A DNA stretch of 64,000 bases from NCBI GenBank assembly GCA_010093605.1, contig MU004188.1, forward strand, positions 692,341-756,340, written 5' to 3'. This stretch comes from Lophium mytilinum (taxonomy: Eukaryota; Ascomycota; Dothideomycetes; Mytilinidiales; Mytilinidiaceae). Positions 1-64,000 of the stretch are shown here, piece by piece. How positions within the stretch are numbered: position 1 is the stretch's first letter; each line of letters starts with the position of its first letter. The translations under genes and the position numbers were made by a program. The notes beneath the pieces were generated by a model. It had not been told where the DNA came from, ran no database searches, and saw only the letters and a program-made list of their open reading frames with translations.

Positions 1-53
1 GAATGTTAGTCCATGGTGAGGTATATTGTGAGCTTATTAGGATTGAGGCATAC

Positions 54-1066
54 TTTGGATCTTCCTCCATCGGCCCAGTGACCTTTCCACCCGACCTTTT
101 GAGCTCATTGAGCTCCCTCAACTCTCTCCTTTTTCGTCGTTCTTCCTTCTCTGTCCAACCACCGTATCTTGACGAGCTACCATCATCTATGGTCTCCTTA
201 ACACTCTTGAACGCCTTGGAGTCTCGGATCGGCTTCGTCGCCACCGCAACACCCTGACCAGTCACGTTGGCAACCTTCCGCACTGCCTTCACGGGGAGGG
301 TATCCCATGTCCACGCCGCACTAGTCCCAATAACCTTCCCTGTGCTTTTCAGCGCCTCGGCAGTTTTCGTAGACGCAGTGTCGGTAATCGTATTATATGT
401 CGACTTCGCCTTCTGAACCTGGGGATTCTGCGTGAAATCATTGACGCCAGCAGAAAGAGCCTTGGTAGACTCATTCCACTCTTTCGACGCCCTGAATTCC
501 GATTTCAAGGTCTCGGTGAAGACTTGCCATGGCGTCTTATCGCCGTGCGGGGGAGGTGGGGGTGGCTCTTCCTTAGCTTTCTTCTCTTCCTCGCCCTCCT
601 TTTTCTCCCCTGAAGACTCCTCCTCTCCAGCCTTCTTCTCCGCTTCACCCTCCTTGCCCTGCTCGCCGGCTGCCGTTTCCCCGGCCTTGGCCGCCTCTTC
701 GACTGGTGGCGTCTGGGTTGCAGACCCAGGTGACGCGGGCTTAGTTTTTAAATCTTCTGGCTGTTTTTGGGCTTGCTGCTGGAATGGCGAGCGGGCGGAG
801 AAATGGCGAGCGTAGAGCGTAGTGGATCGGGTGAGGATAGTTTGTGGTAGAAAGTCACTCCGGAGGAGAATGAAGGGCGATGATTGGAGAGACGGGGTAA
901 CTAGCGACTGCTGCCGAGTCGCATATCTCGAGGCCGTTACTGGAGACGTCGATATCCGTCGATATGCAGCAGTTCGGCCATGTATGGAGCTGGGAGACGA
1001 GGCGAATGGGAGGGCAGAAGAGAGTCGCGCGCGCGCGGAGAAGGCGCTGGTGGTCAGCACTCTCAT
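54..1066 (-). CDS. TIM44: TIM44, mitochondrial inner membrane import subunit (5' exon, partial)
   Basis: Peripheral matrix-side subunit of the TIM23 complex that tethers mtHsp70 to the import channel. The minus frame opens at an ATG at 1064-1066, the only in-frame ATG I found upstream. It begins with about 90 residues rich in Arg, Ser and Thr and nearly free of acidic residues, as expected of a matrix presequence (ending near YARHFSA). An acidic/Lys linker with a run of prolines follows. The Tim44 signature comes next: GDKTPWQVFTETLKSEF, then EWNESTKAL, then a charged coiled-coil-like region ending GPMEEDPK. A donor GTATGC follows codon phase 2 at position 53, and a CTAAC branch-like site lies at the very edge of the window, so the window begins inside this intron. 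The C-terminal Tim44 domain is off-window. About 337 codons are visible. It is divergent from the uS11m gene. Confidence 0.93.
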
Positions 1067-1325
1067 GCTGGTAGACTCGAATTAGGTTTCGGGAGAGAGC
1101 GCAGAGGGATAATCTCGCCCAGAGAGATGAGGAGCGTGAGTCGGCGGTTGGGTGATCGAGTTGAGGTTGGGGCAAGCCGACATGTTTTTTCTGATGCCGA
1201 ACGCACGGCCCGACTCCCGATTCTTGACCGCAGAACTCAGAACTCGACTTCGCGACCCCATCATCACAGCTTCGCAACGCCAATCCCCATAGCATTTGGG
1301 CCTGTCCCTCCCACTCGCAGGCACC

Positions 1326-1994
1326 ATGAGCAAACCCTTCGCCGCACGGCTTCTCCAGCCTCTATCATCAGCAATCTGCTCCTCCTGCCGCACTACCCTC
1401 GCCCGTCAACCTCTCCTCTCCACCCGCCCTTTCAGTAGCACGCCCGCCGTCCTCGCGAAAGACTTCCAAGATCCAACCGCGGTCATCTCCAAACTCAATT
1501 CCCTCGCTAGCGTACTAGAACCCTTTCAAAAGCCGACCTCGGGCTTTGAAGGCATCATCGGCCCCCGACACGCCCAAGACGACGAGATCGACTCCCTCGC
1601 CGCCTCCCTCCACAAGGAGGTCCCTATGTACCATTTCCACGTCTACGCCACAAAACACAACACGCACATCACGCTGACGCGGCCGAACCGCGAGCCCCTC
1701 ATCTCGGTGAGCTGTGGAAATATCGGGTTCAAGAAGGCGGCGCGGGGGACGTACGATAGCGCGTATCAATTGGCGGCGTATATGATGAGTCGGATTCAGG
1801 ACAAGGGGCTGTTGACGGAGATCAGGGACATGGAGGTTATATTTCGGGGGTTTGGGCCGGGGAGAGAGGCTGTCTCGAAGGTGATTATGAGCAGCGAGGG
1901 GAGGAATGTGAGGACTAAGATTAAGAAATTGACGGATGCGACGAGGCTGAAGTTTGGCGGGTTGAGGAGTCCGAGGATGAGGAGGTTGGGTTAG
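1326..1994 (+). CDS. Mitochondrial small-subunit ribosomal protein uS11m
   Basis: Single-exon gene of 222 codons for the mitochondrial homologue of bacterial S11 (yeast Mrps18), which binds 16S-like rRNA in the platform of the small subunit. The first 45 residues form an Arg/Ser-rich presequence containing RPFSST. The S11 domain fills the C-terminal half: YHFHVYATKHNTHITLTRPN, then SCGNIGFKKAARGTYDSAYQ, then IFRGFGPGREAVSKVI, ending in the basic LRSPRMRRLG tail. The start is the ATG at 1326, directly before the presequence. The open frame extends 30 nt upstream only through a TTG codon. It shares a promoter region of about 260 bp with divergent TIM44, so two mitochondrial biogenesis genes sit head to head. 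Confidence 0.95.
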   Translation: MSKPFAARLLQPLSSAICSSCRTTLARQPLLSTRPFSSTPAVLAKDFQDPTAVISKLNSLASVLEPFQKPTSGFEGIIGPRHAQDDEIDSLAASLHKEVPMYHFHVYATKHNTHITLTRPNREPLISVSCGNIGFKKAARGTYDSAYQLAAYMMSRIQDKGLLTEIRDMEVIFRGFGPGREAVSKVIMSSEGRNVRTKIKKLTDATRLKFGGLRSPRMRRLG

Positions 1995-2267
1995 TGAGTC
2001 GTGCATGGTACGGGGAGGATGCATTTTGGGCAAGCTGTACAATATGAGGCTTCAGCTGTGTGTATAAGAGGCATGTACGATCAAAGGCGTTTGACTCTGG
2101 TGGAAGTGCTTCGCTGGGATCATCGGCTGTCTTGCTCGTGTGAGCTTGGCTACGGTCTGTAGATAAATCTTCAAAACAAGTTCCCTCTAGCTGTTCAACT
2201 CCAATTTCTCCAAACTTTCTTAACCATATCCTGAACCAGAACTCCGCGCATTAAAAGCATACAAGAA
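1995..2267. other. Convergent 3' intergenic region
   Basis: Short spacer between the stop of the uS11m gene and the stop of the PPPDE gene on the opposite strand. I see only likely 3' UTR sequence here and no reading frame that looks conserved. Confidence 0.5.
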
Positions 2268-3220
2268 TCACGTTATTCGTCTCGGCATTGGCGCTCTTTC
2301 TGCAGGCGGCATTTCTCTGCCACTTGTATCTTTCACGGACACGAGCCTGGGCGCTTTATTCCTGCTGGTTCCCCTTGAACCTCCACTACTACTGTTTGAT
2401 ATCCTGTCCATTTCGCTGTCCCAATTGTCCTGTTCATCCAATGAAGGACGATTCCGCCGGCTACGATCATGCCGTAGCATAGCTGTTGTTTCGTCGTGGT
2501 CATCCTCGTCATCAAGCAGCTCTCCATCTGCCGTGTCGTGATCCGGTGGAGCTATCCATTCCCGTGGTACTACGCATGGTAGGGCGACACCGATGCTTGC
2601 AGCGCGATTGAGCCAGGCGGGCGCAGGCCGAGATGTGAGCTTTTCGCAGAGATACGATGTGAAGTGATTACAGTTGTTGGTAAGGAGATTATATGAGGTT
2701 CCGAGAAACTTTTGGGAAGCCTAGAACAGTATGATTAGCGAAGTCTTCGAAGGGTAGATGGAACCTTAATCACCTCTCGTATAATCTCGTCAAGCTCCCT
2801 GTCGTCACGGTAGGATAGTCCCTGCACGATCTCTATCCTGAAGGTCCCTCCTGGTGGTTCTAGTCGAGGTCTAGTAGTTGTAAGTATTCGCGTTGAACAT
2901 ATCATTCGCTCGTGCCTTACTGGGTCCAATACACCCCACTGATGCCATGCTTGTCGTGGCCACCGTAGGCGTACTCCCTATCTCTTATGACGACTCCAGA
3001 GTGTAGAAGAGACCCTCCGATAGCCCATAGCACCGAGGATACCTTGCCAGGCTAAGTGCTGCGCGTAAGTTCCACTCCATGTATATGGGAGCATTTTGGG
3101 TGTTCTTACAGGAAGAAGGTCATACACGTTGATCTTGACCTCGGTCTTTTGCAGAGACAGCGTAGAGCGGTGCTGCTGGGAGCTCTTCCGGGCGGGTTTT
3201 GGCCGTGTGGTGGACGCCAT
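2268..3220 (-). CDS. PPPDE (DeSI-like) thiol peptidase
   Basis: Four exons (3220-3110, 3051-2921, 2870-2774, 2720-2268) join in frame to 263 codons. The product has a PPPDE (permuted papain fold) domain, the family of DeSI deSUMOylating/deubiquitinating isopeptidases. Visible hallmarks are VYDLLPPGKVSSVLWAIG, the catalytic His in SLLHSGVVI (about residue 54), YAYGGHDKHGISGVYW, PPGGTFRIEIVQG, and the catalytic Cys in LLTNNCNHFTSYLCEKL (about residue 130), followed by PAWLNRAASIGVALPC. The last 80 residues are acidic, then Ser/Arg-rich and probably disordered. All introns have GT-AG ends and are 50-58 nt. The substrate cannot be told from sequence. It is divergent from OLA1. Confidence 0.92.
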
Positions 3221-3703
3221 GTATATGTTTGTTGAGCACGAGTAGTAGGTCGGGCGGTTTAAGGAATTACAGACAGGGCCAGCCCGTTTTGACACGATTG
3301 AAGCTCCACAGCAGCAGAGACTAAAGGTACAATTGAACGAAGACGAGAAAGAGAAGAGAAGGAGAGTAGACGGCGCACTTCCGAGTCGTGTGAGCTCGAG
3401 CAGTGACGAAGCGGCCGCACGGTGTCCCCGCCAAGAAGTTCGCGAGTAGTCTTATTTTACCAAGAACCCAGCCTTGCAACACCCATCCCACCAACGAAGG
3501 GACGACTCACAAGGTCGTCTCCTCCCCTCAACCTCATCACGAACGCCCCCGGCGCTTTTCACCTTACCTTTCCTTCTTTGATACCCCATTTTTCTCGGTC
3601 TGCAGCAAGTACTGCAGTCGTCTTCACACGCTCGACTTTCTCTTCCAAACCCATTTTTCAGGCCGTCCTAGCTCGCTCCTACGCCAGCCACGGCCGCAAG
3701 AAG

Positions 3704-5258
3704 ATGCCTCCCAAGAAGGCCGTGAAGGAGGAGAAGATTCTGCTGGGCAGGCCGGGCAACAGCTTGAAGAGTGGCATCGTATGTAGGAAACCATATCCGC
3801 AGATGTTTCAAGTCCTTACCCTGACAGTGATTTCAGGTTGGCCTGGCGAACGTCGGAAAGTCCACGCTGTTCCAAGCCATCACGAAGTGTCATCTTGGTA
3901 ACCCTGCCGTAAGTCTTCACTGCCCACAGCATTTGCGCAACCAGCTGACCGGCGTGGCAGAACTTTCCCTATGCTACCATCGACCCTGAAGAAGCTCGTG
4001 TCATTGTGCCCGATGAGCGATTCGACTGGCTAGTCGACCACTACAAGCCCAAATCTGTCGTGCCCGCCAACTTGACCGTCTACGATATCGCCGGTCTAAC
4101 GCGAGGCGCTTCAACTGGAGCTGGTCTTGGCAACGCTTTCTTGTCGCACATTCGTGCCGTCGATGCCATCTTCCAGGTCGTGAGATGCTTCGACGATGCC
4201 GAGATCATCCACGTTGAGGGTGACGTAGACCCCATCCGCGACTTGGAGATCATCAGCGACGAACTCCGGATCAAGGACATCGAGTTCACGGAGAAGGCTC
4301 ATGAGGCAATTGTCAAGCAGACCCGGAGAGGTGGCCAGAGCCTGGAGATGAAGAAGCTTAAGGAGGAGCAAGCTACCATCGAGAGGATCTTGGAGATGCT
4401 CAAGGACGGCAAAGACGTCCGGAAAGGCAACTGGAGCCCGAAAGAGGTAAGCACTGAGATTTCCATCTGCACATCCCACCGAACCCCTTGCCATATGATG
4501 ACAAAGAGCGATTGCTCTATAATCCCAGCTCTCTAATGGCCTCACGTACGCGTAGAGGCTACTTGATTAGAAGTCCAAACACTGATTTGCAACCATTCAT
4601 ACAAACATAGTCTCGTATATCGGTAGTAGCACTCCGCTAATACATGATCTTTAGGTCGAGGTCATCAACCCTCTCTTCCTTCTTACAGCTAAGCCTGTTG
4701 TCTACCTCATCAACCTCAGCGAGAAGGACTACATTCGCCAGAAGAACAAGCACCTTCCCAAGATCGCGCAATGGATCAAGGAGAACGCGCCAGGCGACCC
4801 AATCATCCCCATCTCTGTCTGCTTCGAAGAGCGTCTGTCGCGATTCGAGACCCAGGCCGAGGTCGACGAAGAGTGCAAGACCATTGGCGCGAAATCTGGC
4901 CTTCCTAAGGTCATTGTGACCATGCGAAAGGTTCTCAATCTCGGCAGCTTCTTCACGACTGGTACGGATGAAGTGCGGCAATGGACATTACGCAACGGGA
5001 CCAAGGCTCCTCAAGCTGCTGGTGTCATTCACGGAGGTAAGATGTGCCATAAATTCAGACATTACTCTATATACTGACACAATCGTAGACTTCGAGAAGA
5101 CCTTCATTCAAGTGATTGTCTACAACTTCAACGTGTTGAAGGAGGAGGGCGACGAAGCTACGGTGAAGGCCAAGGGCAAGGTGCTGACCAAGGGCAAGGA
5201 CTACATTGTGGAGGACGGTGATATTCTGCTCATTAAAGCCGGAGCGGCAAAGGCCTAG
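3704..5258 (+). CDS. OLA1: Obg-like ATPase OLA1/YchF
   Basis: Five exons (3704-3778, 3837-3908, 3961-4446, 4655-5036, 5089-5258) close in frame to 394 codons, the usual length for eukaryotic OLA1 (yeast Ola1/YBR025C). The P-loop is GLANVGKST (about residues 27-35). [15 protein letters not shown] is the G3/switch region. A canonical NKxD is replaced by NLSE, the change linked to ATP rather than GTP preference in this family. A coiled coil lies around residues 150-200, and a TGS domain ends the protein. YchF/OLA1 proteins bind ribosomes and act in translation and stress control. The third intron is about 208 nt, long for this window. The open frame continues upstream of the ATG with a presequence-like stretch (see findings). 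Confidence 0.96.
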
Positions 5259-5732
5259 ATGCCAATCTGTTGGCCAGGTGTTGACGAGATACCTACCTTA
5301 AAAATACTCCATGCAACAGCAGGAATGAATTGATGCTCTATACGAGCTACTTGAGAATACTCCGAGAGGTTCCTTGCACAAGATAGTCTGAGACTCGTGT
5401 GATTGCTCGACCACATCTTTTTGGAGAAGAATGTCTTGGCGGTACAAACAGTGGTAGATGCAGAGGCTATTGAGGTTATTCAAAATATGGCGAGGATAAG
5501 GTCTCATCTCAGAGTCTTCGTCAAAGGCTACGCAATTGAAGGTGAAGTTAAGGACGTGATAACCTCCAGCCCGCAAATCAGGCGTGATATTCAAGAGCCT
5601 AGGAAACCCTGTCTCGTGGGCGAAGCAGCCCCGCCATCCTCCAAATTCAAATCGCGGGGCAACTATCCCACCTCCACCACGTCACAAAAACCACAACACC
5701 ACCACAAACACCCCTCGAACCACCCCTTCAAC

Positions 5733-6465
5733 ATGTTCAAAAAAGAGTACGCAGTTAATCCACCATGAATCAGATCCAGCCCGCTAACAACCCCACCCCC
5801 AGCATCACCGCCGGTTCGAAATCCAAAGTCAAGTCGTCCGTACAACGCGGCATCCGCAGCAAAGTCATCGAAGAGTACCCGCTGCTGGAGCCGTACATCG
5901 ACGAGATCATCCCGAAGAAAGGGCAACTAGACCACATCAAACTGTACGGCCCCTCGAGTCCCCTTCCCCTCACACGCCCTACTTCCTGTGCAGCGTTTGC
6001 ATTGTATTGTATGTACTGACGGTTATGGCCGTGAACAGACCCGACCGCTGCGCCCTCTACGCCCTCGGCTCCACCCCCCTCTTCTTCCAGCACATGGACG
6101 ACGCTCTGCTGCCCCACCTGACCCTCGTGCACAAGTACGCCGAGTGCTTCCCGCGCGTGCGCTGCGACCGCGGCGCGATCCGCTTCGTGCTGTCGGGCGC
6201 GACGCTCATGGTGCCGGGGCTGACGTCGGCGGGGGGGCGGCTGCCGGGGGATGAGGAGGACGAAGACGAGGAGGAGGGGAAGTGGGGGGAGGAGGAGCTG
6301 GAGGCGGGTGAAGCGGTGGTGGTCGAGGCTGAGGGCAAGGAGAATGCGTGTTTTGTGGGCGTGCTGAAGATGGGGACCGAGGAGATGAAGAAGGTGGGGA
6401 AGGGGCTGGCGTTTGAGAATGGGCATTACCTTGGGGATGGGCTGTGGGGGTTGAAGCTGGATTGA
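5733..6465 (+). CDS. TMA20: Tma20 / MCT-1 family PUA-domain translation factor
   Basis: Three exons (5733-5746, 5803-5943, 6039-6465) give 193 codons. The 14-nt first exon encodes MFKK plus two bases, and splicing yields MFKKDITAGSKSKVKSS, the expected family N-terminus. An unspliced reading would start at a later ATG (5765) and lose it. The body carries RSKVIEEYPLLEPYIDEIIPKK, then the PUA domain with STPLFFQHMDD, LTLVHKY and DRGAIRFVLSGATLMVPGLT, and ends HYLGDGLWGLKLD. With Tma22/DENR this family recycles 40S subunits and promotes reinitiation. An acidic Glu/Asp-rich insert of about 25 residues sits between GLTSAGGRLP and AVVVEAEGKE and looks longer than in yeast or human proteins. Confidence 0.94.
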
Positions 6466-6843
6466 GGGGTATGGTGGCACGTTATGGGAAGTGCTTTGGA
6501 GCATTGTGCCATGTAGCTGTCGAGACACATACACGGGGGGAAGACTGCTGAAGAGGCTTTAGAGAGCTCGGAGGGCAAGGGGCTCGCTCTTTTTGAAGCG
6601 AGAAGCTTGCGGTGAAAAGGAAAGGTCACCAGCGAAAGTCAGGACGAGTCACATGGATTCTTTAAGAGATACCCAGTTTGAACTGGCAGGCGAGAAACTA
6701 TTCTTCGAGGCACAGACAATTTAGTGTGGGTCAATTGGTATCATTGCTGTCTAATCCTAGGAACGGTGTAATCGTCTACAACAGGACAGCTGTAGAGAAG
6801 AATGTCGTAAGTGCGCTTGTGTATAGTTACAAGGAAAAACCAC

Positions 6844-8362
6844 CTAGGATGGGGGAGCACCTCGCCCAGCACCGCCAGCGCCACCCATGAAGTTCCTCGC
6901 CCTGAGTCCACGATTAGCGCCAAAGCTCCTCTGTGAAGAAGGAATAGTACTCACATCTCCGCAATGTTCGGGTCGTTCATCATGCTCGCCAGATCTGGCA
7001 TCCCTCCACCCCCTCCAGGAGCGCCACCAGGGGCGCCACCAGCAGCTGGAGCACCTCCGCCACCCCGTCCCATACCACCCAGCATACTCTGCAGCTGGGG
7101 GTTCTGCATCAACCCACTCAGCATCTCCGGATTCTGCATAACCCGATCCGCCATCTGCCTGATCATGGGGTTGTTCATCATCTGGCTGAAGTCGGGCATG
7201 CCTCCACCTCCTCCACCTCCAGCACCGCCCAGCATGCTCGCCAGACCCGATAGATCTGGCATACCTCCACCACCACCCCCTGGCATACCCCTACCAGCCT
7301 CCTCCACATCCGGCGCTCCCACGTCTCCAGCCTCCTCTTCATACCGCCTCTTCGCAGTCTCATACCCCCTTCTCATCACATCACTCCCCCCACCCTCAGC
7401 ATCCATCCCCTGCTTATACGCCTCCATACTCCCCTTCGCATCTCCGAGGGCAAACCTCGCCAGCCCGAGCCGACTCCACGCCTTCGTATACTTCGGATCC
7501 GCCGCCGTCGCCATCTCCGCATCCTGCCTCGCCTCCTCATGCTTCAACAACCCAGAGTACGCCGCGGCCCTATTACTCAAATAGATCGGATTCAACGGCA
7601 CCATCTCCAGCGCCTTCGTGTACCAATCCACCGCCGCCGCATAGTCCTTCTTCTGCATCGCGGCATTCCCCTGCGCCTTCAGCTTCTCCGCCGCCTCCTT
7701 GCCGCCCGCCGCGGGCACCGACGTCGCGGGGGTCGCGGGGCGCGCTTCCGCCGCCGAGCTCGCACCTTGGGTGGAGGGGGTGCTCTTGCCCTTCAGCTTC
7801 TCGTAGACAGAGTAGACGGCGAGCAGGTTCTGGCCGCCGACGGCGTCGTTCATGGCGGCGCTGTCGGCGGGGTCGACCTTGAACGCTTCGGCGATGCAGT
7901 TGGAGGCGATTTCGAGGGACTCGGACTCGTCGGCGGATACGCTGCCGTCTTTGACCGAGGTGGAGAGGAAGTCGATGATGGCGAGCGCGAGGCGCTTTTT
8001 GGAGGTCGAGGTTGCCTGGGGGTTTGTTTGTTAGTCGAGTTCTGCGGTCTTGGAGGTGGGGGGCTTGTGAACCATTTTGGCAGGTTGAGTGGGTGTTGGA
8101 AGGGTTTCGGAGGTGTGGCCAGGCGGGGTAGGGGGAGCTTGGGGATTTTTGAGTATGCTGGAGCTTGGTGGTTGCTCGAAGTCGTTGTGGGAGGGAGGTA
8201 AAGAAGCCAGTTGGGAGGAGGTGTGGAAGATTCCATGACGGACGTTGCTTCTATCAATTTTAAGCGCTTAGCCCCGCAGAATAGGCGCGGGGTCAAATGT
8301 GAACAGGGATTCCTTTGTAGACCCCCCTCGTTCAAGATATGGAGGGAGAAGCATACCAGCAT
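6844..8362 (-). CDS. SGT2: Sgt2, small glutamine-rich TPR co-chaperone
   Basis: The main exon (8015-6955) and last exon (6901-6844) are clear and join in frame around a 53-nt intron. The N-terminal dimerisation helices read KKRLALAIIDFLSTSV and SNCIAEAFKVDP. Three TPR repeats follow (AEKLKAQGNAAMQKKDYAAA, NPIYLSNRAAAYSGL, YTKAWSRLGLARFALGD). A Gly/Met-rich C-terminus with DFSQMMNNPMIRQMADRVMQ ends the protein. Sgt2 hands tail-anchored proteins to the GET pathway and binds Hsp70/Hsp90 tails. The first exon is unresolved. An acceptor with a CTAAC branch lies at 8016. The start may be ATGCTG followed by a good GTATGC donor at 8362-8357 (341-nt intron), or a lone ATG at 8075 with a weak GTTCAC donor. 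Both are in phase. About 373 residues. Confidence 0.9.
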
Positions 8363-8639
8363 TGAACTATAGGTCTAGCATATAGTATCTAACAGAGGAT
8401 TGGGCGAGGAAATTGCTCTCCCTCAGTATCGACGATCTCACAAAGAATACTCGGGCATCCACGCAAGAGCAGATATAAAAGTAATCCGAGATCAAGATTT
8501 TTGGTATAAAGCTCTCAAGAAACGTATATAACCATGTATCCTAAGCAAATGCAATTCAAACTCCCTCCGGATGCATATGCCCATCCAATGTCCACGTGCT
8601 AGACTCTGAGCTCTCTTCATTCATGTAGCCACCAGCCAT
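8363..8639. other. Intergenic region between SGT2 and LEO1
   Basis: Spacer upstream of the SGT2 start and downstream of the LEO1 stop. I see UTR-like sequence only. Confidence 0.4.
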
Positions 8640-10218
8640 CTACTCATCATCGTCGTCGTCGTCAATCACCCTCCTGCGCTTCGTACGAGCCACATTGGCT
8701 GCAACCTCCTCCTCGTCTCCTGCATCGTTAGCAGCAGCCCTATTTCGCTTCGGGCTGTCTGCCTCCTTCCTCCTTGGCCGCTCTTCCGGCTCGTCAAGCT
8801 CTTCCTCCTCCTCGGACGCCTCGCCCATGTCCTCTTCGTCGCTAGCAGCGATAAAGTCATCCTCCTCGTCGTACTCGTCTTCGCGATTATGCCTCCGTCC
8901 TCCGTAGTCCTCATCGTCGCTCCAATCTCTCCGAAGACCAGTTTTAGGTCTTGGCTTCTTCGCTCCACCCTGTGCACGACCACCGCCCTCTAGATCTTTA
9001 GCACTTAGCTCACCAGCCGTGCGCAAGCCACGCGCGCCCAGCGTGCGGTTCGCACGGTCTCGCTCCCGCTCTTGCGCCTTCTCGCGCGATCGTGCCTGCT
9101 TCGCCTTCTCTTTAGCTGCCGCCTGTGCTTTTAGGATCTCCGCTTCCGGATCGATGTCGATGTCCATAACATTGAGCCCACCCATCTCTGTGTGCGGATT
9201 CCGCTTCTTTGCGGCTTCGGCTAGGGCATTTTGGAGCTGCTCGACGGCCTCGTCGTTGGTATCGGCGACTGGGTTGACACCAAGGCTGGCAGTGAATTTG
9301 TTGGTGACGAGGAGGACTTCGTTATTAGCGGCGGCAAGATAGGTAAAGGCATCGTGCGCGGCGTCGTAGTGGGGGACAGGCCGACCGGGTTTTGTGCGCT
9401 GGCTGGTGGGAGTGGGCTTCTTGGGATTGTATTGGGGATGGGCGAGCGCGTTGCCTTCGATATCGTATTGATTGACAGCGTCAGAGGCGAATTGTAGCGT
9501 CAATGAGCCGTCAGACCAGCGGAGGATTCGAGCATTGGACTGCAGCTCGGAGGGCTTGGAGGGCGATCGTCGCCAGCGGAGGGTGGTGAGAGCTGTGTTG
9601 TAGGCGGAGAAGGTCTGCGAGGCCGGGCCCTTGGAGTGGTGATCGGTGGTAGGCGGCTGGAAGGTCTTGTGGTGCCATGCTGTGGGCTCGATGCCGAAGA
9701 ACTTGGGGACTCTGAGGAGATAGACCTGCGGTGGATTAGTACCCTAGAATGATATTAAGAGGCTGGAATTACTGACCTCGTTGTCGCTCGGTTCAGGGAT
9801 AGGATGCCTGTAGATCTCTGTCTCCATGACCTTCAGCGCCTCCTCCTCGGGTGTTGCTTCAGCGCGTTGCGCGACGCGGTCTGTCCGGCCATCGTCGTCG
9901 CCCGAGTCTAAGTCCTCATCGTCCAGCTTGCGCTCTGGCCTGTGAATTATCAGCGTGATCCTTGGTACAGCGCACTGGATCCACGTACGGCGACTGCGCG
10001 TCATTGTCTCCATCCCCGAAAAGGTCGTCGTCGTCGATCTGCTCGTCGTCGTCGAGTCCCTCGTCCTCGACAGTCCGCCTCGGCCGCACCTCGTCGTCGT
10101 CATCCTCGCCATCGCTGGCCATGGGTCCAACATGGCCGGTGATTTCGCGATCCGAGTCGAGGTTGTCGGGCAGCGTAGGGACGCCGGACGCAGCTTCGAC
10201 TGCTGCGGCGGAGGCCAT
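8640..10218 (-). CDS. LEO1: Leo1, Paf1 transcription elongation complex subunit
   Basis: Three exons (10218-9989, 9939-9777, 9725-8640; introns 49 and 51 nt) join in frame to 492 codons. The first 130 residues are strongly acidic. The Leo1 domain follows: HPIPEPSDNEVYLLRVPKFF, then TTLRWRRSPSKPSELQSNAR, then ILRWSDGSLTLQFASDAVNQ. A Lys/Arg/Ala-rich helix and a long Asp/Glu tail with RDWSDDEDYGG and a terminal DDDDDDE complete it. Leo1 acts in the nucleus on elongating RNA polymerase II and on histone marks. The mixed charged tails are normal for the family. It is divergent from MOB2 with about 370 bp between starts. Confidence 0.95.
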
Positions 10219-10586
10219 CTCGAAAAACTGAGCGCGTTTGCGATTGCGGGTGCTGGAGGTTTGACGGAGCTGAAGGTGGATGGTTTTGAGAGCGGCGCTG
10301 AAAGGTGGAGAGGTGTAAAGAGGTGAATCGGAGAGGAGAGAAGCGGAGGGAGATGTATAGTGCAGCTGGTGAAGTTGAATAGAATACCAGAACAATAGCT
10401 CAATGGGCTTGGCGGCTTCCCAACGCGGGCTAGCGGGTTAAAGTTGGCAGGGCCTCCCTCAGCCCCTTCTATTCAACGTCGTCCCTCACCACTCTGATAT
10501 CGCCGGGGAAGACACCTTCAGGATCCCCATTCCCCTTGCAATTGTGCTGTCTCTTGCTGTCTCGGTAGCCCAGGCCTCTGCGGACC

Positions 10587-12061
10587 ATGGCGTCCTTCTT
10601 CTCCAGCATGTAAGTCGCTTCCTTGGCATAGGCGAGCTGTCGATGGTGTCCCAGGGTCATGCGTGCCTCTCCCCTCGCAGTCCGTCACCGTTTCAAGGGT
10701 CGGGTGAATGCCGCTCAGCGCGTTGCACCCTTTTCCTGTTCATTGAGCCCCGTTCCCGCCGTCCCAAACTCTTTTTCCCGCAAACAGTCCCAGTCCCAGT
10801 CCTCACGTAATTTCTACCAGGCGCCAAGGCATCACCGGCGGCCGCAACAAGAACAACACCACAGGCCAGAACAAGGGCAGCGGCCAGTCGTCGCACGCGT
10901 CCTCCACGTACCAGCCTTCACCCACGTCGTCCCAGCCGCCGTCAATTCCCGCGATCCCTCATTCGCCCGCCCCACCCACCCAGATGTCGCTCGAGAGCCA
11001 GCAGCAGCAGGCCGCCGATGCGGCCCAGCAGTCGACCCGCAAGCCACCTTTCTTCTTCCGCGAGGAGTATGCCGGCCTCATTGTGCGCGGCAACTTCATG
11101 ACGCTGGCTGCCAAGCCGGAACTCGTCGAGACGGGCGAGTGGCTTGCTCACCAAGGTTCGTCTTCCCAAACTTATGTTTCCTAATTGCGGGGTTGTATTG
11201 ACATTATGCAGTGGTCGAGCAGTACCGGCTGCTCGAGCAGATGATTGACATAATCAAGGTGATTGACGAGAAGACTGGCGCCCCCGTCTGCAACCCTAAC
11301 GTCTGCCCTACCATGTCTGCTTCCGGGTTCGTGCACCAATCTCATTCTCGTTCTAATTCTATACCAAGCAGAGACTGGAAGACTTTCAAGAATACCGCAA
11401 AATCTATCCCAGCAACCCATCTCAGAAAGAGCTCGAGCGCAACATCCAGACCTGGCTAACTCTACCCACCAGCCATACATACACGTGGCTGGACAACAAC
11501 AAGAAACCCATCAAGATCCCCGCCATCCAGTACATCAACCTCGTTCAGAAGTGGATCGTCGGCAAGATCAACGACTCCTCCATCTTCCCCACTGACACTA
11601 CTTCGCCCACCTTCGCTGCCGCCACCTATGCTTCCGGCTCTCTAACCCCAATGTCGGCCCCGCAACCCCTCGGCCCGACCAACCTCAACGCCTCTCTCAG
11701 CACCCTCGCCGGCCGCGACTGGCTCGGCAAGTCCTCTGGCTTCCCCGAGAGCATCGAGTCGGACATCAAGAGCATCTACCGCCAGATGATGCGCTGCTAC
11801 GCCCACCTGTACCACGGCCACTGGCTGGACCCCTTCTGGAATGTCAACGCGTACAAGGAGCTGAACACGTGCTTCATCCATTTCGTGAATGTCGGCAAGC
11901 TGTTTGAGCTCATCGGCGACAAGGAGACGGAGCCCATGCAGCCGCTGATCGACCTCTGGCTCGCCAAGGGCTTGCTACCGCCGGCGCAGGGGCAGGCCCC
12001 GCCAGCCGCAAAGCAGGAGAACGTCGCGCCCTCGCAGAGCGCACCAGGTACCGCTGCGTGA
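10587..12061 (+). CDS. MOB2: MOB2-type NDR-kinase activator (Mob1/phocein family)
   Basis: Four exons (10587-10609, 10821-11155, 11212-11326, 11374-12061) close in frame to 386 codons. The first exon is 23 nt and is followed by a 211-nt intron. About 75 Ser/Gln/Pro-rich residues precede the Mob domain: KPPFFFREEYAGLIVRGNF, GEWLAHQVVEQYRLLEQMI, CNPNVCPTMSAS, HTYTWLDNNKKPIKIPAIQY, LVQKWIVGKINDSSIFPTD, RCYAHLYHGHW, NTCFIHFVNVGKLFELI. YTWLDNNK and KINDSSIFPT match MOB2 rather than MOB1. MOB2 proteins bind Cbk1/COT1-like NDR kinases that control polarity and septation. An insert of about 60 Ser/Thr/Pro/Ala-rich residues splits the domain between IFPTD and the final helices. Confidence 0.9.
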
Positions 12062-13228
12062 TTTCAGTATCAGAGAGTGGATAAGTTGCGTTGTTAGCGA
12101 GCGAGCGAGTGCGCGAGATGCAGCAAGTTGGCATGGCAGTGAAGCGGTTACTTGGTGCTTGGAAGCATACGAACACGAGAACGGTGTTTATTCGGTGGGT
12201 TCCCATTTCATCTTGCCCCCTTGCATATATTCCCTTCCATTTCAGGCGTTTTTTTTCAATACGAGATATACGATTGATGGGAGGTTGGAACGGTCGGACG
12301 GACTACGAGTTGGCCTCCTGTGGCTCTGGTAGAAACAGATATATGGCCCGTCGAGATTCGGAAATTGAAAGCGTCTGTGGCGCGAGGTCTGTCTGCGTCT
12401 GTTGTTTGGTGTCTGATAGTCTGCTTTGCGTTGTGCTTGAACTCGTTGGTTGGTGAGGTCGGCTTTTAGTTGCTTGGCGTGAGGTTGCCGTGCTGACTGA
12501 CGGCACCGATTGCCTATTTCGCTTGCAATCTGAGAAACGCTCCAGCCTAAACAAAATGCTTATCACGCGTGGCCGTGTTTGCGGCTGCTTTATTGCTTCG
12601 GATGTCGCTTTGGTGGTTTTCTCGTGAGGTCGATAATATTGCTTATGCTGCTTGGGTAGTCGCTCTGGTGGTCCCATCAAGCGCGCACAGTAGTCCTGGC
12701 ACGTTAAATACTCGCAAAGGTATATCTCAGTCATATTTTGCGATGGAAGAACATGATGAAAAAGTGAGCGCAACTCCCATTCTACGAATAAACAATTAAT
12801 CAGAGTGATCGATCGAATCCCGACTTTCATTTTCACATGTGGCACTTGACGGAATCGGGGTGGACGTAATACTAGAAGAGAGCTGATTTAAGCAAAGGGG
12901 GCCCGCAAGCAAAAGACAAGTAGTAGTAGTAGTAGTAGCAAGAGAAAACTGTTCCCGAGGCAACCGCACCCAACAAATATTCCATGAACTTTGTTCAGCA
13001 AAAGCTAACTCCGAAAGAGGAACAGGTTTCTCCCGCCGTTTCCGCAAGTATTGAGTTTAAGAGAGCACAACCAACGGGCAAAACACACGGGGGAGTGGTT
13101 GAGAATGGTGGGTGGTGGGAGAAAGAAGTATGGGGTTGGGATTTGGGGGGTTTGAGATTTAGTTCCGGTGGCCGATTGTAATCTTGACGTGAGGACGTGA
13201 TGGGAGGTCAGAGACGCTACGTGAACGT
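12062..13228. other. Convergent intergenic region with a short TAG microsatellite
   Basis: Lies between the MOB2 and ARF1 stop codons. It holds likely long 3' UTRs. A perfect GTA/TAG trinucleotide run sits at about 12919-12939. No reading frame looks conserved and I see no RNA gene. Confidence 0.5.
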
Positions 13229-15078
<1,850 letters not shown>

Positions 15079-17061
15079 TCACAACTGTTTCCTTCTCCTG
15101 TGAACGAGGAAACTCTTGGACATGTCAAAGAAAATCCGAGTCAGCGGTCGATATACCAGCTTTCCCTCTGTTGTCCCACTCGCAAAGCTGAATATCACGA
15201 GGGCGACCGCCGAGAGGCCAAAAATGACAGCAAACGACACCCAATAGCTTTTCAGTGTAAAGACAACACCCTCAAGCTGCGTTGAGAAGTACGCAGTCAT
15301 CAGGCTGATTGGGATGAACAGGATGGTGACTTTGCCTAGAAGTAGGGTAATTCTAGTGAGTCGCTCGACGGCATAGGATTCTTTGATGGCAATGAGATTG
15401 AAGTTCTGATGTGAAGGGTCAGTCATCAATCTCCGACTCTGTGAGCTAAAGACGAAGCATACCATCATGACCAAAGAGTCCTTCTGGTCCAAGCATTCAC
15501 GTATCTCGCTCAGAGCGTACAGTTTGATTCGGTCTCTCAGCCTCTCGAATCTCACTCTCGCAGCCGAGCTCAACGATACACCTAGTAAACTATCGGCTTC
15601 AGCGATCTGATTGGCGGACGAGAAGTGTGGCATTGATGAAGCAAGAGAGTCAGGGCCCGTTACTATATGCGAGTTCTTCAGTGACGCAAGAGTTGGCTCC
15701 TGTTGTTTGAGAACTCGCTCGATAATCAGCTCGTAGCTTTCATAAACTCGCTTGAGAACTGCGAGCTGCCTTCCGATATGGTGCAGCCGATCGACGTGGC
15801 TCAGTTCCGCCTTCACCAGCATATCCTGACGCTGCCATACGTGTTAGGGCCTCATAGTCCCGACAGATGGCAGACTCACAAGCTTATCAAGCTCAGCAGC
15901 GTATTGGTGCTCTTTCCGAGCCACTAGACTGTATGTTGTATACCAGTCCTCGAAGAGATAGTAGAACAGCAGCCCGGGGGAGTCAGTTGGCCTATGAGCA
16001 GTTTCTTCTTCGCTATCGCCGATGCGCTTTCTTATTGGTAATGTGATGATGGAGCTATCCCGAGAGGCGCATTCAGCTTTCGACAATTGTCTGAAGACGT
16101 TCACGAGGTTGCGACGGATGGAAAAATGCGTCCTCAGCTCGTGCGCTCGAAGATTACCATTACTGAACGGGAAAGGGTCTTCGGCTATCGAAAGAACTGT
16201 CTCTTCAAGAGTAATGCTGTAAGCTCTTGGCCTATTTCTGAAGCAACATACCAGACTTACTATCCTCGCATAAGACCAACCAATTCCAAACTCTTTTCCC
16301 ATGAGGAATGTCACGGCTCCTATCCGGGTCTTCAACTTTATCAGTAGGATTCGCGCGAACATTGTGGAGAGAGTTGTATCCTAAGCACACGTCTGAAAGG
16401 GATCAGTAATAGTAAAAGCCTCACGAGAACAGAGTGAGATCTTACATCGTCTTCCCCAATCGACAGACGACCAGTGCCAAACCTCATCCACAATGTTGTA
16501 GTGGCTCATATCGCGGACCAGATCCATCTGGGTCGACTGCATCATCTCCGACATTCCGATGCTTTCTTCCGACTCCAGCGACTCCTGCTTCGACGACTTC
16601 TGTGATCCTCCGCGGCGATGCGACTTGCGAGACCATAGACTCGAGGAGCTCTTTCGAGAGCTTAGCGGCTTTGACTTTGGTTGAATCGGATCTGAGCACA
16701 TCAAAGCTAGCAGACGCGGGGAAAAATCGTAGTGCTTGCCTAGAGCATGAAGTACGTCCTTCTGCTCGTATGGCAGCCATATGTTGATCCATCTCGTATT
16801 GAGAGCAGGGGGGCGAGGTGCGTTCAGAAGTCTGGTAATCGACAAGGCTTCTAGGTCAAACCCACACCATGCTTCCTGGTCGCCGAAATCGACGAGGAAG
16901 TTCCTGCTATGCGGGTTTCGAACTTCGCGGTCGAACTGATCGAAGTTCCCGTCTTCGTCGAAGTTGCGGATGCCTCGCACTATGTCTTTGTCATCCAGAT
17001 CGAGGTAATATTCTGGCAGCGGAGGTTCCTCCGATAACGGCGGGAAGCGAGTTCCAACCAT
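15079..17061 (-). CDS. CorA-like membrane protein (fungal Mg2+ transporter superfamily)
   Basis: Multi-exon gene starting at the ATG at 17061 and ending at 15079. Clear exons are 17061-16446, from 16392, to about 15890, 15825 to about 15465, and about 15405-15079. Introns are about 53-70 nt, except one near 16224-16260 that would be only 37 nt and is uncertain. The N-terminal soluble part includes NTRWINIWLPYEQKDVLHAL and WGRRYVCLGYNSLHN. A long helical region follows (LSHVDRLHHIGRQLAVLKRV). Two C-terminal transmembrane helices (VTILFIPISLMTAYF; WVSFAVIFGLSAVALVIF) match the CorA architecture. After TM1 the sequence is AYFSTQ where CorA channels have YGMN, so magnesium transport should not be assumed. 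Confidence 0.8.
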
Positions 17062-18114
17062 GATCGTAGTGGAAGAGTTGAGGATAGTGCAAAGCCATCA
17101 GTGTCGTCAAAGAGTGCGATGACGTTGCTTGGTATATGGGTTTCTTGCGTCTCGTGGTCACTTCCTCGGTGACTTGTGATGCGTACCTCGTGCAACTATT
17201 TTGTTGAACATGATGCCTCAGCCTCGCACCAGGCTGCAGGACCGTGGCGCATGTCAGGTACCCGTCTGATCTTAGTCGCACTGCCATAGGGCATCATCCC
17301 GGGGGCTAGAAAACGTAAGGCAACTTTGACCCAGGTGGTTTGATATTAATTCGGCGCCTAAAGTCGTTGTTCCCTGTTGTCGAGGTACAGATGGTTGGGA
17401 GGCAGCTGACACCAATTGTCTCTCGCTTGCGAACGCTGCGATCAGTTACTAGCCTCGATGACTTTTCCTTTTTCCCCAAAAGTCCTATCTACAGACTTCT
17501 TCAGCTCTCGACAACAATACATCTAGTGGCAACTGTCTATGCTCGGCGAAGTGCCATAAAATGGGCCTCGTCGAAGACAAGCAAGTTTCAGCCGCAAGAC
17601 CTATGCCTATAAGTAAAGCAATAAGCCTCAATACAATTCGAAATAGACTCCCCGGGTACAGCGATAAAATGTTCTCAGCGAATTACAAACTACCGTTTTG
17701 ATCGTCCCTAGTCTTGCTTGGCAGTCATTCGGGAATCAGGGGAGGGCCACCCATTGCAGACCCAAGCCGCTCCGGCTGGGGGCGAAGACATACATATACG
17801 ACCCAGAGGCTTGACCCATGGATGGAAATGAATGCCTAGAGCCATGCTTTCTGCGATGGCGCGCGCAAAGGAGATGGGTTTGACCCCTCGAGGTCGGTTA
17901 AAACTCTACTCACCAGAGGTGGCAGGGATAACAGCCATTCCAAATCAGACTCTTGAGATACTAATAAAGGGGAGAGTGCCCATCGCTACTCTTTTGCTGT
18001 GCCTTTTTGCTCCATCATAATCTCAGAGAGCTATTCATTCGTTCATAGGTCTCTAGCATACACTCGTTTACCATCTTGCACTCAATCACTTTCTACTTCC
18101 TGTCTATCAATACC
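17062..18114. other. Intergenic region, no gene seen
   Basis: About 1 kb upstream of the CorA-like gene. Only short ORFs without recognisable motifs are present. The last 100 bases are C/T-rich like a leader for the ORF starting at 18115. Confidence 0.4.
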
Positions 18115-18672
18115 ATGCCTTCTCAACGCCCCCTTCCATCATGGAGCCTCCTGGCCCTCGCCCTTCTCTTCTTCTCGTCAAGTTATGCCCAGAAAACCAA
18201 GCTCTGGATCAACCAAGTCCCCGCCTACTCCAACCTACCGGTATGCGCTGAAGTCCCCGTCAGCACCTCTCTGGAGGTTCGATCCGAACGATACCGATAA
18301 TCTTATAGTCCGCGGTCGTGAATATGCCAACATCGTTTCTTGTATCAGTTTAAAAGCCACGTCCGATAATTATCTTGACAGCGAAGCAGCTCTACATCAA
18401 GAAAACTCCGCAGTATGGTAGCTCTTACAGAGCTCGCGTCTTCTCTCGTGAGCTCGTGATAAGATTTATGGACATGATGGACGAGGACTTGAAACAGCCT
18501 GTCAGTACGCGTGGTTTTTCACGGTCAAATGTAAAAATAATGGCCTGGCTAGCTGTATTACACAGATGTTTGGGCCGGACGACTCCTTCGGAATTACTTT
18601 CGCGCCTCAAGCAACCCCATGCTTTTTTGTTACCGGCGAACGTTGCAGTTTATTTAAAGTTGTCTAGTATAT
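18115..18672 (+). pseudogene. Secreted-protein ORF, damaged or mis-spliced
   Basis: The ATG at 18115 opens a clear signal peptide (SWSLLALALLFFSSSYAQ) followed by KTKLWINQVPAYSNLPVCAE. The frame then ends at about 18300, only 61 codons in. A GTATGC donor follows the codons for NLP, so the short read-through may not be the real product. Further on, after an ACACAG acceptor near 18565, another frame reads FGPDDSFGITFAPQATPCFF and GERCSLFKVV before a stop near 18672. The two parts may be exons of one small secreted cysteine-containing protein or a decayed copy. I do not recognise the family with confidence. Confidence 0.35.
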
Positions 18673-18704
18673 GGCTTCGCAACAATAAGATTCTGCAAAC
18701 TCAA

Positions 18705-18974
18705 ATCACTATATGCAATATCTTGGCTGCGAAGAAACGAAGCTATTTTCTATATAGAAAAGATGAGAGAGGCCCAGCGACGCAACCCAACAAAGGCTCC
18801 GGCATTTGTAATACGGATGTGCATGTTGGCGACAAGATGGTATTCATTTCCGGTGTTCGTGACTGTTTCAAACTTGGTGGCGACTACGATTCGATGCAAT
18901 TGATCAGCCCAACTGAGATGGTGCAAGAGCTGGAAGACAGCGATCTGCATTGGCAGGGTCCATGCACCGGTTAA
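18705..18974 (+). pseudogene. Possible relic of a HET-type protein C-terminus
   Basis: The frame reads KRSYFLYRKDERGPATQ, then VHVGDKMVFISGVRDCFKL and MQLISPTEMVQELEDSD before a stop at 18972-18974. The order 'aromatic-rich strand, GD-[KQ]-[MV]-V-F-[IL]-x-G, then a hydrophobic block' resembles the C-terminal part of many fungal heterokaryon-incompatibility (HET) proteins. No HET domain is visible upstream, so this would be an isolated fragment. The assignment rests on motif resemblance only. Confidence 0.25.
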
Positions 18975-19557
18975 TGATTTTTATATCTGCCGACTATCTG
19001 CCTAGAATTCTACCCTGGCTGGAAGATGTGGAAACCCCATTCCCAGGGGACTGGCAAGGAGAGGAGGAGGATGTGGAGTATACGTTGCGATGATATCCGT
19101 TTCCATTGCGAAATTAAAGTCTCATCGCATGTATTTGACAGAAAAGATGCAAAGAAAGAAGACTTCAGGAAGTCGTCGAGGCTTCTGGATGTTCTAGCAT
19201 GCTCATATCAAGATTTGATGTCCCCCTTCGTCGTCCGCAACGCCACCCTGATGCTACAAAACCCGCATCATACTACGGCAGCAGACTAAAGAGCCCACTA
19301 GGGAACACCCGTCGGCGTCTCCTCTCCGCTCCATCCGTCTCCGTCGATGTTCGCATACGCTTAGTAGGAACGTATCGTATCCGACTTTCCTAGAATGAAA
19401 GAACACTCTGAATACCGTGTGATCAACCAAAGTCCACGCTTTGACAACCACCAGGATTATTCGCTAGCAGTAAACTCTGCCCATCGCCCTCAACCTCATC
19501 ACCAACCCAGACGCTCTCCTCCGTCGCCCCCTCAACACCCACCTCACAACCCCACCC

Positions 19558-19764
19558 TCACCGCAATGCAGCCCTGCAAAACGGGCACGTCTCTGCTGTC
19601 TTCAGCCACCGCTCCAAGCAGCGCAGCCCGATGCGATGGCCGCATCGCTGCAACTTCACCGCCGTTTCGATCTCGGGGTTGCTGCTGGCTATGTCTGCGG
19701 GCGAGGATGCGAAGGGGAGGGTGCAGATTGGGCATGCTTGGGAGTCCGCGGGGGTCTTGTCCAT
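19558..19764 (-). CDS. Small RING-finger protein
   Basis: A 68-codon ORF from the ATG at 19764 to the TGA at 19558. Nearly the whole protein is a RING finger: CPIC near residue 11, a spacer of about 30 residues, then the core RCGHRIGLRCLERWL and the last pair CPFC. The CxxC ... CxH ... C ... CxxC arrangement fits a RING (E3 ubiquitin ligase) domain. There are no membrane segments or other domains. It could be a complete mini-RING protein, or the last exon of a longer gene, but I found no convincing upstream exon. It lies in a gene-poor stretch. Confidence 0.6.
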   Translation of the reverse strand: MDKTPADSQACPICTLPFASSPADIASSNPEIETAVKLQRCGHRIGLRCLERWLKTAETCPFCRAALR

Positions 19765-22700
19765 CGTGTTTGAGCTGCTGTGGAGACGGGAGACCGATGT
19801 TTAGCTAGGAAGATGTAGTAAACGTAAAGAGGTGGGGCTATGGGTGTTGCAAAGTGGGCTCGTGAGCATGAATATGTGGGGGGTAGTAGAATGCAGTGTT
19901 GGTGATAAGCTGTGGATAGGATTTCAATGACTGTTTCCGGGTTAAGTAGGTGTTGTTGATGTTGAGAGGTGTTACTGAGCTGGTCTTTGTGAAAGCCCCT
20001 GATAATGCCGTGAATACACGAGAGTTTGCTGGCTTGGAAGAGAAGGCTATGGAGCTGTTGGAAGCAAACTTCACGGTGAGTCTACCGCTGATGCATTCAC
20101 CATTCCTACCTTTGAGGCTGTTGTAGACATTGAGAACCCAGACCCAAAAAAAAGATTCAACCTCACTGGGAGTCGAGATACAAAACCTAAAACACCCCCA
20201 CGCCAGAGGAAGGTGTGAGAAGGTTGGGAGGCGACGGACGCGAGTACCTTTTTAACCCAGGCTTTGAGGAGAAATCATGGCCGTAGAACCACTGAGTGAT
20301 CCACTTCTCCTCTCGACATTGGGCCCGTGGAAGATGAAAGGTATGAGTAGCCTTATTTATGACATCACACATGAGCTGTTCACTTCACTAGGAAACGATA
20401 TAACTCCTTTCGAGTATCACACGTTTTCACTCTTTGCGACTATTTCTTTGCGCGGTACCTAGGAAGGTATTCAGGAGTGATCTTGGAAATATGTGAGCTC
20501 AGGGGACATTCGGTATCATTGAGCCGATATCTCCGGGACGATGTCATCGCAGCTACAAGTAGTCAGCGGTGCTCCTGTATTTGCGACCATCTCGGTGCGA
20601 TTGAACAACTGAAGGCGGGCATGTAGATGTTGATTTGACAATTCAATGCGGGCTTCGGGCGTAACTCATTCGACGTTTCGGCGAGTCTTCGGAAACTGTA
20701 AGGCCAGTCAACTCATTGGAGCCGCCGACTTTATGAGAATGGAATTACGATTTGGTCAAGTTTCTGGCCGCACAGATAATGAGATGAGGTTGAAGAGAGT
20801 CAGGTCAGGAGTAGCGCGCCCCACATCGCGTTAGCGCCTCCTAACTTGGGAATAGCCCCTTCTCTCATTTTCCACCACATAGAACCTCGTGAAAACAACC
20901 ATTCTTACGAAATTCTCTTCTCACGGACACAAACCCTCTCCTTAACGCTCGTTGTTTCCACCTCCTCGTCTCCACTGCCATGCAAAATGAAACCCATCCC
21001 TGCTTGTCTAGCTTCCTTATCAACGCTAACACGTTAGATATCACCCCTATCCGACGCTTTCAACCCCCTTCGTAGAGTGAGGGTCACGTTCACGTGAGCA
21101 CTTCTAGGTAGACCGAGTTGTGTTCGGACGCGGCTCTCATGGACTTTGAGGGCTGGCAGTTTCACGGGAGACATGGCCCTTCAACCATCCTTTTTATAGG
21201 ACGTTCGGACCCGACGAATCAGCGATGCCCACATGTAGTCTGCATGCAGCTATAGTAACTCTAGTATTAATACCGACTGAGAACCAAATCTGCAGGGCGC
21301 TTCCCATGTTTGCCACTCCCCGTGGGGGCGGCTCCCCCCCGGAGGATGAAACGGCTCCTGAGTCCCGACTAAGATCAAAACAGCAGACGGCCTAGAACGC
21401 GTGCTAGGACGTGCCATAAGTGGCTGTATCAGAAACTTCTCGATCCAGCTCGGAGACCGATACCGTGGTGCAGCAAACTTTGTGGAAAGAGTTGGCGAGT
21501 GCACAACGGGCAGATCAGAGACTGAAAGCTTCAAGCTGAAGCGAAAACGAGCGGCATGTGCGGGTGAGACGATGCACAAAACTCGCCATGGAACAAACAT
21601 TCGACCTTTGGAACAGTCTTTGCTCGTTTTTTCTTCCATCCGATGCATGCTCTTTGTTAATCCAAAACAAGAAGACGATGTGACCACGCCAGAGATCGAC
21701 AACCTAAATACGAATGCTATGCTAGCTTTACAGTATTTGGGGATGGATAGATGTTGGAGCACCTTCATGCCTCCCTGGCATCGATGGCCCGCGAAGCCAG
21801 GGATACCCCGCTCGCTCAATCAGTCTCCAGCTTGCGTGCCGCTCTATTCAGTTCCAGTGGGCCAAAATAATATCTTTGGGATTGTCTGTGTTGACCTTCT
21901 GAACACCCACCTTCAGCATCCTGGTCCGGACTACTCGTGTGCTCGGTACTCGGGAAAATCGATGACATTTAATCAACATCTCGCCCCCATTTCCTAATCT
22001 GTCTCTCATATCATCGAATTCGCAAAGTTGTGCTGAACTCGGGAGCCATGCCTTCCGCTCGCCAAAACTAAGCAACGGGGTTGCAGCCCACGATTGGCCC
22101 CATGGCATCAACAAGGCGAGAATGATGTAGTCATGCTGCATTTGCGTCTACAAGACTGCAGAATATGACGCCAAGGACCGGATTGCGCCTTGGATCGAGC
22201 CACGAAAGCAGTTGCATATATACATACGAAACCCAACAACAATGCTGGCAGCGTGTCCAGTACGATCGACATCGGTGACTCCGAAGTTTTTCTTCATCGT
22301 CTAAAGCAGCGAGCCAATCACTCCAGAGTCCCTTGAAAAGTTGCAGTGTTCCTTGTTCCGGGACGTGCCGCCTATCCTTGCATGAATTACTACCTCTGGA
22401 ATAGAACACCCGGTGTCCCGCTCTACCGTTGCGGCGGCAGCCAAACATTCCTGATCGTTGGCATGCGCTTCTAACGATTTCGGTATCGAAGAGCGAACCA
22501 ACCGTTGAAACACAGCAAGCTTTTCTTACAGATCCGGGATCAAGGCCGAGCGAAAGGTGCCCCACACATGCGTGCTCCGCATGCCCATTCACAGAACTTT
22601 TAACTTCCCCATACAGGACGACAGGCGCACGGACTGGCCTGAGAAGTGGCGAGACATGTTCCGCTGGCACTCTGCTGCTGGGTCCATAGCATCCGGCTTT

Positions 22701-24954
22701 TGGGATTCGGAAGCACGTCTTAAAGCCCTTGGAAAGCTTCTGACCATGCTCACGCAGCAGCCCTTCTCTTCATAGAGTATTAAGAGACCTCACCTCTCCA
22801 TGTGACTAGACGCACTCGAGCTTTCCTGTGTCCTAAAAGGATACCCCTTTCGTTGGGTAGAACGACAGATACCGCTGGTAGTCTTCGCGACAAGTCGTTG
22901 GAGAGATTGGGTGCCATTCTTAGCAACAACATGCATTGTCTGCCCCCAGTATCTCAGGAAATACTGCGTGCAATTCACTCTCCTAGAGTCTATGTGTTCA
23001 TCAATGCATGGCTAGTCAGAGAAGTATGTTGAACACTTTTGCTGCAAGCACCGGGCTGTTGTTGGTTTCCACAAGAGGATTTGGGCGATCTAAAAGAAGA
23101 AACGATGATCCAAACCAGCTAAAAGCAGAGCGCGGCGGTGAGGTTTCGTGTTGCTGAATGTCTTTGCTCTATTTTGGCAAAGACTGCGACCGGTGAGGCT
23201 GGGGAGAACTATGCGTGGAATGAGGTCGCACAATGGCGACCGCGACCATCCCATCTCAGCGCGATCTCGTCACGACATGCCTCACTGCGTTGGCACTCGA
23301 GCTACGGGTCGTCCCGCCCGAGGAGCTGGGCAGGGCTATTGTTGGCCAATACCAGGGCCGCAGTGGTAGGAGCCGAGAGGATCGCAGCCCCTGAGCTTGT
23401 CTGCATGACAAGGCGAGTATGAGGAACGACGGCGGGCGCAGCAGGCGGCACTGGCATCCTAAATTTACTTCTTGGCGGCGCCTCTGCGCGCTGCATGTAT
23501 CCCCAATCTACGCCCTCCTTACGTCGTACACCTCTTCGCCGCCCTCTCCTCACCGTATCCGCTGGGCGCCCATGCTTCACTCGCACGGCAGACTGACACC
23601 TTCCATGAACCTTCTATGCATCCCCCGTACTACCGACGCTTTCAGCCCACAAACCTCTCCAATCGGACGGGCCTGCTGGTAATTCAAACGGCTATCAAAC
23701 CAACGGTATCGGTCGCCAGACAGTGGTGCTGCTGTGCAACCCTCTTGAGAACGCCAACTTCCCCGCCCGAGCAGCGGTCGGCCTCGTATCACTTGCCTAC
23801 TCTCGACCCAACTCCGATCTACTCGTGCCGTTGAAGGGTGCACGCATTGCTTTATGACATCAATGGACGCCATGGCTGCTGTAGAGCATATTGTAGCTTC
23901 AGGCGGGTGGCCTTCCAACGCTCGGAAGGCCGCTTGCTGTGCTCTTGTCAGCACAAATATATGAAGCAGCCGCCTTTTGAGCAACACAAAAGCATCTTTA
24001 AAGTGCCGTCGATGTTCTAGGCGCGTCACTCCAGCTTGAGAGGGTTCCATACGACGTGAACATGCCAGGGGCGTTGAGGGCAGACCCATCAATCAGGCTC
24101 ATTCCCAAGGCACCCAGGCAACGAAACAGGACTCCTCCTCGACCATTGGCACCGGGGCCTGAGACCCGCGTTTGTGGAGCTTCACATTGCGAAACGTATT
24201 CTTGGGTCAGGGCGCCGCTTCGGTATGCCTCGTGGTCATCATCTCTCCAACGCATTTACTTCAGTTTGTTGCACCACGCCCGTGGCACCATGCACATGGT
24301 GTCTTCCTACTTCCATTCAAGTCCTAGTGACTGGGTTCACCGACACTGTGCCTGGAAGCATTCCACAGGAATCCTTTGGTGTTGACTTTGAATCAACTAA
24401 CGACTGTGCCGCTCGGGACTCTATCGTATCAGAAGCATAATGATTTCCCGTCAGTGACGAGCGAAAGCAAGGGGGCGGACACCTTGCTGGAGCTTTTGTT
24501 CATATCCATGTCAGCAACCAACTTGTAAACCCTGGGTTCCTGCATATTTTCCATCCTCGTCTGTGCATTTGGCCTGATCATGGGCCTATTCTGAGCCGTG
24601 CACTTGCATCTTGAGCTTTGGCACCAGGGTTGCCGAAGCCGTTTTCCCCATTCAACATGGTTGCTCAGCCCCCAGCAGGCCCGAGGCACAGCCCATCGGC
24701 TGAAAGTGTTGTAGTGCAGATCCATGTAAGCCACCATGCAGGTGGTCAATCTATTGGGATACAGACCCTCTTGTTGCTGACTTGGTTCTACAGGAATCCT
24801 TCCAGATCATTTCCCTCTCTATCATAGTCGCCTGAGACTCAGACGTTGGTTCGTCACGATATATATATTATCTTGTCTTGCCCCTCGGGCTTTCAAACAT
24901 GCTAAAAGAATTATCCTTCACTCAAATTTTAAACACTACCTTCGTTCCAGAACC
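19765..24954. other. 5-kb gene-poor stretch
   Basis: No recognisable protein family, RNA gene or repeat. Several ORFs overlap on both strands (for example 21250-21997 and 22131-22689) without a motif or convincing exon structure. One short ORF at 23233 is listed separately. Confidence 0.4.
23233..23397 (+). CDS. Short unidentified ORF
   Basis: ATG at 23233, 54 codons to a TGA. The translation has an orderly look (LVTTCLTALALELRVVPPEE, then LGRAIVGQYQGRSGRS) with an amphipathic helix and a basic end. It could be the first exon of a longer gene: ORFs on + continue to 23.8 kb, but I could not chain them. Family unknown, and a chance ORF is possible. Confidence 0.2.
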
Positions 24955-26426
24955 ATGTCAGTCAACAATCGTAGCCCTATTGCAAAGCCCGCGGAACCAA
25001 AGCCGCGGAAGCTGAGAGCATCTTGTGATGCATGCTCGCGTGCTAAGGTGAAGTGTGATAAGGTCAGGCCTACATGCCATCGGTGTGGAAATATGGGGAT
25101 ATGCTGTAACTACTCCCCGTCAATGAGGTAAGTCATTCATATTGTCTCTAGGACCAAGAGCTAAAATGCGTTAGGCTAGGCAAGCCTCGAAAGAATCGAA
25201 GCATAGACATGTCACTGATCCGCGACGTATCTCCGGCAAGCTCCTGTGGAGCCTTCGGGTCACGGCTCGACATGAGATCACGAACCGCATCGTCTACAGC
25301 AGAGAGCTCACCTGAGCCGATTGATTCATTCTTCTTCGGACCAAATACCCCAGAGTATCCCTACCAAGACGCGTTTATGGCCGGGTTCAATAGCCGCTAT
25401 TCGCCAGAAACCACCACCGGCCCTAGCTTGCCCGGATATCACACCGAAGATCTCTTTCTGACTCCGTCGTCAGAGCCGCTATTTAGCAGTCCTCTGTCCC
25501 ACTTCCCGCCCTCTTATCACACCGGGACGCTCTCTGTTCCCATCACCATGCCTGGCCACTCCGCGCAGTTCACAACGCCCCAAACCATGCACCATCCCAT
25601 GTCATCCCAAGCACCAAACCACTACTCCTCCTCTGACGACCAATCCTACTTCACCTCAAAATACATGACCGAGCCGACTGCAATGACAGGCCCTTGTCCC
25701 CTCCCAACCCCAGACCCAGCGCCCACCTCGACGCCACACGCCCGCGACCACGACTGCACCGAATTCGCCTTCTCCACCCTCAGCAACCTCTACGCACCAC
25801 CCTCCTACCAGCCCTCCGCCGCCGACTTCGGCGCTGCCGCCGGCCTGCCCACCCTCGACTCCGTCCTCGCCACCAACAAGGACGCCGTCGAGAAAGTCTC
25901 GGTGCTGCTCGGCTGCCCCTGCTCCACGAACCCCCACTACAGCACCACCGTCGCCTTCACCATCATCAAGATCCTCGCGTGGTACCAAGCCGTCGCGGGG
26001 CTGGGCTCGCCCCACAACGCCGTCTCCGCTTCCTCCGCCGCCGCCGACGGGACCGCGAGCAGCGGTGGGCCCCTCGAAGCGTTTACGGCGACGCCTATCG
26101 CGCTCGGCGCGTTCCAGCTCGACGGCGAGGACGAGGCGCGCTTCCGGGCGCAGGTCGTGCTGGGCGAGCTGCGCCGCGTGGAGAAGCTGGTTGATAAGTT
26201 CAGCGACCGGTACTGCAAGGCGGCGGCGGGTGCGCGGGAGAAGATGGAGCAAGGGGGTGGTGCGGCTGGGGGCGTGTATGGGAGCTTGGAGACGCTGTTG
26301 CGGACGCGGGTGCGCGAGACGGTAGCGATGACGCTTGGGGGTGCGGCGGAGGATGTCAGACGGCAGTGGCAGCAGGCGCAGGTGATGGGGCGGCGGAGGG
26401 GGGAGGGGTGGGGGGTTGAGGTGTGA
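24955..26426 (+). CDS. AflR-type Zn2Cys6 transcription factor
   Basis: Two exons (24955-25127 and 25175-26426, 47-nt intron) join in frame to 474 codons. The binuclear zinc cluster lies at residues 24-51, C-x2-C-x6-C-x6-C-x2-C-x6-C (CDACSRAKVKCDK ... CHRCGNMGICC). The intron splits it from the basic linker LGKPRKNRS, as in many fungal regulators. The middle is Ser/Thr/Pro-rich and probably disordered. The C-terminal half has VSVLLGCPCSTNPHYSTTV, then IIKILAWYQAVAG and LGELRRVEKLVDKFSDRY, which is the AflR (aflatoxin regulatory) domain layout. Such proteins usually control a neighbouring biosynthetic cluster, but I see no polyketide or other backbone enzyme within the window. Confidence 0.88.
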
Positions 26427-27448
26427 TGGATGGCTGGTACGAAAAAGAGAAAGGTGGAGATGTGGGCTTCTTTGGAATGGGAAAGGGGGTTTTGGGTAAT
26501 TTTTATTGGATATTGATTATGGAGAGTGATGTGAGTGTAGATAGAGTTGCGTGTCAACGGCTGTATGAAAACGTGTATTTCTATGAGGTGGTACCAATGT
26601 ATTTTTGTCAATTTTTTTTACTCAGTAAGAGACGCAATGGTAATACATTGACAGTATGAGAATGGGTCTAGAGAGGAGGTACTTCAAGACGTTCGTGAGG
26701 CTGATGGCGCAATGCTGACCGGACTGCTTCTGTTACCTAACCCCCCTGTCCGGACGTCCGCTTGGTGCTTACGTTATTCTACGCGAGTTGCGGCTCCGGC
26801 ATGGTGGCTTGCCTATAGTAGTATCGAATAACATTTGCTCGACAGTGTCCATCTTGATTTTCCAGCGGATTGTGGTTCTTGGTGTTCGTCTGGTTGGTGT
26901 TTCGGAATCCTACGTGTCGAGGTTATGGCCCGTGCATATGCGTCACGTGACTCTTATGTCAGCTGCACGTGACTACATGATGAGGCTTGCGTGTTGGAGC
27001 ATTCAGGTCGTCGATTCTCGGCCTCACTTCAAATTCGAAAGGTGCATTCCCATCTTCGCAAGTATGAAGATGCAGCATTCATGATTCAAAAGAGTTCGGG
27101 GACCAGAGTCAAGGGAGGCGAACTTGGACGATCTATTCCGGAAAGTATAATAGTTCAAAGCCCGCCAGTGAAGGCGGACAGTGAGTTAGCACCTTGATCG
27201 GGGTGTTCCGTGGTACTCTACAGGTAGGTGAAGAGAGCTCATGGTGCGTTATCCTGCATCCACGTCTTCGGCTCCGCGTACCAGCGGCCAGGAGAACCTC
27301 GCATCTCCTTCGCTTTTTGTCGGTGCATAGTATCCTACGCAGTATGTTTACAAAGACAACTATTCATAGTCACTTTTCTGGCTCCAGGACATAACATCAA
27401 GGAAAGCTCGAAGGTTGCTGATACCCAGCTAATCAAACTTGGTCACTG
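26427..27448. other. Intergenic region with two CACGTG sites
   Basis: Spacer downstream of the AflR-type gene. Two CACGTGAC motifs occur within 30 bp near 26,940-26,970. They could be bHLH/E-box sites, but no gene start lies close by. No other feature seen. Confidence 0.3.
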
Positions 27449-27712
27449 ATGTGTGGGTTCTTGCAAACGCTGTGCCCGGTGTGCGGGAGGGGGGGGGAGT
27501 ACAGGTTCCAGAGTTGTGAGAAGTTGGATTGCCTGGCCATGGCAAAAGACGGCGGTGGGAGGGGTTGGGTGCCTGCTCAGACGGAGAAGAAGAGGTGTGA
27601 GGGATGTAAGGAGGCGCTGGATCGCTGGAGGAGTGGAAGATCCGCCGACATGGACTGTAGCGGAGGTCGTGCCGACGGAACGTTAATGGGGCCGGGGACG
27701 AGGGATTGCTGA
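27449..27712 (+). CDS. Small MC-type cysteine-rich protein (fourth relative of the 31.6-33.5 kb family)
   Basis: An 87-codon ORF with a true ATG. The start MCGFLQTLCPVCG has the same M-C-x6-C-x2-C-G beginning as the three tandem paralogues near 32 kb. A Cys follows ten residues after the CG (nine in the others), and a closing CEGC pair lies at about residues 48-51. Between them it has an extra Cys (DCLAMAKD) and a different linker. There is no signal peptide. The Cys pairs suggest one or two zinc ribbons. It may be a diverged dispersed copy. Function unknown. The C-terminus beyond about residue 60 looks random, so the true end could differ. Confidence 0.45.
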   Translation: MCGFLQTLCPVCGRGGEYRFQSCEKLDCLAMAKDGGGRGWVPAQTEKKRCEGCKEALDRWRSGRSADMDCSGGRADGTLMGPGTRDC

Positions 27713-28962
27713 ATCTGCTCGCAAATCTAGTAGTTTCAAGGGGTTGCTTCTTGGAAAGACTAAAAGATGTGGTATTAATCACAGCTTCTTTTGATTGGGG
27801 TACTTCGTGATCCGGTCTATTCTGTCTTGTCTACCAAAGAGCTCTCCCATGATCGGAAACCCCCGGGAGTGATTCTCGATGCTGCGTGGCAGTCTACCGG
27901 ATGTAGTACTAATCACTGTCTCCTATAGCTCGCTGCAGTCTTCCTATCTTATCTACTCGTGATCTTTGGCATTGACATCATGGTCCCAGGTCTAGACTAC
28001 TGCTGATGATGCTGGCCTCGGGTAAAACGGTGGATACGAGGACTCCAGCCTGGACTGCTAATGATAGACTTGGCCTCTGGCAATGTGACCGGTTCTGCAA
28101 TTTACATGGTGATCCGGTATTGCTTTTGCTGTTCCTACCGCTCGCCGGTTGTCAGACTTCTCCCAAGTTGATGTATAGTATATGGTACTAAGGCAGGCTC
28201 TTTTCCGCGATGGAGGGGAAATCGGCATGTGTTATCCACGAGCGTAAGGCGGATTGACGTCGGAAACCCGATCGACGATGCCTCCGGGGTCGGTTGGAGC
28301 CCAACGCTGAGCTGCATCTTACCTGCCGTGCATCCTCGGGACGATGTGTCCATATAGAAATGGCGCAGCTGCAGCTGGCGACGCGGCCATCGCGATTCGA
28401 GTGGATATAGAGGGTCACACGGCGGTTGACATCGGTGGCGGGGCGGCCAGGAACGGAGATGTGCCCCGCCACATCAGGGTCTGGGCTCGTCTTCCGACAC
28501 GGAAATGGTGGGGCAGCAGCGATGACGTCGGCAATCTGCTGTGGCTTCCCGCATGCGAAAGCAACAATTGGATGCCAGAATGCCCCTAAGCCGCAATTGC
28601 CCATAGCGCGGATCTCTAGTTGCTGCTCGCGATTGGCCGGCAGCTCGCGCCGTGCCGTCATGCCAAGCAGTGAATGGACTTTTGCTGCTTCGGGCGTAGC
28701 CTTCCGCGTGCCACTTGAGGCACTCCTTCCCACACGTCATCGCGACGACAGCTTTGAAGGCGGCATAGAGGGGTCATGGGGTGAGGGGCAGGCAGTCGCA
28801 CTGGCCGCCCGGGCGCGTCATTCCACGAGGCAGCCGCAGTCGAGGGCGTATATAAGTCTTCCACCTGCCCGCTTCCTGTCTTCTTCTTCATCCACCAACA
28901 ACTCCACATCACAATCACAACACCAAACCAACCAACAACCAATCCCCAACAACAAACTCACA
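27713..28962. other. Intergenic region and GRG-1 promoter
   Basis: No recognisable gene. The last 150 bases before the GRG-1 start contain GTATATAAG at about 28848, a probable TATA box, followed by a C/A-rich leader with many CAACA/CCAAC repeats, typical of strongly expressed fungal genes. Confidence 0.5.
28846..28856 (+). promoter_or_regulatory. Probable TATA box of GRG-1
   Basis: GCGTATATAAG lies about 110 bp before the ATG and just ahead of the CA-rich leader. Position and leader composition support it. No direct mapping of the start is possible from sequence. Confidence 0.5.
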
Positions 28963-29264
28963 ATGGATGCCATCAAGTATGCTCTGCCCCTCTCGTTCTG
29001 AGTCTCCGCAACGGCTGCTAACCCCTCACCTTAGGAACGCTGCCAACTCCGCCTCCGAGACCATCCAACAGGGTGTCTCCGGCACCTCCAAGGAGGCCAA
29101 CAAGCAGGTCGCCAAGGACGGTGATGCATCCCTCACTGACCGTGCCACCGCTGGCAAGGACGCTCTCTCGGACAAGGCCTCTGAGGAGAAGCACGCTGTA
29201 AGCAGCCTCAACAATCCGGACACATATTCATCTCACTAACCCCTCGTCTCAGGCCAAGAAGTAA
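28963..29264 (+). CDS. grg-1: GRG-1/CCG-1-like stress and clock-controlled small protein
   Basis: Three exons (28963-28976, 29035-29197, 29253-29264) close in frame to 62 codons. The 14-nt first exon gives MDAI plus two bases, and splicing yields MDAIKNAANSASETIQ, then SKEANKQVAKDGDASL and a short Lys-rich end. This matches the Neurospora glucose-repressible / clock-controlled gene product in length, composition and motif order (MD.IKNAAN.xSET, KEANK.VAKD, DA.SDK..E.KH). The protein is small, hydrophilic and helical. In Neurospora the gene responds to glucose, light, clock and stress; whether it does so here is inference. The CA-rich leader and TATA box suggest high expression. Confidence 0.92.
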
Positions 29265-29818
29265 ATGCTCGAGCTGGACAACCACTTCACCTTCATCAGT
29301 CAACACTAGGGATCATGGGCGATACCACGGCTAGGCCTGGTTAGGGCTAGCTACTACATCTTAGCTTCAATGAAATGACGGCTTCGGAACTCTGAACTAT
29401 CTCTTGGTGTCGTGAACTGTGACTGCGTGACTGCTTCAACTACATGTGAGACGCTTCTGCCTCATCCATCCTTCTCTTCATCATCTTCTCGTTTTGCGTC
29501 CTTGGTTATTGCAATCAATACACGTTTCTCCTTCACGACCTCACGAACCTACTCAGGCTCCCAAATCGAGCCAGTGCTGCGCTGTTAGCATCGTGTAGGC
29601 GCCTATCTAAGGACTTTCTCAATTGCCATGTCGCCGCAACTCTACCACAAAATGCCGCACGCTCACATAGACGTATGTGCAAGCTCTTCTACCGCTGCTT
29701 GTGGTGTTCCGATTAGCTTCTAAGAACTTAAACAGCTGTCAAGTCTATCAATTACAACATCTGCGAACTCGTCAGGCAACTTTCCACATCTTAGCTATCA
29801 ACATTACGACTTGCAGAA
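29265..29818. other. Intergenic, GRG-1 3' UTR
   Basis: Holds the probable 3' UTR of GRG-1. Near 29627 an ATG with a following GTATGT could be a first exon of the damaged ORF downstream, but the join is not convincing. Confidence 0.3.
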
Positions 29819-30488
29819 CGGGTCCCTTCGAAGTTTGAGCAGCTTCTCCGTATCAAAATCACTCCCTCGCCGCGTCGAATGTCAATCATCGAACCACTCT
29901 TTCCTCTTCCCTGTCATCAGGACGTGAAGGCTCGACACCTTGTAAGGGAGCTCGCCTTGAACCTTCCCCCGCCATTCCACTCCTATCTAACCTCCTTTCT
30001 CAGAACGTTGCTGAACCCCACCATGCGCACAACCTATCCCAACCCCGCACCCGCTGGCTTAATCACACTCGTCGCCAGCGTCACCCCCCGCGTTCATGCT
30101 AAAGAAGGTCGCAGAGAAGTATAGCTCTGAGCTCTCCCCCAGGCAAGGCCACCTAGAGTTCAACGACTCCATCGAACTCGGCGTTCTTGAGGCTATACTC
30201 AGCCACGCCCGTTGCGGAGAGGAGACATTGCACGATCCGTGGGCGAGACGCGGTAACATGCGATGACGGGGTAGTGTCATACGGCTATTGGGGATGAAAT
30301 TGAGGCATCTATTATGCGAATGTGGAGACAAATAGGCTGGAGAGGGAATTTCGGGCCCCGCGCTTTCGGAGCAAGCCGATGAAGAGGACGAGGATAATTT
30401 GAAGGATTGGGACGTGGAATCTGCTAAGAAGGAGAGCCCTACGAAGTATTGCAATGAGATTTATGGGACTGAAAATAGCGAGACGTAG
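29819..30488 (+). pseudogene. Unidentified ORF broken by frameshifts
   Basis: One frame reads EQLLRIKITPSPRRMSIIEP, then VKARHLVRELALNLPPPFHS and LRTLLNPTMRTTYPNPAPAG up to VASVTPRV. After a one-base shift near 30096 it continues as MLKKVAEKYSSELSPRQGHL, EFNDSIELGVLEAILSHARC and GEETLHDPWARRG. Still other frames carry EIEASIMRMWRQIGW and DEEDEDNLKDWDVESAKKE. Successive coherent pieces in different frames look like one protein gene that has decayed, although an unrecognised intron could account for a later shift. I do not know the family. Confidence 0.4.
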
Positions 30489-31648
30489 GAGAAAAATTGC
30501 GGACATGACTCCGTCACGCTAGCCACACACACACACTACTCGGGTGACCACACGGGAGCCCTCAAAGAGAATGATCTCCTATGATGAAGACTCGATGGCT
30601 TCGATGGCACTCGGTTTGGGTATTGTTTGAGGGATTGATCACTAATGCCGACCTCCAATGATTTAGGTTGACATGGTCTTACAAGCCTACAGCTAGATCG
30701 TCATCAGGGCGCATTCGAGCAACCAGGCCATCAATTTCTACTCTTAATGGGCGCGCTAGGCCACCTCAGACGTCAGTGTCATGATGGGATGTAAGAAATG
30801 CGCATATCTATAGGCCTATGGCTGGGCACTACTTTCTCAAAGGTCGCTTTTCTCCATGATATATTCCTCCTCATCGAACTTAGTGCGTAAGATACCCCCT
30901 ACTTGCGATCCAATATGCAGCTTTACTTGCTTTCAGCTTTCGTAGAGTATCATTGGCTCTGGAGTTTCATTTCCTTGAATGCGGCCATTATGCCTTCCAT
31001 CGTCCGCTCTGCTGCCTCATATCTCTACACATACTGTCTAATATAGGTTTGTGTGAATGCAACAATTACTACTTAAGGTACCCCAGCGCACCAATTGAAA
31101 AGCGAAGCGATAGATCAAAACGCAGTCCACTAATCTTGCTCCTATTGTCTGAGGTAGGCGAAAAGGTTTTCGGCTGCTCAAAATGATTTACTTCAATCTG
31201 ATTTGGACTGACGGAAGTTTCCGAGACGCCACAAACATCGGCGAGATCGTATGGGATTATCCATGATAACTAAGAACCTTATTCTCATGGCTTCACGATT
31301 CCCCTTCACTAGTTCTGGCATTGCTTCAATTCTTCCATTGATACCCAAGGACTCGTTGTCCTTGACAACTTTTCTTGGAGCTGGCTGCCCCATACGTCAT
31401 CACCAGTTCCGTATTGCGGTGACCCGTATTTCCTGTGAAGCTATGCTTCACTATCCCTGGAACCCAACTCACCAAGAAAATCTTTCTAGCATATATAAAC
31501 CTACATCCACTTTCTTCCTTTCCTTCTATATACCTAAGTCCTCTCCATCAAGATAACCACAACTTTCAGCATTCGAAATTCTCGCCCTCAGTCATAGAAC
31601 GTTTTATCGAAACCCACCAGTAAACCACAATACCGTACATCTTCCACA
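30489..31648. other. Intergenic region with TATA box of the first MC gene
   Basis: A short CA dinucleotide run lies near 30523-30535. No gene is seen until the MC gene at 31649. Its probable TATA box (CATATATAAA at about 31490) lies about 155 bp before the ATG, followed by a C/T- and CA-rich leader. Confidence 0.45.
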
Positions 31649-31867
31649 ATGTGCCAACTCAGTACAATCACCTGCACCCGCTGCGGCGACAAGGAGGAGG
31701 TCTACAAGCCATGCCTGATGTTCCGTGTCAATAACCCGAAAGGCACCGTCCTTGATGCTCGTGGATTCGCGGATTGCGAATGGAAGACACAGTACAATGA
31801 GCAGAGCAATGCGGGGTGTGCCGAATGCCTTCGACGCTCGCTTGGGGGTAGACGCTATAGGCCATGA
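31649..31867 (+). CDS. MC-type small cysteine-rich protein, tandem copy 1
   Basis: A 72-codon single-exon ORF with a good leader and TATA box. Cysteines are at residues 2, 9, 12, 22, 43, 57 and 60. The shared pattern of the tandem family is M-C-x6-C-x2-C-G-x9-C, a linker of 20-22 residues, C, a spacer, then C-x2-C. Copy 1 has a single Cys (43) in the middle where copies 2 and 3 have a pair. There is no signal peptide or membrane segment; the C-terminus is basic (RRSLGGRRYRP). The paired Cys suggest zinc ribbons. About 50 bp past the stop, the sequence around GATTAAGCTTGCCT is shared with copy 2. Function unknown. Confidence 0.7.
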   Translation: MCQLSTITCTRCGDKEEVYKPCLMFRVNNPKGTVLDARGFADCEWKTQYNEQSNAGCAECLRRSLGGRRYRP

Positions 31868-32227
31868 AGTGGATGTGGGGTCCATGTGCAAGGGAAGGAT
31901 GATCTAGATAGTCGATCTGATTAAGCTTGCCTCTCATTATATAATCCTGATCTTGATGTGACTGCTTGCGTGAACCCTCGGCCTTGTTCTCGGCCTCAGT
32001 CAGCTTGACTTATGCTCAGTTTCGTCATCTACAAAATCGACGCCTGTTTTCCCTTACGTGGTGTATTATGGATACCTGGTGTCTCTTGACTCTACGTACT
32101 CCCTACTTACAATACTCCCTTCCATTTTCTGCGTCTTACTCCTGGCAACGTCTAGAATCCTCATGTCCAAATCAATCTGCAAGGTTAGCTTCTCGTCAGC
32201 AAACACAAAAGCGGCGTTATTAGGAAC
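31868..32227. other. Spacer between tandem copies 1 and 2
   Basis: Contains the copy 1 3' region with GATTAAGCTTGCCT (about 31918-31931) and no other gene. CTCTACGTAC near 32090 is echoed in the next spacer, in line with a roughly 0.8-kb duplicated unit. Confidence 0.5.
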
Positions 32228-32326
32228 GTGTTAGCATTAGGTGAATGCATGCCTCGCAGTTGTCCGAAGCCACTTCACAGCCAGTAGAGGCCAGCTCACG
32301 TAGGGAAGCCTTTCGAGGGTATATAA
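32228..32326 (+). repeat. Duplicated promoter block, copy upstream of MC copy 2
   Basis: About 100 bp ending in the TATA box. It aligns with 32981-33077. Shared stretches include GTGTTAGCATTAGGTGAA (versus GTGTCAGCATCAGGTGAA), TGCCTCG, GAAGCCAC and GCCTTTCGAGGGTATATA. The 3' 18 bp, including the TATA box, are identical in both copies. Confidence 0.8.
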
Positions 32327-32476
32327 CGCTCCCTAGCTCCTCTTCTTTTCCATTACCCAAATATCCACCATCGACACAAGCAAAAATATCAGCAATCAGA
32401 AATCTAACCCCATACATAAAGCCCACCATCGAACCAGCCTAACAGACCACTTTGCCCAACCACTACCGCTTCCACG

Positions 32477-32701
32477 ATGTGCACACACCTCACACAGACC
32501 TGCAACCGCTGCGGCGCTAAGACCGAGTACTTCACATCATGCCTAGGTTTCAGCTTTGATAACGGGCGCGAGGCCGTCCCCGATGCTAGTCAAGTTGCCA
32601 AATGCAAGTGTGCCAACCAAGTCAACCAGCGTAAGAATGGGTGCGACAAATGCTATCGATCGGATCGGCCCCGCTTGGGCCACTTGGGGCATATTGGGTA
32701 G
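32477..32701 (+). CDS. MC-type small cysteine-rich protein, tandem copy 2
   Basis: A 74-codon single-exon ORF. Cysteines are at residues 2, 9, 12, 22, 43, 45, 56 and 59. It starts MCTHLTQTCNRCGAKTEYFT, and CDKC forms the last pair. Eight Cys in four groups would suit two zinc sites. No signal peptide. The tail is basic with Gly-His repeats (GHLGHIG). The promoter block is shared with copy 3 and the 3' flank with copy 1, so this is the middle unit of a head-to-tail triplication. It is the best-preserved member. Not related to any family I can name. Confidence 0.72.
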   Translation: MCTHLTQTCNRCGAKTEYFTSCLGFSFDNGREAVPDASQVAKCKCANQVNQRKNGCDKCYRSDRPRLGHLGHIG

Positions 32702-32980
32702 GAATTGACGGGAACGGATGATCTGAGATAGTCTATATCTAGAATATTGATTAAGCTTGCCTTGTACACCATTGATTTGACTTTGGATGAGAGTGTGAAT
32801 GTCAGGGAGGAGCCTACAACTTAGTTGTTATGTGAAAAGTAATGATGTGTTAAGAGCTGCATGGCGCGGTTACCGTCTTCTTCTTTGCTCTACGTACACT
32901 CTTCCGTCATCGATACGTTCTTTTCTTTGCTCATGCCCAACGTATACCCCTGCTACACTGCGTGACAGTTGATAAGTAAT

Positions 32981-33077
32981 GTGTCAGCATCAGGTGAAGG
33001 CGTGCCTCGTCGCTTGAAGCCACCGCACAGTCACTGAAAGCCACCTCGTCAAGGCAGGCCTTTCGAGGGTATATATA
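32981..33077 (+). repeat. Duplicated promoter block, copy upstream of MC copy 3
   Basis: Partner of the block at 32228-32326, with the identical GCCTTTCGAGGGTATATA terminus and the related GTGTCAGCATCAGGTGAA start. It places the TATA box about 170 bp before the copy 3 reading frame. Confidence 0.8.
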
Positions 33078-33247
33078 TCCCTGACTACATCTTCTTCCTT
33101 TCCCTTATTTAAACATTCTCCACAATCACAACTCTAACTACCAGCAGCCACAGAACTTAACCCTAACTACCAAATCCATCATCAAACCCTTTACCAACCC
33201 CTTTATCAAACGACACTCTTCATCAATCCAACACCCCCACCTGCACA

Positions 33248-33481
33248 GTGTGCAAGCACGAGAAGTTCATCTGCAACAACTGCGGCGCCCAGGACGAAAT
33301 GTTCACCTCCTGCGCTGACTGGAGCCGGCGGAACCCCCGCGCTGACCCCAGCGCTCCGGGCCCAGACGGCAAGCCGAACTGCTCGAAATGCCCTCGATTT
33401 GCACCTTACTACCGTCGCTACCCGACCTGCGAAGAGTGCCCTCTCCCTTCTGTATCCGGTCGCCGTGGCCGTGGGTACTAG
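33248..33481 (+). CDS. MC-type small cysteine-rich protein, tandem copy 3 (start codon altered)
   Basis: The frame matches the family from residue 2 on. Cys are at 2, 9, 12, 22, 45, 48, 61 and 64 (CKHEKFICNNCGAQDEMFTS, NCSKC, TCEEC). The tail is basic (RRGRGY). The codon where copies 1 and 2 have ATG is GTG here. Either the copy is dead, or translation begins elsewhere, or splicing supplies the A: the preceding CACCTGCACAG would be a fair acceptor, leaving TG-TGC after it. The linker between the two Cys groups is longer (22 residues) and Pro/Gly-rich. The intact frame suggests the loss, if real, is recent. Confidence 0.55.
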   Translation: MCKHEKFICNNCGAQDEMFTSCADWSRRNPRADPSAPGPDGKPNCSKCPRFAPYYRRYPTCEECPLPSVSGRRGRGY

Positions 33482-33607
33482 GGGGTTGGGGAAAGGATGG
33501 GGAGGGAGTTAAGAGGATGTAGTGGGGGATCATCATTAGGGAATACCAATCGAACGATGTGAAATCCTGATTTTGATTCACTGTGACTGTGATTGGCGTG
33601 ATGAATA

Positions 33608-34702
33608 TTGATGATGCCTGGGGACGTGAGCTTGCTTAGGCAGGAGATGCTGATAACTGGTTTAGCCGCTACCGTCATAGTGAAGGACATTGACCTGTTC
33701 CAACAGCTATTGGGGCTAGGCGCAAATCCGTTTGATAAATCGGCTATTCTGATCGCTTCCCTGTGTCACGACGTAAGCTTTATCATGGAACTGTTCAGAG
33801 TATATGAGCATACTCGACCTAGAAGGCGAGGTTTCGCAACCGAAGCGCTCAAAGAAGCCATCCGAAGAGCAGACCTACAAACGATCAAACTCTTCGCAAA
33901 ACGTGCAGACATCAATTAGCCTATCGCATATGCCAACATTGGAGATGATCATAGTGAATCTTTGAGCGCGCTCGGTCAAGCAATTGCCGGCAAGGGTCCA
34001 TAATATGGAAGTCATTCAAATTCTCTTGGAGAACGGCGGAGATCCGAATGGTGTTGTGGGCATATACAGTGGGACATACAGGTCGAGAGCCCTCCAGTAC
34101 GCCATCGAAACGGAAGAGCTACCCAAAGTTGAACAGTTGGTAAAGCTGGAGCAGACATCAATCTGCCAGCGAAATGGGGGGTTCATCAAACGCCTCTCCA
34201 AGCTGCAGCAGCACAAGGAGCCAATGAAATAATTCGGTATCTAATATAGAAGGGAGCTGATGTCAACGAGCCTCCGGCATCGCGAGCCGGGGGTACGGCC
34301 CTTCGACTTGCCGCCATAGGAGGATATACTGGCACAGCATTATTGCTGCTAGAACATGGTGCGGACGTCAATGCAGCACCATCTATGATGGAGGGCAGGA
34401 TGGCCTTCGAAGCCGCCGCAGAGAATGGTCGAATCGAGATGATACTCCTACTCGTACAGAAAGGGGCTGATCTGCTATCGATTGAGAGCGCGCAGTATAA
34501 GCGTCCGTTAGATTTTGAAGAGAATTCTGGACAAATTGCAGTTTGCAATATGGTGCAGCGGCTGTACGAGACCAAACTCAGTGAAGAACAATTGCAAAGG
34601 ATGTTTCTACCTGACGGCCAAGAGACAAAGATAGTGCATGAGACGGAAGTGGATGAGAGTGAAATCTTTAGCAACTGGGTATCGTTTAGTCCGAGGCCGT
34701 AG
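33608..34702 (+). pseudogene. Ankyrin-repeat protein, multiply broken and 5'-truncated
   Basis: Ankyrin repeats are legible in several frames: DLFQQLLGLGANPFDKSAIL, LQTIKLFAKRADIN, MEVIQILLENGGDPNGVV, LPKVEQLV, and GGTALRLAAIGGYTGTALLL followed by LEHGADVN. The first frame stops at 33917-33919 right after ADIN, where the sequence continues in frame (PIAYANIGDDHSESL). A shift is needed near 33990-34000, others around 34140-34185, and there is another in-frame stop at about 34247 (IRYLI-stop-KGADVN). At least two stops and two to three shifts rule out a working gene. The last part (34250-34702) is open. No N-terminal domain is visible before 33608. Confidence 0.85.
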
Positions 34703-35347
34703 TTCTAGGCATGTGTTTGCAAACTTAGTTGGCTTTTCGCCAGCTCCTATTTAAGAGATTTCCAGTTGTCTTCATTTGATTTCTGATTTGAGCTCAACCT
34801 AGTCAACTGTTTTACAGCACTCTAGAGACTCTTACTGATGCAGATCACTAGGCATTTTTTCCGCCAGCAGCATCTCCTGTTCTGAAACATAGCTTCCCAT
34901 CGTCAACTACAGCTAAGGTCACTATCCTTTCATTTCATCTTACGCATGACCGATATGCTTTTCTTCAGGTCTTAGCTTAGTGTCAACGATTTGATGAGTT
35001 TCGAAACGCAGGCGAATTTCCATGGAATCGCGGATGCCTCGTGGTCGTCAATGAAATGCTGGCTTTTGCGAAGCTCTTCAGGCTACAGGCGCTGACTGTG
35101 AAGTGCAAACTTTCATCTCGCAAAACATCCATTTTACAGATTACGCCTCAAATCCTCCATGCCCATAAGAGACCACCAATAACCAGATGCGATAAAGAAC
35201 CCTGCCTATATGTTAAGCCCCTAAAAACCCCCTAGCACTCGGAGTAGCAACTGCTCAAAGCCATTGCCTTTACTATTTCAAAGGAAGCCAACCTCTTAAA
35301 GCCTCTGCAGTCTTAGCCAACCCTATGATGCCCCTCATGTCTCCATC
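34703..35347. other. Intergenic region
   Basis: Between the ankyrin pseudogene and the 3' end of the SGNH hydrolase. Only short ORFs without motifs. Confidence 0.4.
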
Positions 35348-36688
35348 TCAACCCCGATTGCTCCGTATAGCGTCCAAAAACGCCTTCGCAAACGGCGCAT
35401 ACCCCACCCCCTTCGGATGAAACACCCGACTCAGCGCCCGCCTTACATCCTCAACATCCCGCCCCGCCAACTCCCCGCTCTCCATTCGCCTCTGAAGCGT
35501 CGCAACCGGCGCCTTCGCTTCCCCATCCCTCCCCCTCACAACCGCCTCTGATACAAGGTCCTCAAGAACCTCCTTCCCAACCCTACCCCCTGCCCCATCT
35601 CTCCCCCCAAGCTCTCCCGCACCCCCATCCCCGGACCAAATATGCCAAAACCACGTCCCCACCCCCGTCGGCCGCTCCAAATACCCCACCCCCGCCGGCT
35701 CACAAAACCGATGGCCCCCAAACGCCTCCTCAAACCCCTCGACATAGAAAACCCCCCACGGCCGCATCGCCCGCGCCACCTCCGCCAGCACCTTATTCAG
35801 CAGCTCCACAAGCCCATTCATGCTCTCCCGCAACCCCCTCGTCAACTTCGGCTCGCTGCCGCCGTGGACGTTCCAGCTCACGTTGTCACACCCCGCGTCG
35901 TCGGCGTTGAAGAAGGGCACGTAGCCGGCGAGGTAGAGTTGGAAGCTTTCCGGGGGCGAGGCGGCGGCGGCGGCGCGGCCGGTGGTGAGGATGGCAGTGA
36001 GGGTGGTGGCGAGGTGGGATTTGAAGGCGGGTGAGGCGAGGGTAGTGGAGATGGAAGCGAGGGTTTCGGGGCAGGAGTTGGAGGGGGGCGTGATGTGGAG
36101 GATGCAGTCGTTGATGGCGCTGTTGGGTGTTAGTGAGGCATGTGTCCCAGATCTTGAGGGCAACCGCGTCGATATGATAGTAGGGAAATGGTGAGGGACT
36201 CACCCGAAGAAATTAGCGTCGTTACCCCCGATTGTCATGACTGCTATCTGCGGTTTTCCGATTTTGGTGTATTGCGCTGCTTCGTTTGGTATACCCGGCT
36301 TTAGTTGCTTGGTTACTAGATCGTCCATTTTCGCGCCGGAGCATGCACCGAATACGAGGTCTGGGGTTCTGCTGTTGAAGCTATCCCATGCGGGGTTGGC
36401 AACTAATTGGAGTGGCCATGATTGCTTATAGCGGTCGCAGCCGGCAGAGGTGGTGATGTAATCGGCAGAGCCGTTGGCACCCTCACCCGCAGTATAGGAG
36501 TCGCCAATGGCGAGGATGGTGGTTATGGGCTGGATAGGGCGGGTATAAAGGGGGTGGTCGCGTAAGAAGTCGGCGATATTTGGGATGGAGGGGATGCTGG
36601 GAATTGAGGAGGAATGTGGGACGGCTAGGGAAGGACTGGTAGTTGCTAAGAAGACAATGCTCAGAGCGAGGAGGAAGACGAGAGACAT
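35348..36688 (-). CDS. Secreted SGNH/GDSL-type hydrolase
   Basis: Two exons (36688-36204 and 36119-35348, 84-nt intron) join in frame to 418 codons. A signal peptide opens the protein (MSLVFLLALSIVFLATT, cleavage near SLA). SGNH blocks are visible: ILAIGDSYTAGEGANG carries the nucleophile Ser, VFGACSGAK follows, and VMTIGGNDANFF carries the block III Gly-Asn. A C-terminal VFHPKGVGY is a likely block V with the catalytic His. Middle motifs include YLAGYVPFFNADDAGCDN. Such enzymes are extracellular lipases or esterases; the substrate is unknown. The second exon is very GC-rich at third positions, unlike the first. It stands alone with no neighbouring cell-wall genes. Confidence 0.88.
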
Positions 36689-39262
36689 GATTAAGGTTGA
36701 CGTTTGAAAGCGGGTATGAGGTGTGAAAACAAACTGACGTGGATGTAGAGATTGGAAAAATGCGCAGCTTTATGGACTGCAGGAGCTGGGCCAAAATCTT
36801 GGTTCATGCGTTTACATCTGGCTTTTCCTTAATGCCTCAACTTGGGGAACCCTCGCTTGGTTGCTTTAGTTCGTTAAGCCGGAAACGCGCCACGAAAGAG
36901 ATACTTAATCGAGTCCCAGCGTTGCTGTCGCTACTTTCTTGTTTAAAGGTATGCAGAAACTGACGTAGTGATGTACATCGAAGAAGAGGGGGAGTGACAG
37001 ATAGGAGAGAGCTAAAAGGGAAATCTTAGTCAGGTGACACCTACCCGCCACTGCGACACTTGCGTAAATCATACAACGATTCCCTGAAATTAGCTACTCA
37101 AAGAATACAATTTGGCAGTACGAACACTCAGCCTTACGAGTTGACTCAAATAATGGAAGTCACAGTTGCCGAGCTGCCGTCCGCCACAATCGGCGCCAAC
37201 CATCACGTGATATCCACGTTTTGTTGCATCTTTAAGACATAATTCCTCGACCGATCTTTAGGTCTTCATGCTCGGCTTTAGGATTGTCGTGAATAGAAAG
37301 ATGTTCGAAATCGTTTGAAGAGACTCCGAAATGGAGTGTGAGTGGTGGTGCGTGTGAAAAAGTGAAGGAAAGAAAAAGCGTGGTGAATGGTTAAAAACGG
37401 TGACGATCTCCACCCTTGTAGATCAACAACACCCCGCAGAAGAGTTATCAGAAAACGGAGAGCATCACATGCGAAGAATGGCTATGATGATCTATTCGAG
37501 AGGGCGAAGAACGGTTTCATACAATACGCTGATGATTATTAACGCGTTATGGACCTACGACCCACCACTCCGCTCACTCCATAGCCGATCTTCTCATAGC
37601 GATTTCGAGCTTCCTTCTGCCTGGTTCTACTTCGATCTGTGGAGGAAAAGTATGAGGAACTTAACAGTCTTGCAGGATGATAGTTCTAAAGGAAAGCAGA
37701 AGGGGAATTAGTTCCTGATAATGTGACCTCCATATGTAAGTCAGGTGGAAGGTTCGACTTTGAAGGCTAGAAAAGAGGTCATGCCGATTGGAGTGATCCC
37801 ATGGGCCAAGTCCACCTCAAGAAGTAATGTTTTCCGGACAGAGGCAGGGGGAATCTCGAAAGGAATGTTCTATTTAGCCTCAATAGCAGCTCGAAATTGA
37901 GGGCGCAGCATCTGAATTCCTGCTAGTTGATTTGGGGTGGCTGGAGCTGCCTGGTGATTGAGAGCACGGCGGGTGCGGCACAGCTGCATGGGATGTGAAG
38001 GATAAGAGTAACTCAGTTCATATAGTGAAGGATGCCAAAGAATGCAGATATCGCTGACAGATCTCAAGATCCTCTGGGCGCCCTCGAAATGATTAAGCAT
38101 ATGGACTGCATGATTCTGCAATCATCCGTGCGATCGGTAAAGGATCACGGGAGTGGGCCTCTATACATGCAACGCCATGCTACTGGGCTGGAAGGATGAA
38201 ACACCTGCACAGACATGGCCGTAGCCAAGACATATGGCCAATGTGAGATAGATGGACGGCCATCTCCATCTTCCGGGGCAGGGTTCGCAGCATTGACTGG
38301 GCTCTGAACATGTGGCCTCTATGCTGGCAGACATCCCAGCGCGTGCTAAGGCCCGTGGCGGTGGCGGACGAGGACGCAGAGGACACGCTGGCGGTTTTGT
38401 GCGCGCCGTGAGTTTCGGGCGCATTCGCATTCGCTCTTCTCGGTGGATTGAGGGGGTTGGTGTTGCTCAGCCCTGCCAAAGGGCGGAGGACGTGAAGGGC
38501 GACGTTGATCCACGGCGGGTAAAAATGGAACCAGGGCGTGCCGCTAGCAGAGTGATCAAAAGCTTGACCTGGTGCGACGTCCTGTGATTGGGAGAAGCCC
38601 CTGCATAGCCGTTCCATCGCCTGCGTCTGTGCATGGCGGTTTCGAAGATGGCCATGAAATGTTTCGACGTGCCGCCTGTGCCTGTTTCTGCCTGTTCTGT
38701 AATTAGGATGCTGCAAATCCTGTGCCCGGGAGCCCCTTCCTGTGCCTGTCCGCAGAGGAAACAGTCAGAGCCTTGCGGGCGGCATCGTGGCCTTGTTCCA
38801 ATCCTCCATAGCCCAATTCGTGGCCAAGTAGCACATGTAGAACACTGCATCAGGAGCCCCCGCCCTTTGCATTTATTGCCAGCCTGCCCCCGTGCTACGC
38901 CCAGCTGTGAAATTAGATTTACTGCCCATATCCCCGTTTTCGGCCTTCTCTCTTCTCGATTGCACATCTTCACTCTTCGCTGAAGCTCCCGCTCGCATCC
39001 AGCGCTGTCACATTCCTCGCTGCATCCGCAACTGTCTCGGCACCGCAGCGCTGTCTTGGGATTGGCACGCACCCAACCGCCTTGTGACCCGCTGACATCA
39101 CTCACATTCCAATTTCCGGCCCCGGCCCGAGACCCTTCATCACCCACCGCCTTGCTCTTCAAAACGACATAAACCACCACACTCTTTCAAGACAAACTCC
39201 AGCCTCTCATTCAATCATCACTCCTCATCACACAGCCTCTCCTACAGCTGTCGCTCAACAAG
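36689..39262. other. 2.6-kb intergenic region with the SOD leader
   Basis: No recognisable gene. Overlapping ORFs on both strands around 38.2-39.2 kb have no motif. The last 100 bases before 39263 are CA/CT-rich and look like the SOD 5' UTR. Confidence 0.4.
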
Positions 39263-40307
39263 ATGCGTACCTCACTCTTTCTCTCTGTCCTCTCGACCGC
39301 CGCCCTTGGCCTAGCCACCGACGCCCCCGAGACGACCAACAACCTCAGCGCCAGCTACTTTGCTGTCTTGCCCAACCGTGTTGATACTGAGGTTCGCGGT
39401 ACCATCACCATCATGAGCCCTCCCAATGGCAAGGGTGCCGATATTGCCATTACCCTCAGCGGCCTCCCTTCTGAGGGCGGTCCTTTCTGTGAGTCACTCC
39501 TGCCATTTCAGAATTTGCTACCGGCCCTCTGTCGGACTGCAGCGGTTGAGCTTGCGTAGATGTTTTGATCCATGATAGAGATATGAGAATAGAAGTTGAC
39601 CTTACAATAGTGTACCACATCCACGACAAGGCTGTCCCCGCCGATGGCAATTGCACCGGTGCTGGCGCCCATCTTGACCCCTACGGCCGCGGCGAGACCC
39701 CACCATGCGATTCCAGCCAGAAACAGACGTGCCAGGTTGGCGATCTGAGCGGCAAATACGGCACCATCAATGCAACCGGCTACTCCGCTGCGTAAGTGCC
39801 CCTCTCTTCCTCTTCCTTACCTATTTCTACCCTTACCCAAGGCCCAAGAACGGCCTCGTCGCCCGATTCGCCCGCAACCTCTTCAAGCTCAACACGCTTA
39901 TCTTGTCTCCTGTGACCTACAGCTACACCGACCATTATCTTTCCTTGGTGCCGGGCACTCCAGCCTACTTTGGCAACCGTAGCATTGTCGTCCACTTCGC
40001 CAACAAGACTCGCATCACCTGCGCCAACTTCATAACCATATCCACCGGCTTCGAGACTCCGGTCACGCCCCCTGGCTTTGCCTCTTCCACTTCGTGCGCC
40101 TCGAGCACTCCAAGCAACAGCGCAAACCACACCGCGTCCACCTCTTCCTCGGCCGCGAGCTCCCCTAGCAACCCAAGCACAACTGTCGCCGAGTCGCCGA
40201 GCGGATCCAAGTCGCTCGCAGTTGTCACGGGAACTGGTGCCGCGACCCCGGCCTACTGGGTCTCGTTCGGCGCGCTGCTAGGTGCAGCGTTTGCCATGGT
40301 GCTGTAG
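39263..40307 (+). CDS. GPI-anchored, Cu-only superoxide dismutase
   Basis: Three exons (39263-39488, 39611-39791, 39923-40307) close in frame to 263 codons. An N-terminal signal peptide (MRTSLFLSVLSTAALGLA) is followed by a SOD domain. Copper ligands are His78 and His80 (YHIHDKAVP), His96 (GAHLDPYGRG) and His160 (SIVVHF). TRITCANF supplies the conserved Arg and Cys. The zinc-ligand histidines of Cu,Zn-SOD are absent, and the Asp equivalent remains in CQVGDLSGKYG. This is the pattern of the fungal Cu-only SOD group typified by Candida SOD5. A Ser/Thr/Asn-rich stalk and a C-terminal hydrophobic segment (AYWVSFGALLGAAFAMVL) indicate a GPI anchor. Likely role: disposal of extracellular superoxide at the wall. 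Introns are long (122, 131 nt). Confidence 0.9.
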
Positions 40308-41858
40308 ACGGAATAACAGGCCACTTTTCTTTGTTCTCAAAGCTTCAAGATTCCAGTCACTCTCTTTCTGCATGTCTGCGCCATCCCGCTATAATGAGTC
40401 AAGTTTGCGGAGGATGGTGGCGTTACGGGTGAAGCGTGGAGGATCTGTGCAAAGGAAGATCTCTTTCTGCGGGACACTGGGTGTATGATACCAGGTTACA
40501 GGCCGTGGAGCATGTGGCGTTACAGTGGTTACGGATAATGAATTATGAGGGAGAGAGCGTTCTCTGCTTTTCTCCTTTCTCTACTTTACCATTGCATTGG
40601 ATCGGTATACTTGCGATCAAGCCCGTACATGTTCATGCATCACAGGTAGCCATTAGCCCCGGCTGTTCTTGATGCGCGGCTGGATAAATTCAATAGAGTA
40701 CAAACTTTACGTGCTGCTGTAAGGAGGTGATGTTGAGGTTTCGAAGCGGGGATCCGGTTGAAAGGGATGATAGAGAGACTTTGCATCTCAGGTCCGCTCG
40801 GCCCCAGTTTTCTCGAGGAGGTCTAATGCGTGGTATTCCCAACGTCAAACATCTCAGCCTAAGCCATGTGCCCCTCAAACATTCCATCACCGAGCACTAC
40901 CTCTCGCTTGCTCTGCACGTTTCGAACCTTGTTCTGGATCCTTGTTGAACATCAAACCAGAAGCCTGTGATGATCTGGGCTGTCAAACACCTAGACGATA
41001 CGTGCGTCCGTCACGTACCCTCTCCCCTTTCTCGGCCTACGAAAGATCCGTTCTCATTTTCATCAAACGTCAAACACCGCGAATTTTCTTTTTGATCCTA
41101 GTCACGTTTGTCTGAGTCTGCAGCGGGTTGTCCCGAGGTTTGTCTCCGTGCTTTCCCCGCCACATCAGGCCCGGAAACAGCCGCGTTCGCAGAATCATCC
41201 GTGGCTTGCTCGTTGTTTCACTCGCATGCTTGTCTCATCTGTAGCTTAGCAAAGCTTGGGATATGCACGGTGAGCTTGTCTGGTTGATGGTTTCAGCCAT
41301 CGCAGAGACCAAGACACGGGACCGTGCCTGCGTCGGACTAGCTCGAGCAAGACTCTTGCGGATGCATCACCTCGGCTTACCGCTTTCTCGTGTCTAAAGA
41401 ACATGGAAAATGGTAAACATGTTCCTTACACGCTGAGTTTTGGTGGTGAGTGAAGAAGACAGGTGCTTGTTGACACCGGAATCGGCAATTCTGCACGCGT
41501 CATGTTGGTAAGCATAGCATGTTGCTCACCCGTCGGGCATGCCGTTGCGCAACAAGCGATAACACAAGCAATACACCGGCTTTCAAGTGAGTGACGGAAA
41601 CGGTAAGCGCATGGATGAAAATGGTGGGAGAGGTGAGTATATGACCAGACGTGTTGACGGAGTTCTGAATTGCTTCAACCTTCATCCACTCTTCTATTCG
41701 TATAACAACCATCCATCTTTCATCTCTCCATATATAAATCAATCATCTCTGCTATATATACTTCACACTTGTATCACAGCCATTCTAGAGCATGTGTGTG
41801 ATACTCCAGCGGCATCAGAAATGGCACTAGCCCAAATACATACCAGGCGAAGGGCTCT
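40308..41858. other. Intergenic region with TATA-like sites before 41859
   Basis: No gene recognised. Two TATA-like stretches (CATATATAAA near 41730 and CTATATATAC near 41750) lie about 110-130 bp before the spliced ORF at 41859. Confidence 0.4.
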
Positions 41859-42191
41859 ATGACTCTTTTTGTTACGGCAAATGCATGGACAGATGAACAG
41901 TACAAGAGCTTGACGGAAGCGACCTTGTACGATCGATATCAAGGAAGCTCCCTTATCTACAACTTGCTAGATATTAGGTAAGGAATCTTTCTATATTATA
42001 TATATGCTGATGCTGACATATACAGCTGCACCGATAAAGTGGTTACAGTTCCATTTACTGTGTTTAATTCGGAGCAAGATCTCAAAGCAGCTGCCAAACC
42101 TCCGCTAGGACAGCTGACTCTATCTTGGTTTAGGTTAGGGTTAGGGTTAGCGCTACGTCACTCAAAACCCAGCTGTGCCCTTATGGTGTGA
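41859..42191 (+). pseudogene. Spliced ORF of unknown family ending in a telomeric-repeat insertion
   Basis: Exons 41859-41977 and 42026-42191 flank a good 48-nt intron (GTAAGG ... TGCTGAC ... TACAG) and join in frame to 94 codons. The protein part looks real: WTDEQYKSLTEATLYDRYQG, SSLIYNLLDISCTDKVVTVP and FTVFNSEQDLKAAAKPP. After LTLSW the frame enters the TTTAGG/TTAGGG tract (read as FRLGLGLA), then about 17 residues of poor-looking sequence and a stop. So an originally longer protein seems to have been cut by telomeric sequence. Family unknown. The start ATG is the first in this frame, with TATA-like sites upstream. Confidence 0.5.
42129..42150 (+). repeat. Interstitial telomeric repeat (TTAGGG)
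   Basis: TTTAGG, two perfect TTAGGG units and a final TTAG, 22 bp in all. TTAGGG is the telomere repeat of most filamentous ascomycetes. The tract is not at a contig end. It lies inside the spliced ORF at 41859-42191 and between sequences without other resemblance to each other. Confidence 0.85.
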
Positions 42192-45056
42192 ACAGCAAAG
42201 AAGAAAGACCTTCACGCCGTTCGTGCACCTTACGGACCTCATGCGACAAGAAGCTAGGCGCGACCGATCTCTCAACGATTGGAGCCTGCGCAAACATGCC
42301 AAGTACAGCCCATGATGAAACCTCCCAGACGAATCTCCGATCTTGAAATCAAACTGGATCACCTTCGCACGAATGGCGCCGCGGAAGAGGAAGCGCAGAT
42401 CAAGGCTATGCCCCCGTGTGAGGGCCTTGAGAGGAGGCGGGCTACGACAAGAATGATATGGACCTCTTTCATTCTCTAGTTGACGTGCGATGATACTGAG
42501 TTGATGGTACTTAGGGACCTTGAGGTGCTGTTAGTGGAGCAGTCTAGCTAATGCATACGAAATGGCATTGGAAGGTACGATTGTTGCAGCCCCTCCCCTT
42601 CCCTCACTCCCATCAAACACTGATAACGCATGCAGACTACTTTCACGGGGGACAATATCCGGGGCGAATTATTGGTTCGTATTCGCTAGGCTACGGCAGT
42701 CCTTGAAAGAATTCGCTCCCGACGCGGCCGTTCATCATTTTTGGCGATATCCTAGACGCGATCAGTCTTGGCTACCTCTCGATGATCTTCCCGAGGAGAA
42801 AAATGGCGCAGGTGGGTTCCGGCTAGTACGAATCCCTTCCGCAAGCTCTTTTCAAGTGCTAAATCCTGTACAGGCTGTACAATTTAGCTTTGTGCTATAT
42901 ACTTTCCCTCAACTTGATATAGCTCGTCTGTATATATGGACTATGGACTGCGGGTTCCCAGCGTAGCCGACTCTGGCAATACATGATCCGACGAAGAGAC
43001 CAATGTGCAGACAGCCAGAGTAACATCTCAACCACGCTGAAACAACAGACCGCGAACCTAACCACACTACGAACGTACAGATATGCAAAGATCATATCTT
43101 CGCTATCCGACTGAACGACGTTCATGCAATTCGAAGTCTTGCCCATTCACCATCACCGAGCTCGTCCATCGTTTCATGTATTGGCATCTTGGATGGAAAG
43201 AGGCCGAATGGATCCTGGAGGAAAATCGGATCGAATTGGGGCAATATCTCGAATACCAGTGCGCGGTGTTCTTCGCAGCGGTCCACCTAGCTGAACGAGG
43301 ATGTGATGGTCTTGGACATAGCGAGCTTGGCGAGAACGACAGCGACGGCGACGTGGGCTTCGACAAAATCAACGAAACCTAGGAAGCACGACTGTTGGCG
43401 ACGAAGAGCCTACTGTTACCTTGCCATGCGGATCTAATGAACCATTACCCGAGAGCATCAACCACCACGGAATCGGCGGTATAGAAGTTCGGAGGCTTGG
43501 GCTAGCTAATGCCTACGAAATCACCGGCGGAGATTTCACTCTCATAGCTCAGGAGCGACCAAAGGCTCTCGCGAAGAAGGGCAAGTCTCAGCCCAGACAC
43601 TGAGGGAGAACTTGAGACTTGGAGAGAAGGCCACGTGATAGCTCTACTGCTGACGTACCGACTTTGCCGACACACTAACCCCGCTACGAAAAGCCTTGAC
43701 AGATCCCTAGCTGGTACGAGTGCAGCGACGATGACAAGAAGAACTTGACATGCAGCTTTTCAAGTCACAGGGCTCAACAGGAATTCGACTTCGTATTGGC
43801 TGTACTTTGCATACTTGCGGCAATGTCCAAATAGTCGAAATGTACACATTCGCACCTGCCAACATCAAAGGAAGTGTTGGCTCTGCTTTGAAGACGACCC
43901 AGGCGTGGACAAACGACTTCTGGAGCCATGCGCTTGAGTTGGTCGAGGACGAAAACCACCACGTTGCCCCAGCCGATGATTCCAGAGCTTAGTACCCAAA
44001 AGACGAAAAGTCTTCATGAATACCAAAAGCAACTTGGAAGACCTATGCAGCCACTGTCTGGAAAAACCCTCAATGACCAACTGTTCACAGGGACACTTCA
44101 AAATCGGCTAGGGACCAACCCGATCACGGTGTGCCGACTTCTTCGATCGCCATTGACTTTGGCTATTAGTCGGGTCAGCGCATCGCTCAGCTGGACCCTG
44201 GGTCCATTGGCAGCTGCAAGCATCATGAGTTAGCATAGTGCTATTGGGACTCTCATATATGACTATATACGACACACCGAAACGACTATATACTACACTT
44301 TATTCACTGTATATCTCGCCTCACCATCAAATCAAGGAGTCAACATGTCAGGACGGCGACGAAAGATTGTACTGGGGCTGGAGAGAAGTGCACGTTTTGC
44401 AAAATCAAAAAGAAGGAGTGCGACGTCGCCACAGAATGGTGAATAGAGGCCAGTCTCGCCCGTAGTCACAGGCTTTCATGGCAGGGAAGTGGACCACGTA
44501 TGTGCGAGCGGTGGACGGGAGATGAATGGAATGGCGTTGTCGTCTCTTTGATTCTTACCACAAGAGGGCTAGATATGTATCCGGCCAGACGGAAACAAAA
44601 ACCACCACACATGATAATCATGCTCATTAGTGCTGGCCGAATGTTGCTTGGAGGACGAGACCTTCGCCTGGGAGACCGAACTACCGTACAGAGTCTAAGC
44701 AACACGAGCCATCTTCGTAATCTGTACAAGGTTACGGGAAATCGGAGACTCTAAAATGGAATGGTCGCCGCCTTGGTCCGCCTCGGTTCAGAACTTTGCA
44801 TCCCCGGGTTGGTAGGACAGGGCCCTATGCGATTCCTTCTTCTGTCAAAGTTTTATATCTTTACGCGGCCCGCATATAACTCGCTATCAAAACCAGTACA
44901 CACGAAGAGAAGAACGACTCAGTGAAATGGGAGTTCCGCCGCCGGTCCTTTCGGAACCGAAATTCAGAAACCGATGCCTGTTTCCCACCAAAGCCCAGTC
45001 AATCTACGAAGAAAGCGACTATACGACTAGCAAGCAGGATTGTATAGTGCTCACTA
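42192..45056. other. Gene-poor stretch with decayed coding fragments
   Basis: Several coherent but short reading frames occur: RISDLEIKLDHL near 42320, and MALE + DYFHGGQYPGRIIGSYSLGY at 42562, spliced by GTACGA ... GCATGCAG. Others are DQCADSQSNISTTLKQQTAN near 43000, GWKEAEWILEENRIELGQYL near 43195, and CTFCKIKKKECD near 44395. The first and last recall the linker and zinc-cluster parts of fungal regulators. None can be chained into a gene; I read the stretch as relics. Confidence 0.3.
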
Positions 45057-45260
45057 ATGATCTGCACCGACCATATAACCAGTACTATTCGGAGAGATAA
45101 CCTTGCCTTGATTCAATCGAGAGAAGCGGATAGATGCCCACCGTGCAAAGCTAGAATGAATTTGGCTTGCCTATATGTAGCACGAGGGTTTGAGCAAGTC
45201 TATGGCATTGACTTCGATGAGACATATGGGGACTTTCTTGACACATCCACAAGACATTGA
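45057..45260 (+). mobile_element. Ty1/Copia reverse-transcriptase relic
   Basis: A 67-codon open stretch contains VARGFEQVYGIDFDETY. This matches the very conserved start of the Copia RT domain (K-A-R-L-V-A-[RK]-G-[FY]-x-Q-x-x-G-[IV]-D-[FY]-x-E-T-[FY]). KARMNLACLY in front corresponds to the KARLV part with a small insertion. After DETY the expected P-V-V sequence is lost, and no other Pol motif or LTR is visible nearby. So it is a small scrap of a degraded element. Confidence 0.7.
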
Positions 45261-46504
45261 TCTTCGTTCAAAGACGCAGCCTACCTACACATAAGATGTA
45301 TCACCACACGCAATGCATCGCGACGACTCTAGAGTTAGAAAAGAGTTTATCCTGTCCATGTTAGACAGATTCTCTCTTGGCCTCGCCAACCTACCTGTTG
45401 ATGGCTTCACATGACTGGGAGGCTGATGTCTTGGAGAAGGGAAGGAGAGTCAGGTACGCTAGTAGTTCGAGAAAGGGTACGCAGTATATCAATGGGGGTA
45501 TCTTTTTTTCTGCTTTCTCAGGTTTGAAACCTTATCAGCGGGCTAATTCGCCACGGAAGTTCTTTGGTGGAACCGCTTGACGCGGTTATAGAAATTAAGT
45601 TCATCCTATTGGTGACTTTTACACCCACCGTGAGCCTGCACGGGTCTGAACAAAACAGAAGTCAACTCTGTAGAAGCTATCCCAGCCCTGGTGCAATTAT
45701 CCTTCAAGATGTCGGTTCTTCAACGATCTAGAGAACGTTTAAGTCGTTTATATGTGCAACGTTTGTATCGAGTGCACCTTTTATGTGACCCTATTCGTGC
45801 GTGCGCCCGACCACACCTATGAATATCCACAGTTTAGATCCCTGAGGCCGCTCGCGCAGCTCGACGCTTTCATGAAAGCTACTTTTCGAAAGCACGAAGG
45901 ATGCTGAGTGATGAGCATCCCATGCCCGAGGGCCGTCAATGAAGCACTCAGGACAAAGTTCTGGTAATCCTTTCAGGCAAATGTATGATACAGCTCGGCG
46001 AGTGTTGTCAGTGGACCTGCGACATGGGGTCTTAGATTGAGCCACAGATCAGGCTCCAAGAGTGTGAGTCAATCGTCGGAGTAAACGGGAAGAAGCAAAC
46101 AACCAAGCAAATCCAAGCAAGCTAACAATCACTCTGCCTCAAAGATGCTAGAGGACCAATCCAAACCTGACTTCTAATTAGGCAGATTAAATCAGACTCG
46201 TCCAAATACCAGAAGTTGCATCGCTCGTTTGTTAGCAAATACAGTGCGCCAAAGACAAAGAACTGCTACACCTCCTGTTCTCCTGGGCTGCTCCATCGAA
46301 CGTGCCTGCACTACAAATAGTATCGTGGACTCACATCATTCGTGACCATGGTGCGTACCATGGTTCGCCCCCGGTGAGCCGTGACTCATCTCCAACCACG
46401 ACCCAAGTATTTAATTATCAAGATATCCTTATTTTCTACCCCCACACAATACTCAACTCACTCACCTAAGACACCCCACACAAATCACCCCCTATCCCGC
46501 CACC
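45261..46504. other. Intergenic region
   Basis: No gene recognised. The last 90 bp before 46505 are C/A-rich and look like the leader of the NADAR gene. Confidence 0.4.
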
Positions 46505-47257
46505 ATGCCGCCCCCAAAACCCCACCAACGCACCTCCAAAACCCCCGCCCCAAACCCCCCCACCGAAAGCCCCAACTCCACCCTCTTCTTCTACATGCCC
46601 GACGAAAAACCCTACGGCCTCTTCTGCCAATGGCACCCCTCCCCCTTCACCGTCTCCACCTCCGCGCTCGTCTGGCTGCTCACCGAAGGCCCCCAACCCC
46701 CCTCCTTTTCCGACACTACCACAATGATAAACGGCGAGCCGGCTGACCCCCTCGTCGCTGCCTCAAGGGAGCTACCCATTCTTGCCACTAGCAAAATAAA
46801 CTTCAACTGCGCCGAGCAGTTCATGATGTTCGCGAAAGCGTTGTACTTCAGCGACTTCCGCACCGCCGTACGGATCATGGATTCGAAATCGCCGAAAGAG
46901 CAGCAGGCGCTCGGCGCGGCCGTTGCAGGGTTCTCGTCGGAGCGGTGGGGGCATGTGAAGGCGGGGCATGAGCGGATGGTGAAGGAGCGGGTGGTGGAGC
47001 AGGGGAATTATTGCAAGTTTACGCAGAATCGCGCGTTTAGGGAGGTGTTGCTGGGGACGGGGGAGCGGGAGCTGGCGGAGGCGGGGAGTAAGGATCGCAC
47101 GTGGGGGATTGGGTATACGGCGAAGAACGCGGAGCGGTATAGGAGTTATTGGGGACAGAATTTGTTGGGGAAGTGCTTGATGAGGGCTAGGGGGTGGATT
47201 AGGGAGGATGTTGCGAAGAGGGAGGAGAGTAGAGGGGGAGGTGGTACCAAGAGATAG
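46505..47257 (+). CDS. NADAR (DUF1768, YbiA-like) domain protein
   Basis: Single exon, 250 codons, starting at an ATG after a CA-rich leader. After about 25 Pro-rich residues, the NADAR domain shows FFYMPDEKPYGLFCQWHPSP, INFNCAEQFMMFAKALYF, MDSKSPKEQQALG, RWGHVKAGHERMVKERVV, KFTQNRAFREVLLGTGEREL and RTWGIGYTAKNAERYRSYWG with GQNLLGKCLMRAR. Bacterial YbiA/RibX-type members hydrolyse the N-glycosidic bond of reactive riboflavin-pathway intermediates. NADAR proteins are also linked to ADP-ribose metabolism. The key Trp/Glu/Asn positions of the fold look present. The gene is flanked downstream by the structured repeat array. Third-position GC is high throughout. Confidence 0.92.
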   Translation: MPPPKPHQRTSKTPAPNPPTESPNSTLFFYMPDEKPYGLFCQWHPSPFTVSTSALVWLLTEGPQPPSFSDTTTMINGEPADPLVAASRELPILATSKINFNCAEQFMMFAKALYFSDFRTAVRIMDSKSPKEQQALGAAVAGFSSERWGHVKAGHERMVKERVVEQGNYCKFTQNRAFREVLLGTGERELAEAGSKDRTWGIGYTAKNAERYRSYWGQNLLGKCLMRARGWIREDVAKREESRGGGGTKR

Positions 47258-47379
47258 GATAGGGAAACGACATGCCTTTCGTTCTAGCTATAGCGATTCT
47301 GTTATATGATGCTAGACTTCGCTTGACGACTTGACGAGATTTTGGTTCTTACGTTAGTGAATGAACGCCCCAGCAATCA

Positions 47380-47586
47380 CATATAATGCCCATTATTTCC
47401 CCCGACTCTCGCCCTAAGGGGTGTCTGCCTGTTGAGCGTCTGACCAGCGAACTCATTCGGGCATTCGGTCATATAGTAAAAACCGCCTTGGCAAGGGGCG
47501 GTATTCGTAGGGCTTCGGCCTGAGCTTTTTGTTCCCCCTTACGGGTTCAGGGTTCGATACGCGTGCCCGCCAGGTATTTCTTTTTG
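47380..47586 (+). ncRNA. Array unit 1, candidate structured RNA
   Basis: TATA-like CATATAAT at 47380. The short hairpin GCCCTAAGGGG lies at about 47411-47421. The long hairpin has an ACCGCC/GGCGGT stem (47482-47502), different in sequence from the CCCC/GGGG stem of the other units but fully paired. The UUCG hairpin is at 47509-47522, T5 at 47526-47530, B-box-like GGTTCGATAC at 47551-47560, and the final T5 at 47581-47585. The A-box region is the least clear of the five. Most diverged unit and furthest from its neighbour. Confidence 0.45.
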
Positions 47587-47737
47587 TCGAATGCTTTCTT
47601 GGTCACCACGTGATGGCCGGGGGACTACAACTTTCACTTGAACGACGTGCATGGTTTCCAGGCTTGTGTGCTGCCATTGAACGGGAACAAGATGGAGAAT
47701 GTACGTACATACATACCTGACACTTCTCCGCCGTGTG

Positions 47738-47985
47738 AGTATATCAAGTCGAAATACACAAGTAGATATACGCCACTAATCACCGCCACCTTCGCCTTTC
47801 GGGGCCTGCTCACTTTCGAGTGATGCAGTGGGGTCGGGCCTATGTGGGCTGGGCTCCAACAACGACCGAAAGGTCGACAAAAAACCCCTTTGGGTGCACC
47901 AGGGGGTTTTTAGTAAGGCTTCGGCCTGAGTTTTTACTGTCGAGGATTCGATCCGCATGAGCGAGTAGATTGGATGTTCCTTTTT
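47738..47985 (+). ncRNA. Array unit 2, candidate structured RNA
   Basis: TATA-like AGTATATC at 47738 or GATATAC at about 47765. TTCGCCTTTCGGGGCCTGC follows at about 47790, then A-box-like TGATGCAGTGGG near 47821. The long hairpin has AAAACCCC paired with GGGGTTTT (47879-47911). The UUCG hairpin with AGGC/GCCT stem lies at 47915-47928, T5 at 47931-47935, B-box-like GATTCGATCC at 47945-47954, then CCGCATGAGCG and T5 at 47981-47985. Confidence 0.5.
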
Positions 47986-48037
47986 GCTAACGGGATTTAT
48001 TGCATCATATCTTTTTTCGGCCTGTGGAACTATCCAG

Positions 48038-48261
48038 GTATATATACACTTCAAGCCACCGCTACCTTCGCCTTTCGGGGCCTGCACACTTTCGAGTGGC
48101 GCAGTGGGTCGGGTGCAATTCCACTCAGCTCTGTCGACCGAGAGGTCGTAAAAAACTCCTTGCGTGCACCAAGGGGTTTTTAGTAAGGCTTCGGCCTGAG
48201 TTTTTGGCTATCTCATAGGAGGGTTCGACGCGCGTAAGCGGGTCCGCAGTTTCTTTTTTTT
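48038..48261 (+). ncRNA. Array unit 3, candidate structured RNA
   Basis: TATA-like GGTATATATACA at 48038. TTCGCCTTTCGGGGCCTGC follows at about 48067. TGGCGCAGTGGG (48097-48108) matches the A-box consensus TRGCNNAGYNGG at every position. The long hairpin AAAACTCCTTG/CAAGGGGTTTT with loop CGTGCAC lies at 48150-48181. The UUCG hairpin is at 48185-48198, T5 at 48201-48205, B-box-like GGTTCGACGC at 48222-48231, then CGC-GTAA-GCG and a T8 run at 48254-48261. Confidence 0.55.
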
Positions 48262-48316
48262 CGCCAACTGGATATCTCACATCTCATCTTTTTTAGCTGC
48301 ATGTAGAAGTATCCAG

Positions 48317-48502
48317 GTATATAGACACTCCAATTCGCTGCTGCCCTCGCCCTACGGGGCACCACTTGCGCAATGACGCAGTGACCCGAAGAACCCCTTG
48401 CGTGCAACAGGGGGTTTTCGTAGGGCTTCGGCCTGAGCTTTTTGCTCTTTCAAAGAAGGGATAGGGTTCGATCCGCATGAGCGGACTGGTATCTTCTTTT
48501 TG
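48317..48502 (+). ncRNA. Array unit 4, candidate structured RNA
   Basis: TATA-like GGTATATAGACAC at about 48317. GCCCTACGGGGC hairpin at about 48349-48360. A-box-like TGACGCAGTGAC at 48374-48385. The long hairpin AACCCCTTG/CAGGGGGTT with loop CGTGCAA lies at 48391-48418. The UUCG hairpin with a GGGC/GCCT stem (one G-U) is at 48422-48435, T5 at 48439-48443, an exact B-box GGTTCGATCC at 48465-48474, a perfect CCGC-ATGA-GCGG hairpin, and T5 at 48497-48501. Confidence 0.55.
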
Positions 48503-48550
48503 CGGATTCGGATATCTTACCCTTCATTTCCCTGCTTGTGCAACTATTCA

Positions 48551-48755
48551 AGTATATAGACGCTCCGATTCGCCGCCGCCTTCGCCGTTCGGGGCCTACA
48601 GCCGATTTTGGTGCAGTCATGCGAGAGAAATCCCGCCTTCAGAAAGCCCCTTGGGTGCAACAAGGGGTTTTCGTAGGGCTTCGGCCCGAAGTTTTTGCTC
48701 TTCTGAATACCGCGAGTTCGAGATGTAGACGAGTGAGAAAAGGTTCTTCTTTTTT
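48551..48755 (+). ncRNA. Array unit 5, candidate structured RNA
   Basis: TATA-like AGTATATAGAC at 48551. TTCGCCGTTCGGGGCCTAC follows at about 48580. Weak A-box TGGTGCAGTCAT near 48609. The long hairpin AAAGCCCCTTG/CAAGGGGTTTT with loop GGTGCAA lies at 48643-48671. The UUCG hairpin has a perfect GGGC/GCCC stem (48676-48687), T5 at 48692-48696. The B-box is decayed (AGTTCGAGAT at 48714). The final T-run is at about 48749-48755. Confidence 0.5.
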
Positions 48756-48875
48756 GCAGATAGATAGAATTTTAACTAAAAGAGTATAAGAGATAAAGAG
48801 TTTAAGAGAGAGTATGAGCCACCATGCTTACTCATACTGTGAAGTCTTTGATTTCAATATCGTACCACGCATCTC

Positions 48876-51295
48876 TCAATGAATGCCCTCCAAAAACGCA
48901 ACCAACCGCTTCTTAATCACCACCCCAACCAACGCCCCAGTCCCCTCCTCCACCACACACAGGTGCCGCAGACCCAGCTTCCCAAACATCTCCACCGCAT
49001 ACTCCACCGGCGCCGCCGCGCACAGCGTGATCGGCGTGCGATCCACGAACGGCGTGAGGTCCATCACCGTCTCCGCCTCATGCTCTTCCTCATGCGGACC
49101 ACCCAACAGCCTCACCTCCGCATCAGCCGCGTACACCGAGCCCAGCGCGTCCGGCTTACTGGAGAGCCCAAACGCGAGCTCGCCTTCCGCAATGTAGCCC
49201 TGCAGCATCTGCACGCTCGTTCCGGGAAGCGCCTGCACGAGCACGAGGCCCGCGTCCATAAGGCCCCTCGCGTGAAGCTGATCGAGCTTCTTTTGCAGCA
49301 GCACGCGAGGGACTTTGTTGCTCGGCGGCACTACGACCGTGATCTCGTCCATTGTCTGCTTCGGCGGTACGAGTTCCTGCACTAACCGACTCTCTTTTCG
49401 TACGAGTAGCGTTGCGTGATCGGCGTCGAGAAACGGGTGTCCTAGTACCGTCTGCGCGAGGTCGTATACTCCCTCCGATGAGATGGCGTCGGCGACCCAT
49501 TTCGCGACTAGGATTGCGATCATGTGTGGGACGATGTACTCGAGTTCGCCGGTGAGCTCGAACATGATTACGCAGAGGGAGATGGTCATGCGGGAGACGC
49601 CGGCGAGGAAGGCGGCTGCGCCTACCATCGCGAAGATGCCGGGGGAGATGGTGCCGATAGATTGGCCTAGCAGGCGGCCAAAGAGAGCGCCAGCGTCGAG
49701 GGCGGGGATGATCACGCCCGAGGGGACTTTGCAGCCGAAGGTGATGATCGTGAGGATGAGTTTGGTGAGGGTGCCGTAAGTGAGCCAGCCGACGTAGACC
49801 CAGCGCGCGGAAGTGCTTGAGGCAGCGTCGGCTTCGTGTGTGCAGACCCAGGAGCTGGCTGACTTGGGGGAACGACAGTCTACGAGGAGGTTCTTGATGA
49901 TTGTGTCGCCTGGTTCTCGCGTCAGGGGATTGGGGTACTGAAGTAGAGTGGTGGCGAGAACGACGAGGAAGACTTCGAAAACGGGGTGGTTCTTGATGAG
50001 GCCGTAGCTGCGGAACCATTTCGACCACTTGAAGTTTGCTTTGCAGAAGATGCCACCGAAGATGCCGCCCGCGATTCCTAGCACTACGAAGACGACGTAG
50101 TGGATTGGTGAGTATGAAGTGCCGTAATTAGTCTCGAAGAGAACGAGTTTTCCTGTGCCCGTGGGATTAAGTGCTTTCAAGACCATCGCTGCGAAGAGTG
50201 AGCAGAGAAAAGCGCGCCAGAGGACTTTGCGTGGGAAGTATGTGCTGATTTCTTCGTAGCTGAATAAGACGCCGCCGATAGGTGCACCAAAAGCGACGCT
50301 GAGGCCTGATGCACACGCAGCGGAGAGTAGCTCTCGCATTTTGCGGCCATTCTCTCGGTATTTGGGAAACCAATTGCCAACAATGTAGCCCACGCAGGTA
50401 GAGATATGCACGAAAGGACCTTCTTTGCCTAGACACATGCCTGTAGCAACGGCGAAGATGGCACCGAAGCCTTTGACAACGAGAACCTTCAGGTCCAGGA
50501 AGTTGGGGATCACAAAGCCGGAGAGAATGGTCTTGATCTCTGGGATACCGGAGCCAGCGGCCATGTACATCGATTTCCCAGCCGGCTGCGATTTGGACTT
50601 TGTGTCGTGAGGCTTGCCTGCCTTCCCTGGTGCTACAGCTGGCAACGAGCTTTTCGTGAGCATAGTTGCGCTGGAGCTGATAAGGCCGAAAAGCAACGCC
50701 CATGCTACGTAGATGGCAAATGAGGCCCAGTAATTCTCCGACCATAGTTGGAAATGCTTGCATTGGTCTCCAATCTCGGATTGAATTCCAAGGAGAGGGG
50801 TCTTATCCTCGCAGCATGCTTCGCGATTTAGCAGTGGATTCCTGGTGCAGTAGCCCAACTTCCAGTCCGAGACAGTTGCTTCGGCCACATCCACGACAAA
50901 CGCTACACAAGCCGTAAGCGTTCCTATAATCATCACGGCAATCCATCCAGAAGAGGCTTCGAAGAGAGAAACGAGCTCGTAGCGGAGGCCTTTCCGAGAT
51001 TTGATATAGCGGAACCGGTACGAATCTTTTACCTATGAACTATCAATGCCTGCGAGTTTGGACAGCGGGAAGAGATTACCAAATCATGTAACCAGTCAAT
51101 GGTCGTATAGTCGTTGTACGGCAATCTTTCCCCAACCGTACTGCCGGCCATTTGCTGCTCTTCCTTCGTAACAGCAGACGAGATGATAGACTGAGCCTCG
51201 TCCTCATGCTGCAGATGGCTCAATCTGCGATTGTTCGCAGCATGGGAGAGGAGATGCGTCCGCTCTGTTGCGGATTCGACGTCCGTAGAAGGCAT
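48876..51295 (-). CDS. CLC-family voltage-gated chloride channel / Cl-/H+ antiporter
   Basis: Two exons (51295-51080 and 51032-48876, 47-nt intron) join in frame to 790 codons. The cytosolic N-terminus (MPSTDVESATERTHLLSHAA) carries an acidic and LL-type sorting-like region. The CLC core shows GSGIPEIKTILSGF, GMCLGKEGPFVHIS (with the gating Glu), FGAPIGGVLFSYEE, KVPSGVIIPALDAGALFGR and VSRMTISLCVIMFELTGELE. Two C-terminal CBS domains follow (ending LRHLCVVEEGTGALVGVVIK). The extracellular loop with CCEDKTPLLG and the overall plan fit the intracellular ClC-3/Gef1-like branch, which acidifies Golgi/endosomal lumens. The branch assignment is inference. Minus-strand 3' end abuts the RNA array. 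Confidence 0.95.
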
Positions 51296-53241
51296 GGTGC
51301 ATATCAGAAGATTCAAAGGCTACAGAAGCTCGAAAACACAGCCCCGAGGGGGCCTTTTGAAGGAGAGAAAACAAGACTCGAGACATATCTCCGGAGATCT
51401 GGGGTATTCTAGAGCTCCAAAGCTTGATGACGCTACTGCTAATGCTCAGATCGACCGGGGCTGGTATGGCATTCAGCTTATCGGCCCGCGGAAATGCTGG
51501 CCGGTGTGGCTGCGAGTTGGTGAAAAGGAGATCGAGCCCAAAGATAAGGAACGGGAAGCGTGTCGATCGCGCTAAACGTGACTTCGTGTTGTGGTGGCGG
51601 CAAACATTGATAACTTCAAAGAGCAGAGGAGAACTCAGTTGTTCATGAGGATTTATTAAGTGTATGTTTAGCACTTATCTATAGTCCAACTCACGAAAAT
51701 CATGCATATGTAGTCAGAGTCACGTGATCTTCAAACTGGTAAACCATGGCATGTCTGGAAACTTTTTGAAGGCCGTTCTTTCGCTTCGTGAATCATATCC
51801 ACTGCTACTAAACCCTTTTACTAGACTCTTAACCCAGAACGGCACATCAAGTCTTGACGCTACTCGCTGCTGGGCGCATGGACGAGTCTCGAAACGGTAG
51901 GTCTTGGCCGCTACGCATTCGAAAAGCGTGGAGGGCAGTATTTACCACCCGTAGAGCAGCACACACATCTATGAACCAGGCGGTAGACGGCAAAGGCGGC
52001 ATAGCATACGACAGCCTAGATGCAGCAAGTCGTGGCCCCACCCATGACCAGAGTGTGGAAGACCGCATCTACCACCCGTAGAGCGGCACACAGATTACCT
52101 CCCTCCTCACATCCCCCCTCGTTCCCAGAAGGGGCAAGTCTTGGCTGTCAGAAAAGTGTGGAGGGCCGTATCTGTGGCCAGGGCTTGGGTGTGGAGGGCA
52201 GATGCCAAGGTGGTTAATGCGTGAGACTGGCATTTACAAGGGGTAAGACGCATGCGGTAAGTCTAAGCGATGTGGTCCACGAACTGTGGAGAGCAGGGGC
52301 TGATGGACTGTGATAATGTCGTGATATTTGGAGCGAGATTTATGAAATAAGACAAGTGAGATGGCATCGTCTAAGGCGGCTCAGATAATTCACAGATTTC
52401 TCCAAATCACATCATTCAATTTTGCAAAGAAGCATTGAAACATGCCAAACAGTCGCGAACCGGTGTATGCCAACAATCCACAGCATACACGAATCTCATT
52501 CACGCCCACTCCACCGGGCCAATACTCTAGAATATCAACACGCCTCCTCCTACTACCTCCAAGCACACTAATCCACAATCCGTACCCCCTCAATCCCAAC
52601 AATTACCCGGATGCTGTATTGATCCAAAGTTCGCAAAAGAAGCACAAAAGCCAACCCCATTTTGGGTCTAACGCAGAATCCAAAAACATATCAAGCCGCC
52701 TGTCTTTTGAGACAATCAAGAAACAAAATGCAGTTAATCAAAACAGAAAGAACCGAGATCCAGATACCCAGAGCCCCAGTATGAACAAGTACCCAGAGGT
52801 CTGTTGTAACTCCAAAATCAAATAAAACTCCGACTATAGTACAATATGCCTTCAGTTCCGCCGATCTCTGAGGCGAAGGTGTTCGTTCTCGCTAGTGTTG
52901 TGTGTATAATATGTATGTCGGGTAGGCGTGTTTGGGGGTGGTCGGGTATCGAGAGGGTCGTGTAGGCGGTGTATCGTGGTGTGGTATCGCATCGGTACTT
53001 CAAAGACGCAATAATGCGCTTTTAGCACGCGCTGTAGAGGAGTGATCAAGGCGCAGGGAACATTTAATACAACACATACGCTGGTATACGCAAGCGTCGT
53101 TCCACTTGCTTCTCTTCGTGTCGATCTGTTTACCGCAAAAACCAGATGCCGTATAATGTCGGTATCGATATCGGAGCGCCTTCGAACGGTTTCCTGTGCT
53201 TCAAATCTTGAATTTAGCGCTCACGAGACCCCCCCCGAGCT
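51296..53241. other. Intergenic region holding the first ~90-bp repeat cluster
   Basis: The promoter of CLC lies at the left side. The repeat cluster is at 51870-52200. From 52,400 to 53,240 only short ORFs without motifs occur. Confidence 0.4.
51870..52200 (-). repeat. Dispersed ~90-bp repeat, cluster A (inverted relative to cluster B)
   Basis: On the minus strand this region repeats a motif series also found at 62.14-62.56 kb: GCTCTACGGGTGGTA, then a GCSCTCCACGCTTTT-like block, then GGCCAAGAC or GCCAAGACTTGCCCCTTCTG. On the plus strand the clearest pieces are GGTCTTGGCCGCTACGCATT near 51900, AAAAGCGTGGAGGGCAGTAT, ACCACCCGTAGAGCAGCACA, a second ACCACCCGTAGAGCGGCACA near 52071, and CAGAAGGGGCAAGTCTTGGC near 52125. 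About three partial monomers. Confidence 0.65.
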
Positions 53242-54759
53242 TCATCGTACCTCTCTGCTATCTTCCTCATACTCGATGTCCATGATCGGGCTTCCTCTAG
53301 GGCTCCTCCTTAGGCTCTGTGCCGCCGCAGCAACCGCTGCCCTCGGTTCAACGACTGGACTGTGGTCTTTGGAGCCGCCACTTCCAGGTGCTTGAGCTGA
53401 TCTCGCGGATGCTGGTGTGATGGGACTTCGACCAACGCCCTGAAGGGCACGCGGCGTAGTACTTCCGCCGCTCTCGACGCTGACGTGACGCGCACGCGGT
53501 GTGGTCTCTTTGCTTCCACCACTTCGGCTCCCGCTGCCAGCTGAGGTGCGCTGGGGAGCGCCTGCGCGGGGTGTCGTTTCTTTGCTACCACCGCTGCCGC
53601 TGCTGCGATGTCCGCCGCTGCCGCTTCGACTACCCGCACTGTTGCGACGTTGAGCGGAAGGGCTGGTCATGATTCCACCCGAGTTGTCCGTCTTCTTGGT
53701 CCTCGTTGGGCTCTGTTGTTGTTGCGGAGCCCACATGTTTGGCTGAGCTGAGCTTCCGTTCCCCCCTACTCCCAAACCAGGTGCACCGACGGGGCTGCCA
53801 ACTCCGCTTCCCACATGCGGCGTACCCTCCCAACTCTTTCGCTTCATCATCCGCCCTAGCACACCGACAAGCTCGGCCGCATCTTCGAATTCGGCATCGT
53901 CCATGCCCTCCTGAGCACGATAGACGTCTTTGATGGCCTTGCGAGCTAGGCGTCGGGCGCCATCGTGATCGTGCTGGCAGTCCCACATGAAAGCGGCGTA
54001 CTCGAGGGCCACCGAGAGGCGGAGGGGGTGAGAGCCATGTAGTCGTACGTTGGCATAGTCTTGGGCTGTCTTGAAGTGCGCGGCAGCTAGAGGGAGGAAA
54101 TTGAGAGGTGGAAGGATGAAGGAGGATGGCTGCGGAATCGGGATGGGATTCAGGCCTGGCGGTGCTGGAGGATGTGGAGATGGTGTTCCAACAGGGCCAC
54201 CTGCGGCGTACGGATTCGTGAGAAAGGAGGTCTCAGACGTGATGGACTCGATCGGCTCGCGCAGAGCTGGCTGCTTGCCACGACGAGCTGTGAATGGAGA
54301 AGCGGGATCACGGCGGGATTGGCCATTGCCTTGTCGTGGAGATAGTGGCTGTGGTAAAGGTGGTACCTCAGCAGCCCGGGCGTCGAATGTCGGAAGGCTC
54401 GAGACAGGCGGCTGGTTGTGGAACAGACAGAAGATGTGGTAGAAGCTGGCGCGCAGCTTGACACTCAGCACCTGACATTCTGGCCCTTGTTGATTGTCTT
54501 GCGCGTAGGGCAGGACATAAAGCTCGAGGATTGAGAGGCCCTCGCGTGAGATCCAGAGGATGTGTTGATACAAGGCCAGCGACTTGGTGTCGCGCGAGGT
54601 ATCCAGCTTCCGTAGCTTCCGCGCTCTGAACAACTTCCGCGAGAGGAGGACTGACAGACCGAGGAGCTGGAATAGCGAGGAAGACAAGAGAGGATTGGAG
54701 TCGCGGGTCGCTTTTGCTAAACGACCAAGGAACTTCTGGTCCACGTCCGAAGAGGCCAT
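53242..54759 (-). CDS. 14-3-3-like domain protein with long Ser/Gly-rich tail
   Basis: Single exon. From the ATG at 54759 it has 505 codons. The frame is open to another ATG at 54903 (48 more codons), but MASSDVDQKFLGRLAKATRD looks like the conserved start. The helical body shows SSLFQLLGLSVLLSRKLFRA, YQHILWISREGLSILELYVL, LRASFYHIFCLFHNQPPV, AAHFKTAQDYANVRLHGSHP and LRLSVALEYAAFMWDC, which fits the divergent fungal 14-3-3-like family. 14-3-3 helices are interrupted by a Pro-rich insert. The last 180 residues are low complexity with GGSKETTPRA repeated twice and a related GGSTTPRA. Phosphopeptide binding is inferred from the fold only. Confidence 0.78.
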   Translation of the reverse strand: MASSDVDQKFLGRLAKATRDSNPLLSSSLFQLLGLSVLLSRKLFRARKLRKLDTSRDTKSLALYQHILWISREGLSILELYVLPYAQDNQQGPECQVLSVKLRASFYHIFCLFHNQPPVSSLPTFDARAAEVPPLPQPLSPRQGNGQSRRDPASPFTARRGKQPALREPIESITSETSFLTNPYAAGGPVGTPSPHPPAPPGLNPIPIPQPSSFILPPLNFLPLAAAHFKTAQDYANVRLHGSHPLRLSVALEYAAFMWDCQHDHDGARRLARKAIKDVYRAQEGMDDAEFEDAAELVGVLGRMMKRKSWEGTPHVGSGVGSPVGAPGLGVGGNGSSAQPNMWAPQQQQSPTRTKKTDNSGGIMTSPSAQRRNSAGSRSGSGGHRSSGSGGSKETTPRAGAPQRTSAGSGSRSGGSKETTPRARHVSVESGGSTTPRALQGVGRSPITPASARSAQAPGSGGSKDHSPVVEPRAAVAAAAQSLRRSPRGSPIMDIEYEEDSREVR

Positions 54760-57700
54760 CTCTCTCAGATCTAGGAAAGTCAGCTTGACTGAAGTGGATG
54801 CATGGCTGCGTGAACGAGAATGAAGAGGTCCAAGATGAGGGCCATAGTTGCCGCCGGCCACAGACCAGCTTGCAGCCATGACGCGGTGAAAGGAGGTTGG
54901 CATAGTGAACGGATGACTTACCATTCAGCCTCGATCACCTCAGCAGCCCGATATCAGCCCTGTCAACCCTTAGCGAGTCTCCGGGGTGACAGATGCGGCG
55001 CGTGGATGATGCGCAGGCGTGAGATGAAGTGGTGAAACCTGGCCAGATGTACCCCCCGCCGTTGGTCGTTGATACGTCGAGGAGGGCCGGCCGTGCGCGT
55101 CACCTCCCGCGGCTACTGGGCTAGGCGTAGCAGACGGGCGGATATGAGGGCTATTTGGGGGGAGAAGGCGTGCGGGAGAGAAGGAGGCGTCTCGGAGATT
55201 TGTTGATTAGGCCCTGGAAAGTCAAAGAGACTACTGATACAAGAGCGGGCAGGCGGGCGGCTGCAGACGAGGACAGTGGAGACGAGATATAGAACAGATG
55301 AAGGAGTGACAGGGCGAATCCGGATGATATCTGAAGGAAAAGTCAGAGACTGGGCGGGAGCAGCAGCGCACGCCTCACGACGGCCAGCGGACTCTGTTTG
55401 TGTACCTAATGCGGAACAAGCAGGATGAATTGGCTGCTAACTTCAACGACGGCCTCCCATTCGCCTAATCTCAGCGGGTAGAGGTCAATTGGCCAATGAC
55501 AGCCTCTACAGACGAGGGCGCGGCGATTCTGGCACGTGGAGGCTAGCAGACGTCACTCATGAGGCGGCGATCGCGAGGAGGCTGGACAGTGACTTGGAGC
55601 TGGACCAGACAACGCATTGCGACGTGCGGGCTCTGGAGGGTGGTGACGAGGGCAACGGCGGATATAAAAAGGCGCGACGTTGGCAGGGCGGTGAGGGCGC
55701 GGTCAATGCTCCGTCGTCCTCCACGGCAGGCAGTGTCTCGGCGATGGGAGCCCAGCAGCAGAGCACAGGACGAGGTGCGGCCGTGTTGTGGTGAGGCCCG
55801 TGGTGGTGCCCGTGGTGGCCGAGGTCGCCTCGTTCTCGCGAACTTTTTTGGCGTGGTGGAGAGAAGCGAGCGACAGTCGGTCCGCGCGAAGAACAAGCAC
55901 CCAGCACAACTGCGCACAATGGAATTGGGAGAGGAAGAGAGGGAGGTTGGGAGAGAGAGGGCGACACGACTATGGCACTGCTGCAGCAGACGGGGGCTGT
56001 CCGGAGGTGCAGCGGGTCCTGCGTCAATATGCAGCTGCGAGCTACGTGTTCGTCGCGCTATGCCCGAACAGCGCACACGACTCTGACCAGCGCCACGAGA
56101 GCGCGACGGGCCCGGCCCTGGAGGGGTTCTAGAGGGGCGCAGGGCGTCATATCTGCCAGCTGGCACTGGGGCTGGGTGGGATCGCAGAGCGCGATGGCCG
56201 TGGTGGAGGCATGGCTGGGAGCCGTGGGAGTCGACGTGGGACAGACAACACCACGACCACAATGCTCCAGTGTGGGAGGCGTTCGCGTAGCTGCAGCACC
56301 TGGGCCAGCCCTGCTCGATTCCAGGGCGCGAACTGCTCGAGCTGGGCGCCGGAGATATGCAGGGCTGCTTGCCACGACACCCCTCGGTGGGGTCGAATAC
56401 CTGAGGGCCTTTGCTCTCACGAACCGTGGACCATTGCACCCTCCTCCTTCTCTCCCGACTCCAGCTTCAACACCTCGCCGGACCACACGATGCTCCCGAC
56501 GACAGGGACATGCCCGGCAGTCTGCTCGGGCGCTGTCGATATGCGGGCAAAGTATCACCAGCAACAGCCCGCAGCGGTTCGCATCGCTCTACTTTTTCAA
56601 TTGGCGGTGTAGCTCTCCTCCCATTGGCCGTCTCGTGCGTCTGCAGTTGGCCGCCAGTGTGCCAGCCTTGTGACTTTTCTCTTTCAACGTCCCTATCTCT
56701 CTCTATTTATGCCCACATTTAGACCAGTCTAGCCAGCGCGCCGCAGACCCCTCTACTGTCGTCATTCCGCATCTCAAACATTTTCCAAAATCCCCACCAT
56801 CCTCAACCCCACCATTGTCAAAATTATCCCTAGTACACGGCTACCTACTCACCATCTGCGCAACGGGCCAACTCAAACTCCTCAAACTCACCGCCGCCTG
56901 ATATTTCCCCCGCGAGAAGTTTGATGCGCCCCGTATCATGAGATCTGCCCATGATTATCACGCCAAGACGCAAACAACTTTACCCTCGAACCCTCATAGG
57001 TTCGCCGTCACCGACTTCCTCACCTCATCTGCAGCCCGTGAATAGTGCAGAACGCGAAACGAATACCACAGCAGAGGAGATAAATCGTTGCTGGAGCCCC
57101 GGAGGTAATGCCGGGAGGAATGGGTTTCACATCTCAACCCTCAAGCTTCAAGATCGAACTCTTGCTCAATTTCCCTTATCACTAACACCCAAACTAACCA
57201 CCGAACTCCGCCAAAGGCTGCACATTCCTCCGCCCCTCCACCACCGTGTCTCATCTCCGAAACACCCGCACCCACCCGCGCGCCGTCCTACGCAAGCCAC
57301 GCCCACCACGCGCTTGCAGTGCTGCACGTACGTCCAACCAACGTGGCTATCCAATACACCCGCTTACCCGCAGTGTTTGCAACCGCCATCGTAAGGCTGA
57401 TGCAGCTCCAACACCCAGCTTGCTACTAAATCGGGACACTCGTGCACGCTCTCCATCCTGGATCCCTAAACGAGGCAGCGCTGGGCAGGGCGTTGGACGA
57501 ATAGGTAGGCGTGGGAGGAGGGCACGACAGGAATGGGTCTGCAAGGAGGGTAGGGAAGGGTAATTGCTATGGCCGATGGGCGGCGAGTCGGCCAGTCGAG
57601 ACGGAGAAATGGCAGGGTGGGATGCTTTGGACGGTGAGTGATGAGTCGGAGGGAATATATAAATGGGATGGAGAGGGTGGAATGAGGTTATCAGAAGATC

Positions 57701-58057
57701 GTTTGTGGAATCAAGCTTCCAGCAATCTTCGAGCTTTCAAGTCATTTTTCTGGTCTTTTCAAAGTCATCTGTCTCCATCATCTGCTCTTCATACCTTGCC
57801 AGGATCGCTTTCGAGCATTAGTCTTAAAGAAGGACGTACAGCGTTGAAGTCGAGTAAGCTTACGCTAGTCTAGTAAGCCTTGCACTCTCTGGCCTATACC
57901 ACTCACCTACTAATATCTCACAGCTCTCGACGACCTTGGTCATCTGAACTTGTCAAACATCCTCGAACGCGACCGCGTGCCACAGTAGTCTCTACTCTCG
58001 TCCTCGTCCAGACACCATCCAGCTTCGGTTACTTACCCAAAGTACAACTCAATTACA
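54760..58057. other. 3.3-kb intergenic region, GC-rich, dense in overlapping ORFs
   Basis: Between the 14-3-3-like gene and the MC-like ORF at 58058. From about 55.4 to 56.7 kb the sequence is GC-rich and open in several frames on both strands at once (for example minus 55543-56439 and plus 55972-56673), which is typical of composition rather than coding. I find no conserved motif. Around 57650 a TATATAAATGG precedes the downstream ORF by about 400 bp. Confidence 0.45.
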
Positions 58058-58273
58058 ATGTGTCTCTACTACGCCCACACCCACCCTTGCGGTCACACAA
58101 CCACCGTCTTCGCCGCCTTCTGTGCCCCGGCCCAACTGATCCAGACGGCGTGTCCTGGGGGCCAAGGGGGTGAGATCTGGCAAAGCTTACGTATGGAGAA
58201 CCCTTGCGCCTCCTGCAAGCCCGACGGAGTGGATGTGAAGAAAGGAAAGAAAAAGATTGTAGCGAGGCGGTGA
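58058..58273 (+). CDS. Small MC-type protein with CGH motif
   Basis: A 71-codon ORF with an ATG after a C/A-rich leader. MCLYYAHTHPCGHTTTVFAA begins the protein, FCAPAQLIQTACPGG follows, and PCASCKPDG is a closing Cys pair. The tail is Lys-rich (KKGKKKIVARR). The layout M-C-x8-C-G-H ... C ... C ... C-x2-C resembles a widespread class of tiny fungal proteins with paired Cys/His and no known role. It shares the MC start and late CxxC with the 27-33 kb set, but spacing differs, so common origin is not shown. No signal peptide. Probably a small zinc-binding protein. Confidence 0.55.
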   Translation: MCLYYAHTHPCGHTTTVFAAFCAPAQLIQTACPGGQGGEIWQSLRMENPCASCKPDGVDVKKGKKKIVARR

Positions 58274-59714
58274 TGTGGACGAAGGGTTTCGAGCTTGGGA
58301 AAGTGGAGCTTTTTACTAGAGGTTTTGGGGCCTGTAGGGAGTCTGGGTATTTAAAGATGTTGAGATGGGTTGGTATGGGAGAACTGGAGGCTCGCCGAAT
58401 GGAGTTTTTTGGGTTTTAGACGGATCGGGTGATAGAAGATCGGTAGGTTGGTAGGGTGTTTTGGGTTTCGATATCTTGGGCTTTTAGTGTTTCTTGAGAC
58501 CGAGACTGGCCAGAACTAATGGGTGAGCTCTTGAGCTCCTCTCCTGTATTGATGTGGTTGGCGAGGTTTTGGCGACGAAGTCTGAATATTTCGGTTTGGT
58601 GGTGCTGAGGTTAAAGAAAACAGAATTAACATTTGATGCGGTTTTCATCTTGCAATACTCTCAGTGTCGCACAACTCAATGATCATGGACTGAAGAAGTG
58701 CGAAAGAGACGAGAAGCCAGGTATCGCTCGTTTCAAGACCTGAATTAGTAAGACTTTGGAGAGCACCTGTACCATACACCTGTCTACCGGTATTTGGAGT
58801 GCTACAACAACTTTTCGAACACCCCAAAGTTAATAGCTTTCCTCGCGCTAAAACCTTCAAACCCGTATTGAAGCACCCGAAGCAAAGGCATATGCATACA
58901 CACCTTCCGCGTTTACCCACCTCTTTTATATCCCGCGTGCTTGCTACCCTCACATAGGCGCATAACCCCTCAAATGGCACCCTGATGGCACATATTACCT
59001 CATGTATACCCCGCCATCAAATCCCAATGTTGTACCAATCACAGAAATGCAGATTGGGTTACATTTCGCTTTCGGATTCGTCTAATGGAGCCTAGATCCG
59101 GGGTCGCGTGAGGCGCCTGTCATTTCTGATCCTGGCGACCAGGGAAGGTCAAGGCGGGTGCTATGCTTAATTGGGCTTTGCTATCGACCTCCGTCTTCGG
59201 TTGCGTGTAGACTATAGCTGTTCTTCTGCCGTACAGTTGATTAATGGTGGGCTGGGAGGTTGACAAAAGCTGGCTGCCAAAGAGTTTAACGATAGAGAGC
59301 ACACAGCCGCACCCTGGAGACGGGGTTGACGCTTTTAAAGATGGAGGTTGAATGACGGAACGCCTCACGAGGAGCGAGAAAGCCGAGACTCTGTGGAAGC
59401 GACGCACTCCCAGGCCGCTGATTGGCGCGACCGTCGCTCAGATCTCGGATGGGTTGACCTCCGGGGTGGGCTCGGTAAGGCAGATTGAACAAGAGACGGG
59501 CACCGCGTGCGTGTAATGTAGAAAGCGCGCAGACATCGTACTTCTTCATCGCCATCACCTCCAATTCATCTTCTCCACCCTCTTCGAGACCTGCACCATA
59601 TTTGGCGATCCGGGGCAGTGTCAGCGGCCAGTCGGATTCACTTGTGGAGCGCCCGACGGCATCTCCCGCTCCGCCCGGCAAGTTCCCTGAACCAGGCCCG
59701 AAAGCAGCGACAGC
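58274..59714. other. Intergenic region upstream of the MFS transporter
   Basis: No gene, RNA or repeat recognised. The ORFs on the minus strand at 58645-59407 have no motif. Confidence 0.4.
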
Positions 59715-61655
59715 ATGCAGTATCACGCAGCCTCGGCCGACTCGAGGCCTGTCACCGGAGATGCCTCGTCGACTACGTCTAAATCGCCATGTGGACACCA
59801 CGCATTGAAGGACGAGAAGATTGAGCTTGGAGACTTCAAGGGCGACGCGAAGGAGCACGACACGCCCCCTTCGACCGGGACCCGGGACAAAACACCCACC
59901 GCGGCGCTCGATAATGAGAAGCCCAAAAAGGATGATGCCGTAGATACCACCACACGCACTCATTCTACCGACGAGACTGGCGCGGTCACCTCCGATGGTA
60001 CCAACAAAGCAACAGTAGAAAAGGGCGAGACTTTACCTGGAGACGAAGCGGTCGACGAGAGCCAATATCTGAAAGGGCTCCCTCTCGTTGTGCTAACCAT
60101 CGGTCTTTGCCTTTGCACCTTCGTAATCGCCCTCGACAACACCATTATCGCGACTGCTATACCGAGGATTACCACCGTCTTCAACTCCCTCGGCGATGTT
60201 GGCTGGTATGGCTCCTCCTACCTACTCACCACCTGCTCCCTGATGCCCTCCTTTGGTCGCGTATATACCTACTTCGACGTGAAATGGACATACCTCAGCG
60301 CTCTCCTCCTCTTCGAGATCGGCTCCATCATCTGCGCTGCGGCGACCTCTAGTGCCATGTTCATCGTGGGCCGCGCAATAGCAGGAGCAGGCGCCGCAGC
60401 TCTCTTCTCCGGTGGTATTACAATTGTAGGGTATTCCGTCGCCTTACGAAAGCGACCCATATATATCGCCGCACTGAGCAGCATGTTTGGGATTGCGTCG
60501 GTAGTGGGACCTTTACTCGGAGGTGCACTCACGGACAAGGCGTCATGGCGATGGTGCTTCTGGATAAATCTGCCTTTTGGCGCCGTCACCATAGTCGTGG
60601 TTGCTTTCTTCTTCAAGAGCCCGGAACGTCGTTTTGCAGATATGTCTCTCAAGCAGCGTATCCTCGAAATCGACCTGCTGGGCGCCGGATTCCTCATCTC
60701 AGCCGTCGTATGTCTGCTTTTAGCGCTACAATGGGGTGGGCAAAAGTATCCGTGGAGTGATAGCAAGATCTGGGGTTGCTTGTTAGGCTTCGGACTCCTT
60801 ACGATGGTGTTTATTGGCATCCAAGTCTACAGAGGCGAACGAGGTACGCTTCCACCTAGGATTCTGTTGCAGCGGACCGTTGGTATTGGAAGTCTGTTCT
60901 CAGCTTTGTTCAGCATGGGTCTCTACACGTAAGTGGCCTGACCCCTTCACTGGCAGAGAAGCCGTGGCTAATATCAATACAGTCATATCTTCTACCTCCC
61001 CTTCTACTTCCAAGCCTGCAAAGGTACTACCGCCGAAGGCTCCGGCATCCGTACAATCGCATACCTCGTCTCCAACACCCTTGCCGCCATCGTCGTTGGC
61101 GGCACTGTCACGAAGATCGGCTACTACACCCCATTCATGTGGATCGGCAGCGCTATCTTTTGCATCGGCGCTGGCCTGCTCTACACCCTCAAAGTCAACT
61201 CCCCGGCCGGCGTTTGGATCGGCTACCAAATCCTCGCGGGTGCGGGCTCGGGCATGGCTGTGCAGATCCCCTTCGTCGCCGTCCAGGTCGTAACGAGCGA
61301 GAAAGACATGCCCACAGGCAACGCTTGCGTCTTTTTCTTCAACAGTCTAGGCGGTGCCCTAGCGATCTCAATTGCTCAAAACATCTTCGTGAACACTTTA
61401 GCAGAGGACATCCCGGTGTACGCACCCGGCGTAGACCCAAAGATCGTGATTGGAGCCGGCGCAACCCATGTACGGGAGGTGATGGCGAAGTACGGCTGGA
61501 ACAATATGTTGGACGGGGTGCTGGAAGCCTACACCAAGGGCATCACGCGGGCCTTCCTGGTCGCCGTCGCAGCTGCTGTGATATCTTTCATCGTCAGTTT
61601 CGGCATGGAGTGGAAGAGTGTCAAGGGGAGAAAGATTGCGCCGGCGGCTGCATGA
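59715..61655 (+). CDS. MFS drug/toxin efflux transporter, DHA2 (14-TM) family
   Basis: Two exons (59715-60928 and 60983-61655, 54-nt intron) join in frame to 628 codons. The first 120 residues are hydrophilic and acidic. Transmembrane segments start at LPLVVLTIGLCLCTFVIALD. DHA2 hallmarks are LDNTIIATAIPRITTVFNSL, GDVGWYGSSYLLTTC, FIVGRAIAGAGAAALFSGG, GPLLGGALTDKASWRWCFWI and INLPFGAVTI. The second half ends with GAGSGMAVQIPFVAVQVV and EKDMPTGNACVFFFNSLGG. These are proton-driven exporters for toxins, drugs or amino acids; the substrate is unknown. It is not next to any biosynthetic gene. The nearest regulator, the AflR-type protein, is 33 kb away, so a functional link is not supported. Confidence 0.93.
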
Positions 61656-62136
61656 GCGGCTCTGCCTGTCATGCGTGAGGCGTTGTGCGGTTGAGAGATC
61701 CTGCCTTCACGGTATGAGCGATGCAAGCGGTGCTACGATTTTTCTTTTGCTGTTTCAATATCACCGGGAAAGGGTCCCACGGAACAGGGTTCCGAATATT
61801 GCATGGGTGGCGCTAGCATAATACTTTAATAGACTACACGGTCAGACAGATGGAGCAAATAAACGTTCAATCACTACCCAACCGATGCATACATATATCA
61901 TTCCGTAATCTACGACCCTAGAATACTCGACTTCGTAAGTAGCTTTACAGCAGCAAGCGAACCCCTATTACCCCGCAAGGAGTGAATTACGTTATTTCCA
62001 GCAGCAGGCAAAACATTCCCTAACTAGCCGAGCTTCAGCCGAGCTTCCTCAGAAAGTTGAACAAGCAACGCACGGATCAAGAGCGAGAACTCGCTTAACA
62101 ATAAGAGCCCCACTTATTAATCTGGTGAATTTACTG
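61656..62136. other. Intergenic, MFS 3' region
   Basis: 3' UTR-like sequence of the MFS gene; nothing else seen. Confidence 0.4.
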
Positions 62137-62590
62137 CTCTGCCTTCCACGCTTTTCGAACGCGCCAAGACCTGCTCCCTTGATGGACTGCACGTAAGCGG
62201 CTTTGCCCGCAACTTTCAATCTGTGTCAGCCAGTCGCAGTCAGTTGTGCATCTGCGTCCCGCTCTGCGGATGGCAGATGCGGCGCTCCACACTTTTACGG
62301 CGGCCAAGACGTGCCGGTTCTGGAAGAGAACGGGTGGCAGATACAGTCTTCAACACTTCTGCGTTGGCCAAGACTTGCCGCTTCTGGGGGAGAGAGGGGG
62401 TAAAGGGGAGTCTTGTGAATGTGTATCCCGCTCTACGGATGGCAGATACGGCGCTCCACGCTTTTGCGAAGGCCAAGACTTGCCCCTTCTGGAAGACAGG
62501 GGGAAGCCAATCATGGATCTGTATCCCGCTCTACGGATGGTAGATTCGGTCTTCATCACAGGCCTAGACTGGCCGTTCCAAGATAAGGTG
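62137..62590 (+). repeat. Dispersed ~90-bp repeat, cluster B
   Basis: Four to five imperfect direct repeats. The best pair starts CCCGCTCTRCGGATGGCAGA (near 62257 and 62428), continues CGGCGCTCCACRCTTTT and ends GGCCAAGAC-TGCC-TTCTGGAAGA. A diverged copy with GGGTGGCAGATACAGTC starts near 62331, and a fourth CCCGCTCTACGGATGGTAGA near 62524. A first partial copy is at 62137 (CTTCCACGCTTTTCGAACGC, then GCCAAGACCTGC). The same monomer occurs inverted at 51.87-52.20 kb. No coding pattern; overlapping ORFs in three frames follow from the repetition. Confidence 0.7.
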
Positions 62591-63206
62591 ATGCTGCGAG
62601 AATCTACCATCACTTCAATCGCTGCATGAATCTGTGGCTCCTATACCGAGGCATAGATGTTTCTCTTATACATCTCGTTCGTTTACGACAGTCTCGACAA
62701 GTTCTTGGTTGTCTACGATTGTTGGAAATGTGCATGTGCCGTATCTGTGACTTGGACCACGGGCCAAATGTTCTTCTACCTTTGGCCTTCCCACTCTCCA
62801 GGTTGCTTGAACATAATGTAGAACATAATGTAGAATTACTTGAATCCGTGGTTGCTGATTTCGGACTTCCTTTTCTCGAGGATTCGCATACTCTTGCTAT
62901 GGTGGTGTACTCTTGTCTTGCAACGCTTAGGGTTCTACAAAGGTATAAAAACGCGCTAAACGCCCAGTTTGGCAAGAGTTCAACAGCTCTCCGTGCCACC
63001 CACTTTTGACCGCTCTGGAAGACAGCCTCATGCTCAGCGAATGCTAGGGATGTTCAAATTTGTTCTGATTCGAGCTCACTGGGATCTGACGTCTTCTCGG
63101 TTTCTTTGGTATGCTATCAAGAATCCCTTCTCACTCACATCGCCCCCACAATCTCCATCACCCTCACATGCCCCCTCCATCACCCAGCCGGCTTCGGCCG
63201 ATGCGC
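62591..63206. other. Intergenic region
   Basis: Only unremarkable ORFs on both strands, none with a recognised motif. Confidence 0.35.
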
Positions 63207-63590
63207 CAGCGTGAACATCGGGCCTTGCGCCTCTTTCTCCTTGCCTTTGCCCATCGCAGTAGAAGGTTGGGATACGGTTTTCTGAGCAATATAGTCGGTG
63301 ACGACTTTTGCCGTGCTCTGGTACTGCGCGCTCTCCGGCCCGAAAGTCGCGAGAGTGTTGCGGAGAGAGGATTGGAGCTGTGGGGAGTTTTGAGTCGGGG
63401 TTGAGGGGGGGAGGCGCGTAGAGAGTTTGAGAGACGGGGGAAGGATGAAATTGAGTGAATCGATATGAATGAAAGATAGTAATTGGAGGCAAGGGGGGAA
63501 AAGATTGGGAGAATGAGATGTGGATGATGCTGAAAGTGGGACATGAGTAGGTCAGGATACGTACGGAGGCGAGGATGCGGGCGGTCTCCG
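63207..63590 (-). CDS. Small conserved-looking gene, 5' end missing or disrupted
   Basis: On the minus strand a short exon CPETARILAS is followed by a GTACGT donor (about 63563). A CCCCACAG acceptor near 63388 opens the frame LQSSLRNTLATFGPESAQYQ, STAKVVTDYIAQK, and MFTLAHRPKPAG, ending in TGA at about 63207. The joined reading ETARILASLQSSLRNTLATF is a smooth amphipathic helix, which supports the splice. Two other frames are also open over this stretch, but their translations are low-complexity. Upstream of GACPETA the frame meets a TGA within a few codons, and AT-rich repeat-like DNA begins about 50 bp away. I do not recognise the family. Confidence 0.4.
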
Positions 63591-63619
63591 GGCAGGCCCC
63601 TCAAAAAGGCCCCTTCGTC

Positions 63620-64000
63620 ACGTGCCCATATAAGCGAATTTTGTGAACATCATAAAACTCACAGGCCTACACTTAGTACTAAAGAATCAATAAATCTATC
63701 TATCGCGTTGCAGCCTTATTAAATACCATCGGATTATTACTTTTGCGAGCGCGCTTTTGTGCCTAGGGCTAGGCCTAGTAGGACCCTCACCAAATTCGAC
63801 GCTAATATTAATTATATCACATTCCTTGGTAATAGAGATGACGGGGCCATCACGCACAGCACGCTGGAAGGGGATCCGCACCATATTTTGCAGCAGATCC
63901 CGCCTGTTCTAGCTGCTCCGCGTGTAAAAGATATAGGGAAACCACCTGTAGTGCAGATTCGAAGCGCCCGGCATTATCCTAGGTTATATATCGGCTTGGT
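63620..64000. mobile_element. AT-rich repeat-like DNA at the right edge
   Basis: Base composition changes sharply at about 63,640 to AT-rich sequence with TA-rich words (AATAAATCTATCTATC, TAATATTAATTATATC). A minus ORF at 63696-63884 includes GPVISITKECDIINISVEFG, and adjoining frames contain further fragments. This looks like the edge of a degraded transposon or RIP-affected repeat. No terminal repeat or transposase motif can be shown inside the window. Confidence 0.35.

Follow-up and report, generated by a model that had tools for sequence, protein, structure and literature searches.

A gene family of at least 19 units with a U6-like promoter plan probably encodes small structured RNAs in Lophium mytilinum

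The window analysed in this study is a 64,000-nucleotide stretch of contig C8 of the 43.18-Mb Lophium mytilinum assembly, which comprises 24 contigs. Between a NADAR-domain protein gene and a CLC chloride channel protein gene, which form a convergent pair, lies an array of repeated units (Table 1). A first-pass annotation of the DNA had noticed five direct units at 47376..48760, and we found the units to be present at these positions. Repeat-family detection in the window returned a 77-nt segment of the 5' part in four copies and a 56-nt segment of the 3' part in five copies. When the units were compared with one another by BLAST, units 2 and 3 matched with an E value of 1e-39 and units 4 and 5 with an E value of 7e-23, while the four inter-unit spacers, three of which are merely 31–38 nt long, gave no BLAST match. 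No open reading frame of at least 150 aa was found within the array. Elsewhere in the window, positions 4491-4588 (+) contain an Rfam match to the Aspergillus fumigatus C/D snoRNA Afu_304 (39.1 bits, above cut-off).

Table 1. Positions in the window of the five units, their elements and the neighbouring genes; bit scores are those of covariance model R2.
Feature	Position	Strand	Details
Upstream neighbour, NADAR-domain protein gene	46505..47257	+	Pfam PF08719, E 1.4e-45
Unit 1	47380..47585	+	72.0 bits; most diverged of the five
Unit 1 TATA-like box	47380-47387		
Unit 1 5' hairpin	47411-47422		loop UAAG
Unit 1 hairpin III	47481-47502		ACCGCC/GGCGGT
Unit 1 hairpin IV	47507-47523		
Unit 1 first T-run	47526-47530		T5
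Unit 1 B-box	47551-47560		
Unit 1 second T-run	47577-47585		
Unit 2	47763..47985	+	113.8 bits
Unit 2 TATA-like box	47763-47771		
Unit 2 5' hairpin	47794-47805		loop UUCG
Unit 2 A-box arm	47806-47831		
Unit 2 hairpin III	47880-47911		
Unit 2 hairpin IV	47913-47929		
Unit 2 first T-run	47931-47935		T5
Unit 2 B-box-like site	47945-47954		3 mismatches
Unit 2 second T-run	47977-47985		
Unit 3	48039..48261	+	137.5 bits
Unit 3 TATA box	48039-48047		
Unit 3 5' hairpin	48070-48081		loop UUCG
Unit 3 A-box arm	48082-48107		
Unit 3 A-box	48097-48107		perfect match
Unit 3 hairpin III	48151-48181		
Unit 3 hairpin IV	48183-48199		
Unit 3 first T-run	48201-48205		T5
Unit 3 B-box	48222-48231		
Unit 3 second T-run	48250-48261		
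Unit 4	48318..48501	+	88.2 bits; shortest
Unit 4 TATA box	48318-48326		
Unit 4 5' hairpin	48349-48360		loop UACG
Unit 4 A-box arm	48363-48383		
Unit 4 hairpin III	48390-48418		
Unit 4 hairpin IV	48420-48436		
Unit 4 first T-run	48439-48443		T5
Unit 4 B-box	48465-48474		
Unit 4 second T-run	48494-48501		
Unit 5	48553..48755	+	107.6 bits
Unit 5 TATA box	48553-48561		
Unit 5 5' hairpin	48584-48595		loop UUCG
Unit 5 A-box-like site	48609-48619		
Unit 5 hairpin III	48643-48671		
Unit 5 hairpin IV	48673-48689		
Unit 5 first T-run	48692-48696		T5
Unit 5 B-box	48715-48724		weak, 4 mismatches
Unit 5 second T-run	48744-48755		
Downstream neighbour, CLC chloride channel protein gene	48876..50936	-	Pfam PF00654

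The order of elements that had been described for the array (TATA, A-box, long hairpin, UUCG hairpin, T5, B-box and T-run) is readable in all five units. It is weakest at the A-box of unit 1, where no good match occurs at the expected place, and at the B-box of unit 5. The stem variants had been quoted correctly, among them the unit 1 swap of G-C for C-G, as had the full A-box of unit 3. Two other statements held in part. The loop sequence GUGCA, said to be constant, occurs in units 2–5 and is missing from unit 1, and the supposedly full B-box of unit 4 is perfect only against the short B-box consensus GWTCRANNC, having two mismatches to GGTTCGANTCC. Overlooked in the first-pass annotation were a further hairpin at the 5' end, whose loop resembles UUCG, and the presence of family members elsewhere in the genome. 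The plan found in most members consists, in the 5' part, of a TATA-like box, the 5' hairpin (loop often UUCG and about 33–35 nt from the TATA-like box), an A-box arm and variable hairpins and, in the 3' part, of a hairpin with a 7-nt loop (hairpin III), the hairpin GUAGGGC-UUCG-GCCCGA (hairpin IV), T5–8, a B-box-like site and usually a second T-run.

A DNA search of the assembly using part of unit 2 as the query identified a sixth copy on contig C3, and a covariance model (R1) was built from the six copies. The genome was scanned with DNA queries as well as short patterns, and the loci found were then scored with the models. Allowing up to two mismatches, GTARGGCTTCGGCCYGA occurred at 38 places (9 exact) compared to 28 for the reversed control. 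The 23-base motif GTAGGRCTTCGGYCYGAGTTTTT from the 3' hairpin, allowing up to three mismatches, gave 16 matches in 43.18 Mb, all of which fall in family loci, versus 0 for its reverse; this pattern had no exact match in viral contigs. A second 3' hairpin pattern gave 17 matches versus 0 when reversed, and a hairpin III pattern gave four versus 0, one of the four being a new place on C16. Model R1 accepts 18 members. Model R2 scores all 19 members at 46.5–137.5 bits, 18 of which had been in its training alignment; the C16 member, which was absent from that alignment, scored 63.1 bits, and 25 other loci from this genome reached 13.2 bits at most. A match at C7:528977 was rejected as a chance occurrence of the motif, to which the covariance model adds no support, and the 3' hairpin pattern also matched weakly, with three mismatches, at C5:944430-944461 (+).

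The family comprises at least 19 units in nine loci, the array in the window being the largest cluster (five units at C8:740k, four at C8:460k, three at C18:1187k, two at C3:1671k and one each at C3:1137k, C3:1551k, C2:401k, C2:617k and C16:744k). Pairwise identity among members ranges from 42 to 84% with a mean of 56%. One member of the C8:460k cluster (L049 3575-3713, minus strand) looks dead because it is without a TATA box and has just a T4 run; it sits between better members, and we regard this degenerate copy as a sign of birth-and-death evolution. When the open frames around the other eight loci were listed and compared by eye, no neighbour gene common to them was noticed.

The elements outside the inferred RNA were tabulated for the members. 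In 18 of the 19 members, a TATA-like box with no more than one mismatch to TATAWA is placed 29–36 nt upstream of the loop of the 5' hairpin, and eight of these boxes are exact; the scan covered 21–48 nt, and by a hand estimate a chance match would be expected in about one-fifth of the members. In 9 of 18 members, exactly 32 nt separate the TATA box from the hairpin. The first T-run is T4–8 in the 18 tabulated members. In every one of these the best B-box within the next 75 nt starts 7–21 nt past the first T-run, and 13 of these sites have two or fewer mismatches, which is reached by 1.4% of random 35-nt stretches. The B-boxes of unit 5 and C3_1551 have four mismatches. The A-box is a weaker signal: a site with 0–1 mismatch was found in 15 of 18 members, but 16% of random 30-nt stretches contain one and the scan of the members was longer than 30 nt; in unit 1 and C18a the best match falls outside the A-box arm. 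In the C16 copy a tRNA-like A-box/B-box pair, GTGGTTCAGTGGTATGG and GTTCGAGCCCGGG, was read by eye in the middle of the member (L076, about 1550-1600, minus strand), and this copy may have an internal as well as an external B-box.

A search of the genome with RF00026 yielded 21 U6 matches above the cut-off. None of the 21 listed matches falls in a family locus, in agreement with the earlier observation that no U6 sequence is present. All eight U6 loci examined have a TATA box 38–40 nt before CATTTGG, a run of T7–10, a B-box 22–27 nt past this run with 1–3 mismatches, and T4–8 beyond the B-box. The same plan is described for yeast SNR6 (PMC11346459). The first-pass annotation had been reminded of the yeast U6 layout by a B-box lying past a T-run; as the order of TATA, T-run, external B-box and second T-run is the same at all eight host U6 loci examined, the family and the U6 genes of its host have one promoter plan in common. 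A 5' stem-loop with UUCG also occurs in the host U6 genes, and its distance from the TATA box is nearly that seen in the family. The family differs from U6 in having two conserved 3' hairpins that are not seen in U6, in being without the U6 body and in the shorter distance between T-run and B-box. Judging from this layout, the family would use the same transcription factors as U6. Regarding the U6 loci themselves, the 21 matches are far above one gene, and seven of them span 148–151 nt rather than about 100, as if they contained an intron of about 48 nt. SRP RNA has a single match, at C8:1274773-1275042 (-), unlike the multi-copy U6 and the new family.

The positions of the promoter-like elements bear on two other readings of the units. 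The first, raised in the first-pass annotation, is a tRNA-derived SINE-like element, a short retroposon that has its A and B boxes inside, is copied through RNA and is partly amplified in tandem. Copies are indeed spread over contigs C2, C3, C8, C16 and C18. However, the five single dispersed copies retain an upstream TATA-like box (weak in C2_401) as well as a B-box-like site past the first T-run (two or fewer mismatches in C3_1137, C2_401 and C2_617, four in C3_1551, and read by eye in C16). In the dispersed copies the inferred transcript is thus flanked on either side by promoter-like elements, and the SINE reading is unsupported because a retroposed transcript would lose the upstream TATA and the external B-box. 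The copies found number only about 19, with a mean identity of 56%, and ARAGORN detected no tRNA in the array or the other loci, consistent with the earlier statement that no tRNA cloverleaf can be drawn. We consider a SINE origin highly improbable. Of the two alternatives in the earlier interpretation, the sequences lend good support to a family of structured Pol III-type RNAs whose genes have a yeast-U6-like layout, and they do not support a tRNA-derived SINE.

The second reading concerns the 3' end. If transcripts continued to the second T-run and included the B-box, the units would be type 2 Pol III genes of the ordinary, tRNA-like kind, and a weak T5 would lie inside them. A T5 run is a weak Pol III stop in yeast. 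Nine of 18 members have no more than T5 as their first run, so some RNAs may continue to the second T-run, and a T4 or longer run beyond the B-box is present in 15 of 18. Against type 2 genes, the first run of C3_1137 is T8, the two strongest conserved hairpins end right at the first T-run, and a second T-run past the B-box also occurs at all eight U6 loci, where the end of the RNA is taken to be the first. We therefore view transcription through the B-box as the general rule as unlikely and place the RNA end at the first T-run. The inferred RNA, measured from the 5' hairpin to this T-run, is about 103–161 nt long, which is shorter than the 150–200 nt originally suggested.

Covariation was assessed using an alignment of 19 rows fitted to the model (A6). 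Standard pairs made up 88.8% of 509 cells and 19 of 29 pairs had two-sided changes; none of 500 shuffles reached any of the five measures, and sliding one side reduced pairing to 37–62%. As A6 is biased in favour of the structure, a second alignment (A7) of hairpins III and IV was made by sequence alone. In A7 89.6% of the cells were paired (1 of 500 shuffles was as high) compared to 78% when slid by one, 18 cells were two-sided versus a shuffled mean of 6.9 (0/500), and the covariation score was 0.294 versus 0.207 for the shuffles (0/500). The number of two-sided pairs and of pair types was equalled by 45 of 500 shuffles. RNAalifold recovered hairpin IV from A7, with hairpin III one step out of register, and recovered hairpins I, III and IV from the fitted alignment A4; this latter recovery and the larger covariation counts rest on structure-fitted alignments. 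With the first six sequences alone, pair counts were no better than shuffles (78/500 as high). As all of the sequences come from one genome, it is paralogues that covary here, and the shuffles take no account of relatedness. Covariation, one of the checks proposed in the first-pass annotation, was seen among 18–19 members.

Hairpin III has about 12 bp; in the alignment its loop measures 7 nt in 15 of 19 members, 14 of which fit N-N-Y-G-Y-A-N. Hairpin IV has 4 bp; its U-A pair is kept in all 19 members, and its stem varies among GGGC/GCCC, AGGC/GCCU and GGAC/GUCC. These two 3' hairpins are the most firmly shown structural part of the predicted RNA. Pairing of the A-box arm (HII) was 71.3% on the R2-fitted alignment. 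An early helix between the 5' flank and the A-box strand (P1), which was replaced in R2 by the A-box arm, was clearly the better paired of the two on the R1-fitted alignment, at 82.8% versus 58.4% for HII, so the A-box arm is a tentative element of the model. The core of the hairpin III loop is self-complementary in some members (GUGCAC in unit 2, unit 3 and C8_460c of L049; GCGCGC in C3_1137 of L005). Kissing dimers through this core were considered and dropped because most other members are without a self-complementary core. A resemblance of hairpin III to an anticodon loop, judged by eye, is taken as a lead only.

The compensatory changes also bear on whether the units act as DNA. Arrays of A- and B-boxes between convergent genes resemble extra-TFIIIC sites, and the units could be TFIIIC-bound boundary or insulator elements with RNA, if any, as a by-product. 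This reading is at odds with the compensatory changes in hairpins III and IV, with the excess of folding described below, and with the TATA-to-hairpin spacing being held. Since compensatory changes and excess folding point to selection on an RNA, we think it very unlikely that the units are insulators.

Folding energies were compared with those of shuffled sequences for 17 members (C8_460p and C16 were left out). The mean z was -2.25, with p <0.05 in 10 of 17, while 60 random 145-mers from the window had a mean z of +0.14. The middle part alone had a mean z of -2.17. The other 7 of the 17 members did not fold better than their shuffles at p 0.05, and unit 1, C3_1671a, C18a and C2_617 were near zero. 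In single-sequence folds hairpin III was kept in all six of the first copies, and the minimum-energy folds of units 3, 4 and 5 contained long-range pairing in place of hairpins I and IV. Mutual pairing of the 5' and 3' UUCG hairpins was also examined; the comparison of own versus cross pairing (p 0.045, 17 members) is too weak to support a claim.

We also considered known classes of RNA. At the gathering score, Rfam 15 gave no family match for the array or the eight other loci, and at E up to 5 the array gave just a chance-level match to DLEU2_6. A 7SK-like or Y-RNA-like regulator, in which 5' and 3' hairpins and a U-tail would hold an inhibitory or quality-control protein, has the same general outline as the family, since 7SK and Y RNAs are Pol III RNAs that have hairpins at both ends and finish in an oligo-U stretch. 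In addition to the lack of an Rfam match, a search of the assembly for TROVE (Ro60, PF05731) gave no match, and a Y RNA in the strict sense was rejected on this basis. Moreover, the modelled structure is without a helix joining the 5' and 3' ends, although the single-sequence folds of units 3–5 pair the 5' and 3' hairpins. A regulator of this type is distinctly unlikely.

The units might instead be microRNA-like precursors comparable to Neurospora milR-1, which is made by Pol III. Hairpins III and IV are too short for the usual Dicer products, which need longer stems than about 12 or 4 bp. In N. crassa, Pol III makes milRNA precursors with T-runs, and putative A- and B-boxes among milR-1 to milR-4 are indicated in the legend of a figure (PMC3547838). 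These RNAs and the family would be alike as fungal Pol III products with a T-run. In the same paper, milR-1 itself is a milRNA precursor described without a predicted A or B box, unlike the family. We judge a milRNA role to be highly doubtful.

Two further systems invite comparison. The dictyostelid Class I RNAs resemble the family in outline: according to PMC7919456, they are small and lineage-specific and have many intergenic, often clustered genes, conserved elements and a variable middle. Those of D. discoideum are given there as 42–65 nt long, closed by a stem of the 5' and 3' ends that has an 11-nt motif, and having a DUSE promoter element, whereas the RNA of the present family is about 103–161 nt with its ends modelled as separate hairpins. 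The motifs of Li and Breaker (2017) are likewise structured fungal RNA candidates from comparative genomics; a clustered family with a U6 promoter is not among the 15 named motifs as described in the sections of PMC5640933 consulted, and the main text is without the words UUCG and tandem. No recognised account of such a family was found in the open-licence literature searched. As far as Rfam 15 and this literature show, the family is uncatalogued.

The reading of the units as a Pol III-type structured RNA family is backed by covariation among 18–19 members, by folding energy and by the U6-like order of elements. From these data we conclude that the array is probably part of a family of at least 19 U6-type Pol III genes encoding small structured non-coding RNAs. 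On this model, TFIIIB would bind the TATA box, and TFIIIC would contact the A-box in the RNA-coding part together with the B-box past the terminator. Pol III would start about 20–25 nt past the TATA box and stop at the T-run directly after the 3' UUCG hairpin, in which case the B-box would lie outside the RNA and the second T-run would be a fail-safe stop. The two conserved 3' hairpins and the oligo-U tail may be the docking part of a stable RNP, with a U-tail binder such as La at the end of the RNA and a protein or RNA partner at the 7-nt loop, and the variable middle hairpins may make member-specific contacts. The family would have grown by duplication of DNA segments containing the whole gene.

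A more specific proposal, which we put forward tentatively as possible rather than probable, is that the family is a new class of fungal small RNP whose RNAs come from U6-promoter paralogues and combine a conserved 3' docking module with a diversified middle, having expanded in this lineage by gene duplication. The proposed docking module would consist of the hairpin with the 7-nt Y-G-Y-A loop, the UUCG hairpin flanked by UA/GA and the U-tail, and the diversified middle is proposed to give each RNA its own target or partner.

The kinds of Pol III gene known in ascomycetes form a short set (tRNA, 5S, U6, RNase P, SRP and a handful more). Adding a 19-unit family that follows the U6 plan, has a covarying structure and lacks an Rfam 15 relative would enlarge this set. 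Its roughly 20 natural variants would be material for studying how TFIIIC acts when the B-box is outside the gene, and could show whether a hairpin aids Pol III in stopping at T5 and what the 7-nt loop and the 3' hairpin bind.
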